64,000 bases of DNA from Pontibacillus sp. HMF3514 (lineage in GTDB: Bacteria > Bacillota > Bacilli > Bacillales > BH030062). Positions 1-64,000 of this stretch are shown here, piece after piece (the first letter of the stretch is position 1; every line of letters starts with the position of its first letter). A program made the position numbers and the translations under genes. Below the pieces are notes generated by a model. The model made no database searches, was not told where the DNA came from, and was given only the letters and a program-made list of their open reading frames with translations. The DNA is taken from positions 1,488,001 through 1,552,000 of the forward strand of contig NZ_CP047393.1 in assembly GCF_009858175.1 (NCBI RefSeq), given 5' to 3'.

Positions 1-212
1 CAAGTGCCATTATGTCCGTTAAACACGGATTAGATGAATCGATTGCCATGAAGGCATTAACATTAAATGCAGCGAAGCACTTAGGTATAGACAATCGAGT
101 AGGGTCTCTAGAAGAAGGGAAAGATGCTGACATCGTCTTTTGGAGTGGAGATCCTTTTGACTTACGAAACTCTGTTGAACGTACCATGATAGATGGGCGT
201 TGGGTATTTTAA
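1..212 (+). CDS. Amidohydrolase family protein, C-terminal fragment
   Basis: Only the last 69 codons are present; the reading frame is open to the left edge, so the gene starts outside the window. The visible end has the closing signature of imidazolonepropionase-like amidohydrolases: an ALTLNAAKHLGI helix followed by GSLEEGKDADIVFWSGDP and a final strand that ends VERTMIDGRWVF. In this superfamily that segment rebuilds the small beta-sandwich beside the metal-binding TIM barrel. The catalytic metal ligands lie upstream and cannot be checked, so the substrate is unknown. A P1-family peptidase gene follows closely on the same strand and may be co-transcribed. Confidence 0.8.
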   Translation, partial: SAIMSVKHGLDESIAMKALTLNAAKHLGIDNRVGSLEEGKDADIVFWSGDPFDLRNSVERTMIDGRWVF

Positions 213-251
213 TAAATCATTTCCCAGGCAATGAGTGAGGAGGAAACGGTT

Positions 252-1286
252 GTGAAGAATCGAAGAAAAGCTAGGGATCTAGGGATACAAATCGGATCTT
301 TATCAGTTGGAGAACGTAATCAAATTACTGATGTGCCTGGTGTTAAAGTGGGGCATGTTACTTTATCTCGAGAATTAGAAGATCAAGAAGTTATACAAAC
401 AGGCGTAACAGCCGTTTTACCACACGAAGGGCATCTTTTTTATGAAAAGGTGCCTGCTGCATGTTATGTGTTAAATGGCTTTGGAAAAACGGCTGGGCTC
501 GTTCAAGTTGAAGAACTTGGTAATTTAGAAGCACCCATAATGCTTACGAACACATTTGCGATTGGGGCTGTATTGGATGGAACACTTGATTATATGTTGA
601 AACAAACACCTGAAGTGGGTGATACAACAGGGACGATTAATCTTGTCGTAGGCGAATGCAATGATAGTTATTTAAATTCTATCCGGAAGCGATCCGTGAA
701 ACCAGAGCATGCAAATTTAGCCATTGAGAATGCTAGCGCTTCTTTTGAAGAAGGTGCTATTGGAGCTGGTACCGGTATGATGTGCTTTCAGTACAAAGGT
801 GGTATTGGGAGTTCTTCAAGAAAAGTAGAGGATTGGCATGTTGGGGTTCTCGTGAACAGTAACTTTGGTCGTAGGGAAGAGTTTCGATACGCAAATTACA
901 TTACTTCGAGTGTTGATCAAGACGTTCCAGATGGATCCATTATGATTATCATTGCTACGGATGCTCCATTAGATAGTCGTCAGTTAAAACGTTTATCTAA
1001 AAGGGCATCGGTGGGTCTTGGACGAATTGGATCTCATATCCATCACGGAAGTGGCGATATTATCATAGCTTTTTCGAATTCGAATCGAGTAGATCAATTT
1101 TCAGAAGATCAAGTTAGAAAGTTTACAAGTATTCAAGACAGTCATCCTATTATGAATACCTTGTTTCAGGCTGTTGCTGAAGCGACAGAAGAAGCCGTTT
1201 TGAATTCTTTAACCAGTGCTCACACCACTGAAGGTCGGAAGGGACATAGAGGTGAGGCTCTTCCTTATGAATTATTGAAAAAATAA
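252..1286 (+). CDS. P1 family peptidase (DmpA-like aminopeptidase)
   Basis: A 344-residue N-terminal nucleophile hydrolase of the DmpA/BapA (P1, S58) family. These enzymes self-cleave before a serine and then remove N-terminal residues, often D- or beta-amino acids, from small peptides. The sequence has the N-terminal TDVPGVKVGH motif, the GIGSSSR stretch, the VNSNFG motif and a PDGSIMI...ATDAPL block in which the serine after glycine (about residue 229) is the expected nucleophile. I chose GTG at 252 because TGAGGAGG lies 8 bases upstream; the ATG at 231 would place that ribosome binding site inside the gene. It follows an amidohydrolase gene and may share its transcript. The natural substrate is unknown. 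Confidence 0.87.
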   Translation: MKNRRKARDLGIQIGSLSVGERNQITDVPGVKVGHVTLSRELEDQEVIQTGVTAVLPHEGHLFYEKVPAACYVLNGFGKTAGLVQVEELGNLEAPIMLTNTFAIGAVLDGTLDYMLKQTPEVGDTTGTINLVVGECNDSYLNSIRKRSVKPEHANLAIENASASFEEGAIGAGTGMMCFQYKGGIGSSSRKVEDWHVGVLVNSNFGRREEFRYANYITSSVDQDVPDGSIMIIIATDAPLDSRQLKRLSKRASVGLGRIGSHIHHGSGDIIIAFSNSNRVDQFSEDQVRKFTSIQDSHPIMNTLFQAVAEATEEAVLNSLTSAHTTEGRKGHRGEALPYELLKK

Positions 1287-1353
1287 TAAAAATTTTGATC
1301 ATTTGTGAAACCATTAGTAGGTTATATCGTACATATTGCGTGAGGTGAGGAAA

Positions 1354-1728
1354 ATGGGAATACAAGGACCGGGGCCGGGATTTGGTTTATTTAGTATAGT
1401 ACCTTATTTTATTGGTGCAGTTTTTATTATTATCGTTGTTATTTTTATTGTGACAGCTGTTAAAGGGATTAGGCAATGGAGCAATAACAACAAACAGCCC
1501 GTATTAACCGTGAATGCAAAAGTCATTTCAAAACGTACTCAAGTAAGAGGGCGAAACAATAATAATATGAATTCCACACGTACATACTATTTCGTTACCT
1601 TTGAAGTAGAAAGCGGTGACCGAATGGAGCTTCAAGTGGACGGTCAAGAGTATGGCATGCTAGCAGAAGGCGATGTCGGTTCATTAACGTTTCAAGGTAC
1701 TCGTTATAAAAATTTTGAAAGAATGTAA
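1354..1728 (+). CDS. DUF2500 family membrane protein
   Basis: A 124-residue protein with a glycine-rich N-terminus, one strongly hydrophobic segment (about residues 10-35) and a soluble C-terminal domain. The block VNAKVISKRTQVRG, the FVTFEVESGDRMEL strand and the closing GDVGSLTFQGTRYKNFERM are typical of the DUF2500 family, whose function is unknown. The ATG at 1354 is preferred over an in-frame TTG at 1336 because GAGGTG lies six bases before it. A strong hairpin terminator follows immediately. Confidence 0.75.
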   Translation: MGIQGPGPGFGLFSIVPYFIGAVFIIIVVIFIVTAVKGIRQWSNNNKQPVLTVNAKVISKRTQVRGRNNNNMNSTRTYYFVTFEVESGDRMELQVDGQEYGMLAEGDVGSLTFQGTRYKNFERM

Positions 1729-1738
1729 TGATAATAAT

Positions 1739-1770
1739 AAATCCTCCAGTGTTTCTGGAGGATTTTTATT
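1739..1770. terminator. Bidirectional intrinsic terminator
   Basis: The inverted repeat AATCCTCCAG / CTGGAGGATT with a 5-base loop is followed by a T-rich run on the plus strand and an A-rich run before it. It separates two convergent genes and can serve both. Confidence 0.85.
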
Positions 1771-1775
1771 ATGGC

Positions 1776-2771
1776 TTATAAATCTTGTTTAGAAGGTGGG
1801 GCCATAAATTCAGGTCCTACTGGATTTTCGATGTTGCGAACAAGAATTTCATCAATAGCTTTTTGAGTATCTTGATCTATCTTAAAATCCATAACCTCAT
1901 CAATTGGATTCATTTGCTCTGGTCGTCTTCCGCCCCATAGAGCAGTACCTGTTCCTGGTTGGTCTAAGATGAAACGTAGAGCTAAATGAATGATGCGTTT
2001 ATTAAATCGTTCTTGAGCCAATTTATCTAGCTCTTGAACGGCATTAAGATATTGATCAAATCGTGGTTGTTGAAATTTAGGATCGTTATTACGAAGGTCA
2101 TCCCCTTCAAATGTTGAGTTATGATCCATTTTTCCAGTGAGCAACCCTCTACATAAACTCCCATATAGAAGCGTATGCAAATTATGCTCTTGTACATAAG
2201 GAAGGATATCTTCCTCTATCCCTCTTTCAAACATATTATAAGGAGGCTGAACCGTGTGTAATGGTGCTGCCTCACGGAAGGTATCCATTTGTTCTGGTGA
2301 AAAGTTACTTACACCAATTGCACGTATTTTTCCTTGTTTGTATAAATAGTATAATGCTTCAGCTGTTTCGTGAATGGGGACAGTAGGGTCAGGCCAGTGA
2401 ACCTGATAGATATCGATGTAGTCTGTTTGCAGACGTTTAAGAGAAGCATCAATTTCTTTGTGAATTCGATCAACAGACGCATCGCGATAAACCTGTTCAT
2501 CTTGCCAGTTTAGAGCTACCTTTGTAGCAAGCGTGATGTTTTCTCTTCCTCCGTATTGCTGAATGGCTCTTCCAACGATTTCTTCAGAACGTCCAAACCC
2601 ATATACAGGAGCCGTATCGATAAGCGATACACCTTTATCTAAAGCTGAGTGAATAGTTTTGATGGATTGATTTTCATCCGTTCCACCCCACATCCATCCT
2701 CCGATAGCCCAAGTACCAAGTCCAATTCTAGATGTTTCAATGTCAGTATTACTTACACGATTGTTTTCCAT
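1776..2771 (-). CDS. Aldo/keto reductase
   Basis: A 331-residue NADPH-dependent aldo/keto reductase with a TIM-barrel fold. Visible family features are RIGLGTWAIGG near the N-terminus, the catalytic Asp-Tyr pair in LIDTAPVYGFGRSE, the lysine in ITLATKV, the histidine in YIDIYQVHWPDP, and the GVSNFSPEQM strand. Members reduce aldehydes and ketones; this subgroup is often linked to methylglyoxal or general stress detoxification, but the substrate is not readable here. The start at 2771 (MENNRVSN) has GGAGGAGG just upstream; longer in-frame starts lack a ribosome binding site. It is transcribed alone and ends at a terminator shared with the DUF2500 gene. Confidence 0.9.
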   Translation of the reverse strand: MENNRVSNTDIETSRIGLGTWAIGGWMWGGTDENQSIKTIHSALDKGVSLIDTAPVYGFGRSEEIVGRAIQQYGGRENITLATKVALNWQDEQVYRDASVDRIHKEIDASLKRLQTDYIDIYQVHWPDPTVPIHETAEALYYLYKQGKIRAIGVSNFSPEQMDTFREAAPLHTVQPPYNMFERGIEEDILPYVQEHNLHTLLYGSLCRGLLTGKMDHNSTFEGDDLRNNDPKFQQPRFDQYLNAVQELDKLAQERFNKRIIHLALRFILDQPGTGTALWGGRRPEQMNPIDEVMDFKIDQDTQKAIDEILVRNIENPVGPEFMAPPSKQDL

Positions 2772-2939
2772 GGATGTTCCTCCTCCATTGGTAAGTCTAA
2801 TATTACCTCGTAATAAGTGTACCCGCTGTGAATACATGATAACCATATGAATAGGTGTGCTTGATATTTGTCATCTTTTTTTGCATGAAAACTAAATGAA
2901 AAGAATAGATTGATAGTAGCTTGTCTAGGAGGAATAAAA

Positions 2940-3476
2940 ATGATTAGAATTCCGCAACGTTTACTATTCGGAGTGGCATTGATTCTTTTTACAACGATTA
3001 GTATCGGATTATTAATACGGTCACAAGAGGCAGTTATGCCTAAAGAGCTAGCGGTTTCCGTGAGCGAACCACTAAAACTCCCACACAAAATAACGATGGT
3101 TGAAACGGTAGATGAATTGGAGCAGAAGGTCGGGTTTGATGTTAAAACATTAAAAGAACCACCCATGACATATATCAGAACATATATTGGATACCAACAA
3201 TTAGATGAAGGGTTATTAGTAAGACAAACCTTTTTAAACAGAAATGAAGAAATACTTACACTTAAGCAATCAAATGATAAAGAATTGCTTGATCGTGCTA
3301 ATACTTTTGACAAAAAAGAAGATTTGGTTGTAAATGGAAGGAGTTACACGATATTTATGAACGGAAGTGATATCTTTCAAGTAATATGGGAAGAGCCTCC
3401 GTTTTCTTACTCTCTAACCTCACAACAAACCTTTTCCCTTGAAGAATGGAAATATCTATTATCTGTATTAAAATAA
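2940..3476 (+). CDS. Membrane-anchored protein with a DUF4367-like domain
   Basis: A 178-residue protein with one N-terminal membrane segment (about residues 7-24) and an extracytoplasmic domain. The C-terminal half shows strand pairs such as LVVNGRSYTIFMNGSDIFQVIWEE and then FSLEEWKYLLSVLK, the pattern seen in DUF4367 domains of lipoproteins and anti-sigma-like proteins. The start at 2940 is supported by AGGAGG nine bases upstream. It is flanked by a divergent aldo/keto reductase gene and ends at a clear terminator, so it is probably monocistronic. The function is unknown. Confidence 0.6.
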   Translation: MIRIPQRLLFGVALILFTTISIGLLIRSQEAVMPKELAVSVSEPLKLPHKITMVETVDELEQKVGFDVKTLKEPPMTYIRTYIGYQQLDEGLLVRQTFLNRNEEILTLKQSNDKELLDRANTFDKKEDLVVNGRSYTIFMNGSDIFQVIWEEPPFSYSLTSQQTFSLEEWKYLLSVLK

Positions 3477-3484
3477 TGATGTGT

Positions 3485-3521
3485 AGACGAATCCTATGAA
3501 ATGTAGGATTCGTCTTATTTA
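3485..3521 (+). terminator. Intrinsic terminator
   Basis: A 12-bp perfect stem (AGACGAATCCTA / TAGGATTCGTCT) with a 7-base loop and a TATTT tail follows the DUF4367-like gene. Confidence 0.85.
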
Positions 3522-3550
3522 ATATAAACAAAAAGCGAGGAGAGCGTCAC

Positions 3551-3946
3551 ATGAAACGAGGAGCCCTGCATCATATTGAATTATATGTATCAAATTTAGA
3601 GAAGTCTTTATCCTTTTGGGGATGGTTATTAGAAGAACTAGGCTATGAAGCTTACCAAGAATGGGATCAAGGGAAGAGTTTTAAGTTAGATCATACCTAT
3701 CTAGTGTTTGTGCAAACAGAAGATAAGTATATACATATTCCCTATCACCGAAAAGGAACTGGACTGAATCACCTTGCTTTTCATGGAGAGTCAAAAGAAC
3801 ACATTGATTGGATTACTAAACAATTAAAAGAAAGAGAGATCACAGTATTATACGAGGACCAGCATCCTTATGCAGGTGGAGAAGGTTACTACGCTGTTTT
3901 TTTCGAAGATCCTGATCGAATAAAAGTAGAGGTTGTAGCACCGTAG
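3551..3946 (+). CDS. VOC (glyoxalase/bleomycin-resistance) superfamily protein
   Basis: A 131-residue single vicinal-oxygen-chelate module. It carries the expected metal-ligand positions: His in ALHHIEL, His in LNHLAFH, and Glu in the final KVEVVAP strand, with the FFEDPDRIKVEV turn typical of the family. Members include glyoxalase I, dioxygenases and drug-binding proteins; the specific reaction cannot be told from sequence alone. GCGAGGAG lies upstream of the ATG. The gene sits between two terminator-like hairpins and is probably monocistronic. Confidence 0.85.
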   Translation: MKRGALHHIELYVSNLEKSLSFWGWLLEELGYEAYQEWDQGKSFKLDHTYLVFVQTEDKYIHIPYHRKGTGLNHLAFHGESKEHIDWITKQLKEREITVLYEDQHPYAGGEGYYAVFFEDPDRIKVEVVAP

Positions 3947-3979
3947 GTTAAAGCAAGGGAGTAATTCCCCTACAACAAC

Positions 3980-4010
3980 TGGGCAGTCTTATTATGGACT
4001 GTCCAATTTC
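3980..4010 (+). terminator. Probable weak terminator
   Basis: GGGCAGTC pairs with GACTGTCC (one G-U pair) around a short loop; the tail AATTTCTATAGGTTTT is only moderately T-rich. Confidence 0.4.
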
Positions 4011-4077
4011 TATAGGTTTTATTATCAGAAAATTCATAATATAATAGAGTGGTAGTTACAATGGAGGGGGAAAATAT

Positions 4078-6459
4078 ATGGAGGTTGTTCGTCAGCCTAG
4101 GAGAGAGCGGAAGTTAAAAAGATGGCATATTATAACGCTTTCTATTATTGGTGTATCGTTATTAGCGAGTGTTAGTATCCTCATATTTGTAAACGCATAC
4201 ATAAACAAAAGTTTAGCTCAAATAGAAGGAGAGTTAACAATTGGGGGACTACGAGCTCCAGTAGAAGTGGTAAGGGATGCAGATGGAGTTCCCCATATCA
4301 AGGCTGAAAATGAACATGATTTGTTTTTGGCACAAGGGTATGTTCAAGCGCAAGATCGAATGTTTCAAATGGACTTGGCTAGAAGACAAGCATCAGGAAG
4401 ATTGAGTGAAGTTGCAGGAGAAGCTGCATTGGAGCAAGATAAATATTTTCGAACATTAGGTTTAAGGCGTGCTGCTGAAAAATCTTATAAAACATATTCT
4501 GAGGAAGCGAAACAAATTATGGAGTGGTATGCAGATGGTGTGAATGCATATATGCAACATGCTGAAGAAACGAACAGCACTCGTCCTGAGTTTATCTTAA
4601 TGGGCGGGAAGCCGGAGCCGTGGACGCCGATTGATTCGTTAACGATTGGTAAGTATATGGCTTTTGACTTAGGGGGTCATTGGGAAAGACAGGCCTTTAA
4701 CTATCACTTGTTGCAATCCTTCCCTAAGGAAAAGGCACTTGAACTATTTCATTCCTACCCTAGTGATGCACCCACTGTTTTAACTAAAAATGAAATGGAT
4801 ATAGAGAATAGCTTTAGTGGTGCTGTGATTCCTCATCCCTTTAACGGGAGTAACAACTGGGTTGTATCAGGTAAAAAAACAAAGTCAGGTGAACCTTTAT
4901 TAGCAGATGATCCTCACTTAGGTTTAGCGACTCCATCAATCTGGTATCAGATGCACTTAGAGTCACCTGAATACAATGTGAGCGGTGTGATATTTGCAGG
5001 TATCCCAGGAATTATTTTAGGTCACAACAATCAAATTGCATGGGGTGTAACGAACACCGGACCGGACGTACAACAGCTTTATCTTGAAAAGCGAAACCCT
5101 GATAATCCGGATAAATATTTGTTTGAAGGGGAATGGGAACAAGCTAAAGTGATTCAAGAACCTATAAAAGTAAAAGATGGCGAAACTGTTCCATATGAAG
5201 TCATTGAAACAAGACATGGTCCGATCATATCTGATTTTGCAGGGAGATCAGGGAAAGATAACGCTATGTCTTTAAGGTGGACAGCTTTAGATGCCTCTAC
5301 CGAATTAGAAGCCATATTGGAGATCAATCGAGCTTCGAATTGGGAAGAGTTTGAGAAAGGTTTAGAGAAGTTTCTCGTGCCAGCACAAAATTTTGTTTTT
5401 GCTGCAAAAGATGGAACAATCGCATACAAAGCGAATGGGAAAATTCCAATATACGAGGAAGGCGATCAGGCATTACTCCCTCTTGAAGGTTGGATAAAAG
5501 AAAATGAGTGGAAAGGTTTTATCCCGTTTGATGAACTACCCACTACTGTAAATCCTGATGAGGGATTTATTGCAACTGCCAATAATAAAGTTGTAAGTGA
5601 ATCGTATCCTTATCACATATCAAATAATTGGGCACAGCCGTATAGATATATGAGAATCGCAGAACAGTTAAAGGATCGAGACAACTTAACTGCTCAAGAT
5701 ATGAAAGAACTACAAATGGATCAAATGAACTTGCGAGCTCGTGAGTTTGTTCCAATCTTTTTAGAACACCTTCCAAAGGAAAATCTTACAGATAAACAAA
5801 AAAGGGCTGTAGCGCTTTTAAAACGTTGGAATTATGAAGACAACGTAGATGGTGCTGCTCCGCTTGTGTATCACAAATGGATCCAAACGTTTACAGAACG
5901 ATTATATGAAGAAGCGTTTTCTGAAGAAATGTTAGCGATGTTTAAGGGACAAGGACAGACTACAGATGAGTTGATACGAAAAGCAGATCAAGGAGAAACT
6001 CCAATTTGGATTAAGGAACAAGGAGGTTTTAACCAACTTTTAGAAGCCTCACTTGCTCAATCTGTCTCAGACTTATCGGATCGATTTGGCGAACAAGTAG
6101 AGGAGTGGAAATGGGGAGCCTATCACAGGGTAACATTTGATCACCCACTTTCAAGTATTAGCTTTTTAGAGCGTTTCTTTAATGGAGAAGATCCAATACC
6201 TGTTGGTGGAAGTCGTGTTACTGTAATGGCTGCTAGTTATAATAATGAGAGCGGCCTAGTGCGACACGGTGCATCATGGCGGTTCGTGGTAGATGCAAAA
6301 GACTTCTCAAAAGCTAGCCACATCGTAGGTCCGGGTCAAGCTGGCCATTTTCGAAGTGACTGGTATCATGACCAACGTGATGATTGGGTAGAGGGGGGGT
6401 ATCATACTACGGTTACAGAGGGCTATGAAGGGGCTAAGCTTGTATTAAAACCAGAATAA
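4078..6459 (+). CDS. Penicillin acylase family protein (Ntn hydrolase), membrane-anchored
   Basis: A 793-residue precursor of the penicillin G acylase / N-acylhomoserine lactone acylase family. A basic N-terminus and a single hydrophobic segment (about residues 18-40) indicate an uncleaved anchor that places the enzyme outside the membrane. The alpha-chain signature is EVVRDADGVPHIKAENEHDLFLAQGY (split here as EVVRDADGVPHI and DLFLAQGYVQAQDR). The beta-chain nucleophile is Ser258 in NGSNNWVV, released by autocleavage after Gly257. Family members hydrolyse amides of penicillins, acylated amino acids or quorum-sensing lactones; the substrate here is not determinable. A near-consensus GGAGGGGG ribosome site precedes ATG 4078 and a terminator follows. 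Confidence 0.9.
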   Translation: MEVVRQPRRERKLKRWHIITLSIIGVSLLASVSILIFVNAYINKSLAQIEGELTIGGLRAPVEVVRDADGVPHIKAENEHDLFLAQGYVQAQDRMFQMDLARRQASGRLSEVAGEAALEQDKYFRTLGLRRAAEKSYKTYSEEAKQIMEWYADGVNAYMQHAEETNSTRPEFILMGGKPEPWTPIDSLTIGKYMAFDLGGHWERQAFNYHLLQSFPKEKALELFHSYPSDAPTVLTKNEMDIENSFSGAVIPHPFNGSNNWVVSGKKTKSGEPLLADDPHLGLATPSIWYQMHLESPEYNVSGVIFAGIPGIILGHNNQIAWGVTNTGPDVQQLYLEKRNPDNPDKYLFEGEWEQAKVIQEPIKVKDGETVPYEVIETRHGPIISDFAGRSGKDNAMSLRWTALDASTELEAILEINRASNWEEFEKGLEKFLVPAQNFVFAAKDGTIAYKANGKIPIYEEGDQALLPLEGWIKENEWKGFIPFDELPTTVNPDEGFIATANNKVVSESYPYHISNNWAQPYRYMRIAEQLKDRDNLTAQDMKELQMDQMNLRAREFVPIFLEHLPKENLTDKQKRAVALLKRWNYEDNVDGAAPLVYHKWIQTFTERLYEEAFSEEMLAMFKGQGQTTDELIRKADQGETPIWIKEQGGFNQLLEASLAQSVSDLSDRFGEQVEEWKWGAYHRVTFDHPLSSISFLERFFNGEDPIPVGGSRVTVMAASYNNESGLVRHGASWRFVVDAKDFSKASHIVGPGQAGHFRSDWYHDQRDDWVEGGYHTTVTEGYEGAKLVLKPE

Positions 6460-6468
6460 CTTATTGAA

Positions 6469-6502
6469 AGTGGGGACTAATGGTTAGTCTCCACTTATTT
6501 AT
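6469..6502 (+). terminator. Intrinsic terminator
   Basis: AGTGGGGACTAA pairs with TTAGTCTCCACTT (one G-U pair) across a 3-base loop, followed by TATTTAT. Confidence 0.75.
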
Positions 6503-6645
6503 GGTGATAGGAAATGATTCTAAACGTGCGCTCTTGTTCTTAATATGCTAATACTGGAAATTACTATGATAAAATGAGAATCAGATTAGTACATAGCGGG
6601 AATAGTAAAAAGGACTTCATTTTTTACATTAGGAAGGGGAGCCTC

Positions 6646-7878
6646 ATGCACGGTTTTCATGATGTATTTATTCAAATATTAGTTTTACTTGCCATATCCG
6701 TAACAGTTATTGGCATTGCCAAATTGATTAAAGAACCCTATTCAATTGCTCTGGTACTTGTTGGTGTTTTACTTGGCATGACTCAGATACCGATGGTTGA
6801 GGAAGCTGAACAATTCATCACACAATCAGAGGTCTTTCATGCCATTATTATTTCATTATTCTTACCCATTTTGCTTGGTGATGCAACATTAAAAATGCCA
6901 TTTCATCATTTATATGATTTAAAGAAAACGGTGATCTCACTTGCTTTTCTAGGTACGTTTCTAACTTTTATTGTAATCGGATTTAGTACTTACTTTATAT
7001 TGGGTCTACCTATTGTTGTGTCCTTTACATTTGCTGCTTTAATGAGTGCAACAGATCCAATCAGTGTACTTTCAATTTTTAAAGACCTTGGTGTTCCTCA
7101 GAAGTATTCTACCATAATGGAAGGGGAATCCCTTTTCAATGATGGAATTGCTGTTGTTCTCTTCAAAATTTCTAGCATCTACTTGTTAGGATATATGGAA
7201 ATGGGGTTAGCTGGAGTAGGAGAAGGGGCATTCTTGTTTCTTAAATTTGCTGTTGGTGGTGCACTAGTTGGAATTATTTTTGGATATGTGTTTTCACAAA
7301 TCATTCGTATTTTTGATGACTATCCGTTAGAAATCGCATTTTCCATGTTACTATTTTTTGGTAGTTACTTTATTGCTGAGCATTTTAAAGTTTCAGGTGT
7401 TATTGCCGTCGTTGTTGCGGGATTATTATTTGGAAGTTATGGAAAGAAAATTGGAATGTCTGAAGAAACAAGGGTCAATATTAATTCATTTTGGGATGCA
7501 GTTACGTTGTTAGCTAATTCTCTAATATTCCTTATGGTCGGTATAGAGATTCGTGAAATTGATTTTAGTGGCAAATGGGGAATGATTCTTATGGCTATCG
7601 TCATTTTCTTAGTTGGCAGGACGATAGCACTGTTTATAAGTACAAGTTATGTAAAAGACTTATCTAATAAAGATCGAATACTTCTTAATTGGGGTGGACT
7701 AAGAGGGAGCTTATCGATTGCCTTGGCACTTAGCTTACCAGATGATTTTGATGGACGAGAAGAAGTCTTGCTACTAACTTTCTCAATTGTGCTATTTTCT
7801 CTGGTAGTTCAAGGTCTGTCTTTAAAGCCACTTATTAAGAAATTAGGAATTGTAGGTCCCGGTTCAAAAGAGTCATAA
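6646..7878 (+). CDS. Na+/H+ antiporter of the CPA1 (NhaP-like) family
   Basis: A 410-residue integral membrane protein with about 12 hydrophobic segments. The CPA1 ion-binding signatures are clear: ATDPISVLSIFKDLGVP and EGESLFNDGIAVVLFK (the ND pair), plus the late NWGGLRGSLSIALALSLP helix typical of NhaP/NHE exchangers. It should exchange cytoplasmic Na+ or K+ for external protons, fitting a salt-tolerant organism. There is no C-terminal RCK or cytoplasmic regulatory domain. ATG 6646 follows AAGGGGAG; an in-frame ATG at 6574 would add 24 residues without a ribosome binding site. The gene ends at a terminator shared with the convergent sirtuin gene. Confidence 0.9.
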   Translation: MHGFHDVFIQILVLLAISVTVIGIAKLIKEPYSIALVLVGVLLGMTQIPMVEEAEQFITQSEVFHAIIISLFLPILLGDATLKMPFHHLYDLKKTVISLAFLGTFLTFIVIGFSTYFILGLPIVVSFTFAALMSATDPISVLSIFKDLGVPQKYSTIMEGESLFNDGIAVVLFKISSIYLLGYMEMGLAGVGEGAFLFLKFAVGGALVGIIFGYVFSQIIRIFDDYPLEIAFSMLLFFGSYFIAEHFKVSGVIAVVVAGLLFGSYGKKIGMSEETRVNINSFWDAVTLLANSLIFLMVGIEIREIDFSGKWGMILMAIVIFLVGRTIALFISTSYVKDLSNKDRILLNWGGLRGSLSIALALSLPDDFDGREEVLLLTFSIVLFSLVVQGLSLKPLIKKLGIVGPGSKES

Positions 7879-7911
7879 AAAGAAACCTGACAAATAGTCA
7901 GGTTTCTTTTA
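7876..7911. terminator. Bidirectional terminator overlapping the sirtuin gene end
   Basis: AAAAGAAACCTGAC / GTCAGGTTTCTTTT form a 14-bp stem with a 5-base loop. The right arm lies inside the last codons of the convergent sirtuin gene. Confidence 0.85.
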
Positions 7912-8641
7912 GTTCTTCAATTACTTCTGTCAAATCTCCATTGATTACATAATCAAACATATAATCCTTTGAAGTAGGCTCACGGTTTATTATAGCAGTT
8001 GGGATATTTCGACTGTACTTAGCGTAATCAGGTAAAAAGTTAAACGGCATTACAAACAAGGATGTGCCAAGAACTAGGAGTAAGTCAGCTTGGTCAATAA
8101 CGGCTTCAGCTCTATCATGTTCTGTGATAGGATCACCAAATAATACTATATCGGGCTTTAAAACATCTCCACAAGGAGTGCTGCCAAACAGTGTTTCGCA
8201 ACGAGGCGTTTCATGCGCCATCATATACTCATGATCATACGTTGTGTTACACGTAGGACATGTAGCGGTTTTAAGTGTACCATGGTACTCAATAATCCAC
8301 TGATTACCTGCTTCTAAATGCAGACCGTCTACATTTTGTGTAATCACAGATACTTCTTTTCCTTCATCTTCAAGGTCTTTAAGAAAATAGTGGACAGCAT
8401 TCGGTTGATAATCGCCAAGAAGTTTCATTTGGAAAATGGATTTATATTTTGCCCAGAAATCAATCGGGTTGTGACGGAAATACTCATTTGACATATAATC
8501 TTCTCTAGATCGATCCTGCTCCCATATCCCGTCTGCTGAACGGAAATCAGGGATTCCACTAGCTGTACTCACACCGGCACCGGTCAGCACAGCAATGTGA
8601 TTGGCCTTTTTTATTTGTTCGGACAATTGTTGAATGGACAT
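7898..8641 (-). CDS. NAD-dependent protein deacylase, Sir2 family
   Basis: A 247-residue bacterial sirtuin, which removes acetyl or other acyl groups from lysines using NAD+ and yields nicotinamide and O-acyl-ADP-ribose. The NAD-binding GAGVSTASGIPDFRS (about 21-35), TQNVDGLH (101-108) and catalytic His in EYHG (about 120) are intact. Four zinc-ligand cysteines sit in CPTC (128, 131) and at 148 and 157. The FGDPITEHDRAE and LGTSLFVMPFN motifs complete the Rossmann domain. The start has a GAGGTG site. It is monocistronic, between two convergent or downstream terminators. Class assignment and preferred acyl group are not clear from sequence. Confidence 0.92.
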   Translation of the reverse strand: MSIQQLSEQIKKANHIAVLTGAGVSTASGIPDFRSADGIWEQDRSREDYMSNEYFRHNPIDFWAKYKSIFQMKLLGDYQPNAVHYFLKDLEDEGKEVSVITQNVDGLHLEAGNQWIIEYHGTLKTATCPTCNTTYDHEYMMAHETPRCETLFGSTPCGDVLKPDIVLFGDPITEHDRAEAVIDQADLLLVLGTSLFVMPFNFLPDYAKYSRNIPTAIINREPTSKDYMFDYVINGDLTEVIEELKET

Positions 8642-8700
8642 GGTATCACCTCAGTCCTTCCATTATACAAAATGAAGATTCACAGACAAAAGGGGGACAT

Positions 8701-8732
8701 AAAAAAATCCTCCCCATGCTTTGGAGAGGATC
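8701..8732 (-). terminator. Intrinsic terminator of the nitroreductase gene
   Basis: On the minus strand, an ATCCTC...GAGGAT stem with an inner CCA/TGG extension is followed by a run of seven T. Confidence 0.75.
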
Positions 8733-8741
8733 ATATACGTA

Positions 8742-9482
8742 TTAGCGTTTGTTTAGACCTTTGTTATGAACATGGGTTGTCACATCCATGCGCATTGGAT
8801 TACTGAAACGGCGTATCATTTGCTCAGTCCAAGTATCTTTTCTTGTGTTGTTACTTCTGTTTTCGTAGTAAGCCCTGATCATGTCATCAAATTGATCTAA
8901 GGTATGGTATTGTTCTTTATTATATTCATTCTCAAAATAAATACCTTTTCTTGGGATGCGGGGTTTTTGCTCAGGTTTACTTTTCGGGTATCCAACAACC
9001 ATCCCAAACAACGGGATAACGTGTTGAGGTAGCTTTAATAATTCGTCGACACGTTGAATATTATTGCGGATGCTTCCGATGTAACACATGCCTAGTCCCA
9101 TAGATTCTGCTGCAATAGCACCATTTTGAGCGGCTAAAGTTGCATCAATAGCTGAAACAAGCAAGTGCTCTGTATTCTCGATGTTCTGGATCATATCTTG
9201 TTTTTGTAGATCTGTTGCCTTAACTTGATGACGATACATGTCTGCACAAAAGATAAATAAATGGCCGTTATTTTGTACATAATCTTGTCCTGTAATCTCC
9301 GCTAATTCTGCTTTTTTCTTTTCATCTGTTACACCCATTATGGTATAAGCTTGCATATAACTTGAGGTGGAGGCCATCTGAGCTGCATCTACAATGGTAT
9401 GGATCTGCTCTTGTGTTAAACGCTCTTCTGTAAATGAGCGAATAGAGCGGTGTTGAAGTAATGTTTCAATGGTTTGATTCAC
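8742..9482 (-). CDS. NADPH-dependent nitro/flavin oxidoreductase (NfsA/NfrA type)
   Basis: A 246-residue FMN-binding nitroreductase. The RSIRSFT motif (about 12-18), the ASTSSYMQAYTIM block and the LGMCYIGSIRNN segment followed by VVGYP are characteristic of the NfsA/NfrA1 branch; these enzymes transfer two electrons from NADPH to nitroaromatics, quinones or free flavin, and C-terminal arginines (RRFSNPMRMDVTTHV) are commonly involved in NADPH binding. It acts in the cytoplasm as a homodimer. AGGAGATG precedes the start. It lies just downstream of the lipoprotein gene on the same strand (13 bases apart) and is likely the last gene of that operon. Confidence 0.9.
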   Translation of the reverse strand: MNQTIETLLQHRSIRSFTEERLTQEQIHTIVDAAQMASTSSYMQAYTIMGVTDEKKKAELAEITGQDYVQNNGHLFIFCADMYRHQVKATDLQKQDMIQNIENTEHLLVSAIDATLAAQNGAIAAESMGLGMCYIGSIRNNIQRVDELLKLPQHVIPLFGMVVGYPKSKPEQKPRIPRKGIYFENEYNKEQYHTLDQFDDMIRAYYENRSNNTRKDTWTEQMIRRFSNPMRMDVTTHVHNKGLNKR

Positions 9483-9495
9483 AACTTACATCTCC

Positions 9496-10221
9496 TTAGT
9501 TTTCGATAGTTAGAGTTATGGTTTTCTTTTCTTGATTTTCTGGGTTTAATCGATACCAGGTCTTAATGGCTTCTAATGAAGAAGTTTCAAGCTTTGGAAT
9601 AGAGACTTCTACGGAATCGTCTGTTTTCCAAATTGCGTCTAATATAGGCCATACAAAATTTAAATCAACCTGATCATTATCTTGTAAGAGCGATAAAGGC
9701 TCAAGATCATCGAGATCGATCACGTTCACATTTCCTCTAGTAATGGTATCTCCTTTATTAACGAAGAATGTCAGTAATAGTTTTTCTTGATTAGGGGAGA
9801 AGGACGCTGTTTTGAATAGAGATAGGTCTGACACCAATCTTGTTTGAACGTCATTTTTGGTTTCTTTTATTAATATAGTAGAACACAGTTTTGCTCTACA
9901 AGCATAACGCAATGTATAAAGAAATGTTTCCTCTAAAGGTGTTTCAATTTCGTTTATTCTCATTCTTGCTAATGCTAAATCAGGGTCTGGTGATGTCTGA
10001 ACATACTTTTGAATTAGAGGGAGATCTTTTAAGTAAAAACGCTTCTCATTACCTTCTAAAAATAAGGATATTTCCTTTGGTTTCGGAGGTTCTTTTTCAG
10101 TGATTGTAACGTCTTTTGATTCAGCTGCGTCTGCTGTTTGATTTATAGATGAACTACTTTTTTCTGAAGAACATCCTATAAGGGCTATACATAAAAAACA
10201 ACTAAATATCAATCGTTTCAC
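9496..10221 (-). CDS. Putative lipoprotein of unknown function
   Basis: A 241-residue secreted lipoprotein. The N-terminus MKRLIFSCFLCIALIGCSS is a lipoprotein signal with lipobox LIGC (lipidated Cys about 17), followed by a serine-rich, acidic linker. The mature domain is alpha/beta with few recognisable motifs; two cysteines in YACRAKLCSTI could form a disulfide. I do not recognise the family. It starts 3 bases after the metallophosphoesterase gene ends and is followed 13 bases later by the nitroreductase gene, so these are co-transcribed. Confidence 0.7.
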   Translation of the reverse strand: MKRLIFSCFLCIALIGCSSEKSSSSINQTADAAESKDVTITEKEPPKPKEISLFLEGNEKRFYLKDLPLIQKYVQTSPDPDLALARMRINEIETPLEETFLYTLRYACRAKLCSTILIKETKNDVQTRLVSDLSLFKTASFSPNQEKLLLTFFVNKGDTITRGNVNVIDLDDLEPLSLLQDNDQVDLNFVWPILDAIWKTDDSVEVSIPKLETSSLEAIKTWYRLNPENQEKKTITLTIEN

Positions 10222-10224
10222 TCT

Positions 10225-10971
10225 TTACTCACTCCTACTTTGTCCATGAAAGATTTTTCTTAATTCATCACGTTGAGGGACAGCGAAGTCATCATAGTCT
10301 TGTAATAAAGGGGCTCGATTATATGGAATCTCCTTGTGTACGATGGAATATTGCCCATCATTAGAGATAGCTAATATTGCATATCTCGCAAGTGCCTTGT
10401 CATTACACCCGAGAGCACCAGGGTTTATGTAATGTTTTCCTTCTATCTGAAAATCGTGCTTTTGGTGGTGATGACCAAATGCAATAATATCCTGATCATG
10501 TTGCGAAAATAAAATTTCCATATTTTGAGGCGTTGGTTCCATAATTCTTTTATAAGGATCTTTTTCAATGGGTGAGGATTCCATTCCTTGTTTATAAGCA
10601 TAGTGTGTACATAATAAACGTATGTCATTTATGTCCTCAGTAATTTGACGGGGCTTCTTTTTTAAAAACTGAGCTTGATCTTCTGATAACTGTTGAGCTA
10701 CCCATTCATGGTGTGGTTTAGCGTGTTTATGACTGTCTGGATAAGGTTCATTAAAGTAGAGAGATAAAACGGCTTCATCATGGTTACCGGTTATTATGGA
10801 GGTGTTAGGCAAATACATAATCGTATGTAAAACCTCATTGCTATGTGGACCGATAGCAATGAGGTCACCTAAACAAATAATTTTATTGATTTTTTGAAAA
10901 TGAAGGTCTTCTAGAACAGCTTTTAAAGCATGTTTATTTCCATGTATATCTGCTAACAAAGCATATTTCAT
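10225..10971 (-). CDS. Metallophosphoesterase family protein (YfcE/DUF2851-like calcineurin fold)
   Basis: A 248-residue cytoplasmic calcineurin-like phosphoesterase. All metal-ligand blocks are present in order: LLADIHGN (about 6-13), CLGDLIAIGPH (about 33-43), ITGNHDEAV (about 60-68), a THYAY histidine, and AFGHHHQKH with the closing INPGALGC. Such enzymes hydrolyse phosphomono- or diesters with two divalent metals; the substrate is not predictable. The start codon overlaps the stop of the YrhK-like gene (TAATG), so translation is coupled. Confidence 0.85.
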   Translation of the reverse strand: MKYALLADIHGNKHALKAVLEDLHFQKINKIICLGDLIAIGPHSNEVLHTIMYLPNTSIITGNHDEAVLSLYFNEPYPDSHKHAKPHHEWVAQQLSEDQAQFLKKKPRQITEDINDIRLLCTHYAYKQGMESSPIEKDPYKRIMEPTPQNMEILFSQHDQDIIAFGHHHQKHDFQIEGKHYINPGALGCNDKALARYAILAISNDGQYSIVHKEIPYNRAPLLQDYDDFAVPQRDELRKIFHGQSRSE

Positions 10972-11261
10972 TACGAATTTGATTCTCCTTCATCTTGGTT
11001 CTTATTGGCGTATCTATGAAAATGAATACGGTGAATAATGCGAATTAATGGTCGGATTAGTAACTGTGCGCTTCCTAAAACAAATAACCAAATACCAGCT
11101 GTTTTGGTAGATTCCCAGAAGAAACATATACTTCCAATTAGAAACCATAGTCCGATTAACACATCATTTAAGTTATAGAGGATGGTGTACCTTTGTTTAA
11201 AAAAGACTTCATATCTTCCTAGATGAATATCAATTTCACGATCTTTATTATTTTTCTTCAT
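10971..11261 (-). CDS. YrhK-like membrane protein
   Basis: A 96-residue protein with two hydrophobic segments (about 33-50 and 54-72) separated by a short turn, preceded by a basic region with DIHLGRYEVFFKQRYTILYNLNDVLIG and followed by a hydrophilic tail. This matches the YrhK domain of Bacillaceae, whose role is unknown. It is the first gene of an operon: its stop overlaps the start of the phosphoesterase gene by one base. Confidence 0.65.
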   Translation of the reverse strand: MKKNNKDREIDIHLGRYEVFFKQRYTILYNLNDVLIGLWFLIGSICFFWESTKTAGIWLFVLGSAQLLIRPLIRIIHRIHFHRYANKNQDEGESNS

Positions 11262-11635
11262 TTTATGTCACTCCTATCATAACATGTTTTCCCAAATCAC
11301 CTATTTTTTAAATCCAAAATTTTAATAAAAATTTGTCAGGTGGGTGAACAGAAATTTTTACAACAATTGACAAAACCGGGGTTTAAAAACAACTTTTTAG
11401 ATGATATAGTTGTGAAAAGTAACTCTCATTATGTTATTATTATATAAAATCCCCGACATTAACTCTCAATTGCATTATTTCATGAAAATGCCTTCCATTC
11501 TTTGGGTAATGCCACGCCTGAAACTCAATCATGAACTGCAAATTCCCGTTAACTATGACGCTAAATGCTTTTGTAATATAATAAAACTCAGAAATTTTAT
11601 CAATTGTATTAGCCTAAACCATTGAAGGAGTTGTT
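11262..11635 (+). other. AT-rich intergenic region without a recognisable gene
   Basis: About 370 bases lie between divergent genes. A TTGACA hexamer occurs at 11367-11372 but has no acceptable -10 at the normal distance; TATAAAAT-like sequence occurs near 11441. I see no convincing coding or RNA gene. Confidence 0.4.
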
Positions 11636-11644
11636 ATGTTCTAG
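11636..11644 (+). other. Strong ribosome site with ATG-TTC-TAG, in frame with the next gene
   Basis: GAAGGAG lies 6 bases before ATG at 11636, which is followed by TTC and then the stop TAG. The same frame stays open afterwards through the downstream hypothetical gene, so this is either a two-codon ORF that feeds re-initiation or a start region interrupted by an amber codon. Confidence 0.55.
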
Positions 11645-11704
11645 AAACGCTTGTCCATGTACATGAACGAATTGCTTAGCTTGTTAAGAAAAGGTGGATA
11701 TTCA

Positions 11705-12061
11705 ATGGGGGAATTGATCGATTTTGAAAAACGACGAGCGAAAAAAGAGTTAAAAGACAGTGCGGGAAACAAAGGCATTGTTTATGAGATATACTTGGCG
11801 GTAGTAAAATATGTGAATGAACATTTACAAGAAGAATATGAAAAACCAATTGAAAACTTGAATACAAAGACACATTTACGCTTGGTTTATCAAGGCGATT
11901 ATGAACGATTTCAATCAACACTCAATGAGTTACTAGAATATTGGGAAATTCCTAAGAGTTATGTAACTCATATACCTGATGGAGAAGAGTTTGAAGTCTT
12001 TGAAACGGTAGGGGACCTTTGCACCTTTATAGACAAATGTGTTAGAAAACAGGGGATATAG
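11705..12061 (+). CDS. Hypothetical protein, about 118 residues
   Basis: A small acidic cytoplasmic protein starting MGELIDFEKRRAKKELKDS, with predicted helices and the blocks YEIYLAVVKYVNEHL and YVTHIPDGEEFEVFETVGDL. I do not recognise the family. The ATG at 11705 is supported by AAGGTGG eight bases upstream; the frame is also open to 11645, giving possible starts TTG 11651, ATG 11657 and ATG 11663, and a stronger ribosome site plus ATG lies at 11636 but is cut off by TAG. A strong terminator follows at 12122. Confidence 0.6.
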   Translation: MGELIDFEKRRAKKELKDSAGNKGIVYEIYLAVVKYVNEHLQEEYEKPIENLNTKTHLRLVYQGDYERFQSTLNELLEYWEIPKSYVTHIPDGEEFEVFETVGDLCTFIDKCVRKQGI

Positions 12062-12121
12062 GATTAATTGGGGGAAGAAAGGGGATCTTCTTCCCATATA
12101 ATGAGCGATATCTTAGATATG

Positions 12122-12163
12122 AAAAAAGGGTTGTCACTTATGTTGTGACAACCCTTTTTATTT
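12122..12163. terminator. Strong intrinsic terminator
   Basis: AAAAAAGGGTTGTCAC and its complement GTGACAACCCTTTTT form a long stem with a small loop and T-runs on both strands. Confidence 0.9.
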
Positions 12164-12267
12164 AGCTGTTTTTTAATGTTATATGCTTATTATATTGAAA
12201 AAGTACTTAATCTAAAGGAATAGCGATCTATTGTATTATCCGTAAAGATTTCCTGATAAACCTTATT

Positions 12268-12981
12268 TTACAAATGTTTCTTTCCAGCTGAATATCCTTC
12301 AAAGAAAAGGCCACCATGAGGTTCTAATACATTTTCTACAATTGTTTCAATTTCATCTTTTTCTCCCGTTCGATAATACTGGTCAAAAGCTCGTGTATAT
12401 TTCTTGGCAAACTCTTCATCATAGCTTCTTAAGGCACGAATTACCCATTTGCCATGACCAATCCATTGCTTATTTGTGCGTAAATAAAATTCATGTATTT
12501 GATCTGCTAACAGATTAACTGTGAAGATGGCTTCTGCACGATTAGTCGCTCCTTTAAGGTCTTCTAAGGCATCCGTAATCCCATATCGCATAAGGTCAAT
12601 TTGATTTTGATCCCATGGTTCTGGACCTTTTGATATTAGCTCCGCTGCTTCTTCTTTTAACGGGTGGATATATTCTGAGCCTTTAATCGGGATCCCTTCT
12701 GTCATCATACGTGGAAGAGAAGGTCTTGCTCTTTTTAAGTCTTTCTCAACAAAATGGTTGTAAGAGTTTTTATTATGAACGAAAGCTTCTACAGGCCAAT
12801 TTAAAGAATAGAAGGATTCTCTATATCCGTTTTCAATGGAAAAATCAAAAACCACAAGATCTAAATCAGATGTTTCCGTGCCTTCGCCTCTGACAATGCT
12901 TCCAGCAAGAAGAGCAGCATCACAATCCGGATAGTTTTCATCTACAATTTTTTTAGCATCCAAAAAGGCTTGATCTCTCAT
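12268..12981 (-). CDS. Nucleotidyltransferase-domain protein
   Basis: A 237-residue protein of the polymerase-beta nucleotidyltransferase superfamily. The GS motif appears as LLAGSIVRGEGTETSDLDLVVFD (about 24-46), with the metal-binding Asp-x-Asp pair in SDLDLVV and a third acidic position in WPVEAFVHN. A helical C-terminal region contains the arginines and tryptophans often seen in aminoglycoside or small-molecule nucleotidyltransferases. Such proteins transfer NMP to a hydroxyl; whether this one modifies an antibiotic, a nucleotide or a protein cannot be told. It appears monocistronic, next to an MFS exporter gene of the same orientation with its own terminator. Confidence 0.8.
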   Translation of the reverse strand: MRDQAFLDAKKIVDENYPDCDAALLAGSIVRGEGTETSDLDLVVFDFSIENGYRESFYSLNWPVEAFVHNKNSYNHFVEKDLKRARPSLPRMMTEGIPIKGSEYIHPLKEEAAELISKGPEPWDQNQIDLMRYGITDALEDLKGATNRAEAIFTVNLLADQIHEFYLRTNKQWIGHGKWVIRALRSYDEEFAKKYTRAFDQYYRTGEKDEIETIVENVLEPHGGLFFEGYSAGKKHL

Positions 12982-13042
12982 TCCATATTCCTCCTATGTA
13001 CGTGATTCTTTTCATACTAAACAATTTAGCCAAAACTATAAA

Positions 13043-13083
13043 GAAAAAACCTCTATTTCTCTCAAAAAAGAGAAATAGAGGTG
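13043..13083 (-). terminator. Intrinsic terminator of the MFS gene
   Basis: ACCTCTATTTCTCT / AGAGAAATAGAGGT is a perfect 14-bp stem; read on the minus strand it ends in TTTTTTCTTT. Confidence 0.9.
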
Positions 13084-13095
13084 ATAACACACTGT

Positions 13096-14310
13096 TTACA
13101 TGTGAGCTTGTTGCCTGTTCGTTTTAATCATAGGAGCCGGCCGAATAGGTAAAAGTGTACCTATCAATGCAATAAGAGCACAACCAAATAACATAGGTGA
13201 TAAACCGTATATAGCTATGCTACTCATACTAGTGAAAATAACAATATCAGCTATTGAATCTAATATAGATAATAGAGAAATCGTCGTTGCTCGAACATTT
13301 GATGGAATAAGCTCATTTGATAACTGTGAATAAACAGGATAACGAACAGCCTTCACAAAGTTTAGAAGTAGTATAACCCCAAGAACCATCCATAGAACCT
13401 TGTCGAATGAAGCTGCGAGCGTAAGGCCAAGAACACCTAGGAATCCTGTTCCGTATAATAACTTGGTACGGGATATCCATTTAGTCATTCTACCTATTGA
13501 TCGTGAAGCAAGAAAACCAATAAAAGCAGAAACGGCATATACAACACCAATTAACGCAACTGGTAAACTAGCATCCACCATTAACTTTTGGTCAAATTTA
13601 CTGAATACAGCAGCTGTAGGAATAAAAACCAAGGTCACATTCATGAACATGATCAGTACTTGTGGAGCTTTTCTTATAGCTCTTACCCCTTCAAGTACTT
13701 GTTGGATAGGTCGTTCTTGATAAAAACCTTGTGTTTCAGGATTTTTTATAAATAATAGTAAGAAAAATTGAACAGACATAAAAGCAACGCCAAGACCAAT
13801 TAGAAGTTTGAATTGCTGTTCAGATAAATCATTTGCTAGGAATGCTCCTACTGTAACCACAAAAATAGTAGTAATGAAGTTTGCTGATTGGATTTGGCCC
13901 ATTGCGTGATCCATTCGCTTTTCCTCATCTGATTTCTTTAAGGATTCATAAACTAACGCTTCATCTGCTCCGCTAAAAAAAGTCGCTGCGAATCCGTTTA
14001 TAAAGCTACTAATAAAGAAAATCCAAGGTTCAAATGCAATGAATAACATGGCATGACTCCCTATATTTAATAGAGAACCAATTAAAAAAGTACGCTTTGC
14101 TCCAAATCGATCAGCAAACATACCTGTAGGAATTTCGCCCACTAAAACACCTGTACTCCAGAAAGTTAAAACAATGAGGATTAACGATTCATCTAAACCT
14201 CTAGAGAAATAGAATAGGGTTAGTACTGGGAGTATAAAGCGCATGCTCCCAAATATTTCTGACCAAAATAATATTCGGATATTATGTGATGCTAATGTGT
14301 TCTTTTTCAT
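13096..14310 (-). CDS. MFS transporter with leader-peptide-controlled translation
   Basis: A 404-residue, 12-segment major facilitator superfamily protein. The loop-2/3 signature is EIPTGMFADRFGAKRTFLIGS, typical of drug:H+ antiporters of the DHA1 type; loop 8/9 has a weaker version. It probably exports a toxic compound or antibiotic, but the substrate is not evident. The gene stands alone between its terminator and an 18-codon leader ORF; its ribosome site (GCAGGAGG at 14321-14328) is complementary to CTCCTGC just upstream, so access by ribosomes may depend on events at the leader. Confidence 0.85.
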   Translation of the reverse strand: MKKNTLASHNIRILFWSEIFGSMRFILPVLTLFYFSRGLDESLILIVLTFWSTGVLVGEIPTGMFADRFGAKRTFLIGSLLNIGSHAMLFIAFEPWIFFISSFINGFAATFFSGADEALVYESLKKSDEEKRMDHAMGQIQSANFITTIFVVTVGAFLANDLSEQQFKLLIGLGVAFMSVQFFLLLFIKNPETQGFYQERPIQQVLEGVRAIRKAPQVLIMFMNVTLVFIPTAAVFSKFDQKLMVDASLPVALIGVVYAVSAFIGFLASRSIGRMTKWISRTKLLYGTGFLGVLGLTLAASFDKVLWMVLGVILLLNFVKAVRYPVYSQLSNELIPSNVRATTISLLSILDSIADIVIFTSMSSIAIYGLSPMLFGCALIALIGTLLPIRPAPMIKTNRQQAHM

Positions 14311-14320
14311 TTGTAATGTT

Positions 14321-14354
14321 CCTCCTGCATGATTCGTTATATGGGTAGCAGGAG
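14321..14354 (-). promoter_or_regulatory. Hairpin that can mask the MFS ribosome binding site
   Basis: On the minus strand CTCCTGC (14354-14348) pairs perfectly with GCAGGAG (14328-14322), the Shine-Dalgarno of the MFS gene, across a 19-base loop. CTCCTGC can alternatively pair with GCAGGGG inside the leader ORF (14431-14425), giving two mutually exclusive structures. Confidence 0.6.
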
Positions 14355-14410
14355 TGTGAACAGTACAAGGTCGTATTCAATTATGGTAAGACTTTATTCG
14401 AATCGAGCTT

Positions 14411-14467
14411 TTACTGTGCAACCACCCCTGCGGCTTGGTTGGAATTTTTGTTTAGAATTTTTAACAT
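14411..14467 (-). CDS. 18-residue leader peptide upstream of the MFS exporter
   Basis: A short ORF encoding MLKILNKNSNQAAGVVAQ, preceded by a consensus AAGGAGG eight bases from its ATG and placed 100 bases before the MFS start. Its codons 13-15 contain GCAGGGG, complementary to the anti-Shine-Dalgarno segment further down. Such arrangements are known for ribosome-stalling leaders that control antibiotic-resistance genes (for example erm and msr/ABC-F leaders). That this one senses a ribosome-targeting drug is inference; the peptide does not match a leader I can name. Confidence 0.65.
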   Translation of the reverse strand: MLKILNKNSNQAAGVVAQ

Positions 14468-14524
14468 ATGTATATTTCCTCCTTAAGGTTACTTGCGACT
14501 AGAAAAATTTGTTAACACAATTGT

Positions 14525-14530
14525 ATTATA
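14525..14530 (-). promoter_or_regulatory. Probable -10 element for the leader/MFS transcript
   Basis: TATAAT on the minus strand, about 55 bases before the leader ATG. The -35 region (TTTTAA at 17 bases) is poor, so this promoter is likely weak or activator-dependent. Confidence 0.45.
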
Positions 14531-14641
14531 ATGGTTTTGGGTCAGATTTAAAAGATATAACCTAATGATGGACTTCTTTTGAAGGAAAGGAAGATTTCTA
14601 ATCGAATATATATTAGGGATAGAAGTAAAAGGGAGGCAACA

Positions 14642-15622
14642 ATGGTTAAAGGAATAATTGAAGTAGAGCATTTATCTAAAACATTTAAAAAAGGTAATGT
14701 GCAAGCCGTAAAAGATGTTAGCTTTTCTGTGAAGGAAGGTGAATTCTTTGCTTTCCTTGGGCCAAATGGAGCTGGAAAGTCCACTACAGTTCAAATATTA
14801 ACTACATTGATTAACGCATCTTCAGGAAAGGCGCTCGTAGCGGAAAATGATGTTATTAAAAATCCGAAAGAAGTAAGGAAACATATAGGTGTTGCACTAC
14901 AGGAAACTGGGATTGACCCTGGATTAACAGGAAGAGAGATGGTTCACTTACAATGTCGGATTTTTGGTTATAAACCAAAGGAAGCGATAGAGAGAACAAA
15001 TGAGTTACTTGAGGTTGTTCAATTAACTGAGGCAGCGGATCGAATATGTGGGAATTACTCAGGCGGAATGCGTCGCAGACTAGATCTAGCCCTTACACTA
15101 GTTAATAAACCTAAGGTGTTATTTCTGGATGAGCCAACTACAGGACTTGATCCTTCTAATCGCAAAAGTATTTGGGAATATCTTGAACGCTTAAATAAAG
15201 AAGAAGGCACAACCATTTTTCTCACTACGCAATATTTAGAAGAAGCGGATTTTCTGGCTGATCGTATCTCGATTATCGATGGTGGAGAAATCGTGGCCAC
15301 AGGAACACCGGAAGAGTTAAAGGTTCAAATAGGAAATGACCTCATAACATTATCGTTTACAACTCAAGAAGAAGCTAAGCAAGCAAAAGAAAAGCTTCAT
15401 GATCATTTAGGAAAAATGGAGATTGTTGAGCGTGGTTCAGATTTAATTTTATATGTACAAAATGGAACGAAACGATTAATGGAACTTGTAAGAGTATTAG
15501 ACCAGGAACAAGTTGAAGTACAAAGTGTCAATGTTGATTCCCCTACACTTGATGATATCTTCTTGAAAATTACTGGAGTAGGTACAAAAGAAGAAGAGAA
15601 AGAGGGGATACAACATGGGTAA
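14642..15622 (+). CDS. ABC transporter ATP-binding protein (DrrA-like)
   Basis: A 326-residue ATPase subunit of an ABC-2 type exporter. Walker A is LGPNGAGKST (about 39-48), the signature is YSGGMRRRLDLA, Walker B is VLFLDEPTTGLDP, and an H-loop-equivalent QYLEEADFLADRI follows. The C-terminal extension of about 80 residues with VDSPTLDDIFLKITG is typical of DrrA/NodI-like daunorubicin-resistance ATPases. The ATG at 14642 follows GGGAGG; an in-frame ATG at 14579 lacks that support. Its last codons overlap the permease start by 8 bases, so the two are translated together. Confidence 0.92.
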   Translation: MVKGIIEVEHLSKTFKKGNVQAVKDVSFSVKEGEFFAFLGPNGAGKSTTVQILTTLINASSGKALVAENDVIKNPKEVRKHIGVALQETGIDPGLTGREMVHLQCRIFGYKPKEAIERTNELLEVVQLTEAADRICGNYSGGMRRRLDLALTLVNKPKVLFLDEPTTGLDPSNRKSIWEYLERLNKEEGTTIFLTTQYLEEADFLADRISIIDGGEIVATGTPEELKVQIGNDLITLSFTTQEEAKQAKEKLHDHLGKMEIVERGSDLILYVQNGTKRLMELVRVLDQEQVEVQSVNVDSPTLDDIFLKITGVGTKEEEKEGIQHG

Positions 15623-16394
15623 TGGACTTTTAAAAGATACATGGATCTTATCGAAACGAAGTGTATTAACTACACTAAGAAGCCCTTTTACGTTTATTCC
15701 AAACCTTCTTATATCCATGTTTTTCTTATTAGTGTATGAAAGTGGATTGAGTGGCATCTCTAAACTAGAAGCATTTGGTGGAGCCAATTACTTAGCATTT
15801 ATCCTACCTGTATCTGTTGTATCTGCTGCTATTGGCGGTGCTGGTGGAGCAGGACAAGGGATTATAAAAGATATTGAAAATGGATTTTTCTCGAGATTAT
15901 TATTAACTCCAGCGTCAAGATTGTCTATTGTGCTTGGGCCTATAATTGCAGGAATGCTTCAACTTCTTGTACAAACGTCCCTAATTTTAATTGTAGCGTT
16001 TTTAATGGGATTGAAAGTTGAAACAGGATTCTTAGGTGTTGTGGTTGTATTGCTAATTGCGATCGGATGGGGACTAGCATTTGCTGGATATTCTGCAGGA
16101 GTAGCGCTTAAAACGAAGAATGCCCAAGCTGCTCAGGCAGGTACACTGATCTTCTTCCCGTTAATCTTTTTGAGTACGACATTCGTTCCGTACGAATTAA
16201 TCGAAGCGCAGTGGTTAAAGGTAGCCGCAACGATCAATCCAACAACCTATATATTTAATAGTATGCGAACGCTATTAATAGACGGTTGGGTCTGGTCGGA
16301 AATAGGAAAAGGGTTTTTGGCCATTGTTATTGTCTGTGCGATCACCATTACATTTGCTGCAGTCTCGGCTAAAAAAGCTGTTAGTAGAGGATGA
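15615..16394 (+). CDS. ABC-2 type transporter permease (DrrB-like)
   Basis: A 259-residue membrane protein with six hydrophobic segments and the ABC-2 signature near the end: LIFFPLIFLSTTFVP, then LKVAATINPTTYIFNSMRTLLIDGW. It should pair with the preceding ATPase as a homodimer to export a lipophilic substrate or drug. The overlapping start fixes operon membership. No terminator is evident directly after it; about 220 bases separate it from the next small gene. Confidence 0.9.
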   Translation: MGNGLLKDTWILSKRSVLTTLRSPFTFIPNLLISMFFLLVYESGLSGISKLEAFGGANYLAFILPVSVVSAAIGGAGGAGQGIIKDIENGFFSRLLLTPASRLSIVLGPIIAGMLQLLVQTSLILIVAFLMGLKVETGFLGVVVVLLIAIGWGLAFAGYSAGVALKTKNAQAAQAGTLIFFPLIFLSTTFVPYELIEAQWLKVAATINPTTYIFNSMRTLLIDGWVWSEIGKGFLAIVIVCAITITFAAVSAKKAVSRG

Positions 16395-16612
16395 TCGATA
16401 ACATCATATTAATATAAGTAGCTTAGTTTTGTAGGACACTGTGTGTACTTCTTAATTAGGCTATTTTTTTGTGGGTTTTAACTAAAGAATAAGACAAAAA
16501 AGATTTTTAATGAATAAGAAAACCATAAATTTCCTTGTTGATGATACAATAAAATGTAAACATTAGCCCCTTTTTTATCATAGGATATTGAAAAGGAAAA
16601 TGGGGTGAAGGC

Positions 16613-16780
16613 ATGAGATGGACAGATTTATTGGATGTAATGGTGCTGTTATGTTTACTTGGTGCTGTTATACTTCATGCCCAACATTATATAGGTGATT
16701 TTTTAATTACAATCATTGCTGCACCTTGCATGTTTTATATTATGATCCTCAGTGACATCTTACGAAGGCGGTCTCGGTGA
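16613..16780 (+). CDS. Small two-helix membrane protein (55 residues)
   Basis: An ORF encoding a protein that starts MRWTDLLDVMVLLCLLGAVI, has two hydrophobic helices and ends in a basic LRRRSR tail. GGGGTGAAGG lies just before its ATG. Its stop overlaps the GTG start of the vanW-family reading frame by 4 bases (GTGA), indicating translational coupling. I do not recognise the family. Confidence 0.55.
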   Translation: MRWTDLLDVMVLLCLLGAVILHAQHYIGDFLITIIAAPCMFYIMILSDILRRRSR

Positions 16781-17628
16781 AATATTGGATAGGGGGAAGG
16801 GTTACATTGAAACGTATAACACACGTAATTCCTTGGCTAACACCAATTCGAATTCTGCAAAAGAGAATAACAAGACACATTAAAGCTCTGCTTAGTCTTA
16901 AGAAATACGCAGAAAAAAAGAAGTCCTCCGAAGACTATCCTTACACAAATAAAAAACATCAATCTTTACTACGTCGAAAGCTTGGTGACTCAGATCCAAA
17001 GCTACAGGAAAATAAAATTACAAATTTAAAAATTGCTTCTCGTGCAATCGATGAGACTGTCATTCAACCAGGGCAGACCTTTTCTTTTTGGAAGCTTGTC
17101 GGCAAGACTTCCAAAAAGAAAGGGTACATAGAAGGTATGCTTTTATCAAATGGACAGGTTATCGAAGGAGTTGGGGGAGGGATTTGTCAGTTAGCCAATC
17201 TCTTATATTGGATGGCGCTTCACACCCCTCTTCAAGTAGTGGAACGACATCACCATAGTTTCGATCCATTTCCTGATTAAGGACGTGTTTTGCCTTTTGG
17301 AAGTGGGGCTGGCGTTTTCTATAACTATGTAGATCTACAATTTTATAATCCTACTGATCACTCCTTTCAAATACAAGTCTGGCTTACAGACAAACACTTA
17401 AAAGGGAGTATATCAAGTGATCAATATTGGCCCTACTCCTATCATGTTGTAGAAGAGAACCACTATTTTTTTGAGAGAAAAAGTATGATTTACAGAACGA
17501 ATGATATTTATCGAGAGGTCGTCGATAAATGTACTGGTAACATCAAAGAAAAAGAGTTTATTATGCACAATGTTTCGGAAGTGAAATATCAAGTTGATGA
17601 GTCGAATGTATTCAAAATAGACTCGTGA
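16777..17628 (+). pseudogene. VanW family gene interrupted by an in-frame TAA
   Basis: One reading frame encodes a complete VanW-type protein except for TAA at 17278-17280. The part before it carries the family core ASRAIDETVIQPGQTFSFW and GGGICQLANLLYW, then VVERHHHSFDPFPD; the part after continues without a shift as GRVLPFGSGAGVFYNYVDLQF. VanW homologues normally have a serine or similar residue at the stop position, so a single base change (TCA to TAA) would explain it. VanW proteins are associated with cell-wall and glycopeptide-resistance loci but have no proven activity. Pseudogene, sequencing error and readthrough are all possible; decay is most likely. Confidence 0.75.
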
Positions 17629-17680
17629 AGATTTGAAAATTTGCTATACTTTACACAATAACGAAAGGAGCGTGGTGTTT

Positions 17681-17749
17681 ATGAGTAATGTAGAGAGCCG
17701 AAAAACCTCATTATATAACCAGACGATTCAGGAGGGATTGATCCTGTAA
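17681..17749 (+). CDS. 22-residue upstream ORF before the RsgA paralogue
   Basis: GAAAGGAG precedes an ATG that opens a short frame starting MSNVESRKTSLYNQTIQEGL and ending at 17749. Its last codons lie inside a hairpin whose far arm ends just before the ribosome site of the GTPase gene. It looks like a translated leader rather than a functional protein. Confidence 0.5.
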   Translation: MSNVESRKTSLYNQTIQEGLIL

Positions 17750-17764
17750 ATCAATGACCCTCCT
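17730..17764 (+). promoter_or_regulatory. Leader hairpin upstream of the RsgA paralogue
   Basis: AGGAGGG-ATTGAT pairs with ATCAAT-GA-CCCTCCT around a 7-base loop that contains the leader stop codon. The left arm includes an AGGAGGG that resembles a ribosome site. A ribosome on the 22-codon ORF would open this stem. There is no T-run, so it is not a terminator. Confidence 0.55.
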
Positions 17765-17786
17765 ACCCATTCAAGGAGGAAATGAT

Positions 17787-18827
17787 TTGAACAATTTAAA
17801 TCAATTAGGTTACGACTCATATTTTCAAGATCAAAATCAAAATGAACCCCATCTTACTGGTCGGATTTCAACGTTAGCAAATGGCATTTATAAAGTACTG
17901 TCAACTGAAGGTGAATATCCTTGTCAAGTATCCGGTAGATTTTATCATCGGGCCAATGATACTAGGGACTTTCCTTGTGTAGGTGACTGGGTGTTATTTG
18001 AACGAATGCCCGGCGAGGATAAAGGTATTATTCATGAAGTGCTTGAGCGAAAAAGCTTACTTTCCCGGCGTGCTCCAGGAAAAAAACAAGAGGAACAATT
18101 AATGGCAGCGAATATCGATATCATTTTTCTCGTAAATGCATTAAATCAAGATTTTAATGTTCGTCGAATGGAAAGGTATCTGATGCAGGTTTATGAAAGT
18201 GGTGCCTCGCCTGTATTTATTTTAACTAAAAAAGATTTATGTGATGACGTTGAAGAAAAAATAAAAGCAGTTAAAGACATCGCTTTTGGCGTTCCGATCC
18301 ATGCGGTTGATGCCCTTCACCGAGAAGGGATCGATGCTTTGCGAACTTATATGCAAACAGGGCGGACCATTTCTCTTATTGGTTCATCAGGAGTTGGGAA
18401 ATCAACTTTAATGAATCAATTGATAGGGGAAGGGGTACAAAAAACACAAGATATACGGTCAGGGGATGACAAAGGTCGTCATACGACTACACACCGAGAA
18501 CTCTTTCTTGTACCCGATGGGGGAGTTATTATTGATACACCTGGTATGAGAGAACTTCAGTTGTGGTCAAGGGATGACGCTGTTGATCAAACTTTTCAGG
18601 ATGTAGAGGCTTTAGCTTCTCAATGTAAATTTCGTAATTGTGCGCATGAACAAGAACCTGGATGTGCGATTAAACAAGCTATTAAAAATGGAGATTTAAC
18701 GGAAGAACGCTATAAAAGTTATCTAAAACTGCAACGCGAAATCAAGTTCCTAGATTTAAAAGAAAAGTATGGATCTAACCGTGCTGCTCGGATACAAGTA
18801 AAAGAGATCCATAAAGGAACATGGTGA
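17787..18827 (+). CDS. rsgA: Ribosome small-subunit-dependent GTPase, RsgA family
   Basis: A 346-residue circularly permuted GTPase: an N-terminal OB fold, then G4 (LTKKD) before G1 (GSSGVGKST), G3 (DTPGMRE) and a zinc finger with CKFRNCAHEQEPGC. RsgA binds the 30S subunit and releases RbfA late in maturation, and is inhibited by (p)ppGpp. This form is longer at both ends than the classical YloQ type and may be a second copy. The TTG at 17787 has AAGGAGG seven bases upstream, whereas ATG 17754 has none. A leader ORF and hairpin precede it. Confidence 0.88.
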   Translation: MNNLNQLGYDSYFQDQNQNEPHLTGRISTLANGIYKVLSTEGEYPCQVSGRFYHRANDTRDFPCVGDWVLFERMPGEDKGIIHEVLERKSLLSRRAPGKKQEEQLMAANIDIIFLVNALNQDFNVRRMERYLMQVYESGASPVFILTKKDLCDDVEEKIKAVKDIAFGVPIHAVDALHREGIDALRTYMQTGRTISLIGSSGVGKSTLMNQLIGEGVQKTQDIRSGDDKGRHTTTHRELFLVPDGGVIIDTPGMRELQLWSRDDAVDQTFQDVEALASQCKFRNCAHEQEPGCAIKQAIKNGDLTEERYKSYLKLQREIKFLDLKEKYGSNRAARIQVKEIHKGTW

Positions 18828-18850
18828 TTTTGTAAGGGGGAGTATAGGCA

Positions 18851-19030
18851 ATGGGGATAATTGCTTTTTTGGGAGTTCTTTATCAAATAGCACTGCTTGT
18901 ATTAATTATTGTTGTGATCTTTACGTTTTTTAAAATGGCGAGAAACATAGAAGATTTAGTATCTGAAGTGAATCAATCCAATAAACATCTGTATGAAATA
19001 CGGAAACGACTCAAATCCGAAAAAGGTTAA
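18851..19030 (+). CDS. Small membrane protein with coiled-coil tail (59 residues)
   Basis: An ORF beginning MGIIAFLGVLYQIALLVL, with one membrane helix followed by a charged helical tail (about 28-59) including MARNIEDLVSEVNQ. AAGGGGGAG precedes its ATG. It starts 23 bases after the GTPase stop and precedes a strong terminator, so it is probably the last gene of that transcript. Function unknown. Confidence 0.6.
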   Translation: MGIIAFLGVLYQIALLVLIIVVIFTFFKMARNIEDLVSEVNQSNKHLYEIRKRLKSEKG

Positions 19031-19043
19031 TCAATAGGTGTCA

Positions 19044-19080
19044 AAAGATCTTGTCTCCCAAAGAGGCAGGGTCTTTTTTT
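19044..19080 (+). terminator. Intrinsic terminator
   Basis: AAGATCTTGTCTC pairs with GAGGCAGGGTCTT (13 bp with three G-U pairs), followed by seven T. Confidence 0.85.
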
Positions 19081-19155
19081 ATGATTCTTATATATTCGGC
19101 AATATTAAGTGATATTGGTTTAAAGCCTTAAATAAAAGGGTAGATTCAAAAATGT

Positions 19156-19184
19156 TTGACATACTTACGGGGGTATATTATTAT
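19156..19184 (+). promoter_or_regulatory. Sigma-A promoter of the sulfur island
   Basis: TTGACA and TATTAT are separated by exactly 17 bases. The spacer contains ACGGGGGTAT, a G-run motif like those bound by CsoR/CstR-family repressors. Confidence 0.75.
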
Positions 19185-19186
19185 AC

Positions 19187-19198
19187 GTACCAGGGTAC
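19187..19198 (+). promoter_or_regulatory. Candidate operator downstream of the -10
   Basis: The inverted repeat GTACC-AG-GGTAC sits at the expected transcription start of the DsrE-like gene, where a repressor would block initiation. Confidence 0.4.
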
Positions 19199-19235
19199 TA
19201 AAAAGAGCTTTTAAAAAATGAAGGAGGACATAAAC

Positions 19236-19625
19236 ATGAAAGTAGCTATTATCGCATCAAACGGAGGCGCATTTGACGCTTATAAAGTACTAAACATTGC
19301 AACAGCTGCAGCAGCAACTGATGCAGAAGTAGAGGTCTTCTTCACATTTGAAGGACTAAACATGATCCATAAGGAAGCGCACAAAAATTTACCGCTTCCT
19401 GAAGGGAAAGAACATTATCAAGAAGGTTTTGACCAAGCGAATGTTCCATCCATTCCAGAGCTTGTAGAAACTGCAAATGACCTTGGAGTTAAATTCATTG
19501 CTTGCCAAATGACGATGGATGTCATGAACCTTAAAAAAGAAGACTTTGTTGATGGAACGGAAGTAGGCGGAGCTGCTACTTACCTTGGATTTGCGAAAGA
19601 CGCTGATGTTTCTCTCACATTCTAA
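19236..19625 (+). CDS. DsrE/DsrF/DrsH-like family protein
   Basis: A 129-residue protein of the DsrE-like sulfurtransferase family. It opens KVAIIASNGGAFDAYKVLNIA, has a FFTFEGL strand, and has a single conserved cysteine (about residue 90) in KFIACQMTMDVM, the position that carries persulfide in DsrE-type proteins. Such proteins relay sulfane sulfur with TusA and rhodanese partners. ATG 19236 follows AAGGAGG; an upstream in-frame ATG at 19218 would contain that site. It leads a sulfur-metabolism gene island and has a consensus promoter. Confidence 0.85.
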   Translation: MKVAIIASNGGAFDAYKVLNIATAAAATDAEVEVFFTFEGLNMIHKEAHKNLPLPEGKEHYQEGFDQANVPSIPELVETANDLGVKFIACQMTMDVMNLKKEDFVDGTEVGGAATYLGFAKDADVSLTF

Positions 19626-19705
19626 TGTTTAATCATAACCGATCCTTGGTAAAAGGGTTATAGGTAATCCTCTTAAAGAGGTTCCTTTTAGAAAGGAGAT
19701 CATTT

Positions 19706-20275
19706 ATGTCTGAAGATAAAGTATTCAATTATGAAAAAGCAGAAAAACTTTTAGATCCAAAACGACAAGAAACCGTTCCAGTTGATAAGGTATTTGAATT
19801 GCTACAATTGGAAGGGAAAGAAAAAGTAGCCGACTTAGGTGCAGGTAATGGTTATCTAACTATACCAATTGCTAAAGAAACTACAGACCGTGTTACAGCG
19901 ATTGATCTACAATTTGAAATGCTCGAACTTTTAGAAGCCAGAGCAGTTGATGAAAAACTAACGAACATTGATCGTATGAAAAGTAGTTTAGAGTCATTAA
20001 ACTTACCTGATGGAGCTTATGAGCGAACAGTCGCTGCCTTTGTACTTCATGAGGTTCCTGATTTGCACCAATCATTAGTAGAAGCACACCGAATCCTAAC
20101 TGAAGACGGTACGTTACTCATTCTTGATTGGGAAAGAGTTGAAGCTGATCAAGGTCCACCAATAAACCATCGCATTTCAGCTAACCATATGGCTGAGCAT
20201 GTTGCTAAAGCAGGATTCGATGTAGAGGTAGGGCACTTGAACGAAGAGGTTTACTATATACGTGCAACGAAATAA
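19706..20275 (+). CDS. Class I SAM-dependent methyltransferase
   Basis: A 189-residue Rossmann-fold methyltransferase. Motif I is VADLGAGNGYLTIPIA (about 37-52), the acidic ribose-binding strand is VTAIDLQFEML, and ERTVAAFVLHEVPD marks motif IV. It belongs to the UbiE/Methyltransf_11-like group; the acceptor is unknown. The location between DsrE-like and rhodanese genes suggests a link to sulfur or thiol methylation, but that is inference. AGAAAGGAG precedes the start. Confidence 0.88.
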   Translation: MSEDKVFNYEKAEKLLDPKRQETVPVDKVFELLQLEGKEKVADLGAGNGYLTIPIAKETTDRVTAIDLQFEMLELLEARAVDEKLTNIDRMKSSLESLNLPDGAYERTVAAFVLHEVPDLHQSLVEAHRILTEDGTLLILDWERVEADQGPPINHRISANHMAEHVAKAGFDVEVGHLNEEVYYIRATK

Positions 20276-20306
20276 TAAGTGGGGGTTAAAGTCCCCCCCA
20301 TACCCC

Positions 20307-20334
20307 TTGACGAATTAAATTTTTTTGTTAATAT
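20307..20334 (+). promoter_or_regulatory. Promoter of the rhodanese/TusA operon
   Basis: TTGACG and TAATAT are 16 bases apart. ATACCCC lies just upstream of and overlapping the -35 and a C-run/G-run palindrome follows the -10, framing the promoter with CstR-like half-sites. Confidence 0.65.
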
Positions 20335-20349
20335 ATACCCGTAGGGGTT
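20335..20349 (+). promoter_or_regulatory. CsoR/CstR-like operator
   Basis: ATACCCGTAGGGGTT is a near-palindrome of C-run and G-run half-sites at the expected transcription start. In Staphylococcus, operators of this general form are bound by the persulfide sensor CstR upstream of rhodanese/TusA/persulfide-dioxygenase genes. The repressor gene itself is not in the window. Confidence 0.6.
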
Positions 20350-20360
20350 AAGGTAAAAGG

Positions 20361-20765
20361 ATGAAAAAACAAATTTTCAAGGGAATGTTGCAAATGGAAA
20401 GCCTCATTACAATTGTATTAATTTTAGTAGCTGTTTTTCTATTCATTCGAACTATTCGCCCTCCAAAGGGTGTTAATCAAATGACTACAGAACAGCTAGA
20501 TCAAGACCTAAAACAAAATAAAAACAAAAAGCAATGGATTGATGTAAGAACTCCTGGTGAGTTTCAATCTCGCAATATTAAAGGGTTTAAAAATTATCCA
20601 TTACAAAAACTAAAGCAAGATTTAAATGAATTGGATCAAAATAAGGAAGTAGTCGTGATTTGCCAGAGTGGTGCAAGAAGCCTTGCAGCAGCTCGCACAT
20701 TAAAAAAGAACGGTTTTGAACAAGTTACAAATGTGCAAGGTGGCATGAATGCTTGGAAAAAATAG
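20361..20765 (+). CDS. Membrane-anchored rhodanese-domain protein
   Basis: A 134-residue protein (YqhL-like) with one membrane helix (about 15-31) followed by a single rhodanese domain. The catalytic loop is VVICQSGARS with cysteine at about 101; the WIDVRTPGEFQSRNIKG block is the CH2-type rhodanese motif. It should bind and transfer sulfane sulfur on the inner membrane face. ATG 20361 is used, but ATG 20394 (MESLITIV), with AAGGGA upstream, would match the length of known homologues better. First gene of the rhodanese operon. Confidence 0.88.
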   Translation: MKKQIFKGMLQMESLITIVLILVAVFLFIRTIRPPKGVNQMTTEQLDQDLKQNKNKKQWIDVRTPGEFQSRNIKGFKNYPLQKLKQDLNELDQNKEVVVICQSGARSLAAARTLKKNGFEQVTNVQGGMNAWKK

Positions 20766-20780
20766 AAGGAGGAATTTTTC

Positions 20781-21080
20781 ATGAAAACTATGACAGCAGA
20801 AGAAGTTCGCAAAAAGTTAGAAGAAGAAGGTAAAGACCTAAACTTAGTTGATGTACGAGAAGATGAAGAAGTAGCAGAAGGAAAAATTCCTGGAGCTAAG
20901 CACATTCCTCTAGGATCTATTGAAGATCGTAAAGATGAACTTGATCAAGATAAAGAATATATTATGGTTTGCCGTTCTGGTGGACGTAGTGGAAAAGCAA
21001 CGCAATTCCTAGAAGAGCATGGATACAATGTGATCAACATGGAAGGCGGCATGCTTAGCTGGGAAGGTAAAAAAGAGTAA
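20781..21080 (+). CDS. Single-domain rhodanese
   Basis: A 99-residue cytoplasmic sulfurtransferase. LVDVREDEEVAEGKIPGAKHI and the active loop MVCRSGGRSGKA, with cysteine at about 64, are intact. It accepts sulfur from persulfides or thiosulfate and hands it to thiols or TusA-like carriers. It starts 15 bases after the preceding rhodanese gene, with AAGGAGG upstream, and belongs to the same operon. Confidence 0.92.
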   Translation: MKTMTAEEVRKKLEEEGKDLNLVDVREDEEVAEGKIPGAKHIPLGSIEDRKDELDQDKEYIMVCRSGGRSGKATQFLEEHGYNVINMEGGMLSWEGKKE

Positions 21081-21103
21081 CCGACTGATAGGGAGGAATA
21101 ACG

Positions 21104-21661
21104 ATGAAAGCAAATGAAACACTTGATGCAAAAGGGCTAGCTTGTCCTATGCCGATTGTTAAAACGAAAAAAGCAATTACAGGATTAGAAGCAGGAAATG
21201 TTTTAGAGGTTCTTGCAACTGACCAGGGATCCAAAGCGGATATTCAAGCTTGGGCTGAGAATGCAGGTCATCAGTATCTAGGAACTGTAGAAGACGGAGA
21301 AGTCCTAAAGCATTACCTTCGTAAGGGTAAAGATGATGAGGATCAAGAAGAAAAGAAACATGATCAAACGATTTCAAATGAAGAATTACAAAATAAACTG
21401 TCTGAAGATGTAACGGTTCTAGACGTAAGAGAACCAGCAGAATATTCATTTGGTCATATCCCAGGTGCTATCAATATTCCACTTGGTGAGCTTGATGAGC
21501 GTTTATCAGAATTGAATTCAGACCAGGACGTATATGTCGTTTGCCGTACGGGTAGCAGAAGTGATCTAGCTTCTCTAAAGCTAGCTAAGCAGGGGCACAA
21601 TGCTTATAACGTCATTCCTGGAATGAAAGAGTGGAGCGGAGAGACAAAACAAGAACAATAA
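21104..21661 (+). CDS. TusA-rhodanese fusion (CstA-like)
   Basis: A 185-residue fusion. Residues 1-75 are a TusA/SirA domain with the sulfur-carrier cysteine (about 14) in GLACPMPIVKTKKAI. After an acidic linker, residues 88-185 form a rhodanese domain with cysteine about 147 in YVVCRTGSRSD. The same two-domain order occurs in CstA of Staphylococcus aureus, which relays persulfide sulfur between its cysteines. This gene and the next, a rhodanese-hydrolase fusion, resemble the cst operon. Strong GGGAGG site upstream. Confidence 0.88.
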   Translation: MKANETLDAKGLACPMPIVKTKKAITGLEAGNVLEVLATDQGSKADIQAWAENAGHQYLGTVEDGEVLKHYLRKGKDDEDQEEKKHDQTISNEELQNKLSEDVTVLDVREPAEYSFGHIPGAINIPLGELDERLSELNSDQDVYVVCRTGSRSDLASLKLAKQGHNAYNVIPGMKEWSGETKQEQ

Positions 21662-21679
21662 ATAGGGGGTAATTGGATT

Positions 21680-22804
21680 ATGATTAAACCAATGACAGCA
21701 GCCGAAGTTGCAAAAAAAGTTATGAACCAAGAAGAACTATTTATTCTAGATGTTCGTAATGAAAGTGAATTTAAAGATTGGAAAATTGAAGGTAACTCCA
21801 TTCACGTTATCAATAAGCCGTATTTTGACCTATTAGATGGTGTTGAGGAAATTGTTGAAGAACTACCAAATGAAAATGTTTTAGTCGTTTGTGCCAAAGA
21901 AGGTTCTTCTCAAATGGTAGCAGATATGCTTGATGAAGCAGGCATTAAAGAAGTTTCCTACCTTGAAGGCGGAATGAAGGCTTGGAGTGAATATCTTGAT
22001 CCGGTAAAAGTTGGAGATCTTTCTGATGGCGGAGAGCTTTACCAGTTCGTACGTCTAGGTAAAGGTTGCCTATCTTACCTTGTTGAAAGTCAAGGTGAAG
22101 CGATGATCATTGACTCTAACCGTACAATTCAACCATACCTTGATTTTGCTGAGGACAAATCCTTAACGATCAAACATGTTGCAGATACGCACCTTCACGC
22201 AGACCACATCTCTGGGGGACGTAAAATTGCAGAGGAAACAGATGCTTCATACTGGCTTCCTCCAAAAGACGCTACTGAAGTAGAGTTTGATTACAATGGT
22301 CTTGAAGATGGCACTGAAATCGAAGTAGGTAATACGAAAATTAAAGTGCAAGCAATCTATTCACCAGGCCACACAATTGGTTCAACTTCTTTCATTATTG
22401 ATGATCAATACCTTCTAACAGGTGATATTCTATTTGTTGAATCAATCGGACGCCCTGACCTTGCTGGTAAAGCTGAGGACTGGGTTGGCGATCTAAGAAA
22501 TACACTTTACAGCCGTTATAAAGAACTTTCAAACGATCTTCTTGTACTACCAGCACACTTTAGCAAAATGAGCGAAATGGCTGATTCAGGAGTCGTTGCG
22601 AAAAAACTTGGTGACCTTTACCAAGATAACTCTGGTTTAAATGTGGATGATGAACAAGAATTCCGTAAGATGGTTACAGAAAACCTACCACCACAACCAA
22701 ATAGCTACGAGGAAATTCGTCAGGTAAACATGGGTAAACTCAACCCAGAAGATGAAAAGCAACGCGAGATGGAAATCGGACCTAACCGTTGCGCAGTTAA
22801 CTAA
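21680..22804 (+). CDS. Rhodanese / metallo-beta-lactamase fusion, persulfide-dioxygenase-like
   Basis: A 374-residue protein with an N-terminal rhodanese domain (about 1-105, cysteine 71 in VVCAKEGSS) and a C-terminal metallo-beta-lactamase fold (about 120-345). The latter has THLHADH (170-176), [15 protein letters not shown] and a final PAHF, as in ETHE1-type persulfide dioxygenases that oxidise glutathione, bacillithiol or coenzyme-A persulfide to sulfite. It resembles CstB/BlrH relatives, with the rhodanese at the N- rather than C-terminus. In context it would detoxify persulfides produced from sulfide. The thiol cofactor is unknown. Confidence 0.88.
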
Positions 22805-22828
22805 TATTACTAAAGGGAGAGATGAACA

Positions 22829-23056
22829 ATGAACGCAGCAAAAGTATTAGACGCAAAAGGCGTAGCATGCCCAATGCCAATCGTTAAAACAAAGAAAGCA
22901 ATTGGAGAAATCGAAAGCGGAGAAATTCTAGAAGTTCAAGCAACTGACGCAGGTGCAAAAGCTGACCTAACAGCATGGACAGAATCAACTGGTCATGAAC
23001 TTTTAGATTCCTCTGAAGCAGATGGCGTATTTACGTTCTATATTAAAAAAGGTTAA
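22829..23056 (+). CDS. TusA/SirA-like sulfur carrier protein
   Basis: A 75-residue single TusA domain with the carrier cysteine (about 14) in GVACPMPIVKTKKAI. It is closely similar to the N-terminal domain of the TusA-rhodanese fusion two genes upstream, suggesting duplication. It should ferry sulfur between the rhodanese proteins. AAGGGAGAG precedes its ATG, and the operon terminator follows at once. Confidence 0.92.
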   Translation: MNAAKVLDAKGVACPMPIVKTKKAIGEIESGEILEVQATDAGAKADLTAWTESTGHELLDSSEADGVFTFYIKKG

Positions 23057-23068
23057 TGAATATTAATG

Positions 23069-23105
23069 AAGAGCCTCTTCTCGTGTGAGAAGGGGCTTTT
23101 TTTAT
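23069..23105 (+). terminator. Terminator of the sulfur operon
   Basis: AGCCTCTTCTC / GAGAAGGGGCT (one G-U pair) with a 4-base loop and seven T. Confidence 0.9.
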
Positions 23106-23111
23106 TATGGA

Positions 23112-23273
23112 GGAGTCTAACAGGATTAAGTAGTAGTTCGCTTTTGCATATTCTTCTAATTGATGAAGTAATTGTTTTCCGTACCCTTGTCCTCTTATTG
23201 ATTCATCCATCTACAAAAAATCAATGTGCATGTAATACCAAAAAGCTTCCCCTGTAATTCCACCGAGTAATTT
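23112..23273 (-). pseudogene. GNAT acetyltransferase fragment, central part in inverted orientation
   Basis: On the minus strand the frame reads KLLGGITGEAFWYYMHIDFL, then TAG, then MDESIRGQGYGKQLLHQLEE and YAKANYYLILLDS. RGQGYGKQLL is the acetyl-CoA-binding loop of GNAT enzymes. The piece lacks a start, carries a stop where family members have tryptophan, and stops where the C-terminal FSFQAPQFY block should follow. That block lies immediately to the right on the opposite strand. Confidence 0.75.
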
Positions 23274-23383
23274 TCAGCTTCCAAGCACCTCAGTTTTATG
23301 AAAACAACGGTTATGAGAAATTTGGAAAAGTAGAAGATCATCCTAGAGGACACAGCCGTTCCTATATAATGAAAAGATTATAA
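23273..23383 (+). pseudogene. GNAT acetyltransferase fragment, C-terminal part
   Basis: A plus-strand reading FSFQAPQFYENNGYEKFG, then KVEDHPRGHSRSYIMKRL and stop, matches the C-terminal end of small GNAT acetyltransferases. It has no start codon or ribosome site. Together with the inverted fragment to its left it represents one dead gene whose middle was flipped. Confidence 0.75.
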
Positions 23384-23391
23384 CCAACTTG

Positions 23392-23430
23392 AAAAACCCG
23401 CAATCTTCAATGAAGGATAGCGGGCTTCTT
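23392..23430 (-). terminator. Intrinsic terminator of the MFS gene
   Basis: Minus-strand stem CCCGC-TATC / GAT-TGCGGG with inner TTC/GAA pairs, followed by TTTTT. Confidence 0.65.
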
Positions 23431-23434
23431 TGTT

Positions 23435-24724
23435 TTACGTACTCACTGGCGCTGGCTGCTCTACTTCAACAGACTTACGCTCATCAAAATCATTACTTAA
23501 CTTAGGCAAGATCATATAATAAAGGATTCCAACTAGAGCTAAAACTGCTCCACAAAAGTAAAACAGAGAAGAAATAGAAAAGTAATTCGGAAACCCAACT
23601 GAAATAAATCCTAATGTAGCTGTATGAGAAATCATCATGACAGGAGTAATCCAGCTTTCCACACGGCCCATCATTTTACGATCTACAATTGAGGGGAGCC
23701 AGCCCCCAATAGCGATATTTGATAGAGGGATCGTTAAAGCTACAAAAGCTGTTAAAATTAGAAACCATGTAACTGTAGAAACAAAGCCACTCGCAACTAA
23801 GAAAATACCCGCGACACCTAATCCCAATGATAGACATGTATAAAGTTTTAATTTTTTAACCACCATCGATGCAAGGATACTCCCTGTAATCATAAATACT
23901 CCAAAAATAATCCCAAGTACGACAGACCATTGTTCATAGTCATCAGGGGTCAATTTGTATTTTAAGATATAGAGTGGCATAACAGATAATCCACCGTTAA
24001 CAATACCTATAATGAAAAATCCAGCAATGAGTGCCATCAAAAGTTTATGATTAAGAATGTATAGTAATCCTTCTTTGAATTCTTTAAAGATAAAAGAGAA
24101 ATTTAAATCCTTAATACTGTGTGATCCATTTGGAAGACGAGCTTCTTCATCAATCGTACAAGATAAAATTAAGAATGCAGATATCAAGAAAGTAACAGCG
24201 TCACCAATAATAGCTCCATGAACACCTAATGCCCAATACGCACCAAGCCCTAATGCTGTAGCAAAAAGGTTGAATACACCAGCAATCATCTGATTTAAAC
24301 CAGCTGCAGTAGAATACTCCTCTTCATCTAAAATCCCTTGAACTAAGCTCATTTCCGCTGGAGCAAAGAATTTAGCTACAGCACTACGTAAAAATAATAC
24401 AAAGAATACAAGAGGCATAAATTCTGTCATGATAGCACCGATTAAAACAATGGATAAACCTGCACAGATAAAGTCACTGTAATAGGCGACTTTTTGGCGA
24501 TCCATACGGTCAGCAACTACACCTGTTAAAAAGAAAACAAGCAATGTTGGAGCTGAATACATCATTTCTGTAAACGTTGCATAGAATGGCTGACTAGAGA
24601 AGCGGTCCAATAAGTAAAATGTAAAAGCTGTCATTCCAACAATAGTACCTAGTCGGGATGTAATAGCAGCTAGAAACACCTTTGTGAAGTTCATTTTTTT
24701 AAATACAGCAAATGTATCTTTCAT
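23435..24724 (-). CDS. MFS transporter (macrolide-efflux-like MFS_3 type)
   Basis: A 429-residue protein with 12 membrane segments. The loop-2/3 motif is GVVADRMDRQKVAYYSD and the FFAPAEMSLVQGILDEEEYSTAAGLNQM region is typical of the MFS_3/Mef-like group, where many members are putative drug or enterobactin exporters. The substrate is unknown. GGAGAGGA precedes the ATG. It is followed by its own terminator and stands alone; a DUF2512 gene lies upstream on the same strand with a separate terminator. Confidence 0.85.
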   Translation of the reverse strand: MKDTFAVFKKMNFTKVFLAAITSRLGTIVGMTAFTFYLLDRFSSQPFYATFTEMMYSAPTLLVFFLTGVVADRMDRQKVAYYSDFICAGLSIVLIGAIMTEFMPLVFFVLFLRSAVAKFFAPAEMSLVQGILDEEEYSTAAGLNQMIAGVFNLFATALGLGAYWALGVHGAIIGDAVTFLISAFLILSCTIDEEARLPNGSHSIKDLNFSFIFKEFKEGLLYILNHKLLMALIAGFFIIGIVNGGLSVMPLYILKYKLTPDDYEQWSVVLGIIFGVFMITGSILASMVVKKLKLYTCLSLGLGVAGIFLVASGFVSTVTWFLILTAFVALTIPLSNIAIGGWLPSIVDRKMMGRVESWITPVMMISHTATLGFISVGFPNYFSISSLFYFCGAVLALVGILYYMILPKLSNDFDERKSVEVEQPAPVST

Positions 24725-24839
24725 TTGTATCTGTCCTCTCCAACAATTTGATATTCTTATTTTAATCTAAAAACCAAAAAAAACCACCTAACCGTGGATT
24801 GAATGTTTCTCGGTCTAGAGGCGGATGGAGAAAAAAGAA

Positions 24840-24871
24840 TAAAAAAAGCAGCCTAGAACATAGACTGCTTA
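24840..24871 (-). terminator. Intrinsic terminator overlapping the DUF2512 gene stop
   Basis: AAGCAG-CTA / TAG-CTGCTT hairpin; the minus-strand exit has seven T followed by further T-rich sequence. Confidence 0.8.
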
Positions 24872-25369
24872 CTCATCAGGGTTATGTGTATCTTCTTTTT
24901 GTCCTTCTTTTTTTCCACCTTCATGAGGGAATAGCTCCTCAGATGCTTCAATTCGCAACTTTTGTGGGACAAGCGTTTGCCGTCTTTTATCATAGATATG
25001 AGAACCTAATTGAAGAACTTGGTTTTCCATATAAATGTGGAAGAACGTTTCAAAGGCTACAATGAAACCTGTTGCAGTTAAAGCTGCTGTGAAGGTTTGA
25101 GTTGGTATTCCATTAATAACATATCCAAATGTATAGAGAATACCAAAAGATAAAACGAGATCTGCAATTGAAGTGACGATAAGACCAAATCTTCTTAAAA
25201 TAAAGAGATCCCCTACAATATAAGTAACACCCAATAACACTACACTGATGAGCATTATATTGAATAGCGAAGCGTAAGTAATGAGCGCATAGATAGGTAA
25301 AATAGCAACAAGGAGAATAACCCATTTGATACCTAGTGCTTTTATGTGTTTCAGTTTCAACACCTCCAC
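24869..25369 (-). CDS. DUF2512 (YndM-like) membrane protein
   Basis: A 166-residue protein with four hydrophobic segments (about 15-110) and a basic, acidic-tailed C-terminus. The opening KHIKALGIKW and the VTYIVGDLFILRRFGLIVTSIADL block are typical of the DUF2512/YndM family of endospore formers. Function unknown. The start is uncertain: GTG 25369 gives the full frame, but GGAGGTG right after it suggests that a start a few codons later (for example TTG 25360) may be used. Confidence 0.75.
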   Translation of the reverse strand: MEVLKLKHIKALGIKWVILLVAILPIYALITYASLFNIMLISVVLLGVTYIVGDLFILRRFGLIVTSIADLVLSFGILYTFGYVINGIPTQTFTAALTATGFIVAFETFFHIYMENQVLQLGSHIYDKRRQTLVPQKLRIEASEELFPHEGGKKEGQKEDTHNPDE

Positions 25370-25590
25370 ACTTATTTTTTTCTTCTTCTTTTGAATTATT
25401 CACTTTAAAACGTCTTAATCAATTTCGTAATCATATGTTATAATTTACATAAATATGGAATTTTAAATGACGAGAATAAAAAAGAAAGAATTATTATTGC
25501 GATAAAGTTTCTGAATATTTTACAAATTATATCTAGAAGGTTAAATCATCAACAAACAGGGTATAGCAAAAAAAGGAGAGGTGATAGAAA

Positions 25591-26301
25591 GTGGCAATTC
25601 GTCAGTTAGAGGAAATCCGAATTCCTTCAAGAAATCTAGAAGAAACAAAATCATGGTATGAAGATCATTTACAGATCTCTGCAAACCAGCATGAAACAGA
25701 TGAAGTAAAGTTTTCATTTTCTAAAGGAGCTAAATTAGTATTTTATAAAAGTGAAGAAGAGCATACTTATCCATTTAGCCCGATCAATTTGAATGTGTAT
25801 GATCCCCAGAATTTACATAGAGACTTGTTCCTAAAAGGATGTAAACTTACAGATATTAATGACTTTTATGATATGTTATCTTACGAGGTTACAGACCCCA
25901 ACGAACTACAAATTGGTATCGTAGGTTGGGAAGATGGTCTTCAATCTGCATCGTTTATGCATTTAGGTGGATACTTTTTACCTGTTCAAAATTTAGAGCG
26001 TGCATATCAATGGTATAAGGACCATCTGGGAGCAATTGAATTGAACAGTTTTACATTTCCAACACCTATGTACGGAGAACTAAGAGCCATTACTTTAGAT
26101 CATTTGCAGATTACTCTTGTAGAGATTCCAACAGATCTGTTCACACAAATGAATCATCCATTCACATTAGGGTCTAATAATATTCAAGAGGACTATCAAA
26201 CATTAAAAAATGCTGGCATCGCAGTTGAAGAATGTGAAGATGGTGAGTCTTTCCATTTTACTGATGGAGAAGGACATAAGATACGCGTTCAATTCGTTTA
26301 A
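25591..26301 (+). CDS. Two-module VOC superfamily protein
   Basis: A 236-residue protein made of two glyoxalase-like modules (about 1-115 and 120-236). Each has the VxNLExAxxWYxDHL opening (RNLEETKSWYEDHL and QNLERAYQWYKDHL). Several usual metal-ligand positions are replaced, so it may bind ligands without metal-dependent catalysis. The GTG start follows AAGGAGAGG. A haloacid dehalogenase gene follows 66 bases after its stop and may be in the same transcript. Confidence 0.75.
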   Translation: MAIRQLEEIRIPSRNLEETKSWYEDHLQISANQHETDEVKFSFSKGAKLVFYKSEEEHTYPFSPINLNVYDPQNLHRDLFLKGCKLTDINDFYDMLSYEVTDPNELQIGIVGWEDGLQSASFMHLGGYFLPVQNLERAYQWYKDHLGAIELNSFTFPTPMYGELRAITLDHLQITLVEIPTDLFTQMNHPFTLGSNNIQEDYQTLKNAGIAVEECEDGESFHFTDGEGHKIRVQFV

Positions 26302-26367
26302 CATGTATGAAACAACTTAATTGTACAAAACCTAATTTCAGATGTGTCAAGAGGAGGCCCTATCTAC

Positions 26368-27030
26368 ATGAATGCAAAAGCTTTTGTGTTTGATGCTTAT
26401 GGAACATTGTTTGATGTTCATACAGTCATGGATAAGCTCAATGATATATTTCCTGATAAAGGAGAAGCTATCAGTCAGCAATGGAGAAGTAGACAAGTTC
26501 ATTACTTTTTTATCAGACAGCTAATAGAGGGTTACCAACCTTTTGATGATATAACGAGATGGGCTTTAGTCGATGCATTAAAAATCAATAAGGTTAATTA
26601 TTCCTTTGATCAAATTGAAGCATTAATGGAAGCATATTCTCACTTAAAACCATTTGATGAAGTAAATCATGTGCTTAACGATTTGAATCGTAATCAAAAA
26701 GAACTTGTGATCTTTTCAAATGGTACGATGGATATGCTTGAGCCTTTATTGGAAAACAACAACATGGAAGGTGAAATAGGCTTATTAAGCGCTGATCAAA
26801 TCCAAGTGTATAAACCAGACCCAAGAGCTTATCAATTTGCATCGGATCAAATTGGTTTAGAGCCTGAAGATGTTCTATTTATGTCCAGTAACCCATGGGA
26901 TATAACGGGTGCGAAAAGCTTTGGATTTCAGACAGTCTGGATCAATCGTGGAAAGAGTATTTGGCCTGAAATTGGTTTAGAACCTGACCACGAGTTTGAA
27001 GATCTAAATGGAATTTTAAAATGGAAATAA
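26368..27030 (+). CDS. Haloacid dehalogenase, type II-like HAD hydrolase
   Basis: A 220-residue HAD-superfamily hydrolase. Motif I is FDAYGTLFDVHTV (nucleophile Asp about 10), motif II is IFSNGTMDML, the motif III lysine is in YKPDPRAYQ, and motif IV is FMSSNPWDITGAKSFGFQTVWINR. This exact set defines (S)-2-haloacid dehalogenase-type enzymes, which replace the halogen of 2-haloacids by hydroxyl via an aspartyl ester; some relatives act on phosphates. ATG 26368 has AGAGGAGG about ten bases upstream, favoured over ATG 26344. Confidence 0.9.
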   Translation: MNAKAFVFDAYGTLFDVHTVMDKLNDIFPDKGEAISQQWRSRQVHYFFIRQLIEGYQPFDDITRWALVDALKINKVNYSFDQIEALMEAYSHLKPFDEVNHVLNDLNRNQKELVIFSNGTMDMLEPLLENNNMEGEIGLLSADQIQVYKPDPRAYQFASDQIGLEPEDVLFMSSNPWDITGAKSFGFQTVWINRGKSIWPEIGLEPDHEFEDLNGILKWK

Positions 27031-27099
27031 AGTAGACCTTCTTTCCTTCAGTTTACTTTTTATTGATGAATGGTACACTGAACGAAAGGAGGTTTTCTT

Positions 27100-27285
27100 A
27101 TGTCTTTTCTTATAAATGGACTATGGGCTCTTTTCCTTTTAGTGACGTTTGCTTACTTTGTCAATAAAGATGTAAGAAAAAAGAAGAAGAAGTGGGGAAA
27201 CGTACAACCACCCTTCGATCCAGAGGTTGAAAAAGAGAAGAATCGTCACGTTCCACCAATCCCAATGGATGGGGGATCACCATAA
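27100..27285 (+). CDS. Small membrane protein (61 residues)
   Basis: One N-terminal membrane helix (about 5-22) followed by a lysine-rich stretch and a proline-rich tail (VQPPFDPEVEKEKNRHVPP). GAAAGGAGG precedes the ATG and a terminator follows. I do not recognise the family; it is likely a membrane-bound accessory protein. Confidence 0.7.
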   Translation: MSFLINGLWALFLLVTFAYFVNKDVRKKKKKWGNVQPPFDPEVEKEKNRHVPPIPMDGGSP

Positions 27286-27294
27286 ACAACTTCC

Positions 27295-27320
27295 TAACAC
27301 TTATTTTTAAGTGTTTTTTC
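27295..27320 (+). terminator. Intrinsic terminator
   Basis: AACACTTA / TAAGTGTT stem followed by TTTTTC. Confidence 0.8.
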
Positions 27321-27412
27321 TTTTTGTATCATTAGAAGTTTAAGGGGATTCAGGTAGTGTTACTATAATAAGTATATCTTTGTGAAAGATTTGAGAAGAA
27401 AGGGGGAAGGTT

Positions 27413-28363
27413 ATGATACGATCACTTGCTTTAACAAAAGATAATCAACTACATAAAGATTTACCCTTGGAACGGCTGCTGGAAGATTCGATTGAATGGT
27501 TTTGGGTAGATTTTGCAGAACCAACACCTAGTGAAACCGAGAAGTTAGATACTGTGTTTAACTTTCACCCATTGGCGATTGAAGATTGTATTCACACGCT
27601 ACAAAGGCCGAAACTCGATTATTTTGATGATTACACATTTTTTGTGATACATGCATTAAATTCTAAAACATTAGGAAAAGAAGAAATTGATATGTTCAAT
27701 GGAGATGGTTATCTCGTTACATATCATAAACACACATCTCCTGAAATTGAACAAGTTTGGAATCGATTAAAACGTATGAATACGCCTTCTAAATGGGGAG
27801 AGTATCAAATTTTACATCAGATTTTAGATAAAGTCGTCGATAACTATTTCCCAATTGTTTATGCGATAGAAGATCACATAAATGATATCGAGGAAAATAC
27901 TAAACAATTATCTATGGAGCGCTTATTGGAGCAATTATTTGATACACGTGCTGACCTGTTAACCTTACGTCAAACGGTTCACCCAATGCGTGATCTATTA
28001 TATCGCATGTTAAGCTCTCATCATTTAGATGGGGTTCAAACTCGAAAAGAGTACTTTTCTGATATTCATGATCACCTTCTGAAAGTTGCGGAGTTAATTG
28101 AATCCAATAGAGAAATGACCCAGGATATAAGGGATAGTTATATGTCGTTAAATTCTCATGAAACGAATCGAACCATGCAGATTTTAACCGTTATCTCCAC
28201 AATATTCATGCCATTAACATTTATTGTAGGTGTGTATGGAATGAACTTTAAGTACATGCCTGAACTTGATGCAAGGTACGGATACTTTATCGTTTTAGGT
28301 TTTATGATTACTGTAGCTATTCTCATGTTTGTTTGGTTTAAACGAAAAGGATGGTTTGATTAA
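27413..28363 (+). CDS. corA: Magnesium/cobalt transporter CorA
   Basis: A 316-residue pentameric divalent-cation channel. The long cytoplasmic N-terminal domain is followed by two C-terminal membrane helices with the selectivity motif YGMNF at the pore mouth and a basic end (WFKRKGWFD). It imports Mg2+ down its gradient and closes when internal Mg2+ binds the cytoplasmic domain. A good GGGGGAAGG site precedes the start and a terminator follows, so it is monocistronic. Confidence 0.93.
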   Translation: MIRSLALTKDNQLHKDLPLERLLEDSIEWFWVDFAEPTPSETEKLDTVFNFHPLAIEDCIHTLQRPKLDYFDDYTFFVIHALNSKTLGKEEIDMFNGDGYLVTYHKHTSPEIEQVWNRLKRMNTPSKWGEYQILHQILDKVVDNYFPIVYAIEDHINDIEENTKQLSMERLLEQLFDTRADLLTLRQTVHPMRDLLYRMLSSHHLDGVQTRKEYFSDIHDHLLKVAELIESNREMTQDIRDSYMSLNSHETNRTMQILTVISTIFMPLTFIVGVYGMNFKYMPELDARYGYFIVLGFMITVAILMFVWFKRKGWFD

Positions 28364-28367
28364 CAAA

Positions 28368-28400
28368 GGGCTCAGAGTATTTTACTCTGAGCTTTTTTTA
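28368..28400 (+). terminator. Terminator of corA
   Basis: GCTCAGAGTA / TACTCTGAGC is a perfect 10-bp stem with a 3-base loop and seven T. Confidence 0.92.
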
Positions 28401-28418
28401 ATAATAAGCATTATTCCA

Positions 28419-28638
28419 TTAAAGCCCCCTTATGTGGAAGACTTGTTTTCGAGATAAGATGAGTATGGTTCCGTTGCTTTTATGGAGTGCGGCGGGCTGG
28501 GAAACGGGCTGCTTTCCCCGGACGAACGAGCGAGCCTCCTCATACGCTACGCTTCTTGCGGGGTCTCGCTCGCCCGTTATTCCGGAGGAGTCAGCCCGTT
28601 TCCCAGCCCACCTTAGCCGAATGGAGATTAACGGAACC
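28419..28638 (+). repeat. Palindromic repeat family A, copy 1
   Basis: The core 28467-28638 (172 bp) is bounded by GGTTCCGTT and AACGGAACC and folds into one long interrupted hairpin: GGGCTGGGAAACGGGCTG pairs with CAGCCCGTTTCCCAGCCC, and an inner GAGCGAGCCTCCTC...GAGACCCCGCA-type core follows. About 48 bases to the left (from 28419) are also shared with copy 3. It lies in the gap downstream of corA. Short ORFs on both strands are by-products of the palindrome. Confidence 0.85.
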
Positions 28639-28757
28639 GCCTTAGTTTTGGGATGAGGTGTTCTGATTCCAGGTAGTATAACACTATCATGACAAGGCTC
28701 TGAACAACTTCTCTGAATATGATTTCCAACCAACATGAGGTGGGATAGCCAAATTAT

Positions 28758-28920
28758 GGTCCGTTAGTTTCCATAATCGCGTGGAGGGAAGGAAACGGCA
28801 AACTGTCGTGGTAGCAAAGGCAAGACGAGACCCCGCAGGAACGAGGAGGCTCGGCTTGTCTTCCACAACAGGCTTGCCGTTTCACTGACCGCAACAAATT
28901 ACTCAACAGCAACGGACTCC
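28758..28920 (+). repeat. Palindromic repeat family B, copy 1
   Basis: This 163-bp element starts GGTCCGTTAG and ends AACGGACTCC. It contains GGAAACGGCAAACTG matched by GCTTGCCGTTTC, and a core GACGAGACCCCGCAGG...GAGGAGGCTC that is the reverse complement of the family A core. It lies 119 bp from family A copy 1. Confidence 0.8.
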
Positions 28921-28922
28921 TC

Positions 28923-29167
28923 TCAGTTTCAAGTCTTCAACAATCCTGCCAAATAGCTGAATAACTCCTCTCCGCATTTCATTATAAACTTACAGAATCA
29001 AAGTGTTTTTTTAATGGGCTTAGATTCAAATACGTCTCAAGACCGAAAGAATATCAATCTCCTTACCGTTATCGCAGCATTCGTATGAAGGTATGATAAG
29101 AGTAAGATAAGAAAACAACCGATCTTGTTAAAGAATTTGCGAATGACTTGAATAAGGAGTGAGTTCA
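28923..29167 (+). other. Intergenic stretch without a recognised gene
   Basis: About 245 bases between a repeat and a tiny ORF. I find no conserved reading frame, terminator or clear promoter here. Confidence 0.4.
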
Positions 29168-29227
29168 ATGATATTGACAGAAAATGAAATCCGTGACCTC
29201 ATTGATCAAAGAAAGCCAAAAAAATAG
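29168..29227 (+). CDS. Tiny ORF (19 residues)
   Basis: Encodes MILTENEIRDLIDQRKPKK. AAGGAGTGAG lies just upstream at good spacing, and a terminator follows 30 bases later. The amphipathic, basic-tailed sequence is plausible for a small functional peptide, but no family is recognised. Confidence 0.4.
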   Translation: MILTENEIRDLIDQRKPKK

Positions 29228-29254
29228 TTTCCCCTAATCATTTTATATAAATGA

Positions 29255-29289
29255 GAAAACCCGCCTTTCCTATAAAGGCGGGTTTTTTT
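29255..29289. terminator. Bidirectional terminator
   Basis: AACCCGCCTTT / AAAGGCGGGTT is an 11-bp stem with a 5-base loop and T-runs in both directions, between convergent tiny genes. Confidence 0.9.
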
Positions 29290-29442
29290 CTAATGATCTT
29301 TACCATCATTCTTTTTAGTTTTTGTACGTTCATTAAGGCTCCAATAGTATATTTTAGGAATGCGCATGTAAAACCAGTGCTCATAAATAAGGGAAGTGGA
29401 TATAAAAGAAAGGAGTTTCCAATCAATAAGTTTGATGTCCAT
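29290..29442 (-). CDS. Hypothetical small protein (50 residues)
   Basis: The protein starts MDIKLIDWKLLSFISTSLIY, has aromatic residues in the middle and a lysine-rich end. AAAGGAG is eight bases before ATG 29442, better support than the longer frame from 29475. A strong terminator follows the stop directly. I do not recognise the family. Confidence 0.5.
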   Translation of the reverse strand: MDIKLIDWKLLSFISTSLIYEHWFYMRIPKIYYWSLNERTKTKKNDGKDH

Positions 29443-29574
29443 GGATGATGCTCCTTTACAAAGAAGTATGTTCATTCCAATATACGCTTTTATCAGGTTG
29501 TCTCATGTGTTCATGTTTTTGAGCTGAACACCATATATTAGTCATAGGACAAGTAGAAATGAGGGAAGGATGTT

Positions 29575-30141
29575 ATGAGTTTAATATTTTACGGTACCAT
29601 AATGCTCATCTTCACAATGATGTTTTTTATCATATTTCTACATCATTCAAGAAAAATATTACCGCTCTATACACGTACAGTAGTCATGGTGGTTACGATG
29701 ATAGGGAGCTTTTATACTGGAATGGTATGGGAAGTTTTATTTTCATCTTTATTGTTTTCTATGATAATTGGGGTTTTGACAGGGGCCATACTTATTATTC
29801 TCATGCTACCTTTAGATTTGGAACACCTTTTACATGGATTCATGCAAGCATTAATGGGAGGGATGATGGGGGGCATGCTTAGTGGCATGGTTATAACGAA
29901 TGAATGGGAATTGATGTTGAAAATTTTCTCTCTTTTGGTTTTTTCAATAATGTCCCTAACTATATATATTTGCGCACGTGATCACCCATTAGTAAATTGG
30001 TTTCGTAACCCCATATATATGGCGATTACGATGATGATTGTTGGACTGTTTGTATATCAAATTGAAATTTCGCCTTCTCAACATCATTCCCCACATCTGC
30101 ATGAAGCTTTGGGATATTTATTAGAAACGGACCTTTCCTAA
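29575..30141 (+). CDS. Hypothetical multi-spanning membrane protein
   Basis: A 188-residue protein with about six hydrophobic segments, a methionine/glycine-rich loop (MQALMGGMMGGMLSGM) and a histidine-rich tail (SPSQHHSPHLHE). Met- and His-rich segments suggest metal contact, for instance copper, but this is inference. GGAAGG precedes the ATG. A small exported protein gene follows 60 bases downstream and may be co-transcribed. Confidence 0.65.
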   Translation: MSLIFYGTIMLIFTMMFFIIFLHHSRKILPLYTRTVVMVVTMIGSFYTGMVWEVLFSSLLFSMIIGVLTGAILIILMLPLDLEHLLHGFMQALMGGMMGGMLSGMVITNEWELMLKIFSLLVFSIMSLTIYICARDHPLVNWFRNPIYMAITMMIVGLFVYQIEISPSQHHSPHLHEALGYLLETDLS

Positions 30142-30201
30142 AATAGGAAAAGTTGTTAAAGTAAAAGAAAGAATTCGAACTTCGTTAGGGAGAGGGTTAT
30201 A

Positions 30202-30417
30202 TTGTATCGAAGGCGTATCCGTAACCTGGTTCATTGGAAAATTATGATTCTATTAACTATCGTCATTTGGATTGGAATATCGAAGGTTGCTGCATCTTCT
30301 GATCCATCAGAGGTAGAGGAGCATAAAAAAGATTCACCTTTACAAGTTGTTGGGGAAGGTACCCCTATAAACTTGATTTATGAAGGTGGAGACCCTAAGT
30401 TCGTTAACTCACCTTAA
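30202..30417 (+). CDS. Small exported or membrane-anchored protein (71 residues)
   Basis: A basic start (MYRRRIRNLVHWK), one hydrophobic segment (about 14-30) ending in AAS, and a short acidic hydrophilic tail indicate a signal peptide or anchor. TTG is the start codon, with GGGAGAGGG upstream. Follows the Met/His-rich membrane protein gene; both end at the terminator at 30421. Function unknown. Confidence 0.5.
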   Translation: MYRRRIRNLVHWKIMILLTIVIWIGISKVAASSDPSEVEEHKKDSPLQVVGEGTPINLIYEGGDPKFVNSP

Positions 30418-30420
30418 TGC

Positions 30421-30488
30421 GAAGCCTAATAAAAGTCCTTCCCAATTTAATGCCATTGGAAAGGACTTTTATTAGGCTTCTTCTTTTT
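30421..30488. terminator. Long bidirectional terminator
   Basis: GAAGCCTAATAAAAGTCCTT pairs perfectly over 20 bp with its complement near 30459-30480, with CCAAT/ATTGG inside. The right arm overlaps the last codons of the DedA gene. Confidence 0.88.
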
Positions 30489-31122
30489 GGTTATAATTCA
30501 ACTGTTGCTGAGATATTTTCTTTTTCGTCTTTTTAATACCTGTATCACAAGATTGGTCTTTAGATTTCTTAAATTGTTTAAGAGCAAAGTAAGCTATAAC
30601 GATAATTCCAATACCGATAAAAATATATTGTTGAACACTAGAAAATAGGTTTTTCATAGATTCAAGATTCCCCATTCCACCTAATATGAGCATCACATAA
30701 ATCCATGGGGTCATACCAAGATACGTAATCGCTCCAAATCGTATAGGCTTAACTTTACTGATACCAGAAAAGTAAGAAATATAATTTCCTAGTCCTAATG
30801 GTCTTGAAATAGCTATCGTCCATTCTCCGCATCGGTTAAACCAACGTTCAGACTTGTCTAGTTTTTCTGGTTTAATCCATTTCTTCATTTTTCCTTCGAG
30901 CTTATAGCCAATAAAATATGGTATATAGCTAGCTGCTGTATAAACAGCTCCAGCTAATAAGGCCACCCACAGCAATTTGAATGCTGAGGCATCCATAATA
31001 TAACCGTACGTTAAAACGACAATCGTACCCGGGAATGGGAGTGAGGAAGCTTCGAGAGCAAGACTAAGTAATAAACCATAAATACCTATCTCTTTAATGA
31101 AATTTATTATAAATTCGAGCAT
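30472..31122 (-). CDS. DedA family membrane protein
   Basis: A 216-residue member of the DedA/VTT (SNARE-associated) family. Key positions are the acidic residue in LEASSLPFPGTIVV, the glycine-rich GYKLEGKMKKW loop, and the arginine motif in WTIAISRPLGLGNYISYFSG. DedA proteins translocate lipid carriers such as undecaprenyl phosphate or phospholipids across the membrane, coupled to ion gradients. The C-terminal tail is lysine-rich. ATG 31122 has AAAGGGG upstream, favoured over ATG 31149. Confidence 0.88.
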   Translation of the reverse strand: MLEFIINFIKEIGIYGLLLSLALEASSLPFPGTIVVLTYGYIMDASAFKLLWVALLAGAVYTAASYIPYFIGYKLEGKMKKWIKPEKLDKSERWFNRCGEWTIAISRPLGLGNYISYFSGISKVKPIRFGAITYLGMTPWIYVMLILGGMGNLESMKNLFSSVQQYIFIGIGIIVIAYFALKQFKKSKDQSCDTGIKKTKKKISQQQLNYNQKEEA

Positions 31123-31290
31123 TGTGTGCCCCTTTCTACTAGAGTCCAACTGTTCTTCTATACGTTGTATACCCTCAAATATTATTGTATAAAAGTGTTC
31201 CCATACATTCCCTCTTAGTCTTTCAAAGTGACAGTTGTTCTTTAATCTGATATGATTCTTTCGAGTATCGAATGAATGGAGGCCTGCTCT

Positions 31291-32661
31291 ATGTCAGACG
31301 GGCAAGAGATAGATAAAGAGATTGAGATTCCTAATTCTAGAGGATTGCTTTTTGCATTATGTGCAGTTTTAATGTTTTCAGTTATGAATGGAACGATGTT
31401 TAATATTGCAGTACCTGATATTGCTAAAACCTATGACTTACTTCCATCAGAAGTAAGTTGGGTGATGACCGGATATATTATGGTGTATGCAGTAGGAGCA
31501 TTAATGTATGGAAAGTTAGCAGACTTTTACCCATATAAAACGTTAATAACGATTGGACTAACGATTTTTTCAGTAGGTTCAATCGTAGGTTTCTTTTCTG
31601 TAAATTATGGAATGGTCCTTGTCGCTAGAATCATTCAAGCAATGGGTGGTTCTATGATTCCTGCGCTTGTATTTTTAGCACCGATTCGTTATTTTCCAAA
31701 AGAAAGAGGAAAAGTGCTAGGAATTGTATCTTCTGTAATGGCATTTGCATCAGGAATTGGTCCTATTGCAGGTGGATTTATAGCAGGCACCTTAACATGG
31801 AGGTATCTATTTTTAACATCTGCATTAATCATTATTACACTTCCCCTACTTCGTAAAAACTTACCTGAGGAGAGTACCAATAAAGGGTACGTAGATTATT
31901 TGGGGGCGGCTGTGATTGGTGGATTTATAGCCTCTTTACTTTTAGGTATTACATTAGGGAATGTTTGGGTTCTTTGTGTATCAGCCATGTTCTTTATTTT
32001 GTTCATACTAAGAACACGTTCGATTGAGAAGCCTTTTATCCCACCGCATTTATTTAAAAATATCAAATATCGAACAACAATCATTACGAGCTTTTTTACA
32101 ATAACTTGTTTATTCGGAATGATGTTTCTGTTACCGATCATGTTACGGGATGTGTACGGTCTTTCCACGATGAGCATTGGTTTTGTGTTGTTTCCAGGTG
32201 CAATGAGTGCTGCGCTTGTTGGACAGAAGGGTGGAACTCTTGTTGACTTAAAAGGGGCAAAATTTGTTTTGTATGGTGCAATGTTATTACTAGGAACAGG
32301 TTTTCTTGCAGTTTCATCTGTTTCTGGTTTGGCCGTATGGTTGTTAAGTGGTATGGTTATCATTTCATATATGAGTTTTCCTCTTGTGCAAGCATCCTCA
32401 GCTGAACTGCTTTCTAGTCTACTTTCAAAAAATGAAACCGGGGTAGGCATGGGAGTATTTAATCTGATGAATTTTGTCTCAGGGGCTATTAGCGCTACCA
32501 TTATTGGAAAAGTATTAGATTTATTTGATCCCAGCTTTTCGATCAACCCCATAGCGATGGGGGGAGCTTCTTCTATTTACAGTAACATCTTTTTAGCTTT
32601 TAGCATGATTATCTTGATAGGCTATCTTCAATTCCGGTTCTTTTTCCATAAAGAAGGATAA
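31291..32661 (+). CDS. MFS drug:H+ antiporter, 14-segment Tet(K/L)-like
   Basis: A 456-residue transporter with 14 predicted membrane helices. The motifs FNIAVPDIAKTYDLLPSEVSWVMTGYIM, GKLADFYPYKTLI and GPIAGGFIAGTLTWRYLF correspond to motifs D1, A and C of the DHA2/Tet(L) group of exporters. These expel tetracyclines, quaternary amines or, in Tet(L), also Na+ or K+ for protons. Actual substrate is unknown. The ATG at 31291 is chosen because GGAGG (31280-31284) lies just upstream and inside the longer frame from 31276. Confidence 0.85.
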   Translation: MSDGQEIDKEIEIPNSRGLLFALCAVLMFSVMNGTMFNIAVPDIAKTYDLLPSEVSWVMTGYIMVYAVGALMYGKLADFYPYKTLITIGLTIFSVGSIVGFFSVNYGMVLVARIIQAMGGSMIPALVFLAPIRYFPKERGKVLGIVSSVMAFASGIGPIAGGFIAGTLTWRYLFLTSALIIITLPLLRKNLPEESTNKGYVDYLGAAVIGGFIASLLLGITLGNVWVLCVSAMFFILFILRTRSIEKPFIPPHLFKNIKYRTTIITSFFTITCLFGMMFLLPIMLRDVYGLSTMSIGFVLFPGAMSAALVGQKGGTLVDLKGAKFVLYGAMLLLGTGFLAVSSVSGLAVWLLSGMVIISYMSFPLVQASSAELLSSLLSKNETGVGMGVFNLMNFVSGAISATIIGKVLDLFDPSFSINPIAMGGASSIYSNIFLAFSMIILIGYLQFRFFFHKEG

Positions 32662-32730
32662 GAAAACCATCTGAATGGTGAGCTGTAAATAGAGCGTCTG
32701 CACTTATACTTCTTTCTTAAGTGCAAAAAG

Positions 32731-32766
32731 AACAAACCCTTACTCGTAATGAGTAAGGGTTTGTCG
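32731..32766 (-). terminator. Terminator of the small membrane protein gene
   Basis: ACAAACCCTTACTC / GAGTAAGGGTTTGT is a perfect 14-bp stem; the T-rich exit (TTCTTTTT) is on the minus strand. Confidence 0.8.
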
Positions 32767-32830
32767 GGAAAAGATGGAGAAAAGGATGATTGTGTATGAT
32801 AAACTCCTTCACAGGAGATATCAGCTTTAA

Positions 32831-32992
32831 TTAGCCGCCTAATAATGGACCGACGACATATTGAATTAAAAACCATAGAATACCAAAGAAGATAATCAGG
32901 TAGGTAATATACTTAATGGCAGCAACGCCAACTTTACTTGAATCTGATTTCTTCTCTTTGCGTTCAATCTCAACATCGCGTTCGTGAGTCAT
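32831..32992 (-). CDS. Small single-helix membrane protein (53 residues)
   Basis: A very charged N-terminus (MTHERDVEIERKEKKSDSSK) precedes one hydrophobic helix and the end VVGPLLGG. AAAGGA is nine bases before the ATG, and a terminator lies about 65 bases after the stop. Function unknown; the topology resembles small stress-associated membrane peptides. Confidence 0.6.
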   Translation of the reverse strand: MTHERDVEIERKEKKSDSSKVGVAAIKYITYLIIFFGILWFLIQYVVGPLLGG

Positions 32993-33056
32993 GAACGATC
33001 ATTCCTTTCTTTAAATGTTTTACTCTCATGTAGGAAAGTCCCATATGGGTAAACAC

Positions 33057-33392
33057 TTATACTTGGATGGCTACGTCTTCTTTAGCTACATGAGTATTTC
33101 TTACGTAGCACTCATCAATTGGTTTTTCGCAGTATTTCATGATCTTCTGGTACGCATATTCCACATTTTCACCATCGATAATCATGAGGATGCGTTCATT
33201 CTTCCGGTAGTATAGAAAAAATGATAGCAATTTAGGAAGATTACAAGCATCTGCAATTAAATCGTCTTGGTATAAATAAACATCATAAGTGCTTTGATTA
33301 ACAAAACGGTAAATGTTCATGATTTCTTCCATGGATAGTCTTTGTTCTTTCAGGTGTATATAGTAAGATGAGATTTCATTCAAGGTTTTCAC
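33057..33392 (-). CDS. HPr-like fold protein of unknown function
   Basis: A 111-residue protein. The middle section VYLYQDDLIADACNLPKLLSFF, then ERILMIIDGENVEYAYQKI, follows the beta-alpha pattern of HPr-type domains (phosphocarrier and Crh relatives), but the phosphorylated histidine motif is absent. I suggest a non-catalytic HPr-like protein with low certainty. It is flanked by a small membrane protein gene downstream on the same strand and a repeat island upstream. Confidence 0.5.
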   Translation of the reverse strand: MKTLNEISSYYIHLKEQRLSMEEIMNIYRFVNQSTYDVYLYQDDLIADACNLPKLLSFFLYYRKNERILMIIDGENVEYAYQKIMKYCEKPIDECYVRNTHVAKEDVAIQV

Positions 33393-33583
33393 CCTCTTTT
33401 GTTGTTTCGTTTTGTTACTTTCTTGTTACCCCGAAATTAGATCGTAAAAACAAATTTGATGTGAAATGGGTATAAAGTCCCTGGTATAAAGAATTCATGT
33501 AAAAAAATAAAAAGCTATTTATTGATGTGAATTTATTCAATTATATGGCAGTTATGTGGAATAACTGTTTTAGTGAGAGAGGC

Positions 33584-33755
33584 GGTTCCGTTGCTATTGT
33601 GGAGTACGGTGGGCTTGGGAACGGGTTGCTTTCCCCGGACGAACGATCGAGCCTCCTCATCCGCTACGCTTCTTGCGGGGTCTCGCTCGCCCGTTTTTCC
33701 GGAGGAGTCAACCCGTTCCCAAGCCCACCTTAGCCGAATGGAGATTAACGGAACC
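33584..33755 (+). repeat. Palindromic repeat family A, copy 2
   Basis: Same 172-bp length and ends (GGTTCCGTT / AACGGAACC) as copy 1. Changes are compensatory in places: GGGCTTGGGAACGGGTTG on the left is matched by CAACCCGTTCCCAAGCCC on the right, keeping the stem paired. Confidence 0.87.
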
Positions 33756-33777
33756 GCAGCGATATGAGGAGGTAATG

Positions 33778-33965
33778 CTTACGGACATTTGATCCGCTAT
33801 TTCACCTTAAAATGGTTTTTCTAAAGAGCTTACGGACATTCATTCCGCTAATTGCTACAAATCACCTTAATAAAGAGCAATCTGTCACAAATAAGGTACC
33901 ATATGTCCGTAACGACTCTCGAAATGCCTTAAAAGTTCAAAATAACGGAACAGATGTCCGTAAGG
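33778..33965 (+). repeat. TTACGGACAT repeat array, two direct and two inverted units
   Basis: Units beginning TTACGGACATTTGATCCGCT (33779) and TTACGGACATTCATTCCGCT (33830) are followed by two inverted units, ATATGTCCGTAA (33901-33912) and AACGGAACAGATGTCCGTAA (33944-33963). Each forward unit is itself a short imperfect palindrome (CGGA...TCCG). The array sits between family A copy 2 and family B copy 2. Confidence 0.75.
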
Positions 33966-33984
33966 TTTAGAACTCACACACTAG

Positions 33985-34219
33985 GGTCCGTTATTCTCCA
34001 TAAACGCAAAGGGGGGAAGGAAACGGCAAACTCCAGTGGTAGAAAGGGCAGATGGGACCCCACAGAGAACGGAGTGAACGAGGAGGCTCAAAGTAAACAA
34101 GGAAGATCGACTAAGACCGCCACATCGTGTGGCAACGTCGACCTACCCCACGTCGTGTGAGGCAACAGGAGTATTGCCGTTTCACTGACCCCCTTACTCT
34201 CATACAAGCAACGGACTCC
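33985..34219 (+). repeat. Palindromic repeat family B, copy 2
   Basis: Starts GGTCCGTTAT and ends AACGGACTCC, with GGAAACGGCAAACTC matched by GTATTGCCGTTTC. It is 235 bp because the middle holds about 70 extra bases with small hairpins (for example CACATCGTGTG and CACGTCGTGTG). Confidence 0.78.
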
Positions 34220-34257
34220 TCCGAACCTATATCTCGAAACGGGGCTTTAATGGAACA

Positions 34258-34317
34258 TCAAAAAGCAGTTCAGTTAAGATGAAAATCTTGTTTCACCCTT
34301 CAAAACTGAACTGCTTA
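34258..34317 (-). terminator. Terminator of the SDR gene
   Basis: AAGCAGTTCAGTT / AACTGAACTGCTT stem with a 28-base loop that itself contains an AAGAT/ATCTT hairpin; the minus-strand exit is T-rich. Confidence 0.75.
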
Positions 34318-34337
34318 TGATCTAACTAACTTTCTAT

Positions 34338-35087
34338 CTAGTGTTCATAAATCATCTTCTTAGTCATACCACCATCTACAACTAAATTTTCCCCGGTTAC
34401 AAAAGCATTTTCCTTATCACTTAAGTAAAAACAAGCTCTTGCGATATCTGCTGCATGCCCTACTCGTTTGGATGGGTGTTGGGTGTGGTCGATATCTCTC
34501 AGTTCTTCATAAGCTTCTGTTTGGATCCAACCTGGACTAATGGCATTCACTCTTATTTGATATTCACTCAATGACATTGCGAGAGAATGGGTTAAAGCTA
34601 GTATACCACCTTTTGAAGCTGCATAAGCCTCTGAATCTTGTTCAGACATGAGTGCTCTTGTGGAAGCCATATTCACAATACGTCCATGAATCCCTTCATC
34701 CCTCCAACGTTTGGCTATTTGTTGAGAACATAAGAATGTACCTCTCAAATTGGTTTGGATGGTATTGTCCCATTCACCAACAGTTAAATCAAAGATGTTT
34801 TCAAAACGGCTTACCCCTGCATTGTTGATTAATATGGAGGGAGTCTTATAATGTTCATCTATATGTTGAAAAAGGTTTTCGATTTCTTTAGGGTCCCGCA
34901 GGTCGCAGTATATAAAATAAGCTTGTTTGTGATTTTCCCGAATATCATTTTCGAGTTTTTCACCATTACCTTTATCATTATCAATCATAAGAACAGTTGC
35001 ACCTTCATCTGCATAAGCTTTAGCTAGGGACTTTCCGATTCCATTACTAGCCCCGGTGATTAAGACAGTGTCATCTATAAATTTCAT
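34338..35087 (-). CDS. Short-chain dehydrogenase/reductase (SDR family)
   Basis: A 249-residue classical SDR. The cofactor loop is TGASNGIGKS (about 11-20), the structural motif is NNAG, and the catalytic set is Ser (about 142), Tyr 155 and Lys 159 in YAASKGG. The acidic residue in VLMIDNDKG favours NAD over NADP. The ending FVTGENLVVDGGM is typical. The alcohol substrate is unknown. GAGGAGC precedes the ATG; monocistronic. Confidence 0.92.
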   Translation of the reverse strand: MKFIDDTVLITGASNGIGKSLAKAYADEGATVLMIDNDKGNGEKLENDIRENHKQAYFIYCDLRDPKEIENLFQHIDEHYKTPSILINNAGVSRFENIFDLTVGEWDNTIQTNLRGTFLCSQQIAKRWRDEGIHGRIVNMASTRALMSEQDSEAYAASKGGILALTHSLAMSLSEYQIRVNAISPGWIQTEAYEELRDIDHTQHPSKRVGHAADIARACFYLSDKENAFVTGENLVVDGGMTKKMIYEH

Positions 35088-35201
35088 TTGACCAGCTCCT
35101 CTTACTTCAATTCCTTACCATTTATACCTTATCTTTTCGTATCTTAAACCCAAGAAAAGAACGTTTGTAACAAGGGACTAGGGGAAAACATAAAGAAAAG
35201 A

Positions 35202-35230
35202 TTGTTACGTTATAAACATTGTGATATATT
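35202..35230 (+). promoter_or_regulatory. Promoter of the HD-domain gene
   Basis: TTGTTA and TATATT with a 17-base spacer, about 30 bases before the ribosome site. Confidence 0.6.
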
Positions 35231-35258
35231 ATTCTGAAAACTAATCGGAGGGATTTTA

Positions 35259-35807
35259 ATGAGGAATGTTAACTTAGTCGATATTTTCAAACATCACATT
35301 ACAAGAAAATACCTTCGTCGTTCAGGTGTTCATCATGCGGTGACAGCTGCTCAATATGCCTTTGAAATCGCAGTGGATAAAGGTGTTCATGTGGATCATG
35401 CAGCGAAGGCAGCGTTGCTTCATGATATTGGCCATTATGAATGGTATAACAATGAAGGGGAATGGGACTATGATGAATATCGTCAAAATGATATTCATGC
35501 CATAAAAGGTGCTGAGCGTGCTCATAAACTTCTCATTAGATTAGGAGAAGATCGTGTAGCAGCCAAGGAAATATCCGTTGCAATCCTATTACACACTGAT
35601 TCGTACTTGCCATTTTCCTTAGAAGGGAAGCAAACACCTCTTCAAGAAGTGATTACACAAGCAGATAATAAAGATGAGCAACCAAAAGGATTGCATCATT
35701 ATAAACAAATGGAAGTTAGTGAAGCCATTCAAGAGTTACACAAACTTGATCAGCAAATCGATGCTATTTTAACCAAAGAAACTGTTCCAAAAGAATTTAT
35801 TGGATAA
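35259..35807 (+). CDS. HD domain-containing phosphohydrolase
   Basis: A 182-residue HD-superfamily protein with a first metal-ligand histidine near 25 (GVHHAVTAA), the HD pair at about 55-56 in ALLHDIGHYEW, and further histidines in HAIKGAERAHKLL and ILLHTDSYL. The arrangement resembles YqeK/HDIG-type hydrolases of nucleotides or phosphates; the substrate cannot be assigned. CGGAGGG precedes the ATG. Confidence 0.82.
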   Translation: MRNVNLVDIFKHHITRKYLRRSGVHHAVTAAQYAFEIAVDKGVHVDHAAKAALLHDIGHYEWYNNEGEWDYDEYRQNDIHAIKGAERAHKLLIRLGEDRVAAKEISVAILLHTDSYLPFSLEGKQTPLQEVITQADNKDEQPKGLHHYKQMEVSEAIQELHKLDQQIDAILTKETVPKEFIG

Positions 35808-35822
35808 ATTTGATTAAAATGG

Positions 35823-35851
35823 TTTACATTTCATAATGAGTTGCATATACT
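35823..35851 (+). promoter_or_regulatory. Consensus promoter of the tiny-ORF/hairpin transcript
   Basis: TTTACA and TATACT with exactly 17 bases between; start expected near 35858, shortly before a 25-codon ORF. Confidence 0.7.
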
Positions 35852-35892
35852 TTACTTGTGTTAAAAATTAAACGAAAGCGAGGTCGAAAAAG

Positions 35893-35970
35893 ATGAAAAA
35901 TGTAATGACTCTAACCAACCAACTTAATATGTATCATTCGACCTTTGCTCGTCGTGGATTTATGTTATAA
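35893..35970 (+). CDS. Tiny ORF (25 residues)
   Basis: Begins MKNVMTLTNQLNMYHSTFAR and is preceded by GCGAGG at nine bases from its ATG. It is transcribed from a near-consensus promoter and followed by three hairpins, two of them terminator-like. It may be a leader or a functional micropeptide; no family is recognised. Confidence 0.45.
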   Translation: MKNVMTLTNQLNMYHSTFARRGFML

Positions 35971-35991
35971 TTCATCATTAACATTAAGAAG

Positions 35992-36013
35992 CTGTAGGTT
36001 GAATGACCTGCGG
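35992..36013 (+). other. Hairpin 1 of a tandem series
   Basis: CTGTAGG pairs with CCTGCGG (two G-U pairs) without a T-run. Its stem sequence is nearly the same as that of hairpin 2. Confidence 0.5.
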
Positions 36014-36035
36014 ATTTATACAGTTTACTTGAAAT

Positions 36036-36061
36036 GCCGTAGGTGTGCCCTGCGGTTTTTT
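36036..36061 (+). terminator. Hairpin 2, terminator-like
   Basis: CCGTAGG / CCTGCGG stem with a 5-base loop followed by TTTTTTAT. Confidence 0.7.
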
Positions 36062-36076
36062 ATATGTCTCATTATT

Positions 36077-36104
36077 GCCGTAGCGAATCGTTACGGTTTT
36101 TTTA
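36077..36104 (+). terminator. Hairpin 3, terminator
   Basis: CCGTAGCG / CGTTACGG stem with a 3-base loop followed by seven T. Confidence 0.8.
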
Positions 36105-36163
36105 TGTGCTATAAGAGGGTTTCCCTTTTATATAAATAAAAAAGAATAAAGGAGGAATTTCAC

Positions 36164-36304
36164 ATGACGATACAATTTTTTATTTTTACGATTACGTTTG
36201 CCAAGAATCACAAACAACATCAGACGAATCGTTCTCCATTTTATGATGTCACCCCAGAAGAACAGCTTATGGATCGTAAAGCAAACTTTATTTCTGAATT
36301 CTAA
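36164..36304 (+). CDS. YrzI-like small protein (46 residues)
   Basis: Opens MTIQFFIFTITFAKNHKQHQ, the hydrophobic start followed by a basic turn seen in the Bac_small_YrzI family of Bacillaceae, and ends with a charged helix. AAAGGAGG precedes the ATG at good spacing. The family is annotated as probably sporulation-related but has no proven role. Confidence 0.6.
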   Translation: MTIQFFIFTITFAKNHKQHQTNRSPFYDVTPEEQLMDRKANFISEF

Positions 36305-36333
36305 AATAATGAAATGAAAGGAATGGATGAACT

Positions 36334-36390
36334 ATGATTCGACTACAACAATTTATGGCATGGATTAATGCGGAGAAAGATACCGGTTAG
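36334..36390 (+). CDS. Tiny ORF (18 residues)
   Basis: Encodes MIRLQQFMAWINAEKDTG, with AAAGGAATGG upstream. It lies between two YrzI-like genes and could be a decayed or minimal relative; evidence is only position and ribosome site. Confidence 0.35.
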   Translation: MIRLQQFMAWINAEKDTG

Positions 36391-36424
36391 CTACAAACAA
36401 AGTGAATGGAAGGAGACATAACTC

Positions 36425-36559
36425 ATGCAATTACAATTATTATTGTTTACCATAACAATTGAAAGAAGATCAAAACAAGATATCATGCGTTCTGAACGTC
36501 AGTATAAAGAAGCATCAGAACGTTTAATGATGCAGAAAAATAAATATTTTTATTGCTAA
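36425..36559 (+). CDS. YrzI family small protein (44 residues)
   Basis: MQLQLLLFTITIERRSKQDI followed by a helical, charged tail ending YFYC is a good match to the YrzI small-protein pattern (hydrophobic TITI segment, then basic residues). GGAAGGAG precedes the ATG and a terminator follows the stop directly. Confidence 0.7.
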   Translation: MQLQLLLFTITIERRSKQDIMRSERQYKEASERLMMQKNKYFYC

Positions 36560-36586
36560 GCTGGGTGTTATATCCAGCTTTTCTTT
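36558..36586 (+). terminator. Intrinsic terminator
   Basis: AAGCTGG / CCAGCTT hairpin followed by TTCTTT. Confidence 0.75.
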
Positions 36587-36670
36587 ATTATATTAAACTT
36601 AATAGTTGGAGTTGACCCCGCAAATTTGATACGTTTTGTAAAGAGAGTATTTGATGAGAGGAAGGTTCGG

Positions 36671-37942
36671 ATGGTTGAAAAACGAAATCCAATTCCAGTT
36701 CAAGAAGCTGTGGAACTGGTGATGCAGTTTGCTGATGAAGGTATTAAAGAAAAAGTGAGACTTGAAGATAGTGACGGTCGGATGTTAGGTGAGGACATTG
36801 TTGCTACGCATGCTGTACCACCATTTAATAAATCTCCGTATGATGGATTTGCGTTCCGTGCAGAGGATACAGCATATGGGAGCCAGGAGAATCCAATCAC
36901 ATTTAAAGTTACAGAACATATAGCTGCTGGGAAAGTAGCTACTAAGCCTCTTCAAAAAGGAGAAGCCGTTCGAATTATGACTGGTGCCAAGCTGCCAGAA
37001 GAGGCGAATTGTGTAGCCATGTTCGAGATTTGCCAAACATATGAAGACCAAGGTCAGGAATATATGTCGATCAAAAGAAGTATGAATCCAGGAGATAATG
37101 TAAACGTTAAAGGGTCTGAAACTGAAAAAGGATCAAAGCTTGTATATAAAGGCACAACAATCAACCCAGGTGTAAAAGCACTACTAGCTACATTCGGTTA
37201 TGCTCATGTCACAGTAGCTAAGCGTCCAAAGGTAGGTTTATTTACAACAGGAACAGAATTATTACAAGTGGAAGATGATCTAGTTCCTGGCAAAATTCGT
37301 AATTCGAATGCTTCTATGGTTGCTTCGCAAATCGTACGTGCTGGAGGAGATGTTCAATTCTTTGGGACGCTACAAGATGATTTTGCAACGTCATTCGAAG
37401 CGATATCTCAAGCCCTAGAGGAAGTAGATCTACTGATCACAACAGGCGGTGTATCTGTTGGAGATTATGATTTAATGCCAGACATCTACAAAGAATTAGG
37501 GGCAAGCGTATTGTTTAATAAGGTAGCAATGAGGCCTGGCAGCGTAACAACTGTAGCATCAAAAGAAGATAAATTATTGTTTGGGCTCTCAGGTAATCCT
37601 TCAGCTTGTTATGTAGGGTTTGAATTATTTACGCGTCCAATACTTCGCTCGTTGATGGGTTCTAAACAACCTTATCCACCTAAGATCAAAGCTTATCTTG
37701 GAGCTGATTTTCCAAAGGCTAATCCATTTACTAGGTTCGTTCGCTCAAACCTCCATTACCAGGATGGAAATGTTTACATACAACCATCTGGCCTTGATAA
37801 GTCCTCTGTTGTTACGTCATTAGCAAGTGCGAATGCATTTATGATGCTTCCAGGTGGCACAAGAGGTTATCAAAAAGGTGATTTAATTGATGCTCTTCTT
37901 ATTGAAGTTAATGAGGGACAGGCCGACACTTGGACATTCTAG
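36671..37942 (+). CDS. moeA: Molybdopterin molybdenumtransferase MoeA
   Basis: A 423-residue MoeA, which inserts molybdate into adenylylated molybdopterin to make the molybdenum cofactor. Family blocks in order: PPFNKSPYDGFAFRAEDT, VRIMTGAKLPE, NVNVKGSE, GLFTTGTELLQ, and the MogA-like TTGGVSVGDYD followed by LSGNPSACYVGFELF. The ATG at 36671 follows GAGAGGAAGG; the TTG at 36626 lacks support. moaA follows 56 bases after the stop, forming a cofactor operon. Other mo genes are not in the window. Confidence 0.92.
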   Translation: MVEKRNPIPVQEAVELVMQFADEGIKEKVRLEDSDGRMLGEDIVATHAVPPFNKSPYDGFAFRAEDTAYGSQENPITFKVTEHIAAGKVATKPLQKGEAVRIMTGAKLPEEANCVAMFEICQTYEDQGQEYMSIKRSMNPGDNVNVKGSETEKGSKLVYKGTTINPGVKALLATFGYAHVTVAKRPKVGLFTTGTELLQVEDDLVPGKIRNSNASMVASQIVRAGGDVQFFGTLQDDFATSFEAISQALEEVDLLITTGGVSVGDYDLMPDIYKELGASVLFNKVAMRPGSVTTVASKEDKLLFGLSGNPSACYVGFELFTRPILRSLMGSKQPYPPKIKAYLGADFPKANPFTRFVRSNLHYQDGNVYIQPSGLDKSSVVTSLASANAFMMLPGGTRGYQKGDLIDALLIEVNEGQADTWTF

Positions 37943-37998
37943 GGTTTGACTTGTAAAATGAATAGTAATAACGAACAACAAGAGGGAGGGATCAAAAG

Positions 37999-39021
37999 AT
38001 GGATACCACAGGTACTGCTATAACAGATCAATTTGAACGTCCGTTAAAAGACTTGAGAATTTCGGTAATCGATCAATGTAATTTCCGTTGCACATACTGT
38101 ATGCCTGCAGAGATTTTTGGAGAAGGCTACCAATTTCTAAGCGAAAACGAACGTTTATCCTATGATGAAATCATTCGTGTTGCTGAGGCATTTGCATCTT
38201 TAGGTGTCGAGAAGATACGGATCACAGGAGGAGAGCCACTATTAAGGAAAAATTTAAGTGAATTAATTGAGCGGTTGTATGCAATTGATGGTATTCAAGA
38301 TATTGCCCTGACAACGAATGGTGTATTCCTCCCTAAACAGGCTAAAGCTCTAAAGGCAGCTGGACTAGACCGAATTAATTTAAGCTTAGATGCAATAAAT
38401 GATGAGGTATTTAAGTCCATAAATAGTCGAGGAGTTAAAACTGCGCCTGTACTAAAAGGCGTTCAAGCTGCAGAAGATGCAGGATTACAAGTGAAAGTAA
38501 ATATGGTTGTTAAAAAAGGAATGAATGATGACCAGATTTTACCTATGGCAAGATACTTCCGTGCAACAGGACATATATTGCGTTTTATAGAATTTATGGA
38601 TGTGGGTAATACAAATGGGTGGAATATGGATTCTGTTATTTCAAAACGTGAAATCATTGATCAAATACATGAACATATGCCACTCGAACCGATTAATCCC
38701 AATTATTATGGAGAAGTAGCCTCTCGTTATCGATATCAAGATGGAGAGGGAGAAGTTGGGGTAATCTCTTCTGTAACGGATCACTTTTGTGATACGTGTA
38801 CAAGAGCACGTCTTTCAGCAGATGGTAAGCTTTATCATTGTTTATTTGCTTCAGGTGGATATGATATTCGATCGCTTTTACGAGATGGGGTTTCTGATCA
38901 CGGTTTGAAATTAGAAATCATGAAGCGTTGGACAAGGCGAGATGACCGTTATTCTGCAGATCGTGCTGAGGGAAAGAAACCAAAGGATAAGAAGATTGAG
39001 ATGTCCTATATTGGTGGATAA
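37999..39021 (+). CDS. moaA: GTP 3',8-cyclase MoaA
   Basis: A 340-residue radical SAM enzyme that starts molybdopterin synthesis by rearranging GTP to 3',8-cyclo-7,8-dihydro-GTP. The N-terminal 4Fe-4S motif is CNFRCTYC (27, 31, 34), the SAM loop is ITGGEPLLR, and the C-terminal second cluster uses [18 protein letters not shown]. The usual C-terminal Gly-Gly tail is present as SYIGG. AGGGAGGG precedes the ATG. It is co-oriented with moeA. Confidence 0.95.
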
Positions 39022-39062
39022 TAAAGAAGTTCACTTTATTAAGGGTAAGAAAAGGAGTTATT

Positions 39063-39494
39063 ATGAAAACATTTAAATTGATTAAACTAAATGTCATTCA
39101 TGAATTAGAAGAAGGTTTTGAAAAGAAAACAATTCCTCTTATTGATGGTTTAATTATCAATAGAGAAGATGAGCATAATCAGTGGCTAATTGAAGCATAT
39201 GTAGGTGCTCAACAATTGGACTATTTTAAAGGTCTTCAAGAAGAGGGAGAAGAGTTTGTGCTTGAAGCTAAAATTTCCAAATCCTCTAATCAACCTGCTT
39301 ATTTTTTAGTGAAACTTCTAACCTTAAATGAGATTGGTGAAGGTTTTAATGTCCTCTTTATGGGAACAATTGTAGATTATAAAAAAGAACAAGTGGAACA
39401 AATGCTACAAAACTTAATAGAGGAAGGTTATCAAGGTGACGAGCTTTTAGAAATGTTTAAGCAACATGTGGAAGATGCTGAAACCAAAGTTTAA
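39063..39494 (+). CDS. YwpF-like family protein
   Basis: A 143-residue protein matching the YwpF family of Bacillaceae: MKTFKLIKLNVI, then IPLIDGLIINREDEHNQWLIEAY and an acidic helical end. Function is unknown in B. subtilis. It starts 41 bases after moaA and ends 12 bases before the arylamine acetyltransferase gene, so the three may share a transcript. Confidence 0.8.
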   Translation: MKTFKLIKLNVIHELEEGFEKKTIPLIDGLIINREDEHNQWLIEAYVGAQQLDYFKGLQEEGEEFVLEAKISKSSNQPAYFLVKLLTLNEIGEGFNVLFMGTIVDYKKEQVEQMLQNLIEEGYQGDELLEMFKQHVEDAETKV

Positions 39495-39506
39495 GGGAGA
39501 GATAGG

Positions 39507-40295
39507 ATGGACATTCAATCTTATATTTCCAGGATTGGTCTTTCACAACCTCCTGAGCCTACGTTAAAAGGGTTGGAACAATTAATGAAAGCCCATCTTT
39601 ATTCTGTTCCATTCGAAAATATTGATGTCGTTACAGGTCGTTATATTGACCTGAACACAGATCAATTTTACGAAAAAATTGTTCAGCGTAAACGTGGTGG
39701 CTTTTGTTATGAGTTAAATGGGCTATTTAATTTGTTGCTTAGCCAATTAGGTTATAAAGTTGACCTTATAGCAGCAACCGTTAAACAAAAGAATGGTACA
39801 TGGACTTATCCGAATAGCCATGCCACAAATGTAGTATATTTGGAACGACCTTATTTAGTTGACGTGGGTTTTGGTGACTCCTTTATAAAACCAATACCTA
39901 TTAACGGAAAGACACATCGGGATGCAAGTGGGCTTTATCGAATAAAAAAGGCTGAAAATGGACTTGATCTACAGCGATATGAAGGGTATTGGAGAACGCA
40001 GTATAGATTTACACTTTCTCCGTTTACATATGAAGAATTTTATGAAGCTGCCCATTATACGCAAACATCTACAGAATCTTTGTTTACTAACGGCTTAATC
40101 GTTACAAAAAGGTTAATGGATGGTCGGGTTACCATTACTGATAAAGATATTACAGTTACACGAAACCGTTCTAGAACAAGACGTTTATTACATCATCACG
40201 ATGAAATATTGAATATGATCGAAAACTATACACATATACCAAAACATGAATTACACAATATTAGCAGCTCCACTCACATGTCTAAAGAAGGATAA
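39507..40295 (+). CDS. Arylamine N-acetyltransferase
   Basis: A 262-residue NAT-family enzyme that moves acetyl from acetyl-CoA to arylamines or hydrazines through a cysteine. The triad is Cys67 in KRGGFCYELNGLF, His105 in YPNSHATNVV and Asp119 in YLVDVGFGDS. AAGGGAGAG precedes the ATG. It may contribute to detoxification or to aminobenzoate-derived secondary metabolism; the physiological amine is unknown. Confidence 0.92.
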   Translation: MDIQSYISRIGLSQPPEPTLKGLEQLMKAHLYSVPFENIDVVTGRYIDLNTDQFYEKIVQRKRGGFCYELNGLFNLLLSQLGYKVDLIAATVKQKNGTWTYPNSHATNVVYLERPYLVDVGFGDSFIKPIPINGKTHRDASGLYRIKKAENGLDLQRYEGYWRTQYRFTLSPFTYEEFYEAAHYTQTSTESLFTNGLIVTKRLMDGRVTITDKDITVTRNRSRTRRLLHHHDEILNMIENYTHIPKHELHNISSSTHMSKEG

Positions 40296-40322
40296 GGTTT
40301 TATGAAAACCTTATCCTTCTTT
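40287..40322 (+). terminator. Intrinsic terminator overlapping the NAT gene end
   Basis: GAAGGATAAGGTTTT / GAAAACCTTATCCTTC stem with a small loop and TTTC tail. Confidence 0.8.
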
Positions 40323-40325
40323 CAT

Positions 40326-40472
40326 ATGCTAATATCTTATGAATTTTTGATTTCAATCCCAAAATATCACATAAAACATGTTAAGCTATTACATGAGCTG
40401 ATACGACATGCGGATAAGGCAATGTATGAAGCTAAGAATCAAGGGAAAAATCAATACCACTTCCATAATTAG
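40326..40472 (+). pseudogene. Degenerate C-terminal fragment of a GGDEF domain
   Basis: A 48-codon frame whose end, ELIRHADKAMYEAKNQGKNQ then YHFHN, is the unmistakable last helix and strand of diguanylate cyclase domains; the preceding SYEFLISIPKYH loosely matches the SIGIS strand. No GGDEF motif, ribosome site or upstream domain remains. It lies 1.5 kb before an intact GGDEF-EAL gene and is probably the relic of a duplicated copy. Confidence 0.7.
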
Positions 40473-40587
40473 CAAATGCGTTCTTCATAATTCGAGTAAT
40501 GTACCGATATTATCATTAATAATTGCTATGATTATGGAAGAATGAATCGATTGAGCAGGAATTATAGCAATTAAAGGAGAAACTAGT

Positions 40588-41952
40588 ATGTGGGTAAGAC
40601 AACGTAGTTTACGCTGGATGAATAACCTATCACCCGTTCAGCTTATCGTATTATTTTATGGTACAGCCGCTATAACGGCTTGTATTTTATTAGGTCTTCC
40701 TGTGGCTCATAAAGAGGGAGTATCTCTTTCACTTGTTGATCTAATCTTTACAGCTGTTAGTGCTGTTAGTGTAACAGGGCTTACAGTCGTACCAACAGCA
40801 GAGACATTTAGTGTTACTGGAGTATTTCTTTTAGCAGCAGTACTTCAGTTTGGTGGCATTGGTATCATGACACTTGGAACGTTTATTTGGATTGTTTTAG
40901 GGAAGAAAATTGGTCTACGTGAGCGTAGGTTAATTATGACAGACCAAAACCAAACACACTTCCAAGGCATGGTCCGCTTAATTAAGCAAATATTATTTAT
41001 GATTCTTGCTATTGAGTTAGTTGGATTTTTTATATTAGGAACGTACTATTTACAGTATTTCCCTACATGGCAAGAAGCTTATTTTCAAGGTTTTTTTGCT
41101 TCTATTAGTGCCACAACGAATGGTGGTTTTGATATTACAGGTCAATCCTTAATTCCATTCCAAGATGATTATTTTGTGCAATTTATTCATATTGTTTTAA
41201 TTATATTAGGAGCCATTGGGTTTCCTGTATTAATTGAAGTAAGAGATTATTTGTTTTCTTCAGTTGAGGAAAGAAGGTTTATGAGATTTTCATTATTTAC
41301 CAAGCTAACCACGGTCACCTTTTTGGTTCTTGTAGTGGTAGGTACACTCGTAATTGGCTTGTTAGAAATTAATCATTATTTTTCTGATAAGTCATGGCAT
41401 GAGATTCTATTTTATTCACTATTCCAATCAGTAACAACTCGTAGTGGTGGGTTGTCAACTATGGATGTGAGTCAGTTTACTGAGCAAACTCAATTTATTA
41501 TGTCTGCACTCATGTTTATTGGTGCATCCCCAAGTAGTGTAGGTGGTGGTATTCGTACTACTTCATTTGCACTGGTGATTATTTTCTTACTAACATTTGC
41601 ACGAGGTAAACAACGCATCCACATATTTGGGAGAGAAGTCCATGAAGAAGATTTAATAAAAGCAGTTGTGGTCTCCATAATGGCAGTTATTACATGTTTC
41701 TTAAGTGTAGTGGTTTTAACCATACTTGAACCATTTAGCTTAATAGAAATTATCTTTGAAGTTTCATCCGCATTCGGTACCACTGGTTTATCAATGGGAA
41801 TTACCCCAGAACTAACTAGTATTAGTAAATTTGTTTTAATTTCGCTAATGTTTATAGGACGCATAGGAATCTTATCCTTCCTATTTACATTTAAAAAAGA
41901 TAAAAAAAGCGGAAGATATCATTATCCTACCGAGCGTATTATTATTGGTTAA
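40588..41952 (+). CDS. KtrB/TrkH-type potassium uptake protein
   Basis: A 454-residue channel-like K+ (Na+-coupled) transporter subunit. Four pore loops carry the filter glycines: VSVTGLTVV, SATTNGGFDI, VTTRSGGLSTM and FGTTGLSMG. The length and SPSSVGGGIRTT segment match KtrB/KtrD of Bacillus. It needs a cytoplasmic RCK partner (KtrA/KtrC), not encoded nearby. It would import K+ as part of osmotic adaptation. AAAGGAG precedes the ATG. Confidence 0.92.
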   Translation: MWVRQRSLRWMNNLSPVQLIVLFYGTAAITACILLGLPVAHKEGVSLSLVDLIFTAVSAVSVTGLTVVPTAETFSVTGVFLLAAVLQFGGIGIMTLGTFIWIVLGKKIGLRERRLIMTDQNQTHFQGMVRLIKQILFMILAIELVGFFILGTYYLQYFPTWQEAYFQGFFASISATTNGGFDITGQSLIPFQDDYFVQFIHIVLIILGAIGFPVLIEVRDYLFSSVEERRFMRFSLFTKLTTVTFLVLVVVGTLVIGLLEINHYFSDKSWHEILFYSLFQSVTTRSGGLSTMDVSQFTEQTQFIMSALMFIGASPSSVGGGIRTTSFALVIIFLLTFARGKQRIHIFGREVHEEDLIKAVVVSIMAVITCFLSVVVLTILEPFSLIEIIFEVSSAFGTTGLSMGITPELTSISKFVLISLMFIGRIGILSFLFTFKKDKKSGRYHYPTERIIIG

Positions 41953-41986
41953 AGACATACTCAGGGGTTATTAGGGGGAATACGGA

Positions 41987-43966
41987 ATGTCGAATCCATC
42001 CAATCAGTTACAGCTTCCTATTCATGGATGGTTACTTGAGCAAGTTCAAGACGCTATCCTGTTTGTAGATGGAGAGGGTACGATCGTAGAAGGAAATCAA
42101 TCTGCTTGGGATCTTTTAGGGACTTCTGAAAAAATGTCTGTAAATATCCGAGATTATTTTGATTTTGATAGGTTAGTGAGCCAAGAGGAAACGAATACCT
42201 TATTAGAGGTAAAGGATGGCTCAAAACAGTATTTTCATGTTAAATCCATGAAAATGAACAATACTAGCGATCAAGATCTTTATTCTATGATTCTTCATTC
42301 CGTTTCCTTAAATGATAAGGTGAAGCAAGCTAAACAACATATGAACAAACTCATACAAGGTAGCTTCGAAGGCATTGTACTTCATGACAGAGGTAATATA
42401 ATTGACTGTGATGAAACGTTTGCCAGAATGTTTGGTTACACGGTTGAAGAGATGGTTCATCTTAGTGCGTTTGATATGGTGGAATCTCGCAGTTCCTATA
42501 AACTTCAAAGTATGATGAGCCAGTTCCCAGATAAACCTTATGAACTTACTGGTATTAAGAAAGATGGGTCATTAATCCATGTTGAAATCATGGCACATCC
42601 ATATCCATATCAAGACAGAGTTTTACGCGGAGCTATAGTGAGAGATATTACAGACCGTGTTGAACAGGAAAAACGAATTGAGTTTATGGCTTATTATGAT
42701 GAATTAACAGATCTTCCGAATCGTACATACTTTATGAAAACACTTAAAGAAGCGATCCAACAGGCTGAATATAATGGAGAACAGGTAGCTGTACATTTTA
42801 TGGACATCGACTACTTCAAGCAGATTAATGATACATTAGGATATGTGTTTGGAGATAAATTATTGTATGCGTTTGCAGAACGATTAAAAATGCACCATGA
42901 TGAACATAATTTTATTGCTCGCATGGGCGGAGACGAGTTCCTTATTTTACAAAAAGGTGTTCAATCAAAAATAGAGGCTGAACACTTAGCTCAAAAAATA
43001 ATTAAATCTTTCGAATCTCCCTTACTTGTTGAAGGGTTAGAACTTTTTACATCCGTTTCAATTGGCATTAGTAGTTACCCTGAAGATGGTCATGATTCGA
43101 ATGACTTGATTAAACATGCTGATTCAGCAATGAACGTAATCAAGGCAAATAATCGAAATCATTACAAAGTGTTTGAATCCTCGATTTCTAAGGATTTTAA
43201 GACGATCTTAACCATGGAAACTGAATTAAGAAAAGCATTGAAGGAAGACCAATTAGAACTTCATTATCAACCTCAGAAAAACATAGAAACCGGACAAATT
43301 GTGGGTCTTGAAGCACTGCTTCGATGGAAGCATCCAAAATGGGGGTATGTCCCACCAGCAACATTTATTCCACTGGCAGAAAAAACTGGACTTATTTTTG
43401 AAATTGGTGAATGGGTTTTAAAACAAGCTTGTCTTCAAAATAAAAAATGGCAGGACCAAGGGTACACCCCTTTTGTAGTGGGTGTGAATTTATCAGCTAA
43501 ACAAGTTTATCAGAAGGATTTAGTGGATAAAGTTGAGAGTATATTGAAAGAATCTGGATTGAATGCACACTATTTAGAACTTGAAATAACTGAATCTATG
43601 GCAATGAGTAATGAGGAAGATATTTTTCGGACATTAGAAGGTTTGCGTGCTTTAGGTGTGCATGTTTCCATAGATGACTTTGGAACAGGGTATTCATCCT
43701 TGAAGTATTTAAGTCAATTTCCCATTAGTAAGCTTAAAATTGATCGAATTTTCATACATGAGAACCGAAAGCAAAATGCGGCTATTGTAAAATCTATTAT
43801 TCATATGTCACATTCTCTAAACATGAAAGTGATCGCAGAAGGTGTGGAAACAGAAGAGCAACTTGAGTTTCTAAAGACTGAACGTTGTGATGAAATGCAA
43901 GGTTATTATTTTAGTAAGCCTCTCCCACCTCATCAGTTAGATCGTTTTTTTCCAAAATCAGTTTAA
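41987..43966 (+). CDS. PAS-GGDEF-EAL c-di-GMP signalling protein
   Basis: A 659-residue cytoplasmic protein with two PAS domains (about 12-100 and 115-235), a GGDEF domain (about 240-400) and an EAL domain (about 415-655). The cyclase motif MGGDEFLIL (near 313) is intact, as are the phosphodiesterase motifs GLEALLRW (near 440), ELEITES and DDFGTGYSS with the later AEGVET, so it may make or degrade c-di-GMP depending on the PAS input. No transmembrane segment. The gene is probably not co-transcribed with a partner; a terminator follows. Confidence 0.92.
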   Translation: MSNPSNQLQLPIHGWLLEQVQDAILFVDGEGTIVEGNQSAWDLLGTSEKMSVNIRDYFDFDRLVSQEETNTLLEVKDGSKQYFHVKSMKMNNTSDQDLYSMILHSVSLNDKVKQAKQHMNKLIQGSFEGIVLHDRGNIIDCDETFARMFGYTVEEMVHLSAFDMVESRSSYKLQSMMSQFPDKPYELTGIKKDGSLIHVEIMAHPYPYQDRVLRGAIVRDITDRVEQEKRIEFMAYYDELTDLPNRTYFMKTLKEAIQQAEYNGEQVAVHFMDIDYFKQINDTLGYVFGDKLLYAFAERLKMHHDEHNFIARMGGDEFLILQKGVQSKIEAEHLAQKIIKSFESPLLVEGLELFTSVSIGISSYPEDGHDSNDLIKHADSAMNVIKANNRNHYKVFESSISKDFKTILTMETELRKALKEDQLELHYQPQKNIETGQIVGLEALLRWKHPKWGYVPPATFIPLAEKTGLIFEIGEWVLKQACLQNKKWQDQGYTPFVVGVNLSAKQVYQKDLVDKVESILKESGLNAHYLELEITESMAMSNEEDIFRTLEGLRALGVHVSIDDFGTGYSSLKYLSQFPISKLKIDRIFIHENRKQNAAIVKSIIHMSHSLNMKVIAEGVETEEQLEFLKTERCDEMQGYYFSKPLPPHQLDRFFPKSV

Positions 43967-43979
43967 TAGGTACCCTTAA

Positions 43980-44014
43980 TAAAAAAGCCCTTCTCAAATG
44001 AAAAGGGCTTTTTC
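43980..44014. terminator. Bidirectional terminator
   Basis: AAAAAAGCCCTT / AAGGGCTTTTT stem-loop between the convergent GGDEF-EAL and YjcZ-like genes. Confidence 0.88.
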
Positions 44015-44020
44015 AATTTA

Positions 44021-44146
44021 CTAGCAATAAAAAGCTGCACCTACAATGATTAGTAGGATGAACAGTACAACAATTAGGGCGAATCCTCCGCCGTAGCCAC
44101 AACCGTAGCCACCGCCATATCCGCCAATTCCATATCCATAAGGCAT
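44021..44146 (-). CDS. YjcZ-like small sporulation membrane protein (41 residues)
   Basis: [20 protein letters not shown] followed by one hydrophobic helix and a final AAFYC is the YjcZ family pattern: a Gly-Tyr repeat and a single membrane span. Members are made late in sporulation in Bacillaceae. AGGAGGTGATTTTGG precedes the ATG, a very strong ribosome site. It ends at a terminator shared with the convergent gene. Confidence 0.85.
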
Positions 44147-44387
44147 CCAAAATCACCTCCTGAAATCTTACACTAATACAATATGGAAAAAAGCCTGGCA
44201 ATGTTTGGACGTTTGTCTAAATTGTAATAAATCTAATTCATTTTATAACTGATAAGAAATTAGGATTAAATTCAAATTAAAAATGGAATATTTTAAAAAT
44301 TCGCATGAAAGCATTATGAAAATAGTGTAAAATGATTGTTATAAGTCTAGTCAAAAAGTCATGTATATAGAAAAAGGACGTTTAATT

Positions 44388-46406
44388 ATGATGGAGAAAA
44401 TTGAATCTTTTTTTGGGATTCAAAAAGTTAAAACAAAATTGCTTTTTTGGTTTTTCTTGCTTCTATTCCTCGTGATTGTTTTGACAATCATCCCTTATTA
44501 TTGGTTAGAATCGCATGATCGAAAAAGCACAACGATGGAACAGCTATCAGAACAAGTTCATTTGGAGAAGGAGCAGTTAGAGAATTGGCTTGAGGAACGT
44601 AAACAAGATGTTAAGCTTTTATCCTCCATGACTGCTACTCAAATGATTAGCAATCAGGACAACAGCTTATGGATTTATCGAGATATTTTGTTTGGGAATC
44701 CAGCATTTCATTCGATCTCTCAAACAAATGAAAACGGAGATGTTGCACTTCAAATTCATAGAGAAGATCGAAAAGTCGTCTATGGATTCAACCAAGAAGA
44801 ATCTGTTAAAGATGAAAAGTTTTTTAAAGAAGCAAATGAGAAAGACATTTATATAAGTTCCATCTTTGAGGAAGACCATCAAAAGTTTTTTATCATCTCT
44901 GCGCCAATTCGAGTGAAGGGGGATTTCGTTGGAGTATTATATGGAAAAGTAAAAGTTGATGTAATGACCTCATTATTTAATGATGAGAATGGTTCTAATT
45001 ATACCTATATTGTTACAAAAGAAGGATCCCTATTAGATCCTGACAAAACAGGAACAACTAGCATTCGGGATACATATTTATTTGAACAAGCATTAGCCCA
45101 TAAACCTATTCTGAAATCCTACGAAAATCAACAAAAAGAAATGTATGCGAGTTACAGTTGGGTAAATGAGGATAGATGGTTTATCGTATCAGAACGAAAT
45201 AAAAGCCAGGTGTTTAGTTCCCTTTATATCCAACTATTTGTCTTCTGCATGGATGTACTAGCTGTTTATGCAATTGGTTTTGTACTCTTTATTGGTATCG
45301 CTCAACGCATTAATCATCCTTTACATCTTTTAGCTGAAAGGGCTAGGGAGATTCGACATGGGAAATGGAATCAACACATTGATTTTTCAGTGTTTAATCG
45401 TTCGGCCTATGAATTTCGAGAGCTTGCACAAAGCTTTCAGTCTATGATTGTACAATTACAATATAATATGAAAATGATGCGAAGGACACAGAAGCAATAT
45501 AAAAATATTGTAGACCACATTTCTGAAGTTGTTTACCAAATCGATCCAAAGGGATGTTGGGTATTTCTTAACCCAGCATGGGAGAAGGTTTCAGGTTATA
45601 CAGTTCGGGAAGCAATAGGAGAACATTTCATGTCTTTCGTTCATAGAGAAGATCGAGTGAAACTTTATCGTATGTTGCGCCCCCTTATGAATAAAGAATT
45701 AGATCATACCATGCATCAGGTCCGTTACACTCAAAAAGATGGAGGGGAACGTATTGTAGAGTTTTATTGTACAGCTGTGTTTGATGAGCAAGGAAATTTA
45801 GAAGGATATACAGGGGCTATACATGATATTACGGAATGGGTACATGCTGAACGAAATCTCCAAAAAGCGAATCAAAAATTAGAAGAGATGTCTTTTAAAG
45901 ATAGCTTAACCAACATTCCAAATCGAAGGTTGTTTGAAAAGTATATGGATCAATCATGGACAGAGGCTTTAAAACAAAAAAATTCGATAACCTTTATGAT
46001 GGTTGATATCGATTTCTTTAAGCCTTTTAATGATACATATGGGCATTTACATGGTGATGATTGTTTAGCTGAAATCGCTACAACCCTTCAGACTGAGGTA
46101 GAGAAAAATGACGGATTTATTGCGCGGTATGGAGGAGAGGAATTTGCGATCATTTATGAAAATCTAAATATAAGTGAAGCAGAAGAAAAAGCAGAAGCAT
46201 TAAGAAACAGTGTCAAAAATAAAAAAATTCCACATCGTGCATCAGAGATCAGTGATTATGTGACGATTTCGATAGGAATGATACATCGTATTCCCGATGA
46301 AACTGAATCGATTACAGCTTTTGTACAAAGAGCAGATCAAGCGTTGTATGAAGCTAAAGAGAATGGGAAAGATCAAGTATATGTACAACGTTTCTCCACT
46401 TGTTAA
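44388..46406 (+). CDS. Membrane diguanylate cyclase (dCache-HAMP-PAS-GGDEF)
   Basis: A 672-residue receptor: membrane helix about 18-42, an extracytoplasmic dCache-type sensor (about 45-275), a second helix (about 280-305), a HAMP-like linker, a PAS domain (about 370-485) and a GGDEF domain. The active motif is RYGGEEFAI (near residue 580), and the RSIPNRR-type opening appears as LTNIPNRRLFE. It should synthesise c-di-GMP in response to an external ligand. ATG 44388 (MMEKIESFF) follows GGACG; ATG 44361 is less likely. Confidence 0.92.
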   Translation: MMEKIESFFGIQKVKTKLLFWFFLLLFLVIVLTIIPYYWLESHDRKSTTMEQLSEQVHLEKEQLENWLEERKQDVKLLSSMTATQMISNQDNSLWIYRDILFGNPAFHSISQTNENGDVALQIHREDRKVVYGFNQEESVKDEKFFKEANEKDIYISSIFEEDHQKFFIISAPIRVKGDFVGVLYGKVKVDVMTSLFNDENGSNYTYIVTKEGSLLDPDKTGTTSIRDTYLFEQALAHKPILKSYENQQKEMYASYSWVNEDRWFIVSERNKSQVFSSLYIQLFVFCMDVLAVYAIGFVLFIGIAQRINHPLHLLAERAREIRHGKWNQHIDFSVFNRSAYEFRELAQSFQSMIVQLQYNMKMMRRTQKQYKNIVDHISEVVYQIDPKGCWVFLNPAWEKVSGYTVREAIGEHFMSFVHREDRVKLYRMLRPLMNKELDHTMHQVRYTQKDGGERIVEFYCTAVFDEQGNLEGYTGAIHDITEWVHAERNLQKANQKLEEMSFKDSLTNIPNRRLFEKYMDQSWTEALKQKNSITFMMVDIDFFKPFNDTYGHLHGDDCLAEIATTLQTEVEKNDGFIARYGGEEFAIIYENLNISEAEEKAEALRNSVKNKKIPHRASEISDYVTISIGMIHRIPDETESITAFVQRADQALYEAKENGKDQVYVQRFSTC

Positions 46407-46407
46407 A

Positions 46408-46436
46408 TTGACGAGTGAATATTTTTAACGTACAAT
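46408..46436 (+). promoter_or_regulatory. Consensus promoter of a leader or small RNA
   Basis: TTGACG and TACAAT with exactly 17 bases between, beginning two bases after the cyclase stop codon. Transcription would start near 46443. Confidence 0.75.
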
Positions 46437-46498
46437 TGAAATAACATAATATTTAACGAATATCATTCAATCGACTCTACTTATAAGGAGTATGTTTT

Positions 46499-46522
46499 AT
46501 GAAGGTTATTGTTCTTAACTAA
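46499..46522 (+). CDS. Seven-residue ORF at the edge of the structured RNA
   Basis: AAGGAG is eight bases before an ATG that encodes MKVIVLN and stops with TAA. The last five codons form the left arm of the outer 14-bp helix, so translation and folding are mutually exclusive. Confidence 0.4.
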   Translation: MKVIVLN

Positions 46523-46645
46523 CCCGTAACTAAATACGGTCTCAAAAAGGTTGTAAACTTGCATTATACGCAAGTTTAGTTCGTTACGCACTTTTTTGAG
46601 TAGTTAAGAACAATGAATCATAGCAAAACTCTTGGGTAGGTTAGA

Positions 46646-46680
46646 AGAGGCTGTGACACTATTGTCGCAGTCTTTTTTTA
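46646..46680 (+). terminator. Terminator of the structured RNA
   Basis: AGGCTGTGACA / TGTCGCAGTCT stem with a 4-base loop and seven T. Confidence 0.85.
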
Positions 46681-46761
46681 TCTATAACTAACTTTTGGAT
46701 AGCTGTACACAGTTGTCCTTTAGTAAGCTGACCCTAGCGATTGAATGATAAATCGTAAGTT

Positions 46762-46797
46762 TGCTGCAATGAGCTTTGTTCATTGCAGCTTTTTTTA
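46762..46797 (+). terminator. Second terminator or attenuator before the MutS2-like gene
   Basis: GCTGCAATGA / TCATTGCAGC is a perfect 10-bp stem with seven T, only about 33 bases before the MutS2-like start codon. With the upstream terminator this gives two stop signals ahead of the gene, so read-through or an internal promoter is needed. Confidence 0.85.
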
Positions 46798-46829
46798 TTT
46801 TATGAAAAGTATTTGAGGAGGACCTGACA

Positions 46830-48758
46830 TTGAAAAAACAAGCATATAAAGCTTTAGAGAGTGACTTGATTTTACAAGAAGTGGCGCATTATGCCATGAC
46901 ACATAAAGGGAAAGAAACAATTCAACAACTCCAACCATCCCTTAACAAAAAGCAGATTGAGCGATGGTTAGAGGAAGTGAGTGAAGCAGTAAACATATTA
47001 GAAATCAGTTCAAGTGTACCAATTCACAGTTTAGATGATGTCACACACATGTTAGAGCAAGCCAAGAAAGGCATGTTTATCCGACCTGACCAATTTCAAA
47101 AGCTACAGTCATTTTTAGATCATTGTTCTAAGTTAAAGCGTTTTATGAAGGACAAAAGATTTGCTGGACCAACGATTTCAACATACGCAGAATCAATAGA
47201 AGATATAAGCGATTTAGAAACAGAAATTCAGAGATGTCTTCGCCATGGTAGAGTAGATGATTATGCATCAAAAGAGTTAACGAAAATACGTAAGCAGATG
47301 AAAATTCATCACACAAAACTGAAAGAAAAGATCAACCATCTGGCAAAATCCAATAAACTCTCAACGTATATGCAGGAGCGTGTGGTGGCAGAAAAGAATG
47401 GTAGATTTGTGATCCCTATCAAAGCAAATTACCGTAATAAAGTGAAAGGGACAGTTATTGATTCATCTTCTTCAGGTGCAACTGTCTTTATCGAGCCAGA
47501 AGAAGTTACAAACATGCAGGAAGAACTAGACATGTTACGATTGGCAGAAGAAAAAGAGGTTGAACAAATTCTTTATTATTTAACCGCTCTTGTATTAGAG
47601 AAAGAGCAGGATCTAAATATTGCAGTCGAGACGATGCATCAGTACGATGTTATTTTTGCAAAAGCTCATTACAGTAAAAGTCTACATGGTACCCCAGCTG
47701 TTGTGAATGAAGACTATAATATGAATCTAATGAATGCCAGACATCCACTTTTAGGGAACGACGCAGTCCCTCTAAACATTAGCTTAGATCCGAATCACTA
47801 TGCTTTGGTGATCACAGGTCCTAATACAGGTGGAAAAACCGTTACCTTGAAAACCGTTGGGCTGCTTACCTACATGACTCAAGTTGGATTGCATATCCCA
47901 TCGGATGAAGGGAGTACGTTACATCTGTTTCATCATATTTTTGTTGATATCGGTGATGGGCAGAGCATTACAGAAAACTTAAGTACGTTTAGCTCCAGAC
48001 TTGTGAACATTATTGAAATCTTACAAGAAGCAAACGATCATAGCCTTGTGCTTTTAGATGAGTTAGGTTCTGGAACAGATCCTACAGAAGGTATGGGTTT
48101 AGCAACAGCTATTCTGGATCAATTGTATGAGAAAGGAGCAACCATTTTTGCAACAACCCATTACAATGAAATGAAAGATTTTGCTGAAGAAAGAGAAGGG
48201 TTTATGAATGGTTCAATGGAGTTTGATTTAGAAACCCTGCGTCCAACATATCGATTGTTGTTAGGGACAACAGGTAAAAGTCAAGCCTTTCAAATTGCAC
48301 TTAAATTAGGTATGCATCCAGAGATTATCGAGAAAGCTCATTCAATCTCTTATAAAGAGGATAGATCCTATGCTCCAGCTTATGATATGGATCATTCATT
48401 ACTAGCAAAGCAAATAGCTACAAATCGTTATGCCCGTCAATCATCCAAAAAAGAGAGAGTGAAGCCAGAAGATCGCGTAACAAAATACGTTATGGGGGAC
48501 AATGTAACGGTGCTGGCTACCGGAGATACTGGGATTGTGTATAAAGGCCCCGATTCAAAAGGGAATTATGTTGTACAAATAAAAGGAGAAAAACACACGA
48601 TTAACCATAAACGTATCCAATTGCATATTCCAGCTAAAGAGTTATATCCTGATGGTTATGATTTTGATATTATTTTCAAATCAAAAGAATATCGTAAAGT
48701 TCGAAAGCAATTAGATCGTAAGCATGTAGAGGATGTGTGGCTTGAAGAAGAAGAGTAA
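46830..48758 (+). CDS. MutS2-like ATPase lacking the Smr domain
   Basis: A 642-residue MutS-superfamily protein. It has the MutS2-type lever and clamp region (about 1-290), then the ATPase domain with Walker A GPNTGGKTVTLK (near 329), the DGQSITENLSTFSS block and Walker B LVLLDELGSGTDP, and a short coiled region to the end. Canonical MutS2 is about 780 residues and ends in a KOW and a Smr nuclease domain; here a KOW-like segment (about 560-590) is present but Smr is absent. It may act in recombination control or collided-ribosome rescue without nuclease activity. TTG start, GAGGAGG upstream. Confidence 0.85.
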   Translation: MKKQAYKALESDLILQEVAHYAMTHKGKETIQQLQPSLNKKQIERWLEEVSEAVNILEISSSVPIHSLDDVTHMLEQAKKGMFIRPDQFQKLQSFLDHCSKLKRFMKDKRFAGPTISTYAESIEDISDLETEIQRCLRHGRVDDYASKELTKIRKQMKIHHTKLKEKINHLAKSNKLSTYMQERVVAEKNGRFVIPIKANYRNKVKGTVIDSSSSGATVFIEPEEVTNMQEELDMLRLAEEKEVEQILYYLTALVLEKEQDLNIAVETMHQYDVIFAKAHYSKSLHGTPAVVNEDYNMNLMNARHPLLGNDAVPLNISLDPNHYALVITGPNTGGKTVTLKTVGLLTYMTQVGLHIPSDEGSTLHLFHHIFVDIGDGQSITENLSTFSSRLVNIIEILQEANDHSLVLLDELGSGTDPTEGMGLATAILDQLYEKGATIFATTHYNEMKDFAEEREGFMNGSMEFDLETLRPTYRLLLGTTGKSQAFQIALKLGMHPEIIEKAHSISYKEDRSYAPAYDMDHSLLAKQIATNRYARQSSKKERVKPEDRVTKYVMGDNVTVLATGDTGIVYKGPDSKGNYVVQIKGEKHTINHKRIQLHIPAKELYPDGYDFDIIFKSKEYRKVRKQLDRKHVEDVWLEEEE

Positions 48759-48766
48759 ATAAGAAA

Positions 48767-48808
48767 GGGCGAATGAGGTTTGTACAACCTTATTCGTCCT
48801 TTTTTTTG
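48767..48808 (+). terminator. Terminator of the MutS2-like gene
   Basis: GGGCGAATGAGGTT / AACCTTATTCGTCC (two G-U pairs) followed by eight T. Confidence 0.88.
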
Positions 48809-48836
48809 ACTTTTGTATAACCCAAGTGTTTAAAAA

Positions 48837-48865
48837 TTGCGGTGAGGAGGGAGGGTGTGTATAAT
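48837..48865 (+). promoter_or_regulatory. Promoter of the crtN-crtN-crtM operon
   Basis: A perfect TATAAT at 48860-48865 lies 17 bases after a weak TTGCGG. The -10 is part of the first TGTATAA operator repeat, so repressor binding would block the polymerase. Confidence 0.6.
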
Positions 48866-48898
48866 TAATGTATAACAAATGTACAAATAATTGTACAA
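48858..48898 (+). promoter_or_regulatory. Phased TGTAYAA operator, CarH/LitR-like
   Basis: Four direct repeats TGTATAA, TGTATAA, TGTACAA, TGTACAA start at 48858, 48869, 48880 and 48892 (11, 11 and 12 bases apart). Operators of the B12-dependent photoreceptor CarH in Thermus are 11-bp direct repeats of the form TnTACA near the promoter of carotenoid genes. The match in sequence, period and target gene is strong; the regulator gene is not in the window. Confidence 0.7.
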
Positions 48899-48914
48899 TG
48901 AATGGGTGAGGAAT

Positions 48915-50399
48915 ATGAAGACGATTGCAATTGTGGGAGCAGGGCCAGGTGGCTTAGCATCCGCTATGATGTTAGCAGCGCAAGGAAATGATGTTCATGT
49001 TTTTGAGAAACAACATGTTTTTGGGGGGCGTAATGCCAAGTTAAAACTAGGAGATTATGAGTTTGATGTGGGTCCTACATTTTTCAGTATGCCTCACATT
49101 TTAGAAGAAATCTTTGAAGCTAGTGGAAGAAAGCTTGAGGATTACGTAAGCTTACGAGAGTTAGATCCGATGTATCACTTGAAATTCGAGGATCAGAATC
49201 TGACCATGTATCGAGACCCTAGCAAGATGAAAAAGGAATTAAGCGAGCATTTTCCAGGAAGTGAACAAGGGTATGAGCGGTTTATGGCAGAGACTCGTAA
49301 ACGTATGGCTGCTCTAATGCCCATGTTGCAAAATCGTCATCATCGCCTCATCGATTATGTACGACCGAGAACGTTAAAAGCACTCCCACAATTGGCACTA
49401 GGAAAATCATTATATGATGTACTTTCTCAATATTTTTCAGATGAACGATTAAAATTAGCGTTCACATTTCAAGCAAAGTATCTAGGGATGTCTCCGTGGG
49501 AGTGTCCTGGGGCATTTTCTATACTATCCTTTATGGAGCATGAGTACGGTGTGTACCATCCTATTGGTGGGGTGAATCAAATCTCTAAAGCTATGGCAGA
49601 GGTGGTTGAAGAGTATGGTGGGCGCATTCACCTTAATAAAGGAGTAAATGAACTTATCCTAAATGGGTCTTCCGTGGAAGGTGTTGAACTACAAGATGGT
49701 AGTAGGTTTTATGCAGATGAAGTGATTATGAATGCAGACTTTGCACAAGCAATGTCAACACTTGTAAAACCTCAAACACTGAAAAAATATTCAAAGGAAA
49801 ATCTATCGAAAAGAAAGTATTCTTGTTCTACTTTTATGATGTATATAGGTGTTAATAAGGAAGTAGATTTACCACACCACACGATTATTTTTTCGCAAGA
49901 CTATAAACAAAATGTGGAAGAGATTACAAAAACAAAAGAGCTATCTCAGGACCCATCCATATATGTTCATAACGCATGTAAAACGGATCCGACATTAGCT
50001 CCAGAAGGAAAATCAGCTTTATATATATTAGCACCTGTCCCTAATAACTTCTCTGAAATTGATTGGGATCAAAAGAAATTAGAATATCGTAAGCTTATTT
50101 TAGAACAACTCGAAGAAAAAGCTGGTCTTTCAATTGAGGAGGATATTGAAGTAGAGAAAATCTTAACTCCAAAAGGATGGGAGCTTGACCACGATGTTTA
50201 TCAAGGGGCAACATTCAACTTTGGCCATCAGTTGTCACAAATGATGTATTTTCGTCCCCATAATCGTTTTGAAGAATTATCAAACTGTTGGATTGTTGGG
50301 GGAGGAACGCATCCAGGTAGTGGCTTACCAACTATTTTAGAATCAGCCCGTATAACATCAAACTGGTTGATGGAAAACAAAGAGGTGAAACGAGTATGA
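48915..50399 (+). CDS. crtN: C30 carotenoid desaturase, CrtN-like
   Basis: A 494-residue FAD-dependent phytoene-desaturase-type oxidoreductase. The dinucleotide fold is IAIVGAGPGGLASAMMLA followed by VFEKQHVFGGR, and the C-terminal FAD loop is WIVGGGTHPGSGLPTILESA. CrtN proteins dehydrogenate 4,4'-diapophytoene stepwise to diaponeurosporene or diapolycopene at the membrane. ATG 48915 has GTGAGG upstream. Its stop overlaps the next gene by 4 bases (ATGA). The operator before it predicts light control. Which of the two adjacent CrtN-like enzymes does the first desaturation is not clear. Confidence 0.88.
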   Translation: MKTIAIVGAGPGGLASAMMLAAQGNDVHVFEKQHVFGGRNAKLKLGDYEFDVGPTFFSMPHILEEIFEASGRKLEDYVSLRELDPMYHLKFEDQNLTMYRDPSKMKKELSEHFPGSEQGYERFMAETRKRMAALMPMLQNRHHRLIDYVRPRTLKALPQLALGKSLYDVLSQYFSDERLKLAFTFQAKYLGMSPWECPGAFSILSFMEHEYGVYHPIGGVNQISKAMAEVVEEYGGRIHLNKGVNELILNGSSVEGVELQDGSRFYADEVIMNADFAQAMSTLVKPQTLKKYSKENLSKRKYSCSTFMMYIGVNKEVDLPHHTIIFSQDYKQNVEEITKTKELSQDPSIYVHNACKTDPTLAPEGKSALYILAPVPNNFSEIDWDQKKLEYRKLILEQLEEKAGLSIEEDIEVEKILTPKGWELDHDVYQGATFNFGHQLSQMMYFRPHNRFEELSNCWIVGGGTHPGSGLPTILESARITSNWLMENKEVKRV

Positions 50400-51877
50400 A
50401 ACAAAAGATTGGTATTGTAGGTGGCGGTGTGGGTGGATTAGTTACAGCTTTGCTCCTATCCAAGGACCCTAAAAAAGAGATTACAATCTATGAGAAAAGT
50501 AATTCTTTTGGAGGACGCTTACGTTTTACAGGAAATGAAGACTTTCGTATTGACGAGGGACCTACTATTGTTTTGCTTCCTGATATGCTTTTATCCATTT
50601 TAGAAGAGGGAGGCATTTCGAAAAAACGTTTACCTCTTATAGAATGTGATCCACTTTATTCTGTAGAATATAGTAATGGTGACAGTCTACTCAAGTATCG
50701 CGATATTCAGAAACAAAAAGAGGAGATTGAACGTGTGTTTCCTGGTGACGGGGAAGGGTTCGAGCGCTTTATTAAAGATATGCGTTGGAGGTTTGTCAGG
50801 GGACAGCAACAGTTTATTAAGCAAAATTTCGTAGAAAAAAAACAATTTTTCTCCCCGAAAAATCTTCAAACGCTGGTAAAGCTTAAGGCATTCTTGCATG
50901 TGAAGCAGTTAATGAAACAATATTTCAAGCACGAAGAGTTGCAGCATACCTATGCTTTGCAAACCTTATACATTGGGGGACATCCCAGTGAATCACCAGC
51001 TCTTTATTCTCTAGTTTCTTATAGTGAGCATGAGCATGGCATTTGGTATTTAAAAGGAGGATATGCTAGTCTTATTGATATTCTAGAAGCTGAACTGAAG
51101 CAACGCGGTGTAAAGATGTTGACAAACGCTAACGTTGAACAATTATCGATACAAGATAACCATTGTGATGGTCTTCAAATGAATGGTGAGTGGCATGACT
51201 TTGATGATGTTGTGTTGAATGGAGACTTTCCTTTAATGGATGATTTACTTCCGGAGGAGCAGAAGCAAAACAAATCTTATACACCATCCTCAGGTTGTCT
51301 ATTAATCTATATGGGCTTAACCAGAAACTATACACAATCTAGTATTCATCGTTTCTTTATTGGAGACGATTTTGAAAAACATATGAAAGACGTCTTTCAG
51401 CATCGTAAAGTTCCAGTAGATCCATCCATTTATACATTCCACCCTTCCATCATAGACGATACATTAGCACCACCTGGAAAAGGTGTATTATATACACTAG
51501 TACCCGTTCCTTCTGGCAGTCATATCGATTGGAGCTGTAAAGAGGAATATGCCGAGTATATTATTCGAAAGCTTGAGGAAAAAGGGTATCCTAGTTTAAG
51601 AGATTCCATTGAATGGATGAAGGTCAAATCTCCTCAGGAATCTATGCAAGAAGGGTTGTATCAGGGCGGAAGCTTTGGAATTGCACCGACATTATTCCAA
51701 TCTGGTGTATTCAGACCTCAATTAAAACCATTTGGCATTGAGAATGTGTATGCAGTAGGAGCATCTATTCACCCTGGTGGTGGCGTTCCAATCGTTATGC
51801 AGGGAGCAAAAATGCTTTCGGATTACATGAACCAAGATGTATATATGACTTTACAAAAAAGGGGTAACGTAACATGA
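50396..51877 (+). CDS. Second CrtN-like C30 carotenoid desaturase/oxidase
   Basis: A 493-residue paralogue of the preceding desaturase: [18 protein letters not shown], then [30 protein letters not shown], and [20 protein letters not shown] near the C-terminus. It resembles CrtN of staphylococci along most of its length. It may extend desaturation or oxidise the terminal methyl group. Overlaps of 4 bases with both neighbours (ATGA) show translational coupling in a crtN-crtN-crtM operon. Confidence 0.87.
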
Positions 51878-52707
51878 TTGAACACGCATACCAACATTGT
51901 AAGTCCATCATTGATACCCATTCAAAAACATTTTCGAAAGCTTTTTCAATGCTTCCAAGGCAACAAAAAAAGGCTGTCTGGGCGGTTTATGCTTTTTGTC
52001 GGAGAGTTGACGATATAGTAGATGAAGGAGATGCACCACGGGAAGAATTAGATGCTTTCGAACGAGATTTCCACTCGTTTTTGCGTGAAGGCGAACTCCC
52101 TAGTAATGACCTGATGTGGGTAGCTTTGGATGATGTGTTTAGTGAATTTGAAATGGATTCAACTCCCTTTCAAGAAATGATAGACGGTCAACGTATGGAT
52201 TTAACTTCCCACTGGGTGGGATCTAAAGATGAGTTATTGAACTATTGCTATCATGTGGCAAGTACTGTCGGATTGATGCTTTTACCTATTCTAGCACCTG
52301 GTAGAGAAAGAAAGCTTCGTGATGGTGCAATTGCATTAGGGAAGGGGATGCAACTTACAAATATTTTACGAGATATTGGTGAGGATTTAGAGCGCGAGAG
52401 AATATATATCCCTAAAGTGATGATGGATGACTTTGATTATACCTATCAGGATCTTCAAGGGCATGTTATAAATGAACCTTTTATATCTTTATGGGAAACA
52501 TTGGCCCAGGATGCTGAAGGGTATTATACGGAAGCGCTCGAGACGATTCATGAGTACCCTTTATATTCTAGAACCCCTGTTCAAGGAGCAGCTTACCTGT
52601 ATCGAGCAATCTTACCATCAATCCGAAAAAATCAATATCAAGTGTTTTATGAGCGTAATTTTGTAAGCGATGAAGCAAAAAAAGAAATTATGAAGCAAAT
52701 GACGTAG
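51874..52707 (+). CDS. crtM: Dehydrosqualene (diapophytoene) synthase CrtM
   Basis: A 277-residue head-to-head prenyl synthase of the squalene/phytoene synthase family that condenses two farnesyl diphosphates to 4,4'-diapophytoene. The two Mg2+-diphosphate motifs are present: [11 protein letters not shown] (near 45) and [20 protein letters not shown] (near 160-175, shown here as its central part). The length and pairing with CrtN-like genes indicate the C30 rather than the C40 pathway. Last gene of the operon, followed by a terminator. Confidence 0.93.
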
Positions 52708-52708
52708 A

Positions 52709-52746
52709 AAAGCGTAAACCTTTGTTGGAAGGTTTACGCTTTTTTG
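52709..52746 (+). terminator. Terminator of the crt plus-strand operon
   Basis: AAGCGTAAACCTT / AAGGTTTACGCTT with a 6-base loop and TTTTTT. Confidence 0.92.
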
Positions 52747-52761
52747 AAATGAAGCTTATTC

Positions 52762-52982
52762 AGTTAAAGCTCCCCTTATCTTGAATACTTGGTTTCGAGA
52801 AAAGATGAGTATGGTTCCGTTACTTTTATGGAGTGCGGCGGGCTGGGAAACGGGCTGCTTTCCCCGGACGAACGATCGAGCCTCCTCACTCACTTCGTTC
52901 CCTGCGGGGTCTCGCTCGCCCGTTATTCCGGAGGAATTAGCCCGTTTCACTGACCCCTTCCTCTTTTTAACGTAACGGATCC
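52762..52982 (+). repeat. Palindromic repeat, family A left part joined to a family B-like right end
   Basis: From 52762 it matches family A copy 1, including the 48-bp left flank and the GGTTCCGTT start at 52813, through the GAGACCCCGCA-type core. Near 52945 it switches to TTTCACTGACCCC...AACGGATCC, the ending of family B. It sits between the convergent carotenoid operons. Confidence 0.78.
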
Positions 52983-53067
52983 TTCCACTCACTAAAATGC
53001 TTATTCCAGATAACTGCCATATAACTCCATAACTCCAAGAAAGCAACCTAATGATTTAATATGCTTA

Positions 53068-54543
53068 TCATCCATGTTTCTTCATAATAGCCTCAGCAAC
53101 GTTCTTTCCACTTAATACAACCATCGGAGACCCTCCTCCAGGGTGAGTACTTCCGCCGGCGAAGTATAGGTTCCGTATATCCTGTGATCGGTTAAATGGT
53201 CGCACAAATGCATCTACTTTACGATTGGATGCTGGACCATAAATCGAACCTCTAAAAGCACCAAACTTGTCACGAATATCTTCAGGTGTCCATACATCCT
53301 CATACTTTAATTTAGACTGAATATCAATTCCAAAAGATTTTAATCGATCATAAATCACCTGTTTATACGCCTCAGGGTCAAAATCATCGTCGTCTTCACC
53401 AATTGAAGTAGGAGGAGCGTTTACTAGAATGAAGCAATTATCCCCTTTCGGCGACACTTCAGGATCTACTTTAGAAGATGTGCATATGTATATCGTTGGC
53501 TCTGTAGCATATTGACCATTTTCAATCTGCTTAAATTCTTTCTTATAGTTACCTGAAAAGAATACATGGTGATGATGCAGGTCTGGAATTCTGCCTTCTA
53601 TTCCAGCTAGTATGACAAACCCTGAGATAGAAGGTTCAAATTCACGTACTTTCTGATTGGAAAAGTGAGGACGATGCTCTTCAGAGACCAAGTCAGGATA
53701 TGCTTTTAACAAATCTCCATTTATAATGACTTCATCAGCTTCTATCGTTTCTCCGTTCTCTAGCACTACACCTTCTACATGTTTATGATGCACACTTAAT
53801 TGTTTCACTTTTGAGTTTGCATATAACTCAACACCTAATTCTTTTGCGGCATTAACAAACCCTTTAGCAATGTTTGTATTGCCACCCTTCGTATAATACA
53901 CCCCATCAACCAGTTCCAGGTAAGCAATCATGGCAAAAGTTGCAGGGGCTATATAAGGGTTTGAACCAATATAGGTTGCATAACGATCGAGTGCTTGAAT
54001 AATACGTGGGTTTTGAAAGTACTGCTCATAAAAATCATGTATCCTCTTATTTGGTTTTACTTTTCTTAACGCATTTCCTAATTGTGGCGAAATGTAATCT
54101 TTCCATGATTGAAATGTTCGGTGAAGAAAGTGTTGATTGGATAGGGAATATAATTTCTCTATATCCCTGATAAAGTTTTTATATTTCGCTGCCCCTTTAG
54201 GATCGAATTGTTTTAATTGGTTCATCATATAAGATTCTGAAGATGATAGGTCAAAGCTCAATCCATCACTAAAGGTGTTACGTGTATGATTTGTAAGTTT
54301 TTCAAAAGTGAAATAATGGTCAGGAGGTAAGCCAGCCTTCTCCAACACATTTCGGAATACGTGAGGCATGGTAATGGTATTAGGACCAAAATCAAAATGG
54401 TAACCTTCTTGATCAACGGCCATCATCTTGCCTCCAAAGTGGCTGTTCTTTTCAAAAAGCTTTACATGATAACCTGATGACGCTAAAGTTATAGCGGCTG
54501 ATAAGCCACCTAAACCGCCACCTATGATAGCAATTGTCTTCAT
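53068..54543 (-). CDS. C30 carotenoid oxidase, CrtP-like (CrtN paralogue)
   Basis: A 491-residue FAD-dependent carotenoid enzyme: IAIIGGGLGGLSAAITLAS, FEKNSHFGGK, FDFGPNTITMPHVF, and a C-terminal YEDVWTPEDIRDKFGA...RGSIYG block, then YFAGGSTHPGGGSPMVVLSG. The EDVWTPEDI and RGxIYG features match CrtP (diaponeurosporene oxidase) of staphylococci, which oxidises a terminal methyl group to the aldehyde/acid. ATG 54543 overlaps the upstream glycosyltransferase stop (ATGA). It is the last gene of the minus-strand carotenoid operon. Confidence 0.83.
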   Translation of the reverse strand: MKTIAIIGGGLGGLSAAITLASSGYHVKLFEKNSHFGGKMMAVDQEGYHFDFGPNTITMPHVFRNVLEKAGLPPDHYFTFEKLTNHTRNTFSDGLSFDLSSSESYMMNQLKQFDPKGAAKYKNFIRDIEKLYSLSNQHFLHRTFQSWKDYISPQLGNALRKVKPNKRIHDFYEQYFQNPRIIQALDRYATYIGSNPYIAPATFAMIAYLELVDGVYYTKGGNTNIAKGFVNAAKELGVELYANSKVKQLSVHHKHVEGVVLENGETIEADEVIINGDLLKAYPDLVSEEHRPHFSNQKVREFEPSISGFVILAGIEGRIPDLHHHHVFFSGNYKKEFKQIENGQYATEPTIYICTSSKVDPEVSPKGDNCFILVNAPPTSIGEDDDDFDPEAYKQVIYDRLKSFGIDIQSKLKYEDVWTPEDIRDKFGAFRGSIYGPASNRKVDAFVRPFNRSQDIRNLYFAGGSTHPGGGSPMVVLSGKNVAEAIMKKHG

Positions 54544-55649
54544 TGATACGACCGTCCTTTCCATTTGTATGTTTTACCTGTAACTGATTTATACATGGAT
54601 CTCCATAAAACGAGGATTAATAGGACGGCGGAGATTGGCATACCGAGTGCAAAAAATCCATTTGTTCTTGTTTGGAGGTCTACGATAAATTTTTGTAATG
54701 TTACAAGTAAGTAGGGAACTATATAAAGCCAATCCATAAATAGCACACCTGAAATTAGAAAAAACAAAGGGGTTACGTAGACTGAAAAATAAAATAAAGA
54801 AAGGAATATAGCCATTATTTTCGATCGACCAATTCCTTCGAATATATTTTTTGTGAAACCATCGAAGGCATCACGTAAGGTATGGTACATATAACATGTG
54901 ACAGATGAAGTGATGTTAACCAGTATCATACGTTTTCGGTGCTTTTTAACGAGTCGGGCAAGCTGAATATCCTCAAGAATTGATCTCTTCAGTGCTTGAT
55001 GTCCACCAATCATTTCATAAGTGGTTCGTTCAATTGCGATGAATCCTCCAGAGGCTGCCGTAAATGATGGATTATAACTGTGATTCGCAATTGGAATTGG
55101 GAGATGCGCATGAACGACAAAATGTTGCAAGGTGATGAGGAGTTGAGGCCATATACCACTTGCAGGATAGTATGGAAAACCGCTTAGCATATGTGCTTTC
55201 TCTTTCTTCATCGTATGAAGCGTTTCTGAGACAATATTAGGAGCTACTCTTACATCAGCATCAATAAAAAACAAGTATTCCCCGTTAGCTTTTTGACTTA
55301 ACTGATGACAAGCAAATACTTTTCCACTCCATCCTTTAGGCAAAGGATCTCCCTGTAAAATCTGAAAGCGAGAATCATTTGTTGTTTTATCTATTAACAG
55401 AGAATAGGTTTGGTCAGTTGAAGAATCATCCAAAAGCATGAACTCGATATGATCATGGTCAACTTTTTTTAAAGAAGCGATAAGTCCTTTTACATTTTGT
55501 TCTTCATCTCTCAAAGGGATGAGGATAGATACACGCTGTCCATATTGTTTCTTGCTAGATTGCAAACGAATGACAAATAGACTGTTGAAACCTATCCAAA
55601 GCAAAAGTCCAACTTCCACTATAATCAATCCATATAAAAAATTATCCAC
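54540..55649 (-). CDS. Family 2 glycosyltransferase, CrtQ-like
   Basis: A 369-residue membrane glycosyltransferase with an N-terminal helix, a GT-A domain (VSILIPLRDEEQNV, FMLLDDSSTDQT, FIDADVRV for the DxD, and HQALKRSILEDIQLAR) and about three C-terminal helices, ending YKWKGRSYQ. The fold and the WKGRxY end resemble staphylococcal CrtQ, which glucosylates the carotenoic acid. In this operon it likely attaches sugar to the diapo-carotenoid. It overlaps the acyltransferase gene by 8 bases and the CrtP-like gene by 4. Confidence 0.83.
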   Translation of the reverse strand: MDNFLYGLIIVEVGLLLWIGFNSLFVIRLQSSKKQYGQRVSILIPLRDEEQNVKGLIASLKKVDHDHIEFMLLDDSSTDQTYSLLIDKTTNDSRFQILQGDPLPKGWSGKVFACHQLSQKANGEYLFFIDADVRVAPNIVSETLHTMKKEKAHMLSGFPYYPASGIWPQLLITLQHFVVHAHLPIPIANHSYNPSFTAASGGFIAIERTTYEMIGGHQALKRSILEDIQLARLVKKHRKRMILVNITSSVTCYMYHTLRDAFDGFTKNIFEGIGRSKIMAIFLSLFYFSVYVTPLFFLISGVLFMDWLYIVPYLLVTLQKFIVDLQTRTNGFFALGMPISAVLLILVLWRSMYKSVTGKTYKWKGRSYQ

Positions 55650-56322
55650 TTTGGTTTCTCCTTAAAAGGGGGATGGCATCTTGAACATCTTGTTCGAGAA
55701 CACGTTGTTTTAAGGTATCTAATTGTTGTGTACAAATTTGTTCCAAAAATCTTGTTTTATCTTCCCGTTTCAAAGAAGCATAAGATTCATGCATGGGATT
55801 GGAGCCAATGAAAACATAAATATTTGCCTTTTTCGTAGATTGAAATGTGTACATGATTGAGATCGGGATAACGTTTAAGTCCTGAACTTTTTCAATGATA
55901 TAAGAAGCCCCAGATTGAAACCCTAATGGGCGTTGATCAAACGGTTGTTCATCTCCTTGGGGAAACATCCAAACAGACTTATCATCGTGTAACTTTTCAA
56001 CTGCATATTGTAAGGATTCGATAATGTCCTTTGGATTGTTTCGGTCTATAGAAAAACCACCGATCCTTTTAAAAATAGGATGCTTTCTTAAGCCAGACTC
56101 ATGCATCATCGCATATCCATCACTTTTAATAAGCTTTTGATTTAACAGATAAATCAAGATAGGGTCCCACCATACACTATGATTAATTATGTACAAGGTT
56201 CGATTTACATGTTGAGGTATTGAGCCGTACACATAGATTTCTTGAAAATGTTTCTTAAGCAAAGGATAAATAATTTGGTCGAAACCCCAGGCCCAAAATC
56301 TATTTTTTTTAGCAGGAATCAT
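55642..56322 (-). CDS. PlsC-type acyltransferase of the carotenoid operon
   Basis: A 226-residue lysophosphatidate-acyltransferase-fold protein. Motif I is NHSVWWDP (HxxxxD), motif II is GGFSIDR, and motif III is VWMFPQGDEQPF, all intact, with one amphipathic or membrane segment. In context it probably esterifies the sugar of a glycosylated carotenoid with a fatty acid, doing the job of staphylococcal CrtO though from a different family. This role is inference. It overlaps its neighbours by 4 and 8 bases. Confidence 0.8.
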   Translation of the reverse strand: MIPAKKNRFWAWGFDQIIYPLLKKHFQEIYVYGSIPQHVNRTLYIINHSVWWDPILIYLLNQKLIKSDGYAMMHESGLRKHPIFKRIGGFSIDRNNPKDIIESLQYAVEKLHDDKSVWMFPQGDEQPFDQRPLGFQSGASYIIEKVQDLNVIPISIMYTFQSTKKANIYVFIGSNPMHESYASLKREDKTRFLEQICTQQLDTLKQRVLEQDVQDAIPLLRRNQSG

Positions 56323-57077
56323 ACAATTCTCCTTATCTCAAACCGTCCTTTAATTTTTTTGAAGTAGAATGAAAACCAAAGAATAAGTAGCAACATATTC
56401 ATAAATGATGCAAAATAGATTTGACCTAATAAGCCTAGCCATATAAACATAAATTCAACTCCAGCAAAAACAAGCATAATACGAGGTCTCCAATTATTGT
56501 TCTCTAAAGTAGTTGATGGTAAAAACAATCCTATTGTATGAAAGAATAAGGATAGGAAAAACCATCCTAAAAAGTTGGAAAAGGGGATGTCGTAAAAGAT
56601 ACCACCCTCTACCCAGATCCAGTATTCCTTCACGATAAAAGCAACAGGATCTAAAATAAGGTCAATCATAACAGCTAATAAAGATCCTAGTACAACAAAT
56701 AATATTCGATTGGAGGAAATCGTCTTTGCTATTTCATGTGACCCAGCAATAACCATTAACCAAGCAAAGCCAATTGTTATGGGGACCCCTCCCACCATTG
56801 GGCCGAAATCCTGCTCATATGTATAGTGTCCAAACCACCATTGATATTGAACACCCACATGTTCAACTAAAACGGAAAGAACCCCAACAAAAAGGCTATA
56901 AGCTAAGCCTTTTATTAATCCATACATCTTGATAAAATAGATTCCGCCTATTATACCAGATAATATAAGGAACACAGCATTCGCCCATTGCAACGCAGGT
57001 GGGATTAAATTAAAGGATAATAAAATAAATCCACATCCATACCAAATTAAAAACACTCGAAAGATCCATAAACTCAT
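56319..57077 (-). CDS. Carotenoid biosynthesis protein, CruF-like (DUF422)
   Basis: A 252-residue membrane protein with about seven helices. GPMVGGVPITIGFAWLMVIAGSHEI and LDPVAFIVKEYWIWVEGG, then YDIPFSNFLGWF, are the hallmark of the CruF/DUF422 family, whose studied members hydrate carotenoid end groups (for example 1',2'-hydratase in bacterioruberin and myxol pathways). Its exact role in a C30 pathway is unclear. First gene of the minus-strand operon; a 4-base overlap couples it to the acyltransferase gene. Confidence 0.85.
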   Translation of the reverse strand: MSLWIFRVFLIWYGCGFILLSFNLIPPALQWANAVFLILSGIIGGIYFIKMYGLIKGLAYSLFVGVLSVLVEHVGVQYQWWFGHYTYEQDFGPMVGGVPITIGFAWLMVIAGSHEIAKTISSNRILFVVLGSLLAVMIDLILDPVAFIVKEYWIWVEGGIFYDIPFSNFLGWFFLSLFFHTIGLFLPSTTLENNNWRPRIMLVFAGVEFMFIWLGLLGQIYFASFMNMLLLILWFSFYFKKIKGRFEIRRIV

Positions 57078-57260
57078 GAGTTGAACTCCTATTTAAATGA
57101 CATGGTTTCCTTTATTGTATTAAAAAAGTGACTACAATGTAGAGTGTAATGCTTTTTGAATCGTCTAAAGTCTAATTAAAGCCTAGTAGTCGGGTATATA
57201 GACCCATGAAATTATGTTATAGTAACTTTTATAAAAGCGTTTTATTGAGGAGCGAAACTC

Positions 57261-57770
57261 ATGTCAACTGACGAACATTATACACCTATGATTTGGAAAG
57301 TAGTATCCCTTATGATTTTAATAGTAGGGATATTGATAGGGTTAATATTGTTTGTATCGGATCAGCGACTTATTGCATTTCTGTTTATATTCATAGGAAT
57401 TGTAGGGTTCTTGCCTTTACTTGCAATTTCTCAGTTATTTGAGTGGCTGTTAAAGAACCCACAAGCAGGTATTGTGACAGAGCAAGCAGCATCATATCAC
57501 CCTTCTGTCGAAAAGATAACCGAGAAAAAATGGACGTTAAGTCAAGCTGAAAGACAATTGTTACTAGATTACTATGAGAATCAAGGCCAAACAGTGGATG
57601 ATATTCTAGTATCACCTGTTCCAAATTATGTGGCTGTTATTGTAGACGGAAATCTTGATGTGGTCATGCTGAATGGCTCAGATGTTGTATTGCTGACCAA
57701 GATGGATGTTGAAGCTATACCTGAGCTCTCCAGATGGATCGAAGAGGATGTTCTACAATCTGAATCCTAG
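57261..57770 (+). CDS. Hypothetical membrane protein (169 residues)
   Basis: Two adjacent hydrophobic helices (about 12-32 and 36-58) at the N-terminus, then a soluble, acidic domain of about 100 residues with VSPVPNYVAVIVDGNLDVVML. GAGGAGCG precedes the ATG. A PAS-GGDEF gene begins 20 bases after its stop, so the two are probably co-transcribed and it could be a membrane partner of that cyclase. I do not recognise the family. Confidence 0.6.
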   Translation: MSTDEHYTPMIWKVVSLMILIVGILIGLILFVSDQRLIAFLFIFIGIVGFLPLLAISQLFEWLLKNPQAGIVTEQAASYHPSVEKITEKKWTLSQAERQLLLDYYENQGQTVDDILVSPVPNYVAVIVDGNLDVVMLNGSDVVLLTKMDVEAIPELSRWIEEDVLQSES

Positions 57771-57790
57771 TATTATAGAGGAGCTTACAT

Positions 57791-59488
57791 ATGTATGATG
57801 AAACAATGGAGTATCTCAAACAGAATGAATTATATAGCCTATCACGTTTTGGAGATTCTTTAACGGATGGCTTATTTATCATGCGTATTGATCAAGACGG
57901 AAAAAACCGTCGTTATATCTATGAATATATCAATGAAGCGGGACGTGAAATTACACACTTAACAAAAGCAGATGTAGGGAGGTCAATGATAGAATGTTTC
58001 TCCCAAGCTGAAGCTAAATACTTAATTGACCAATATGAACGATGCTTTCATAAGGGTTCGATCGTGACCTATTCAGATAGTGTTATGCTGCCTAATGGTC
58101 AATTTAATGCTCAAACCAACCTAATTCCAGTTTTGGACCAACAAAATGTCATGACTCATGTGGTAGGAATCACAAGAAATTTAACTCATTTATCCTTAAA
58201 GACAGATGAGGTACGACATGTAAATCGATTATTCGAAACCTATATGAATCAAACAGAAGAAGCACTCATTATGCTTGATATGAACCAACGGATATTGAAT
58301 GTGAATCAGGCTTTCTATGACCTGTTTGAATATGAAAAGTCTTATATTCAAAATAAGCGATTAGAAGATTTACAGCCTCAAATAGCCGAGGAGGTTCGCA
58401 ACCAGTTTTCTTATTTAAATGAGGGAAAGAACATCACTCATTATAAAGCGGAATGGAAAAAGAAGTCTGGAGAATCACTACATTTATCTATTAATTTCAC
58501 AACATTGCCAGATGAACATGGGAAGCTCGTAGCTGTTGTAGCTGTTATTCAAAATATTACAGAAGAAGTGAGAGCTAAAAAAGCTTTGTCTGATTCAGAA
58601 CATCGTTATCGTTTAATCGCAAACTACACACAAGATCTTGTGAAGTTGATTGAAATTGATGGCACAATTAAATATGCATCACCTTCCCATGAACCTGTAC
58701 TAAATTACAAGCCAGAGGAACTCTATCATACAAACACTTTTCAATATATACATCAGGATGATAGAGAAAAGGTGCATAAACGGTTCTTATATATTATAAA
58801 ACAGAAGAAAAGTGGCACTGTACAATTTCGGATGATTATGAAAGATGGTACATGGATATGGTTTGAGTCAAATGTAAAACCGGTTATGGGAGATGATGGG
58901 GAAGTTACGCACATTGTTTCTTCTTCAAGAGATATTTCGAAAAGAAAAAAAGCAGAAGACCAACTGAAGAGGCTAGCATACACAGATCATTTAACAGGAT
59001 TAGCAAATCGTCGAATCCTTATGCAATTCTTAAATAAATCAATAGCAAAATCAAAACGGAATCCAAATAAAAAAGTCAGTTTGCTCTATTTAGATGGCGA
59101 TGGATTTAAAAACATTAACGACACATTAGGACATGACGCAGGAGATACAGTATTGGTGAAATTATCTAGAAGGCTGCTTAAAATGACCAGGGAAGAAGAT
59201 ATCGTATCTCGGATAGGAGGAGATGAATTCGTCATTCTTCTACCTGATATCCAATCTACAGAACAAGCTGAACATGTTGCAAAGCGGATATTAGAAGAAA
59301 TGAATCTTCCTTTTTATGTTGATGATGAACAGATCAATATTACCGTTAGCATAGGGATTGGTATCAGCCCCGATCATGCAAACAATAGTGAAGATCTCTT
59401 TAAACGTGCAGATGAAGCATTGTATGAAGCGAAAAGACAAGGGAAGAAGACCTATTGTGTGGCGTCAAGTTCTCATAATTCTTTCTAG
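57791..59488 (+). CDS. Cytoplasmic diguanylate cyclase with three PAS domains
   Basis: A 565-residue protein: PAS-like domains at about 12-130, 145-260 and 270-390 (the last two with clear NVNQAFYDLF and YASPSHEPVLNY motifs and PAC ends), followed by a GGDEF domain (about 400-560). RIGGDEFVILL (near 474) is the intact active site; LTGLANRRIL and SIGIGISPDHA frame the domain. No membrane helices, so it senses an internal signal and makes c-di-GMP. Likely co-transcribed with the upstream membrane protein gene. Confidence 0.92.
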   Translation: MYDETMEYLKQNELYSLSRFGDSLTDGLFIMRIDQDGKNRRYIYEYINEAGREITHLTKADVGRSMIECFSQAEAKYLIDQYERCFHKGSIVTYSDSVMLPNGQFNAQTNLIPVLDQQNVMTHVVGITRNLTHLSLKTDEVRHVNRLFETYMNQTEEALIMLDMNQRILNVNQAFYDLFEYEKSYIQNKRLEDLQPQIAEEVRNQFSYLNEGKNITHYKAEWKKKSGESLHLSINFTTLPDEHGKLVAVVAVIQNITEEVRAKKALSDSEHRYRLIANYTQDLVKLIEIDGTIKYASPSHEPVLNYKPEELYHTNTFQYIHQDDREKVHKRFLYIIKQKKSGTVQFRMIMKDGTWIWFESNVKPVMGDDGEVTHIVSSSRDISKRKKAEDQLKRLAYTDHLTGLANRRILMQFLNKSIAKSKRNPNKKVSLLYLDGDGFKNINDTLGHDAGDTVLVKLSRRLLKMTREEDIVSRIGGDEFVILLPDIQSTEQAEHVAKRILEEMNLPFYVDDEQINITVSIGIGISPDHANNSEDLFKRADEALYEAKRQGKKTYCVASSSHNSF

Positions 59489-59547
59489 TAAGCATAAGAT
59501 CAAAGATAGTATCCTTCTATATACAAAACCTGGGAGATGATGAATAC

Positions 59548-60078
59548 ATGAACGCTTCTCACATTGAAATAGGAGCATATAGCGCAAAGCAGCAACTGAT
59601 CGTCAATCTAACAGGCGTTTCAATCAAATTAAGTAATGATGTGTCTATCCCATTTGGAGAGTGCCAGTGTGTGAAGCAAGTTGAATTCAGTATAGAAGGG
59701 AAGTCTTTTTCTTTACTAAGTGGATTAAATATTTTCTTCAGAGCTGGAGGTACTGTAGAGCAGTATGTCATGAGCTTTGAGGAGCAACCTCCGAAAGAAG
59801 AGGCTTTTCTCCATACCCTTCATCTAGATCTCTCAAAGCCATTAATAACCATTAAAGCTCGTTATGGTGATGAAGTTGCAAAACGTTTACCATACAAAGG
59901 AAAGAGCGAGTCCATTTTATTGTACGCCCCTATGGATCTACCTCTAGATTTTTATCATTTTAATGGGACGCTCTTTCAAAGCATAGAAGGTTATGTTACT
60001 AAAGAAAATTCACGTATTATCTTTGTGCTTATTGAACATACTAAAAAACCTTTATGGGGTATTGAACTTAAATATTAA
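59548..60078 (+). CDS. Hypothetical protein (176 residues)
   Basis: A soluble, beta-rich protein starting MNASHIEIGAYSAKQQLIVN. I see no motif that assigns a family. GGGAGATG lies upstream of the ATG. It follows the cyclase gene by 59 bases. Its stop codon overlaps that of the convergent TauE gene within TTAA, an unusually tight convergence without room for a terminator between them. Confidence 0.55.
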   Translation: MNASHIEIGAYSAKQQLIVNLTGVSIKLSNDVSIPFGECQCVKQVEFSIEGKSFSLLSGLNIFFRAGGTVEQYVMSFEEQPPKEEAFLHTLHLDLSKPLITIKARYGDEVAKRLPYKGKSESILLYAPMDLPLDFYHFNGTLFQSIEGYVTKENSRIIFVLIEHTKKPLWGIELKY

Positions 60079-60824
60079 ACAAACCAAAGGCGGAGGCTCA
60101 TTAATACGACTGCGATAATCATTACCCATCGCACAAAGCCTTCTCCTTTTTTAATAGCAAATTTACTTGCAAAAATAGCGCCCAGGCTATTTCCAACTGC
60201 TAAAGTTAACCCGTATCCCCAATGAACCTGATCATTGAGAATGAAAATGAAAAGCGAAGATCCAATATAAATCGCCACAATAAAAACCTTCAAACTATTA
60301 CTATGTACTAAGTTAAGACCTGTAAATAGGGTTAGCATTGTGACAATAACCAAACCTACACCAGCTTGTATAAAGCCTCCATAAACACCAATGATAAAGA
60401 AAATAAAAAATAACAAGATGCGCTTGGACGTCGTCATATTTATTGATGCATGGTGAAGCTTTTTTTGTGGTTTGAAGATCATAGTGATTAAAACAAGGAC
60501 CATTACAATCGATAAAATGCGATTAAACCATTGATCAGACAATTGAATGGCTAAATTAGAGCCAATAATTGATCCGATTATGGCTGGTATGGCTAAAAAT
60601 ATACCAAGGCGCCAGTGAAAGATTCCGCTATTTCGAAATGAAGCGATAGCCGTTATGTTTTGGGCAATGATGGCTACACGATTCGTTCCGTTAGCTAGAG
60701 CAGAAGGAAGACCCATTAATATCAACGTTGGTAACGTCAGTAACGAGCCACCACCAGCAAGAACGTTTATAAATCCTGCGCCTATACCCACAGCAAAAAT
60801 AAGTGAAGCATCTAATACAGTCAT
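60075..60824 (-). CDS. TauE/SafE family permease
   Basis: A 249-residue membrane protein with about eight helices. Two copies of the family motif are visible: GAGFINVLAGGGSLLTLPTLILMG and GVYGGFIQAGVGLVIVTML. TauE/SafE proteins move sulfonates, sulfite or related anions; in staphylococci a homologue lies in the CstR regulon, which would fit the sulfur island 37 kb away, but no link is shown here. ATG 60824 has AAAGGG upstream, better than the longer frame from 60863. Confidence 0.86.
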   Translation of the reverse strand: MTVLDASLIFAVGIGAGFINVLAGGGSLLTLPTLILMGLPSALANGTNRVAIIAQNITAIASFRNSGIFHWRLGIFLAIPAIIGSIIGSNLAIQLSDQWFNRILSIVMVLVLITMIFKPQKKLHHASINMTTSKRILLFFIFFIIGVYGGFIQAGVGLVIVTMLTLFTGLNLVHSNSLKVFIVAIYIGSSLFIFILNDQVHWGYGLTLAVGNSLGAIFASKFAIKKGEGFVRWVMIIAVVLMSLRLWFV

Positions 60825-60911
60825 ACCAAAACCCTTTCTTCTCAAAAACAATAAAAATTGCAATACTCGTAAACTATATCAAAAGTGAGAAGAAGAGGCG
60901 ATTGTTCTGAT

Positions 60912-60954
60912 TAAAAAAAGTCGTAGTGGTTAATAAATACCACTACGACTTTTA
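60912..60954 (-). terminator. Terminator of the DoxX gene
   Basis: AAAAGTCGTAGTGGT / ACCACTACGACTTTT perfect 15-bp stem; minus-strand exit with a T-run. Confidence 0.9.
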
Positions 60955-60958
60955 AAAA

Positions 60959-61465
60959 TTATACGTATTTTTCATTTTTTTGTTCACGTGTAGGAAATGG
61001 CTTTTTCATTAAAGGTAGAACCCAACGATCTAATCCGAATTTCGCAGCGTTATATCCAGCAACTAATAATATGGTTCCGATGATCACCATCTGAGGATTT
61101 GTGCTTACAGTGCCACTAAACAAGAAGGCGAAGTTCATTGTAAGCCCCATTAGAGTTGCGAAAGTTGTAAAAATACCAAGTATAAGTGCAATGCCTACTA
61201 AAATCTCTCCCCACATCACAAGGAAGCTGAATAATTCGCTATTCGGTAGAGCAACATTTTCTAAGAAGCTAGCCCACCAGCCTTGAACAGCAGGATGTTC
61301 TCCTGTTGCTTTGCCAATTGCTCCTTTTAAATAACCGCTAGCATTAAATCCATCGCCTGTTAGTTTACTCCATCCAGCTGTAAACCAAGTATAACCAAGA
61401 TAAATGCGTAGGAAAGTCAAAATAATACCCACAACCTGATTGTTTCTTAAGAATGTGTTAAACAT
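60959..61465 (-). CDS. DoxX family membrane protein
   Basis: A 168-residue protein with four helices, typical of DoxX/DoxD: FLRIYLGYTWFTAGWSKLTG near the start, SFLVMWGEILVGIALILGIFT and a C-terminal AGYNAAKFGLDRWVLP. Family members occur with thiosulfate:quinone oxidoreductases and with redox-stress membrane complexes; the role here is unknown. ATG 61465 follows AAAAGGAGTG, favoured over ATG 61519. Monocistronic. Confidence 0.86.
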   Translation of the reverse strand: MFNTFLRNNQVVGIILTFLRIYLGYTWFTAGWSKLTGDGFNASGYLKGAIGKATGEHPAVQGWWASFLENVALPNSELFSFLVMWGEILVGIALILGIFTTFATLMGLTMNFAFLFSGTVSTNPQMVIIGTILLVAGYNAAKFGLDRWVLPLMKKPFPTREQKNEKYV

Positions 61466-61668
61466 AGTTCCCACTCCTTTTAAATGCTCAATATTGTTTA
61501 GGTGAATAGGGAGGACCAAGATCTTTAAGCCGGCATATAAGAAGTTGTTCCTCCTTTACAATTCCATTGTATGTCATTTCCTTTAAAGGTTGTTGATAAT
61601 GTGATGCTGTTCACAAACCGTTTGAAAACATATGGAAATTTAGTGACAATTGATAGGTTATGTTGCAC

Positions 61669-61706
61669 AAAAAAGCTTGAGCCGGTTATTCCAGCTCAAG
61701 CTTTTT
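61669..61706 (-). terminator. Terminator of the protease gene
   Basis: AAAAGCTTGAGC / GCTCAAGCTTTT stem with an 11-base loop and T-run on the minus strand. Confidence 0.88.
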
Positions 61707-62934
61707 AAGCAGCCTCATCTTCTTGTGGTTCACTATCTGAAGAATTATTTTCTTGTTCTTCATCAGGATCCTCAGTTTCGTGTGGAGTAGAAGAGATTAA
61801 CTCACGTTTTCCGGATAGGATTTTTAACTGATCATTTTCATAACCAATTGTGTACGTACATTCATATCGTTCAGTTACTTTTGATTGGTCAGAATTTCGA
61901 ATGACATTATCCGTTGTTAAAGAGATATGTACCCGGTTGTTTTCATCGAGAGATAACTGTACATTGCTAAATGTAATATCAATGGTGTGAACGTATTTTG
62001 CACGGAATTCTTGATAGGTTTGCTTCGATTGCCATTCACTTCCCAAAAGGGCATAAGCATTGATATAATCTCGCATTAATAAACTTTCGTTAAAATAGCC
62101 ATATAAATAACGGGCGTCTTCTTTAAGTTGTTTAGGATCGATTTGAGTATTGGCATTTGCTTGACCATCATAATTTAGTTCTTGATTTTCAGCCTGGGCT
62201 GACCATAATTCAATCTGATCCATGACGCTACTTAGTGGAATACTAAATCCAATACCAGCTTTTTCGGTGCCAGCGGAATTAATTGCGATCACTTTACCAG
62301 ATGGTTTATGAATAAGTGGGCCACCACTATTCCCGTGCGTAATAGGGGCAGTGATCTGATAAACGTTTTCATATTTAAATTCATCAATAGCAAAGTCGCG
62401 CTCAGTTCCGGAAATAATACCAGTAGTTACAGTATTCTGAAGGCCTAAAGGACTGCCTACTGCAATGATCTCATCTGTAACCTCAGCCACATTCTCGCCA
62501 ATTTTCATAGGTGTTCTATTGGCGAGCTGGGGAACGCGGATGACAGCTATATCTGTTTCTTTACCAATTCCGATAAGTGCTGCGGGATACGTACGGGCAT
62601 TTGCTGTTTTCACATAGATTGATTCGGAATCTTTTACGACATGGGCATTGGTAATGATGTCGCCTTTTTCATTGTATAGAAAGCCAGAACCGATACTGTT
62701 ACCCCATTCAGCTTTAGCTTCAATTTGTACTACATTTTTTTCAGCTTCATGAATAAGCGATTTTAAATCCACTTCTCTAGGTTCATTATCGCTTTTTACT
62801 TCTTCAGCAATGGAACTGCTAGCCTGAATAGGTTTTTGATAAATCTTTGCTGTCATCCAATATCCTGCTCCTCCAACAAGCCCTAGTAAAAGAATAGTTA
62901 GGATGATTGGACCTAATATACGTCTTTTTCTCAT
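61705..62934 (-). CDS. Membrane-anchored trypsin-like serine protease (HtrA/DegP-like, no PDZ)
   Basis: A 409-residue S1C-type protease. One N-terminal helix (about 8-27) anchors it outside the membrane. The triad is His98 (ITNAHVV), Asp128 (DIAVIRV) and Ser203 (GNSGGPL). Instead of PDZ domains, the C-terminal part (about 255-385) looks like a small alpha/beta domain with NTF2-like features (YLYGYFNESLLMRDYINAYALLG) and a very acidic tail. It probably acts in envelope quality control. It lies 19 bases downstream of a coiled-coil/FxLYD protein gene and is likely co-transcribed. Confidence 0.88.
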   Translation of the reverse strand: MRKRRILGPIILTILLLGLVGGAGYWMTAKIYQKPIQASSSIAEEVKSDNEPREVDLKSLIHEAEKNVVQIEAKAEWGNSIGSGFLYNEKGDIITNAHVVKDSESIYVKTANARTYPAALIGIGKETDIAVIRVPQLANRTPMKIGENVAEVTDEIIAVGSPLGLQNTVTTGIISGTERDFAIDEFKYENVYQITAPITHGNSGGPLIHKPSGKVIAINSAGTEKAGIGFSIPLSSVMDQIELWSAQAENQELNYDGQANANTQIDPKQLKEDARYLYGYFNESLLMRDYINAYALLGSEWQSKQTYQEFRAKYVHTIDITFSNVQLSLDENNRVHISLTTDNVIRNSDQSKVTERYECTYTIGYENDQLKILSGKRELISSTPHETEDPDEEQENNSSDSEPQEDEAA

Positions 62935-62953
62935 AAACTCACTCCATACGGGT

Positions 62954-64000
62954 CTAGTCTAAGAACCAGGTTGGTTTAATTTCTTCTTTTTTAATTTCTA
63001 ATTCTTCGTTTACATCATAATGGGTAAATTCAAATTTCCCAATCTCATCTGGATAAAGGGTATCAGGGTATGTGTACACGTCATTCTCTAAAACCATTTC
63101 TCCATCCTTGTTATATAATTTGTACTTAATGGAAACAGAACTGATCGGAACTGTTGCAACACTTTTAATTTTACCTTTAACGACAAGGTCACCATACTCA
63201 TCAAGTTTCGTTTCTACACTTACGATTTCTACTGCATCTTTTTTGTTTATTTCACGTTCTTTTTCTGCTGCTTCCATCGCCTGTTCAATTCGATCTTTCT
63301 GTGCTTCTTCAAATGCGGCTTTCTCTTTTTCGATAGTGATTTTCATACTTTGTAGTTTTTCACTATCAGGTGCGTAGCGCAGGCCTTCTTCAACGATAGA
63401 GCGTGCTTTGGTATATTGTTTTTGCTTGAGCTCTTCATTTGCTGTTGAAAAAGCATGAGAAACGATTCGCTTACGAATTTGGTTTGCAATTGTTTTAGCT
63501 TCCTCGTGTTGAATGGCTTCTGCACGCCATAACAACATTTTTTGCTCATCAATGGATGGTTGTTTTTTCATTAAAAATTGTAAATGAGATAATTTCGTTT
63601 GATTACGAGCTTTTGTAATGTCATTGACTAATTGCTCTACAGCATCACCATTATAGTTCTTGAGTCTCTTTTCAGCCTTATCTATAAATTCTAATGCTTT
63701 TTGAAACTTTTGCTCATCATTCATGTTTTTGGCTTCATTTAAGTCACGTTTGACTAATGTAGCAACCTTTAAAAATTGTTTGTTTTCTATCGCTGCAGGG
63801 AATTGGTAACTAAGGTCTAATGCATCATTAAAGTAATCTTGCGCCTCATCGTAATTACCTTTAAGTGCTAATGCTTCTCCTTGGTTAAACTTTTCTTTCG
63901 CTTGAGTAGTTTTTTGTTCAAAGAGAGCATACATACTTCCTAATGCAATAATAGAAAGAATAAACACACTTATAGGGAGGATCCACCAACGGTTAAATCC
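62954..64000 (-). CDS. Membrane protein with TPR-like coils and FxLYD-type domain, N-terminus outside window
   Basis: The frame stays open to the right edge (reading GFNRWWILPISVFILSIIAL), so the gene begins beyond the window; the visible part is 348 residues. After one membrane helix come TPR-like helical repeats (FNQGEALALKGNYDEAQDYF and later KQYTKARSIVEEGLRYAP), a charged coiled coil, and a C-terminal beta domain with SSVSIKYKLYNKDGEMVLE typical of FxLYD domains. The protease gene follows closely, so the pair may form an envelope module. A zinc ribbon in the unseen N-terminus is possible. Confidence 0.72.
   Translation of the reverse strand, partial: GFNRWWILPISVFILSIIALGSMYALFEQKTTQAKEKFNQGEALALKGNYDEAQDYFNDALDLSYQFPAAIENKQFLKVATLVKRDLNEAKNMNDEQKFQKALEFIDKAEKRLKNYNGDAVEQLVNDITKARNQTKLSHLQFLMKKQPSIDEQKMLLWRAEAIQHEEAKTIANQIRKRIVSHAFSTANEELKQKQYTKARSIVEEGLRYAPDSEKLQSMKITIEKEKAAFEEAQKDRIEQAMEAAEKEREINKKDAVEIVSVETKLDEYGDLVVKGKIKSVATVPISSVSIKYKLYNKDGEMVLENDVYTYPDTLYPDEIGKFEFTHYDVNEELEIKKEEIKPTWFLD

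Follow-up and report, generated by a model that had tools for sequence, protein, structure and literature searches.

We propose that the four direct repeats at positions 48858 to 48898 of the window, the 64,000-nucleotide stretch of the Pontibacillus sp. HMF3514 genome analysed here, serve as the operator for the only CarH/LitR-type regulator that the genome encodes, and we consider it highly probable that this regulator, loaded with adenosylcobalamin (AdoCbl), represses the adjoining C30 carotenoid operon in the dark and that light releases it. The proposal builds on the array itself, on its conservation across the order, on its restriction to LitR-bearing genomes in our sample and on a regulator gene in the same genome that carries the ligand motifs. 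By analogy with published work on CarH, from which binding, repression, AdoCbl dependence and release by light are all borrowed, an oligomer of AdoCbl-loaded LitR should bind the 11-bp tandem repeats in the dark and, once bound, should block access of RNA polymerase to the C30 carotenoid operon by covering the -10 hexamer and the start region. On illumination the cobalt-carbon bond should break, the oligomer fall apart and the promoter become free. The crtN array is very probably the landing site of this B12 light-sensing repressor. Many related genomes carry such an array ahead of a stress-regulator gene as well, a hint that light may turn on a broader protective response.

On the sense strand the array reads TGTATAA (repeat 1, 48858..48864), TGTATAA (repeat 2, 48869..48875), TGTACAA (repeat 3, 48880..48886) and TGTACAA (fourth repeat, 48892..48898), with repeats 2 and 3 each lying 11 bp past the one before and the fourth 12 bp past repeat 3, exactly as the original prediction of four TGTAYAA direct repeats had it. 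We assign the units to the minus strand, where they read TTATACA, TTATACA, TTGTACA and TTGTACA; all four fit the published CarH unit TnTACA on this antisense strand, whereas only two of the four do so on the sense strand, in which the array was first written. The predicted -10 hexamer TATAAT (48860..48865, plus strand) is embedded in repeat 1, which bears out the overlap that had been claimed, and the array also extends over the start region. A -35-like hexamer, TTGCGG (48837..48842, plus strand), stands 17 bp ahead of the -10; it is absent from the list of a simple promoter scan, and five congeners have such a hexamer at the same distance from TATAAT (TTGCGG in three, TTGCAG in two). Sixteen bases separate the end of the array from the ATG of crtN (48915), and a ribosome-binding site, GGGTGAGG (48904..48911, plus strand), was recognised by eye. 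In excerpts of PMC9304148 and PMC8156234, AdoCbl-CarH of Thermus and of Bacillus megaterium is described as occupying, in the dark, tandem 11-bp repeats, three or four in number, that cover the -35 or -10, and as leaving after photolysis; here the tandem direct repeats of TnnACA/TnTACA type are present, one spacing being 12 rather than 11 bp, repeat 1 overlaps the -10 of the predicted promoter, and a CarH/LitR gene is found in the same genome.

The phasing of the array is unique within the genome. The window holds three TGTAYAAN{4,5}TGTAYAA pairs, all of them in the crtN array, and 100 dinucleotide shuffles hold none; the whole genome of 3,976,892 bases has these same three pairs and no others, with one match to a backwards-read control pattern. 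Lone TGTAYAA is common in the window (44 against 25 expected), and so it is the phased array, not the motif, that constitutes the signal. A further TGTATAA at 48814, 44 bases upstream, had been put down as perhaps due to chance; it is indeed present, none of five congeners examined has one at that distance, and it was rejected as a fifth unit and, judged by this comparison, is probably a chance occurrence. The palindromic TTGTACAA at 48780-48787 was also rejected as a related element, as it falls in the loop region of the intrinsic terminator (48761..48805, plus strand, a 20-pair stem with a T tail) that follows the upstream gene, mutS2-like by eye.

The operon behind the array lies on the plus strand and comprises a crtN-like desaturase of 494 aa (48915..50399; TIGR02734, 489 bits, cut-off 238), a second crtN-like desaturase/oxidase of 493 aa (50396..51877; TIGR02734, 325 bits, cut-off 238) and a crtM-like protein of the squalene/phytoene synthase family of 277 aa (51874..52707; PF00494, 224 bits), with a four-base overlap at each junction. 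These are the crtI_fam and SQS_PSY families, whose models cannot tell a C30 from a C40 product, and the C30 product of the crtN-crtN-crtM operon is assumed from the gene type. Convergent to this operon, on the minus strand at 53068-56322 of the window, lie a third crtN-like desaturase gene and glycosyltransferase-like and acyltransferase-like genes; the latter two labels are the best NCBIfam matches, below cut-off, and the genes might serve a glycosylated, acylated pigment.

The CarH/LitR homologue on which the original prediction depended is encoded outside the window, with its AdoCbl-binding motifs intact. Two proteins with a B12-binding_2 domain are encoded in the genome, one of which is of CarH/LitR type: LitR, 316 aa (G000:C1:2151874-2152821, minus strand), has the domain order of a class I CarH/LitR, an N-terminal MerR helix-turn-helix (MerR_1) followed by B12-binding_2 and B12-binding, all over their Pfam cut-offs. 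Its gene lies about 615 kb from crtN, and this lack of adjacency is a point against the operator reading. LitR matches Thermus CarH in the PDB (5c8d) at E 5e-25, and its best NCBIfam model is TransRegCarH (NF052513) at E 8e-40, with 136.8 bits against an equivalog cut-off of 400 that it does not reach. In the alignment with Thermus CarH, W160, E170, H171 and H207 of LitR fall on its cobalamin contacts and reproduce W-x9-EH and the lower-ligand histidine (E-x-H-x-x-G). A match to LitR exists in all eight genomes of the genus, in G002 at 43% only; a close crtN (at least 73% identity) occurs in six of the eight, the same six have TGTAYAA pairs, and the two without a close crtN have none. Among 14 aligned regulators, 12, the window species' included, keep the W, E and H together with the lower histidine, and all four contacts are lost in G002 (L053) and in Shouchella xiaoxiensis (L098), where the helix-turn-helix is conserved. 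Neither of these two has the operator at crtN, G002 having no crtN match and no TGTAYAA pair and the Shouchella crtN region scoring 9/15 on the scale given below, and such natural losses of the cobalamin ligands offer ready comparisons.

The alternative that survives best, though we regard it as unlikely, is that LitR binds the crtN array without light control in this lineage, being either light-blind or a sensor of B12 supply. Outright loss of the B12 ligands in two of the 14 aligned relatives speaks for it, as does the replacement of His132, the upper ligand of the Thermus light state, by Glu161 in LitR and by Glu in all 12 of the ligand-competent proteins, with the consequence that the light state of LitR must differ from the bis-His state of Thermus CarH (excerpt of PMC10442372). 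Most of the light-exposed H132A variant of Thermus CarH stays tetrameric according to an excerpt of PMC10442372, which also cites an earlier report of its disassembly. We take His132 to be a feature of Thermus rather than one that defines the class. Retention of the W, E, H and lower-ligand histidine in the other 12 regulators, the window species' among them, argues against loss of light control, as does the light-responsive CarH-Bm of Bacillus megaterium reported in excerpts of PMC9304148, PMC8156234 and PMC9758184.

The second B12-binding protein of the genome adjoins a STAS-domain protein (L001:1075-1728 and 339-1091, near C1:3158-3159.5 kb). By eye it has both W-x9-EH and E-x-H-x-x-G, no DNA-binding domain was found in it, and it is possibly a second B12 sensor that feeds a stress partner.

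Conservation of the crtN array was assessed in 199 genomes of the order, with crtN matches taken at E 1e-110 and LitR matches at E 1e-40, the LitR cut-offs being arbitrary. By these measures 89 genomes have crtN and 130 have LitR, with 84 having both, five crtN only and 46 LitR only (Fisher p 4e-16, a value that ignores relatedness among the genomes). For each of 90 crtN genes, those of the 89 genomes plus G001, the 330 bp upstream were scored for three TnTACA units at periods from 7 to 16, with a maximum of 15. The scores of crtN upstream regions across relatives reveal conserved repeats with a sharp 11-bp period, as the original prediction required: 68 of 86 regions score at least 13/15 at 11 bp, no other period exceeds 3/86, and shuffles reach this score in 0.23% of cases. 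The remaining four regions score 11, 13, 9 and 15, bringing the total at or above 13/15 to 70 of 90. Of the 68 arrays, 66 lie on the antisense strand, and TATAAT is found in or beside 55 of these 66. What is conserved is the three-unit 11-bp core, a perfect fourth unit at 12 bp being present in one of the 66 arrays, the window's own (G000). In a further set of 14 Bacillaceae-type loci, several of whose genomes are also among the 90, scores ranged from 9 to 15 with 8/14 at 13 or more, Shouchella being the lowest.

Among the 86 regions, the array is present in 66/76 whose genome has a close LitR, in 0/6 whose genome has only a divergent relative and in 2/4 whose genome has none at E 1e-40 (close LitR against the rest, 2/10, Fisher p 3e-5); the genomes are related by descent and are not independent observations, and LitR-negative genomes may be incomplete. 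Against the proposal, ten of the 76 with a close LitR have crtN regions below 13, for example G214 (9, with a LitR 70% identical) and G058 (10). Of genomes with an array and no LitR at E 1e-40, G069 encodes, in a 309-aa frame, a match that covers residues 21-254 at 27% identity. G196 has arrays at both crtN and mgsR and a partial LitR match the size of a B12 domain (residues 122-231, E 6e-9); a full LitR was not found in this genome, which suggests either a recent loss or a gap in the assembly.

A stricter pattern, the exact triple TRTACA-N5-TRTACA-N5-TRTACA, was searched for in the same 199 genomes and gave 90 sites in 65 genomes, all 65 of them LitR-positive, and the backward control pattern gave 0 matches. 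Half of the LitR-positive genomes have an exact triple (65/130, the 65/130 without one counting against the proposal) as against 0/69 of the LitR-negative genomes. By position, 51 sites lie at mgsR/spx-like genes, 25 at crtN, two at LitR-type genes and 12 elsewhere, these last comprising four at DUF4397 genes (a single promoter holding two of the four), one each at a photolyase gene, a carotenoid-synthesis gene and a SpoIIAA-like gene (a weak match below cut-off), two at a conserved divergent pair of NAD-binding and DAK2-like genes, and one each at UbiB-like kinase, NifU/SDR and GntR genes, where the labels DAK2-like, UbiB-like, NifU and SDR were given by eye. Taken as a set, these targets make sense together.

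This distribution weighs on a second alternative, in which some other protein that binds DNA head to tail, for instance a response regulator of the OmpR family (PhoP or WalR), would use the array and LitR would be linked to it indirectly. Direct repeats of about 11 bp also make up the Pho box, TT[ACT]A[CT]A, and the WalR box, TGT[AT]A[ACT]-N5-again, and TGTAYA is one position off the Pho box. To our knowledge, however, WalR and PhoP are near-universal in the order, which is at odds with exact triples that occur only in LitR-positive genomes of the sample; the targets, namely pigment, photolyase, redox/stress regulator and LitR-type genes, and the identity of the repeat unit with the CarH unit, as given in excerpts of the published work, also point away from an OmpR-family protein, which we judge improbable. 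That the array is nothing but AT-rich promoter sequence with overlapping TATAAT-like boxes and no repressor is scarcely credible, for although the -10 lies inside repeat 1 and TGTATAAT would make a good -10, repeats 2 to 4 are downstream of the -10, the 11-bp period is sharp with little at other periods, shuffles seldom attain 13/15 and the reversed control pattern is without a match in the 199 genomes.

With the crtN array read as a LitR operator, the arrays at the stress-regulator gene extend the proposal. The product of this gene belongs to the Spx/MgsR family (NCBIfam TIGR01617, 126 bits, cut-off 75; the broad Spx subfamily NF002459, 136 bits, cut-off 123) and falls below the cut-offs of the Spx and SpxA equivalogs; family membership is thus tested by profile, and the name MgsR, which rests on synteny, is provisional. 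The mgsR-like gene adjoins a DUF2626 gene and, in L112, also MBL-fold and ComG-like genes (by eye), a neighbourhood that we take to be the yqgX-yqgY-yqgZ(mgsR)-comG order of B. subtilis. Besides the mgsR-like gene, G005 has a separate Spx-like one (L060, by eye). An 11-bp array of at least 13/15 stands at mgsR in 70 of 82 genomes, a set to which G001 and G003, outside the original list, were added and from which a weaker second match in G040 was left out; other periods account for no more than five, and shuffles for 0.12%. Most of these arrays (58/70) are on the sense strand. LitR-positive genomes have the array in 68 of 74 cases, leaving six without, and LitR-negative genomes in two of eight (Fisher p 6e-5). 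In the window's own genome the mgsR array (L102:2177-2215 = C1:2579176-2579214) has four units, one of them imperfect, scores 14/15 and lies 36 bp before the start codon, and G003, which has no crtN close to the window's, has a LitR 97% identical and an mgsR array of 13/15.

As the same type of operator stands at the mgsR/spx-like gene, the pigment operon probably belongs to a light regulon with other members, and the earlier view of the pigment operon as target is upheld, but the predicted regulon is wider than the crtN operon, with its commonest site at an MgsR/Spx-type stress-regulator gene. We think it likely that the commonest conserved CarH/LitR target in the Bacillus order is this MgsR/Spx-family gene. 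Light, acting by photolysis of AdoCbl, would then feed directly into a redox/general-stress branch; carotenoids would respond alongside and, in some genomes, so would photolyase, a secreted DUF4397 protein and LitR-type regulators themselves. In B. subtilis MgsR regulates a subregulon of sigma-B (PMC7235348). No link between mgsR and CarH/LitR was found in a literature search that did not cover two primary B. megaterium papers, where an earlier mention may exist. The crtN operator joins an already known type of CarH operator, and the mgsR link is, as far as we found, the unpublished part.

In B. (Priestia) megaterium QM B1551, litR and the crt operon are reportedly the targets of LitR (attributed to Takano, 2015). 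Our results extend to Pontibacillus the B12 light switch described in B. megaterium, and comparison of genomes carries it further, to crtN promoters in most (70/90) of the crtN-bearing genomes sampled from the order. Excerpts of PMC9304148 describe CarH/LitR of B. megaterium as an AdoCbl-dependent tetramer and the CarH-Bm operator as a set of four 11-bp units nnnnTnnACAn, one of which may be a pseudo-repeat, placed over a -35 or -10, and an excerpt of PMC9758184 describes LitR of this species as a negative regulator of light-induced carotenoid production. The array shares with that of strain QM B1551, so far as those excerpts depict it, tandem 11-bp repeats that overlap a promoter hexamer, and differs from it in having a conserved crtN core of three repeats, the perfect fourth at 12 bp being confined to the window species, and in a unit that reads T(A/G)TACA on the antisense strand. 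Thermus thermophilus CarH, in the excerpts consulted, likewise has three tandem 11-bp repeats over its promoter, and it shares the MerR and B12 domains, W-x9-EH and the lower histidine; its operator, however, takes in the -35 where the crtN array takes in the -10, and LitR is only distantly similar to it and lacks its His132. The carotenoid pathway of the Myxococcales is a C40 pathway. Their CarH/CarA operators are also built of tandem 11-bp repeats, there plastic in number and quality (excerpt of PMC9304148), and in the Cystobacterineae carH is described as lying within the carotenoid operon, unlike the distant regulator gene found here. The class II LitR proteins PplR1 and PmlR2 of Pseudomonas resemble our case in their half-sites, T(G/A)TACA and TGTA(C/T)A, and in having photolyase among the light-inducible genes, but their sites are pairs with N12 between half-sites, they are thought not to bind B12, and PmlR2 answers to a LOV protein (all from excerpts of PMC9758184).

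The promoters of litR itself provide side evidence only, because their period test was moderate, and autoregulation was accordingly not retained as proof. Several Pontibacillus, Rossellomorea and Bacillus genomes have looser TnnACA units, spaced at 11 bp, over the litR -35, and the general site search also caught sites just before litR in two genomes, G006 and G007; in the window species the litR array is degenerate (9/12). At least 10/12 was reached in 13/23 regions at 11 bp and in 9/23 at 9 bp, after 5/28 regions in which the anchor motif was not found had been dropped, and the 23 are not all independent, L085 being identical in sequence to L052. Exact triples also precede the genes for a diverged MerR+B12 type in L318 (G056) and L324 (G198), whose proteins share 34-35% identity with the LitR of the window species; this placement suggests autoregulation.

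Several minor sites were also noted. Weak sites in the window's own genome near spoVT-like and sucC-like genes (by eye; L104, L105) were set aside as probable chance. In three genomes of the genus a protoglobin-MCP (HemAT-like) gene is closely preceded by such repeats, a one-mismatch array in the window's own genome (L103:2084-2111) and in G003 (L107:2052-2079) and an exact pair in G006 (L061), the Pfam domains referring to the own-genome copy only. TRTACA-type arrays or pairs, some with one to two mismatches, stand upstream of the DUF4397 gene, secreted by eye, in L110 (G001), L109 (G004), L113 (G006), L063 (G008), L312 (G195) and L317 (G108). Finally, the exact triple at L316:1754-1781 (G040) has a gene of the DNA photolyase family on one side and, on the other, a divergent gene that by eye is FAD/amine-oxidase-like.
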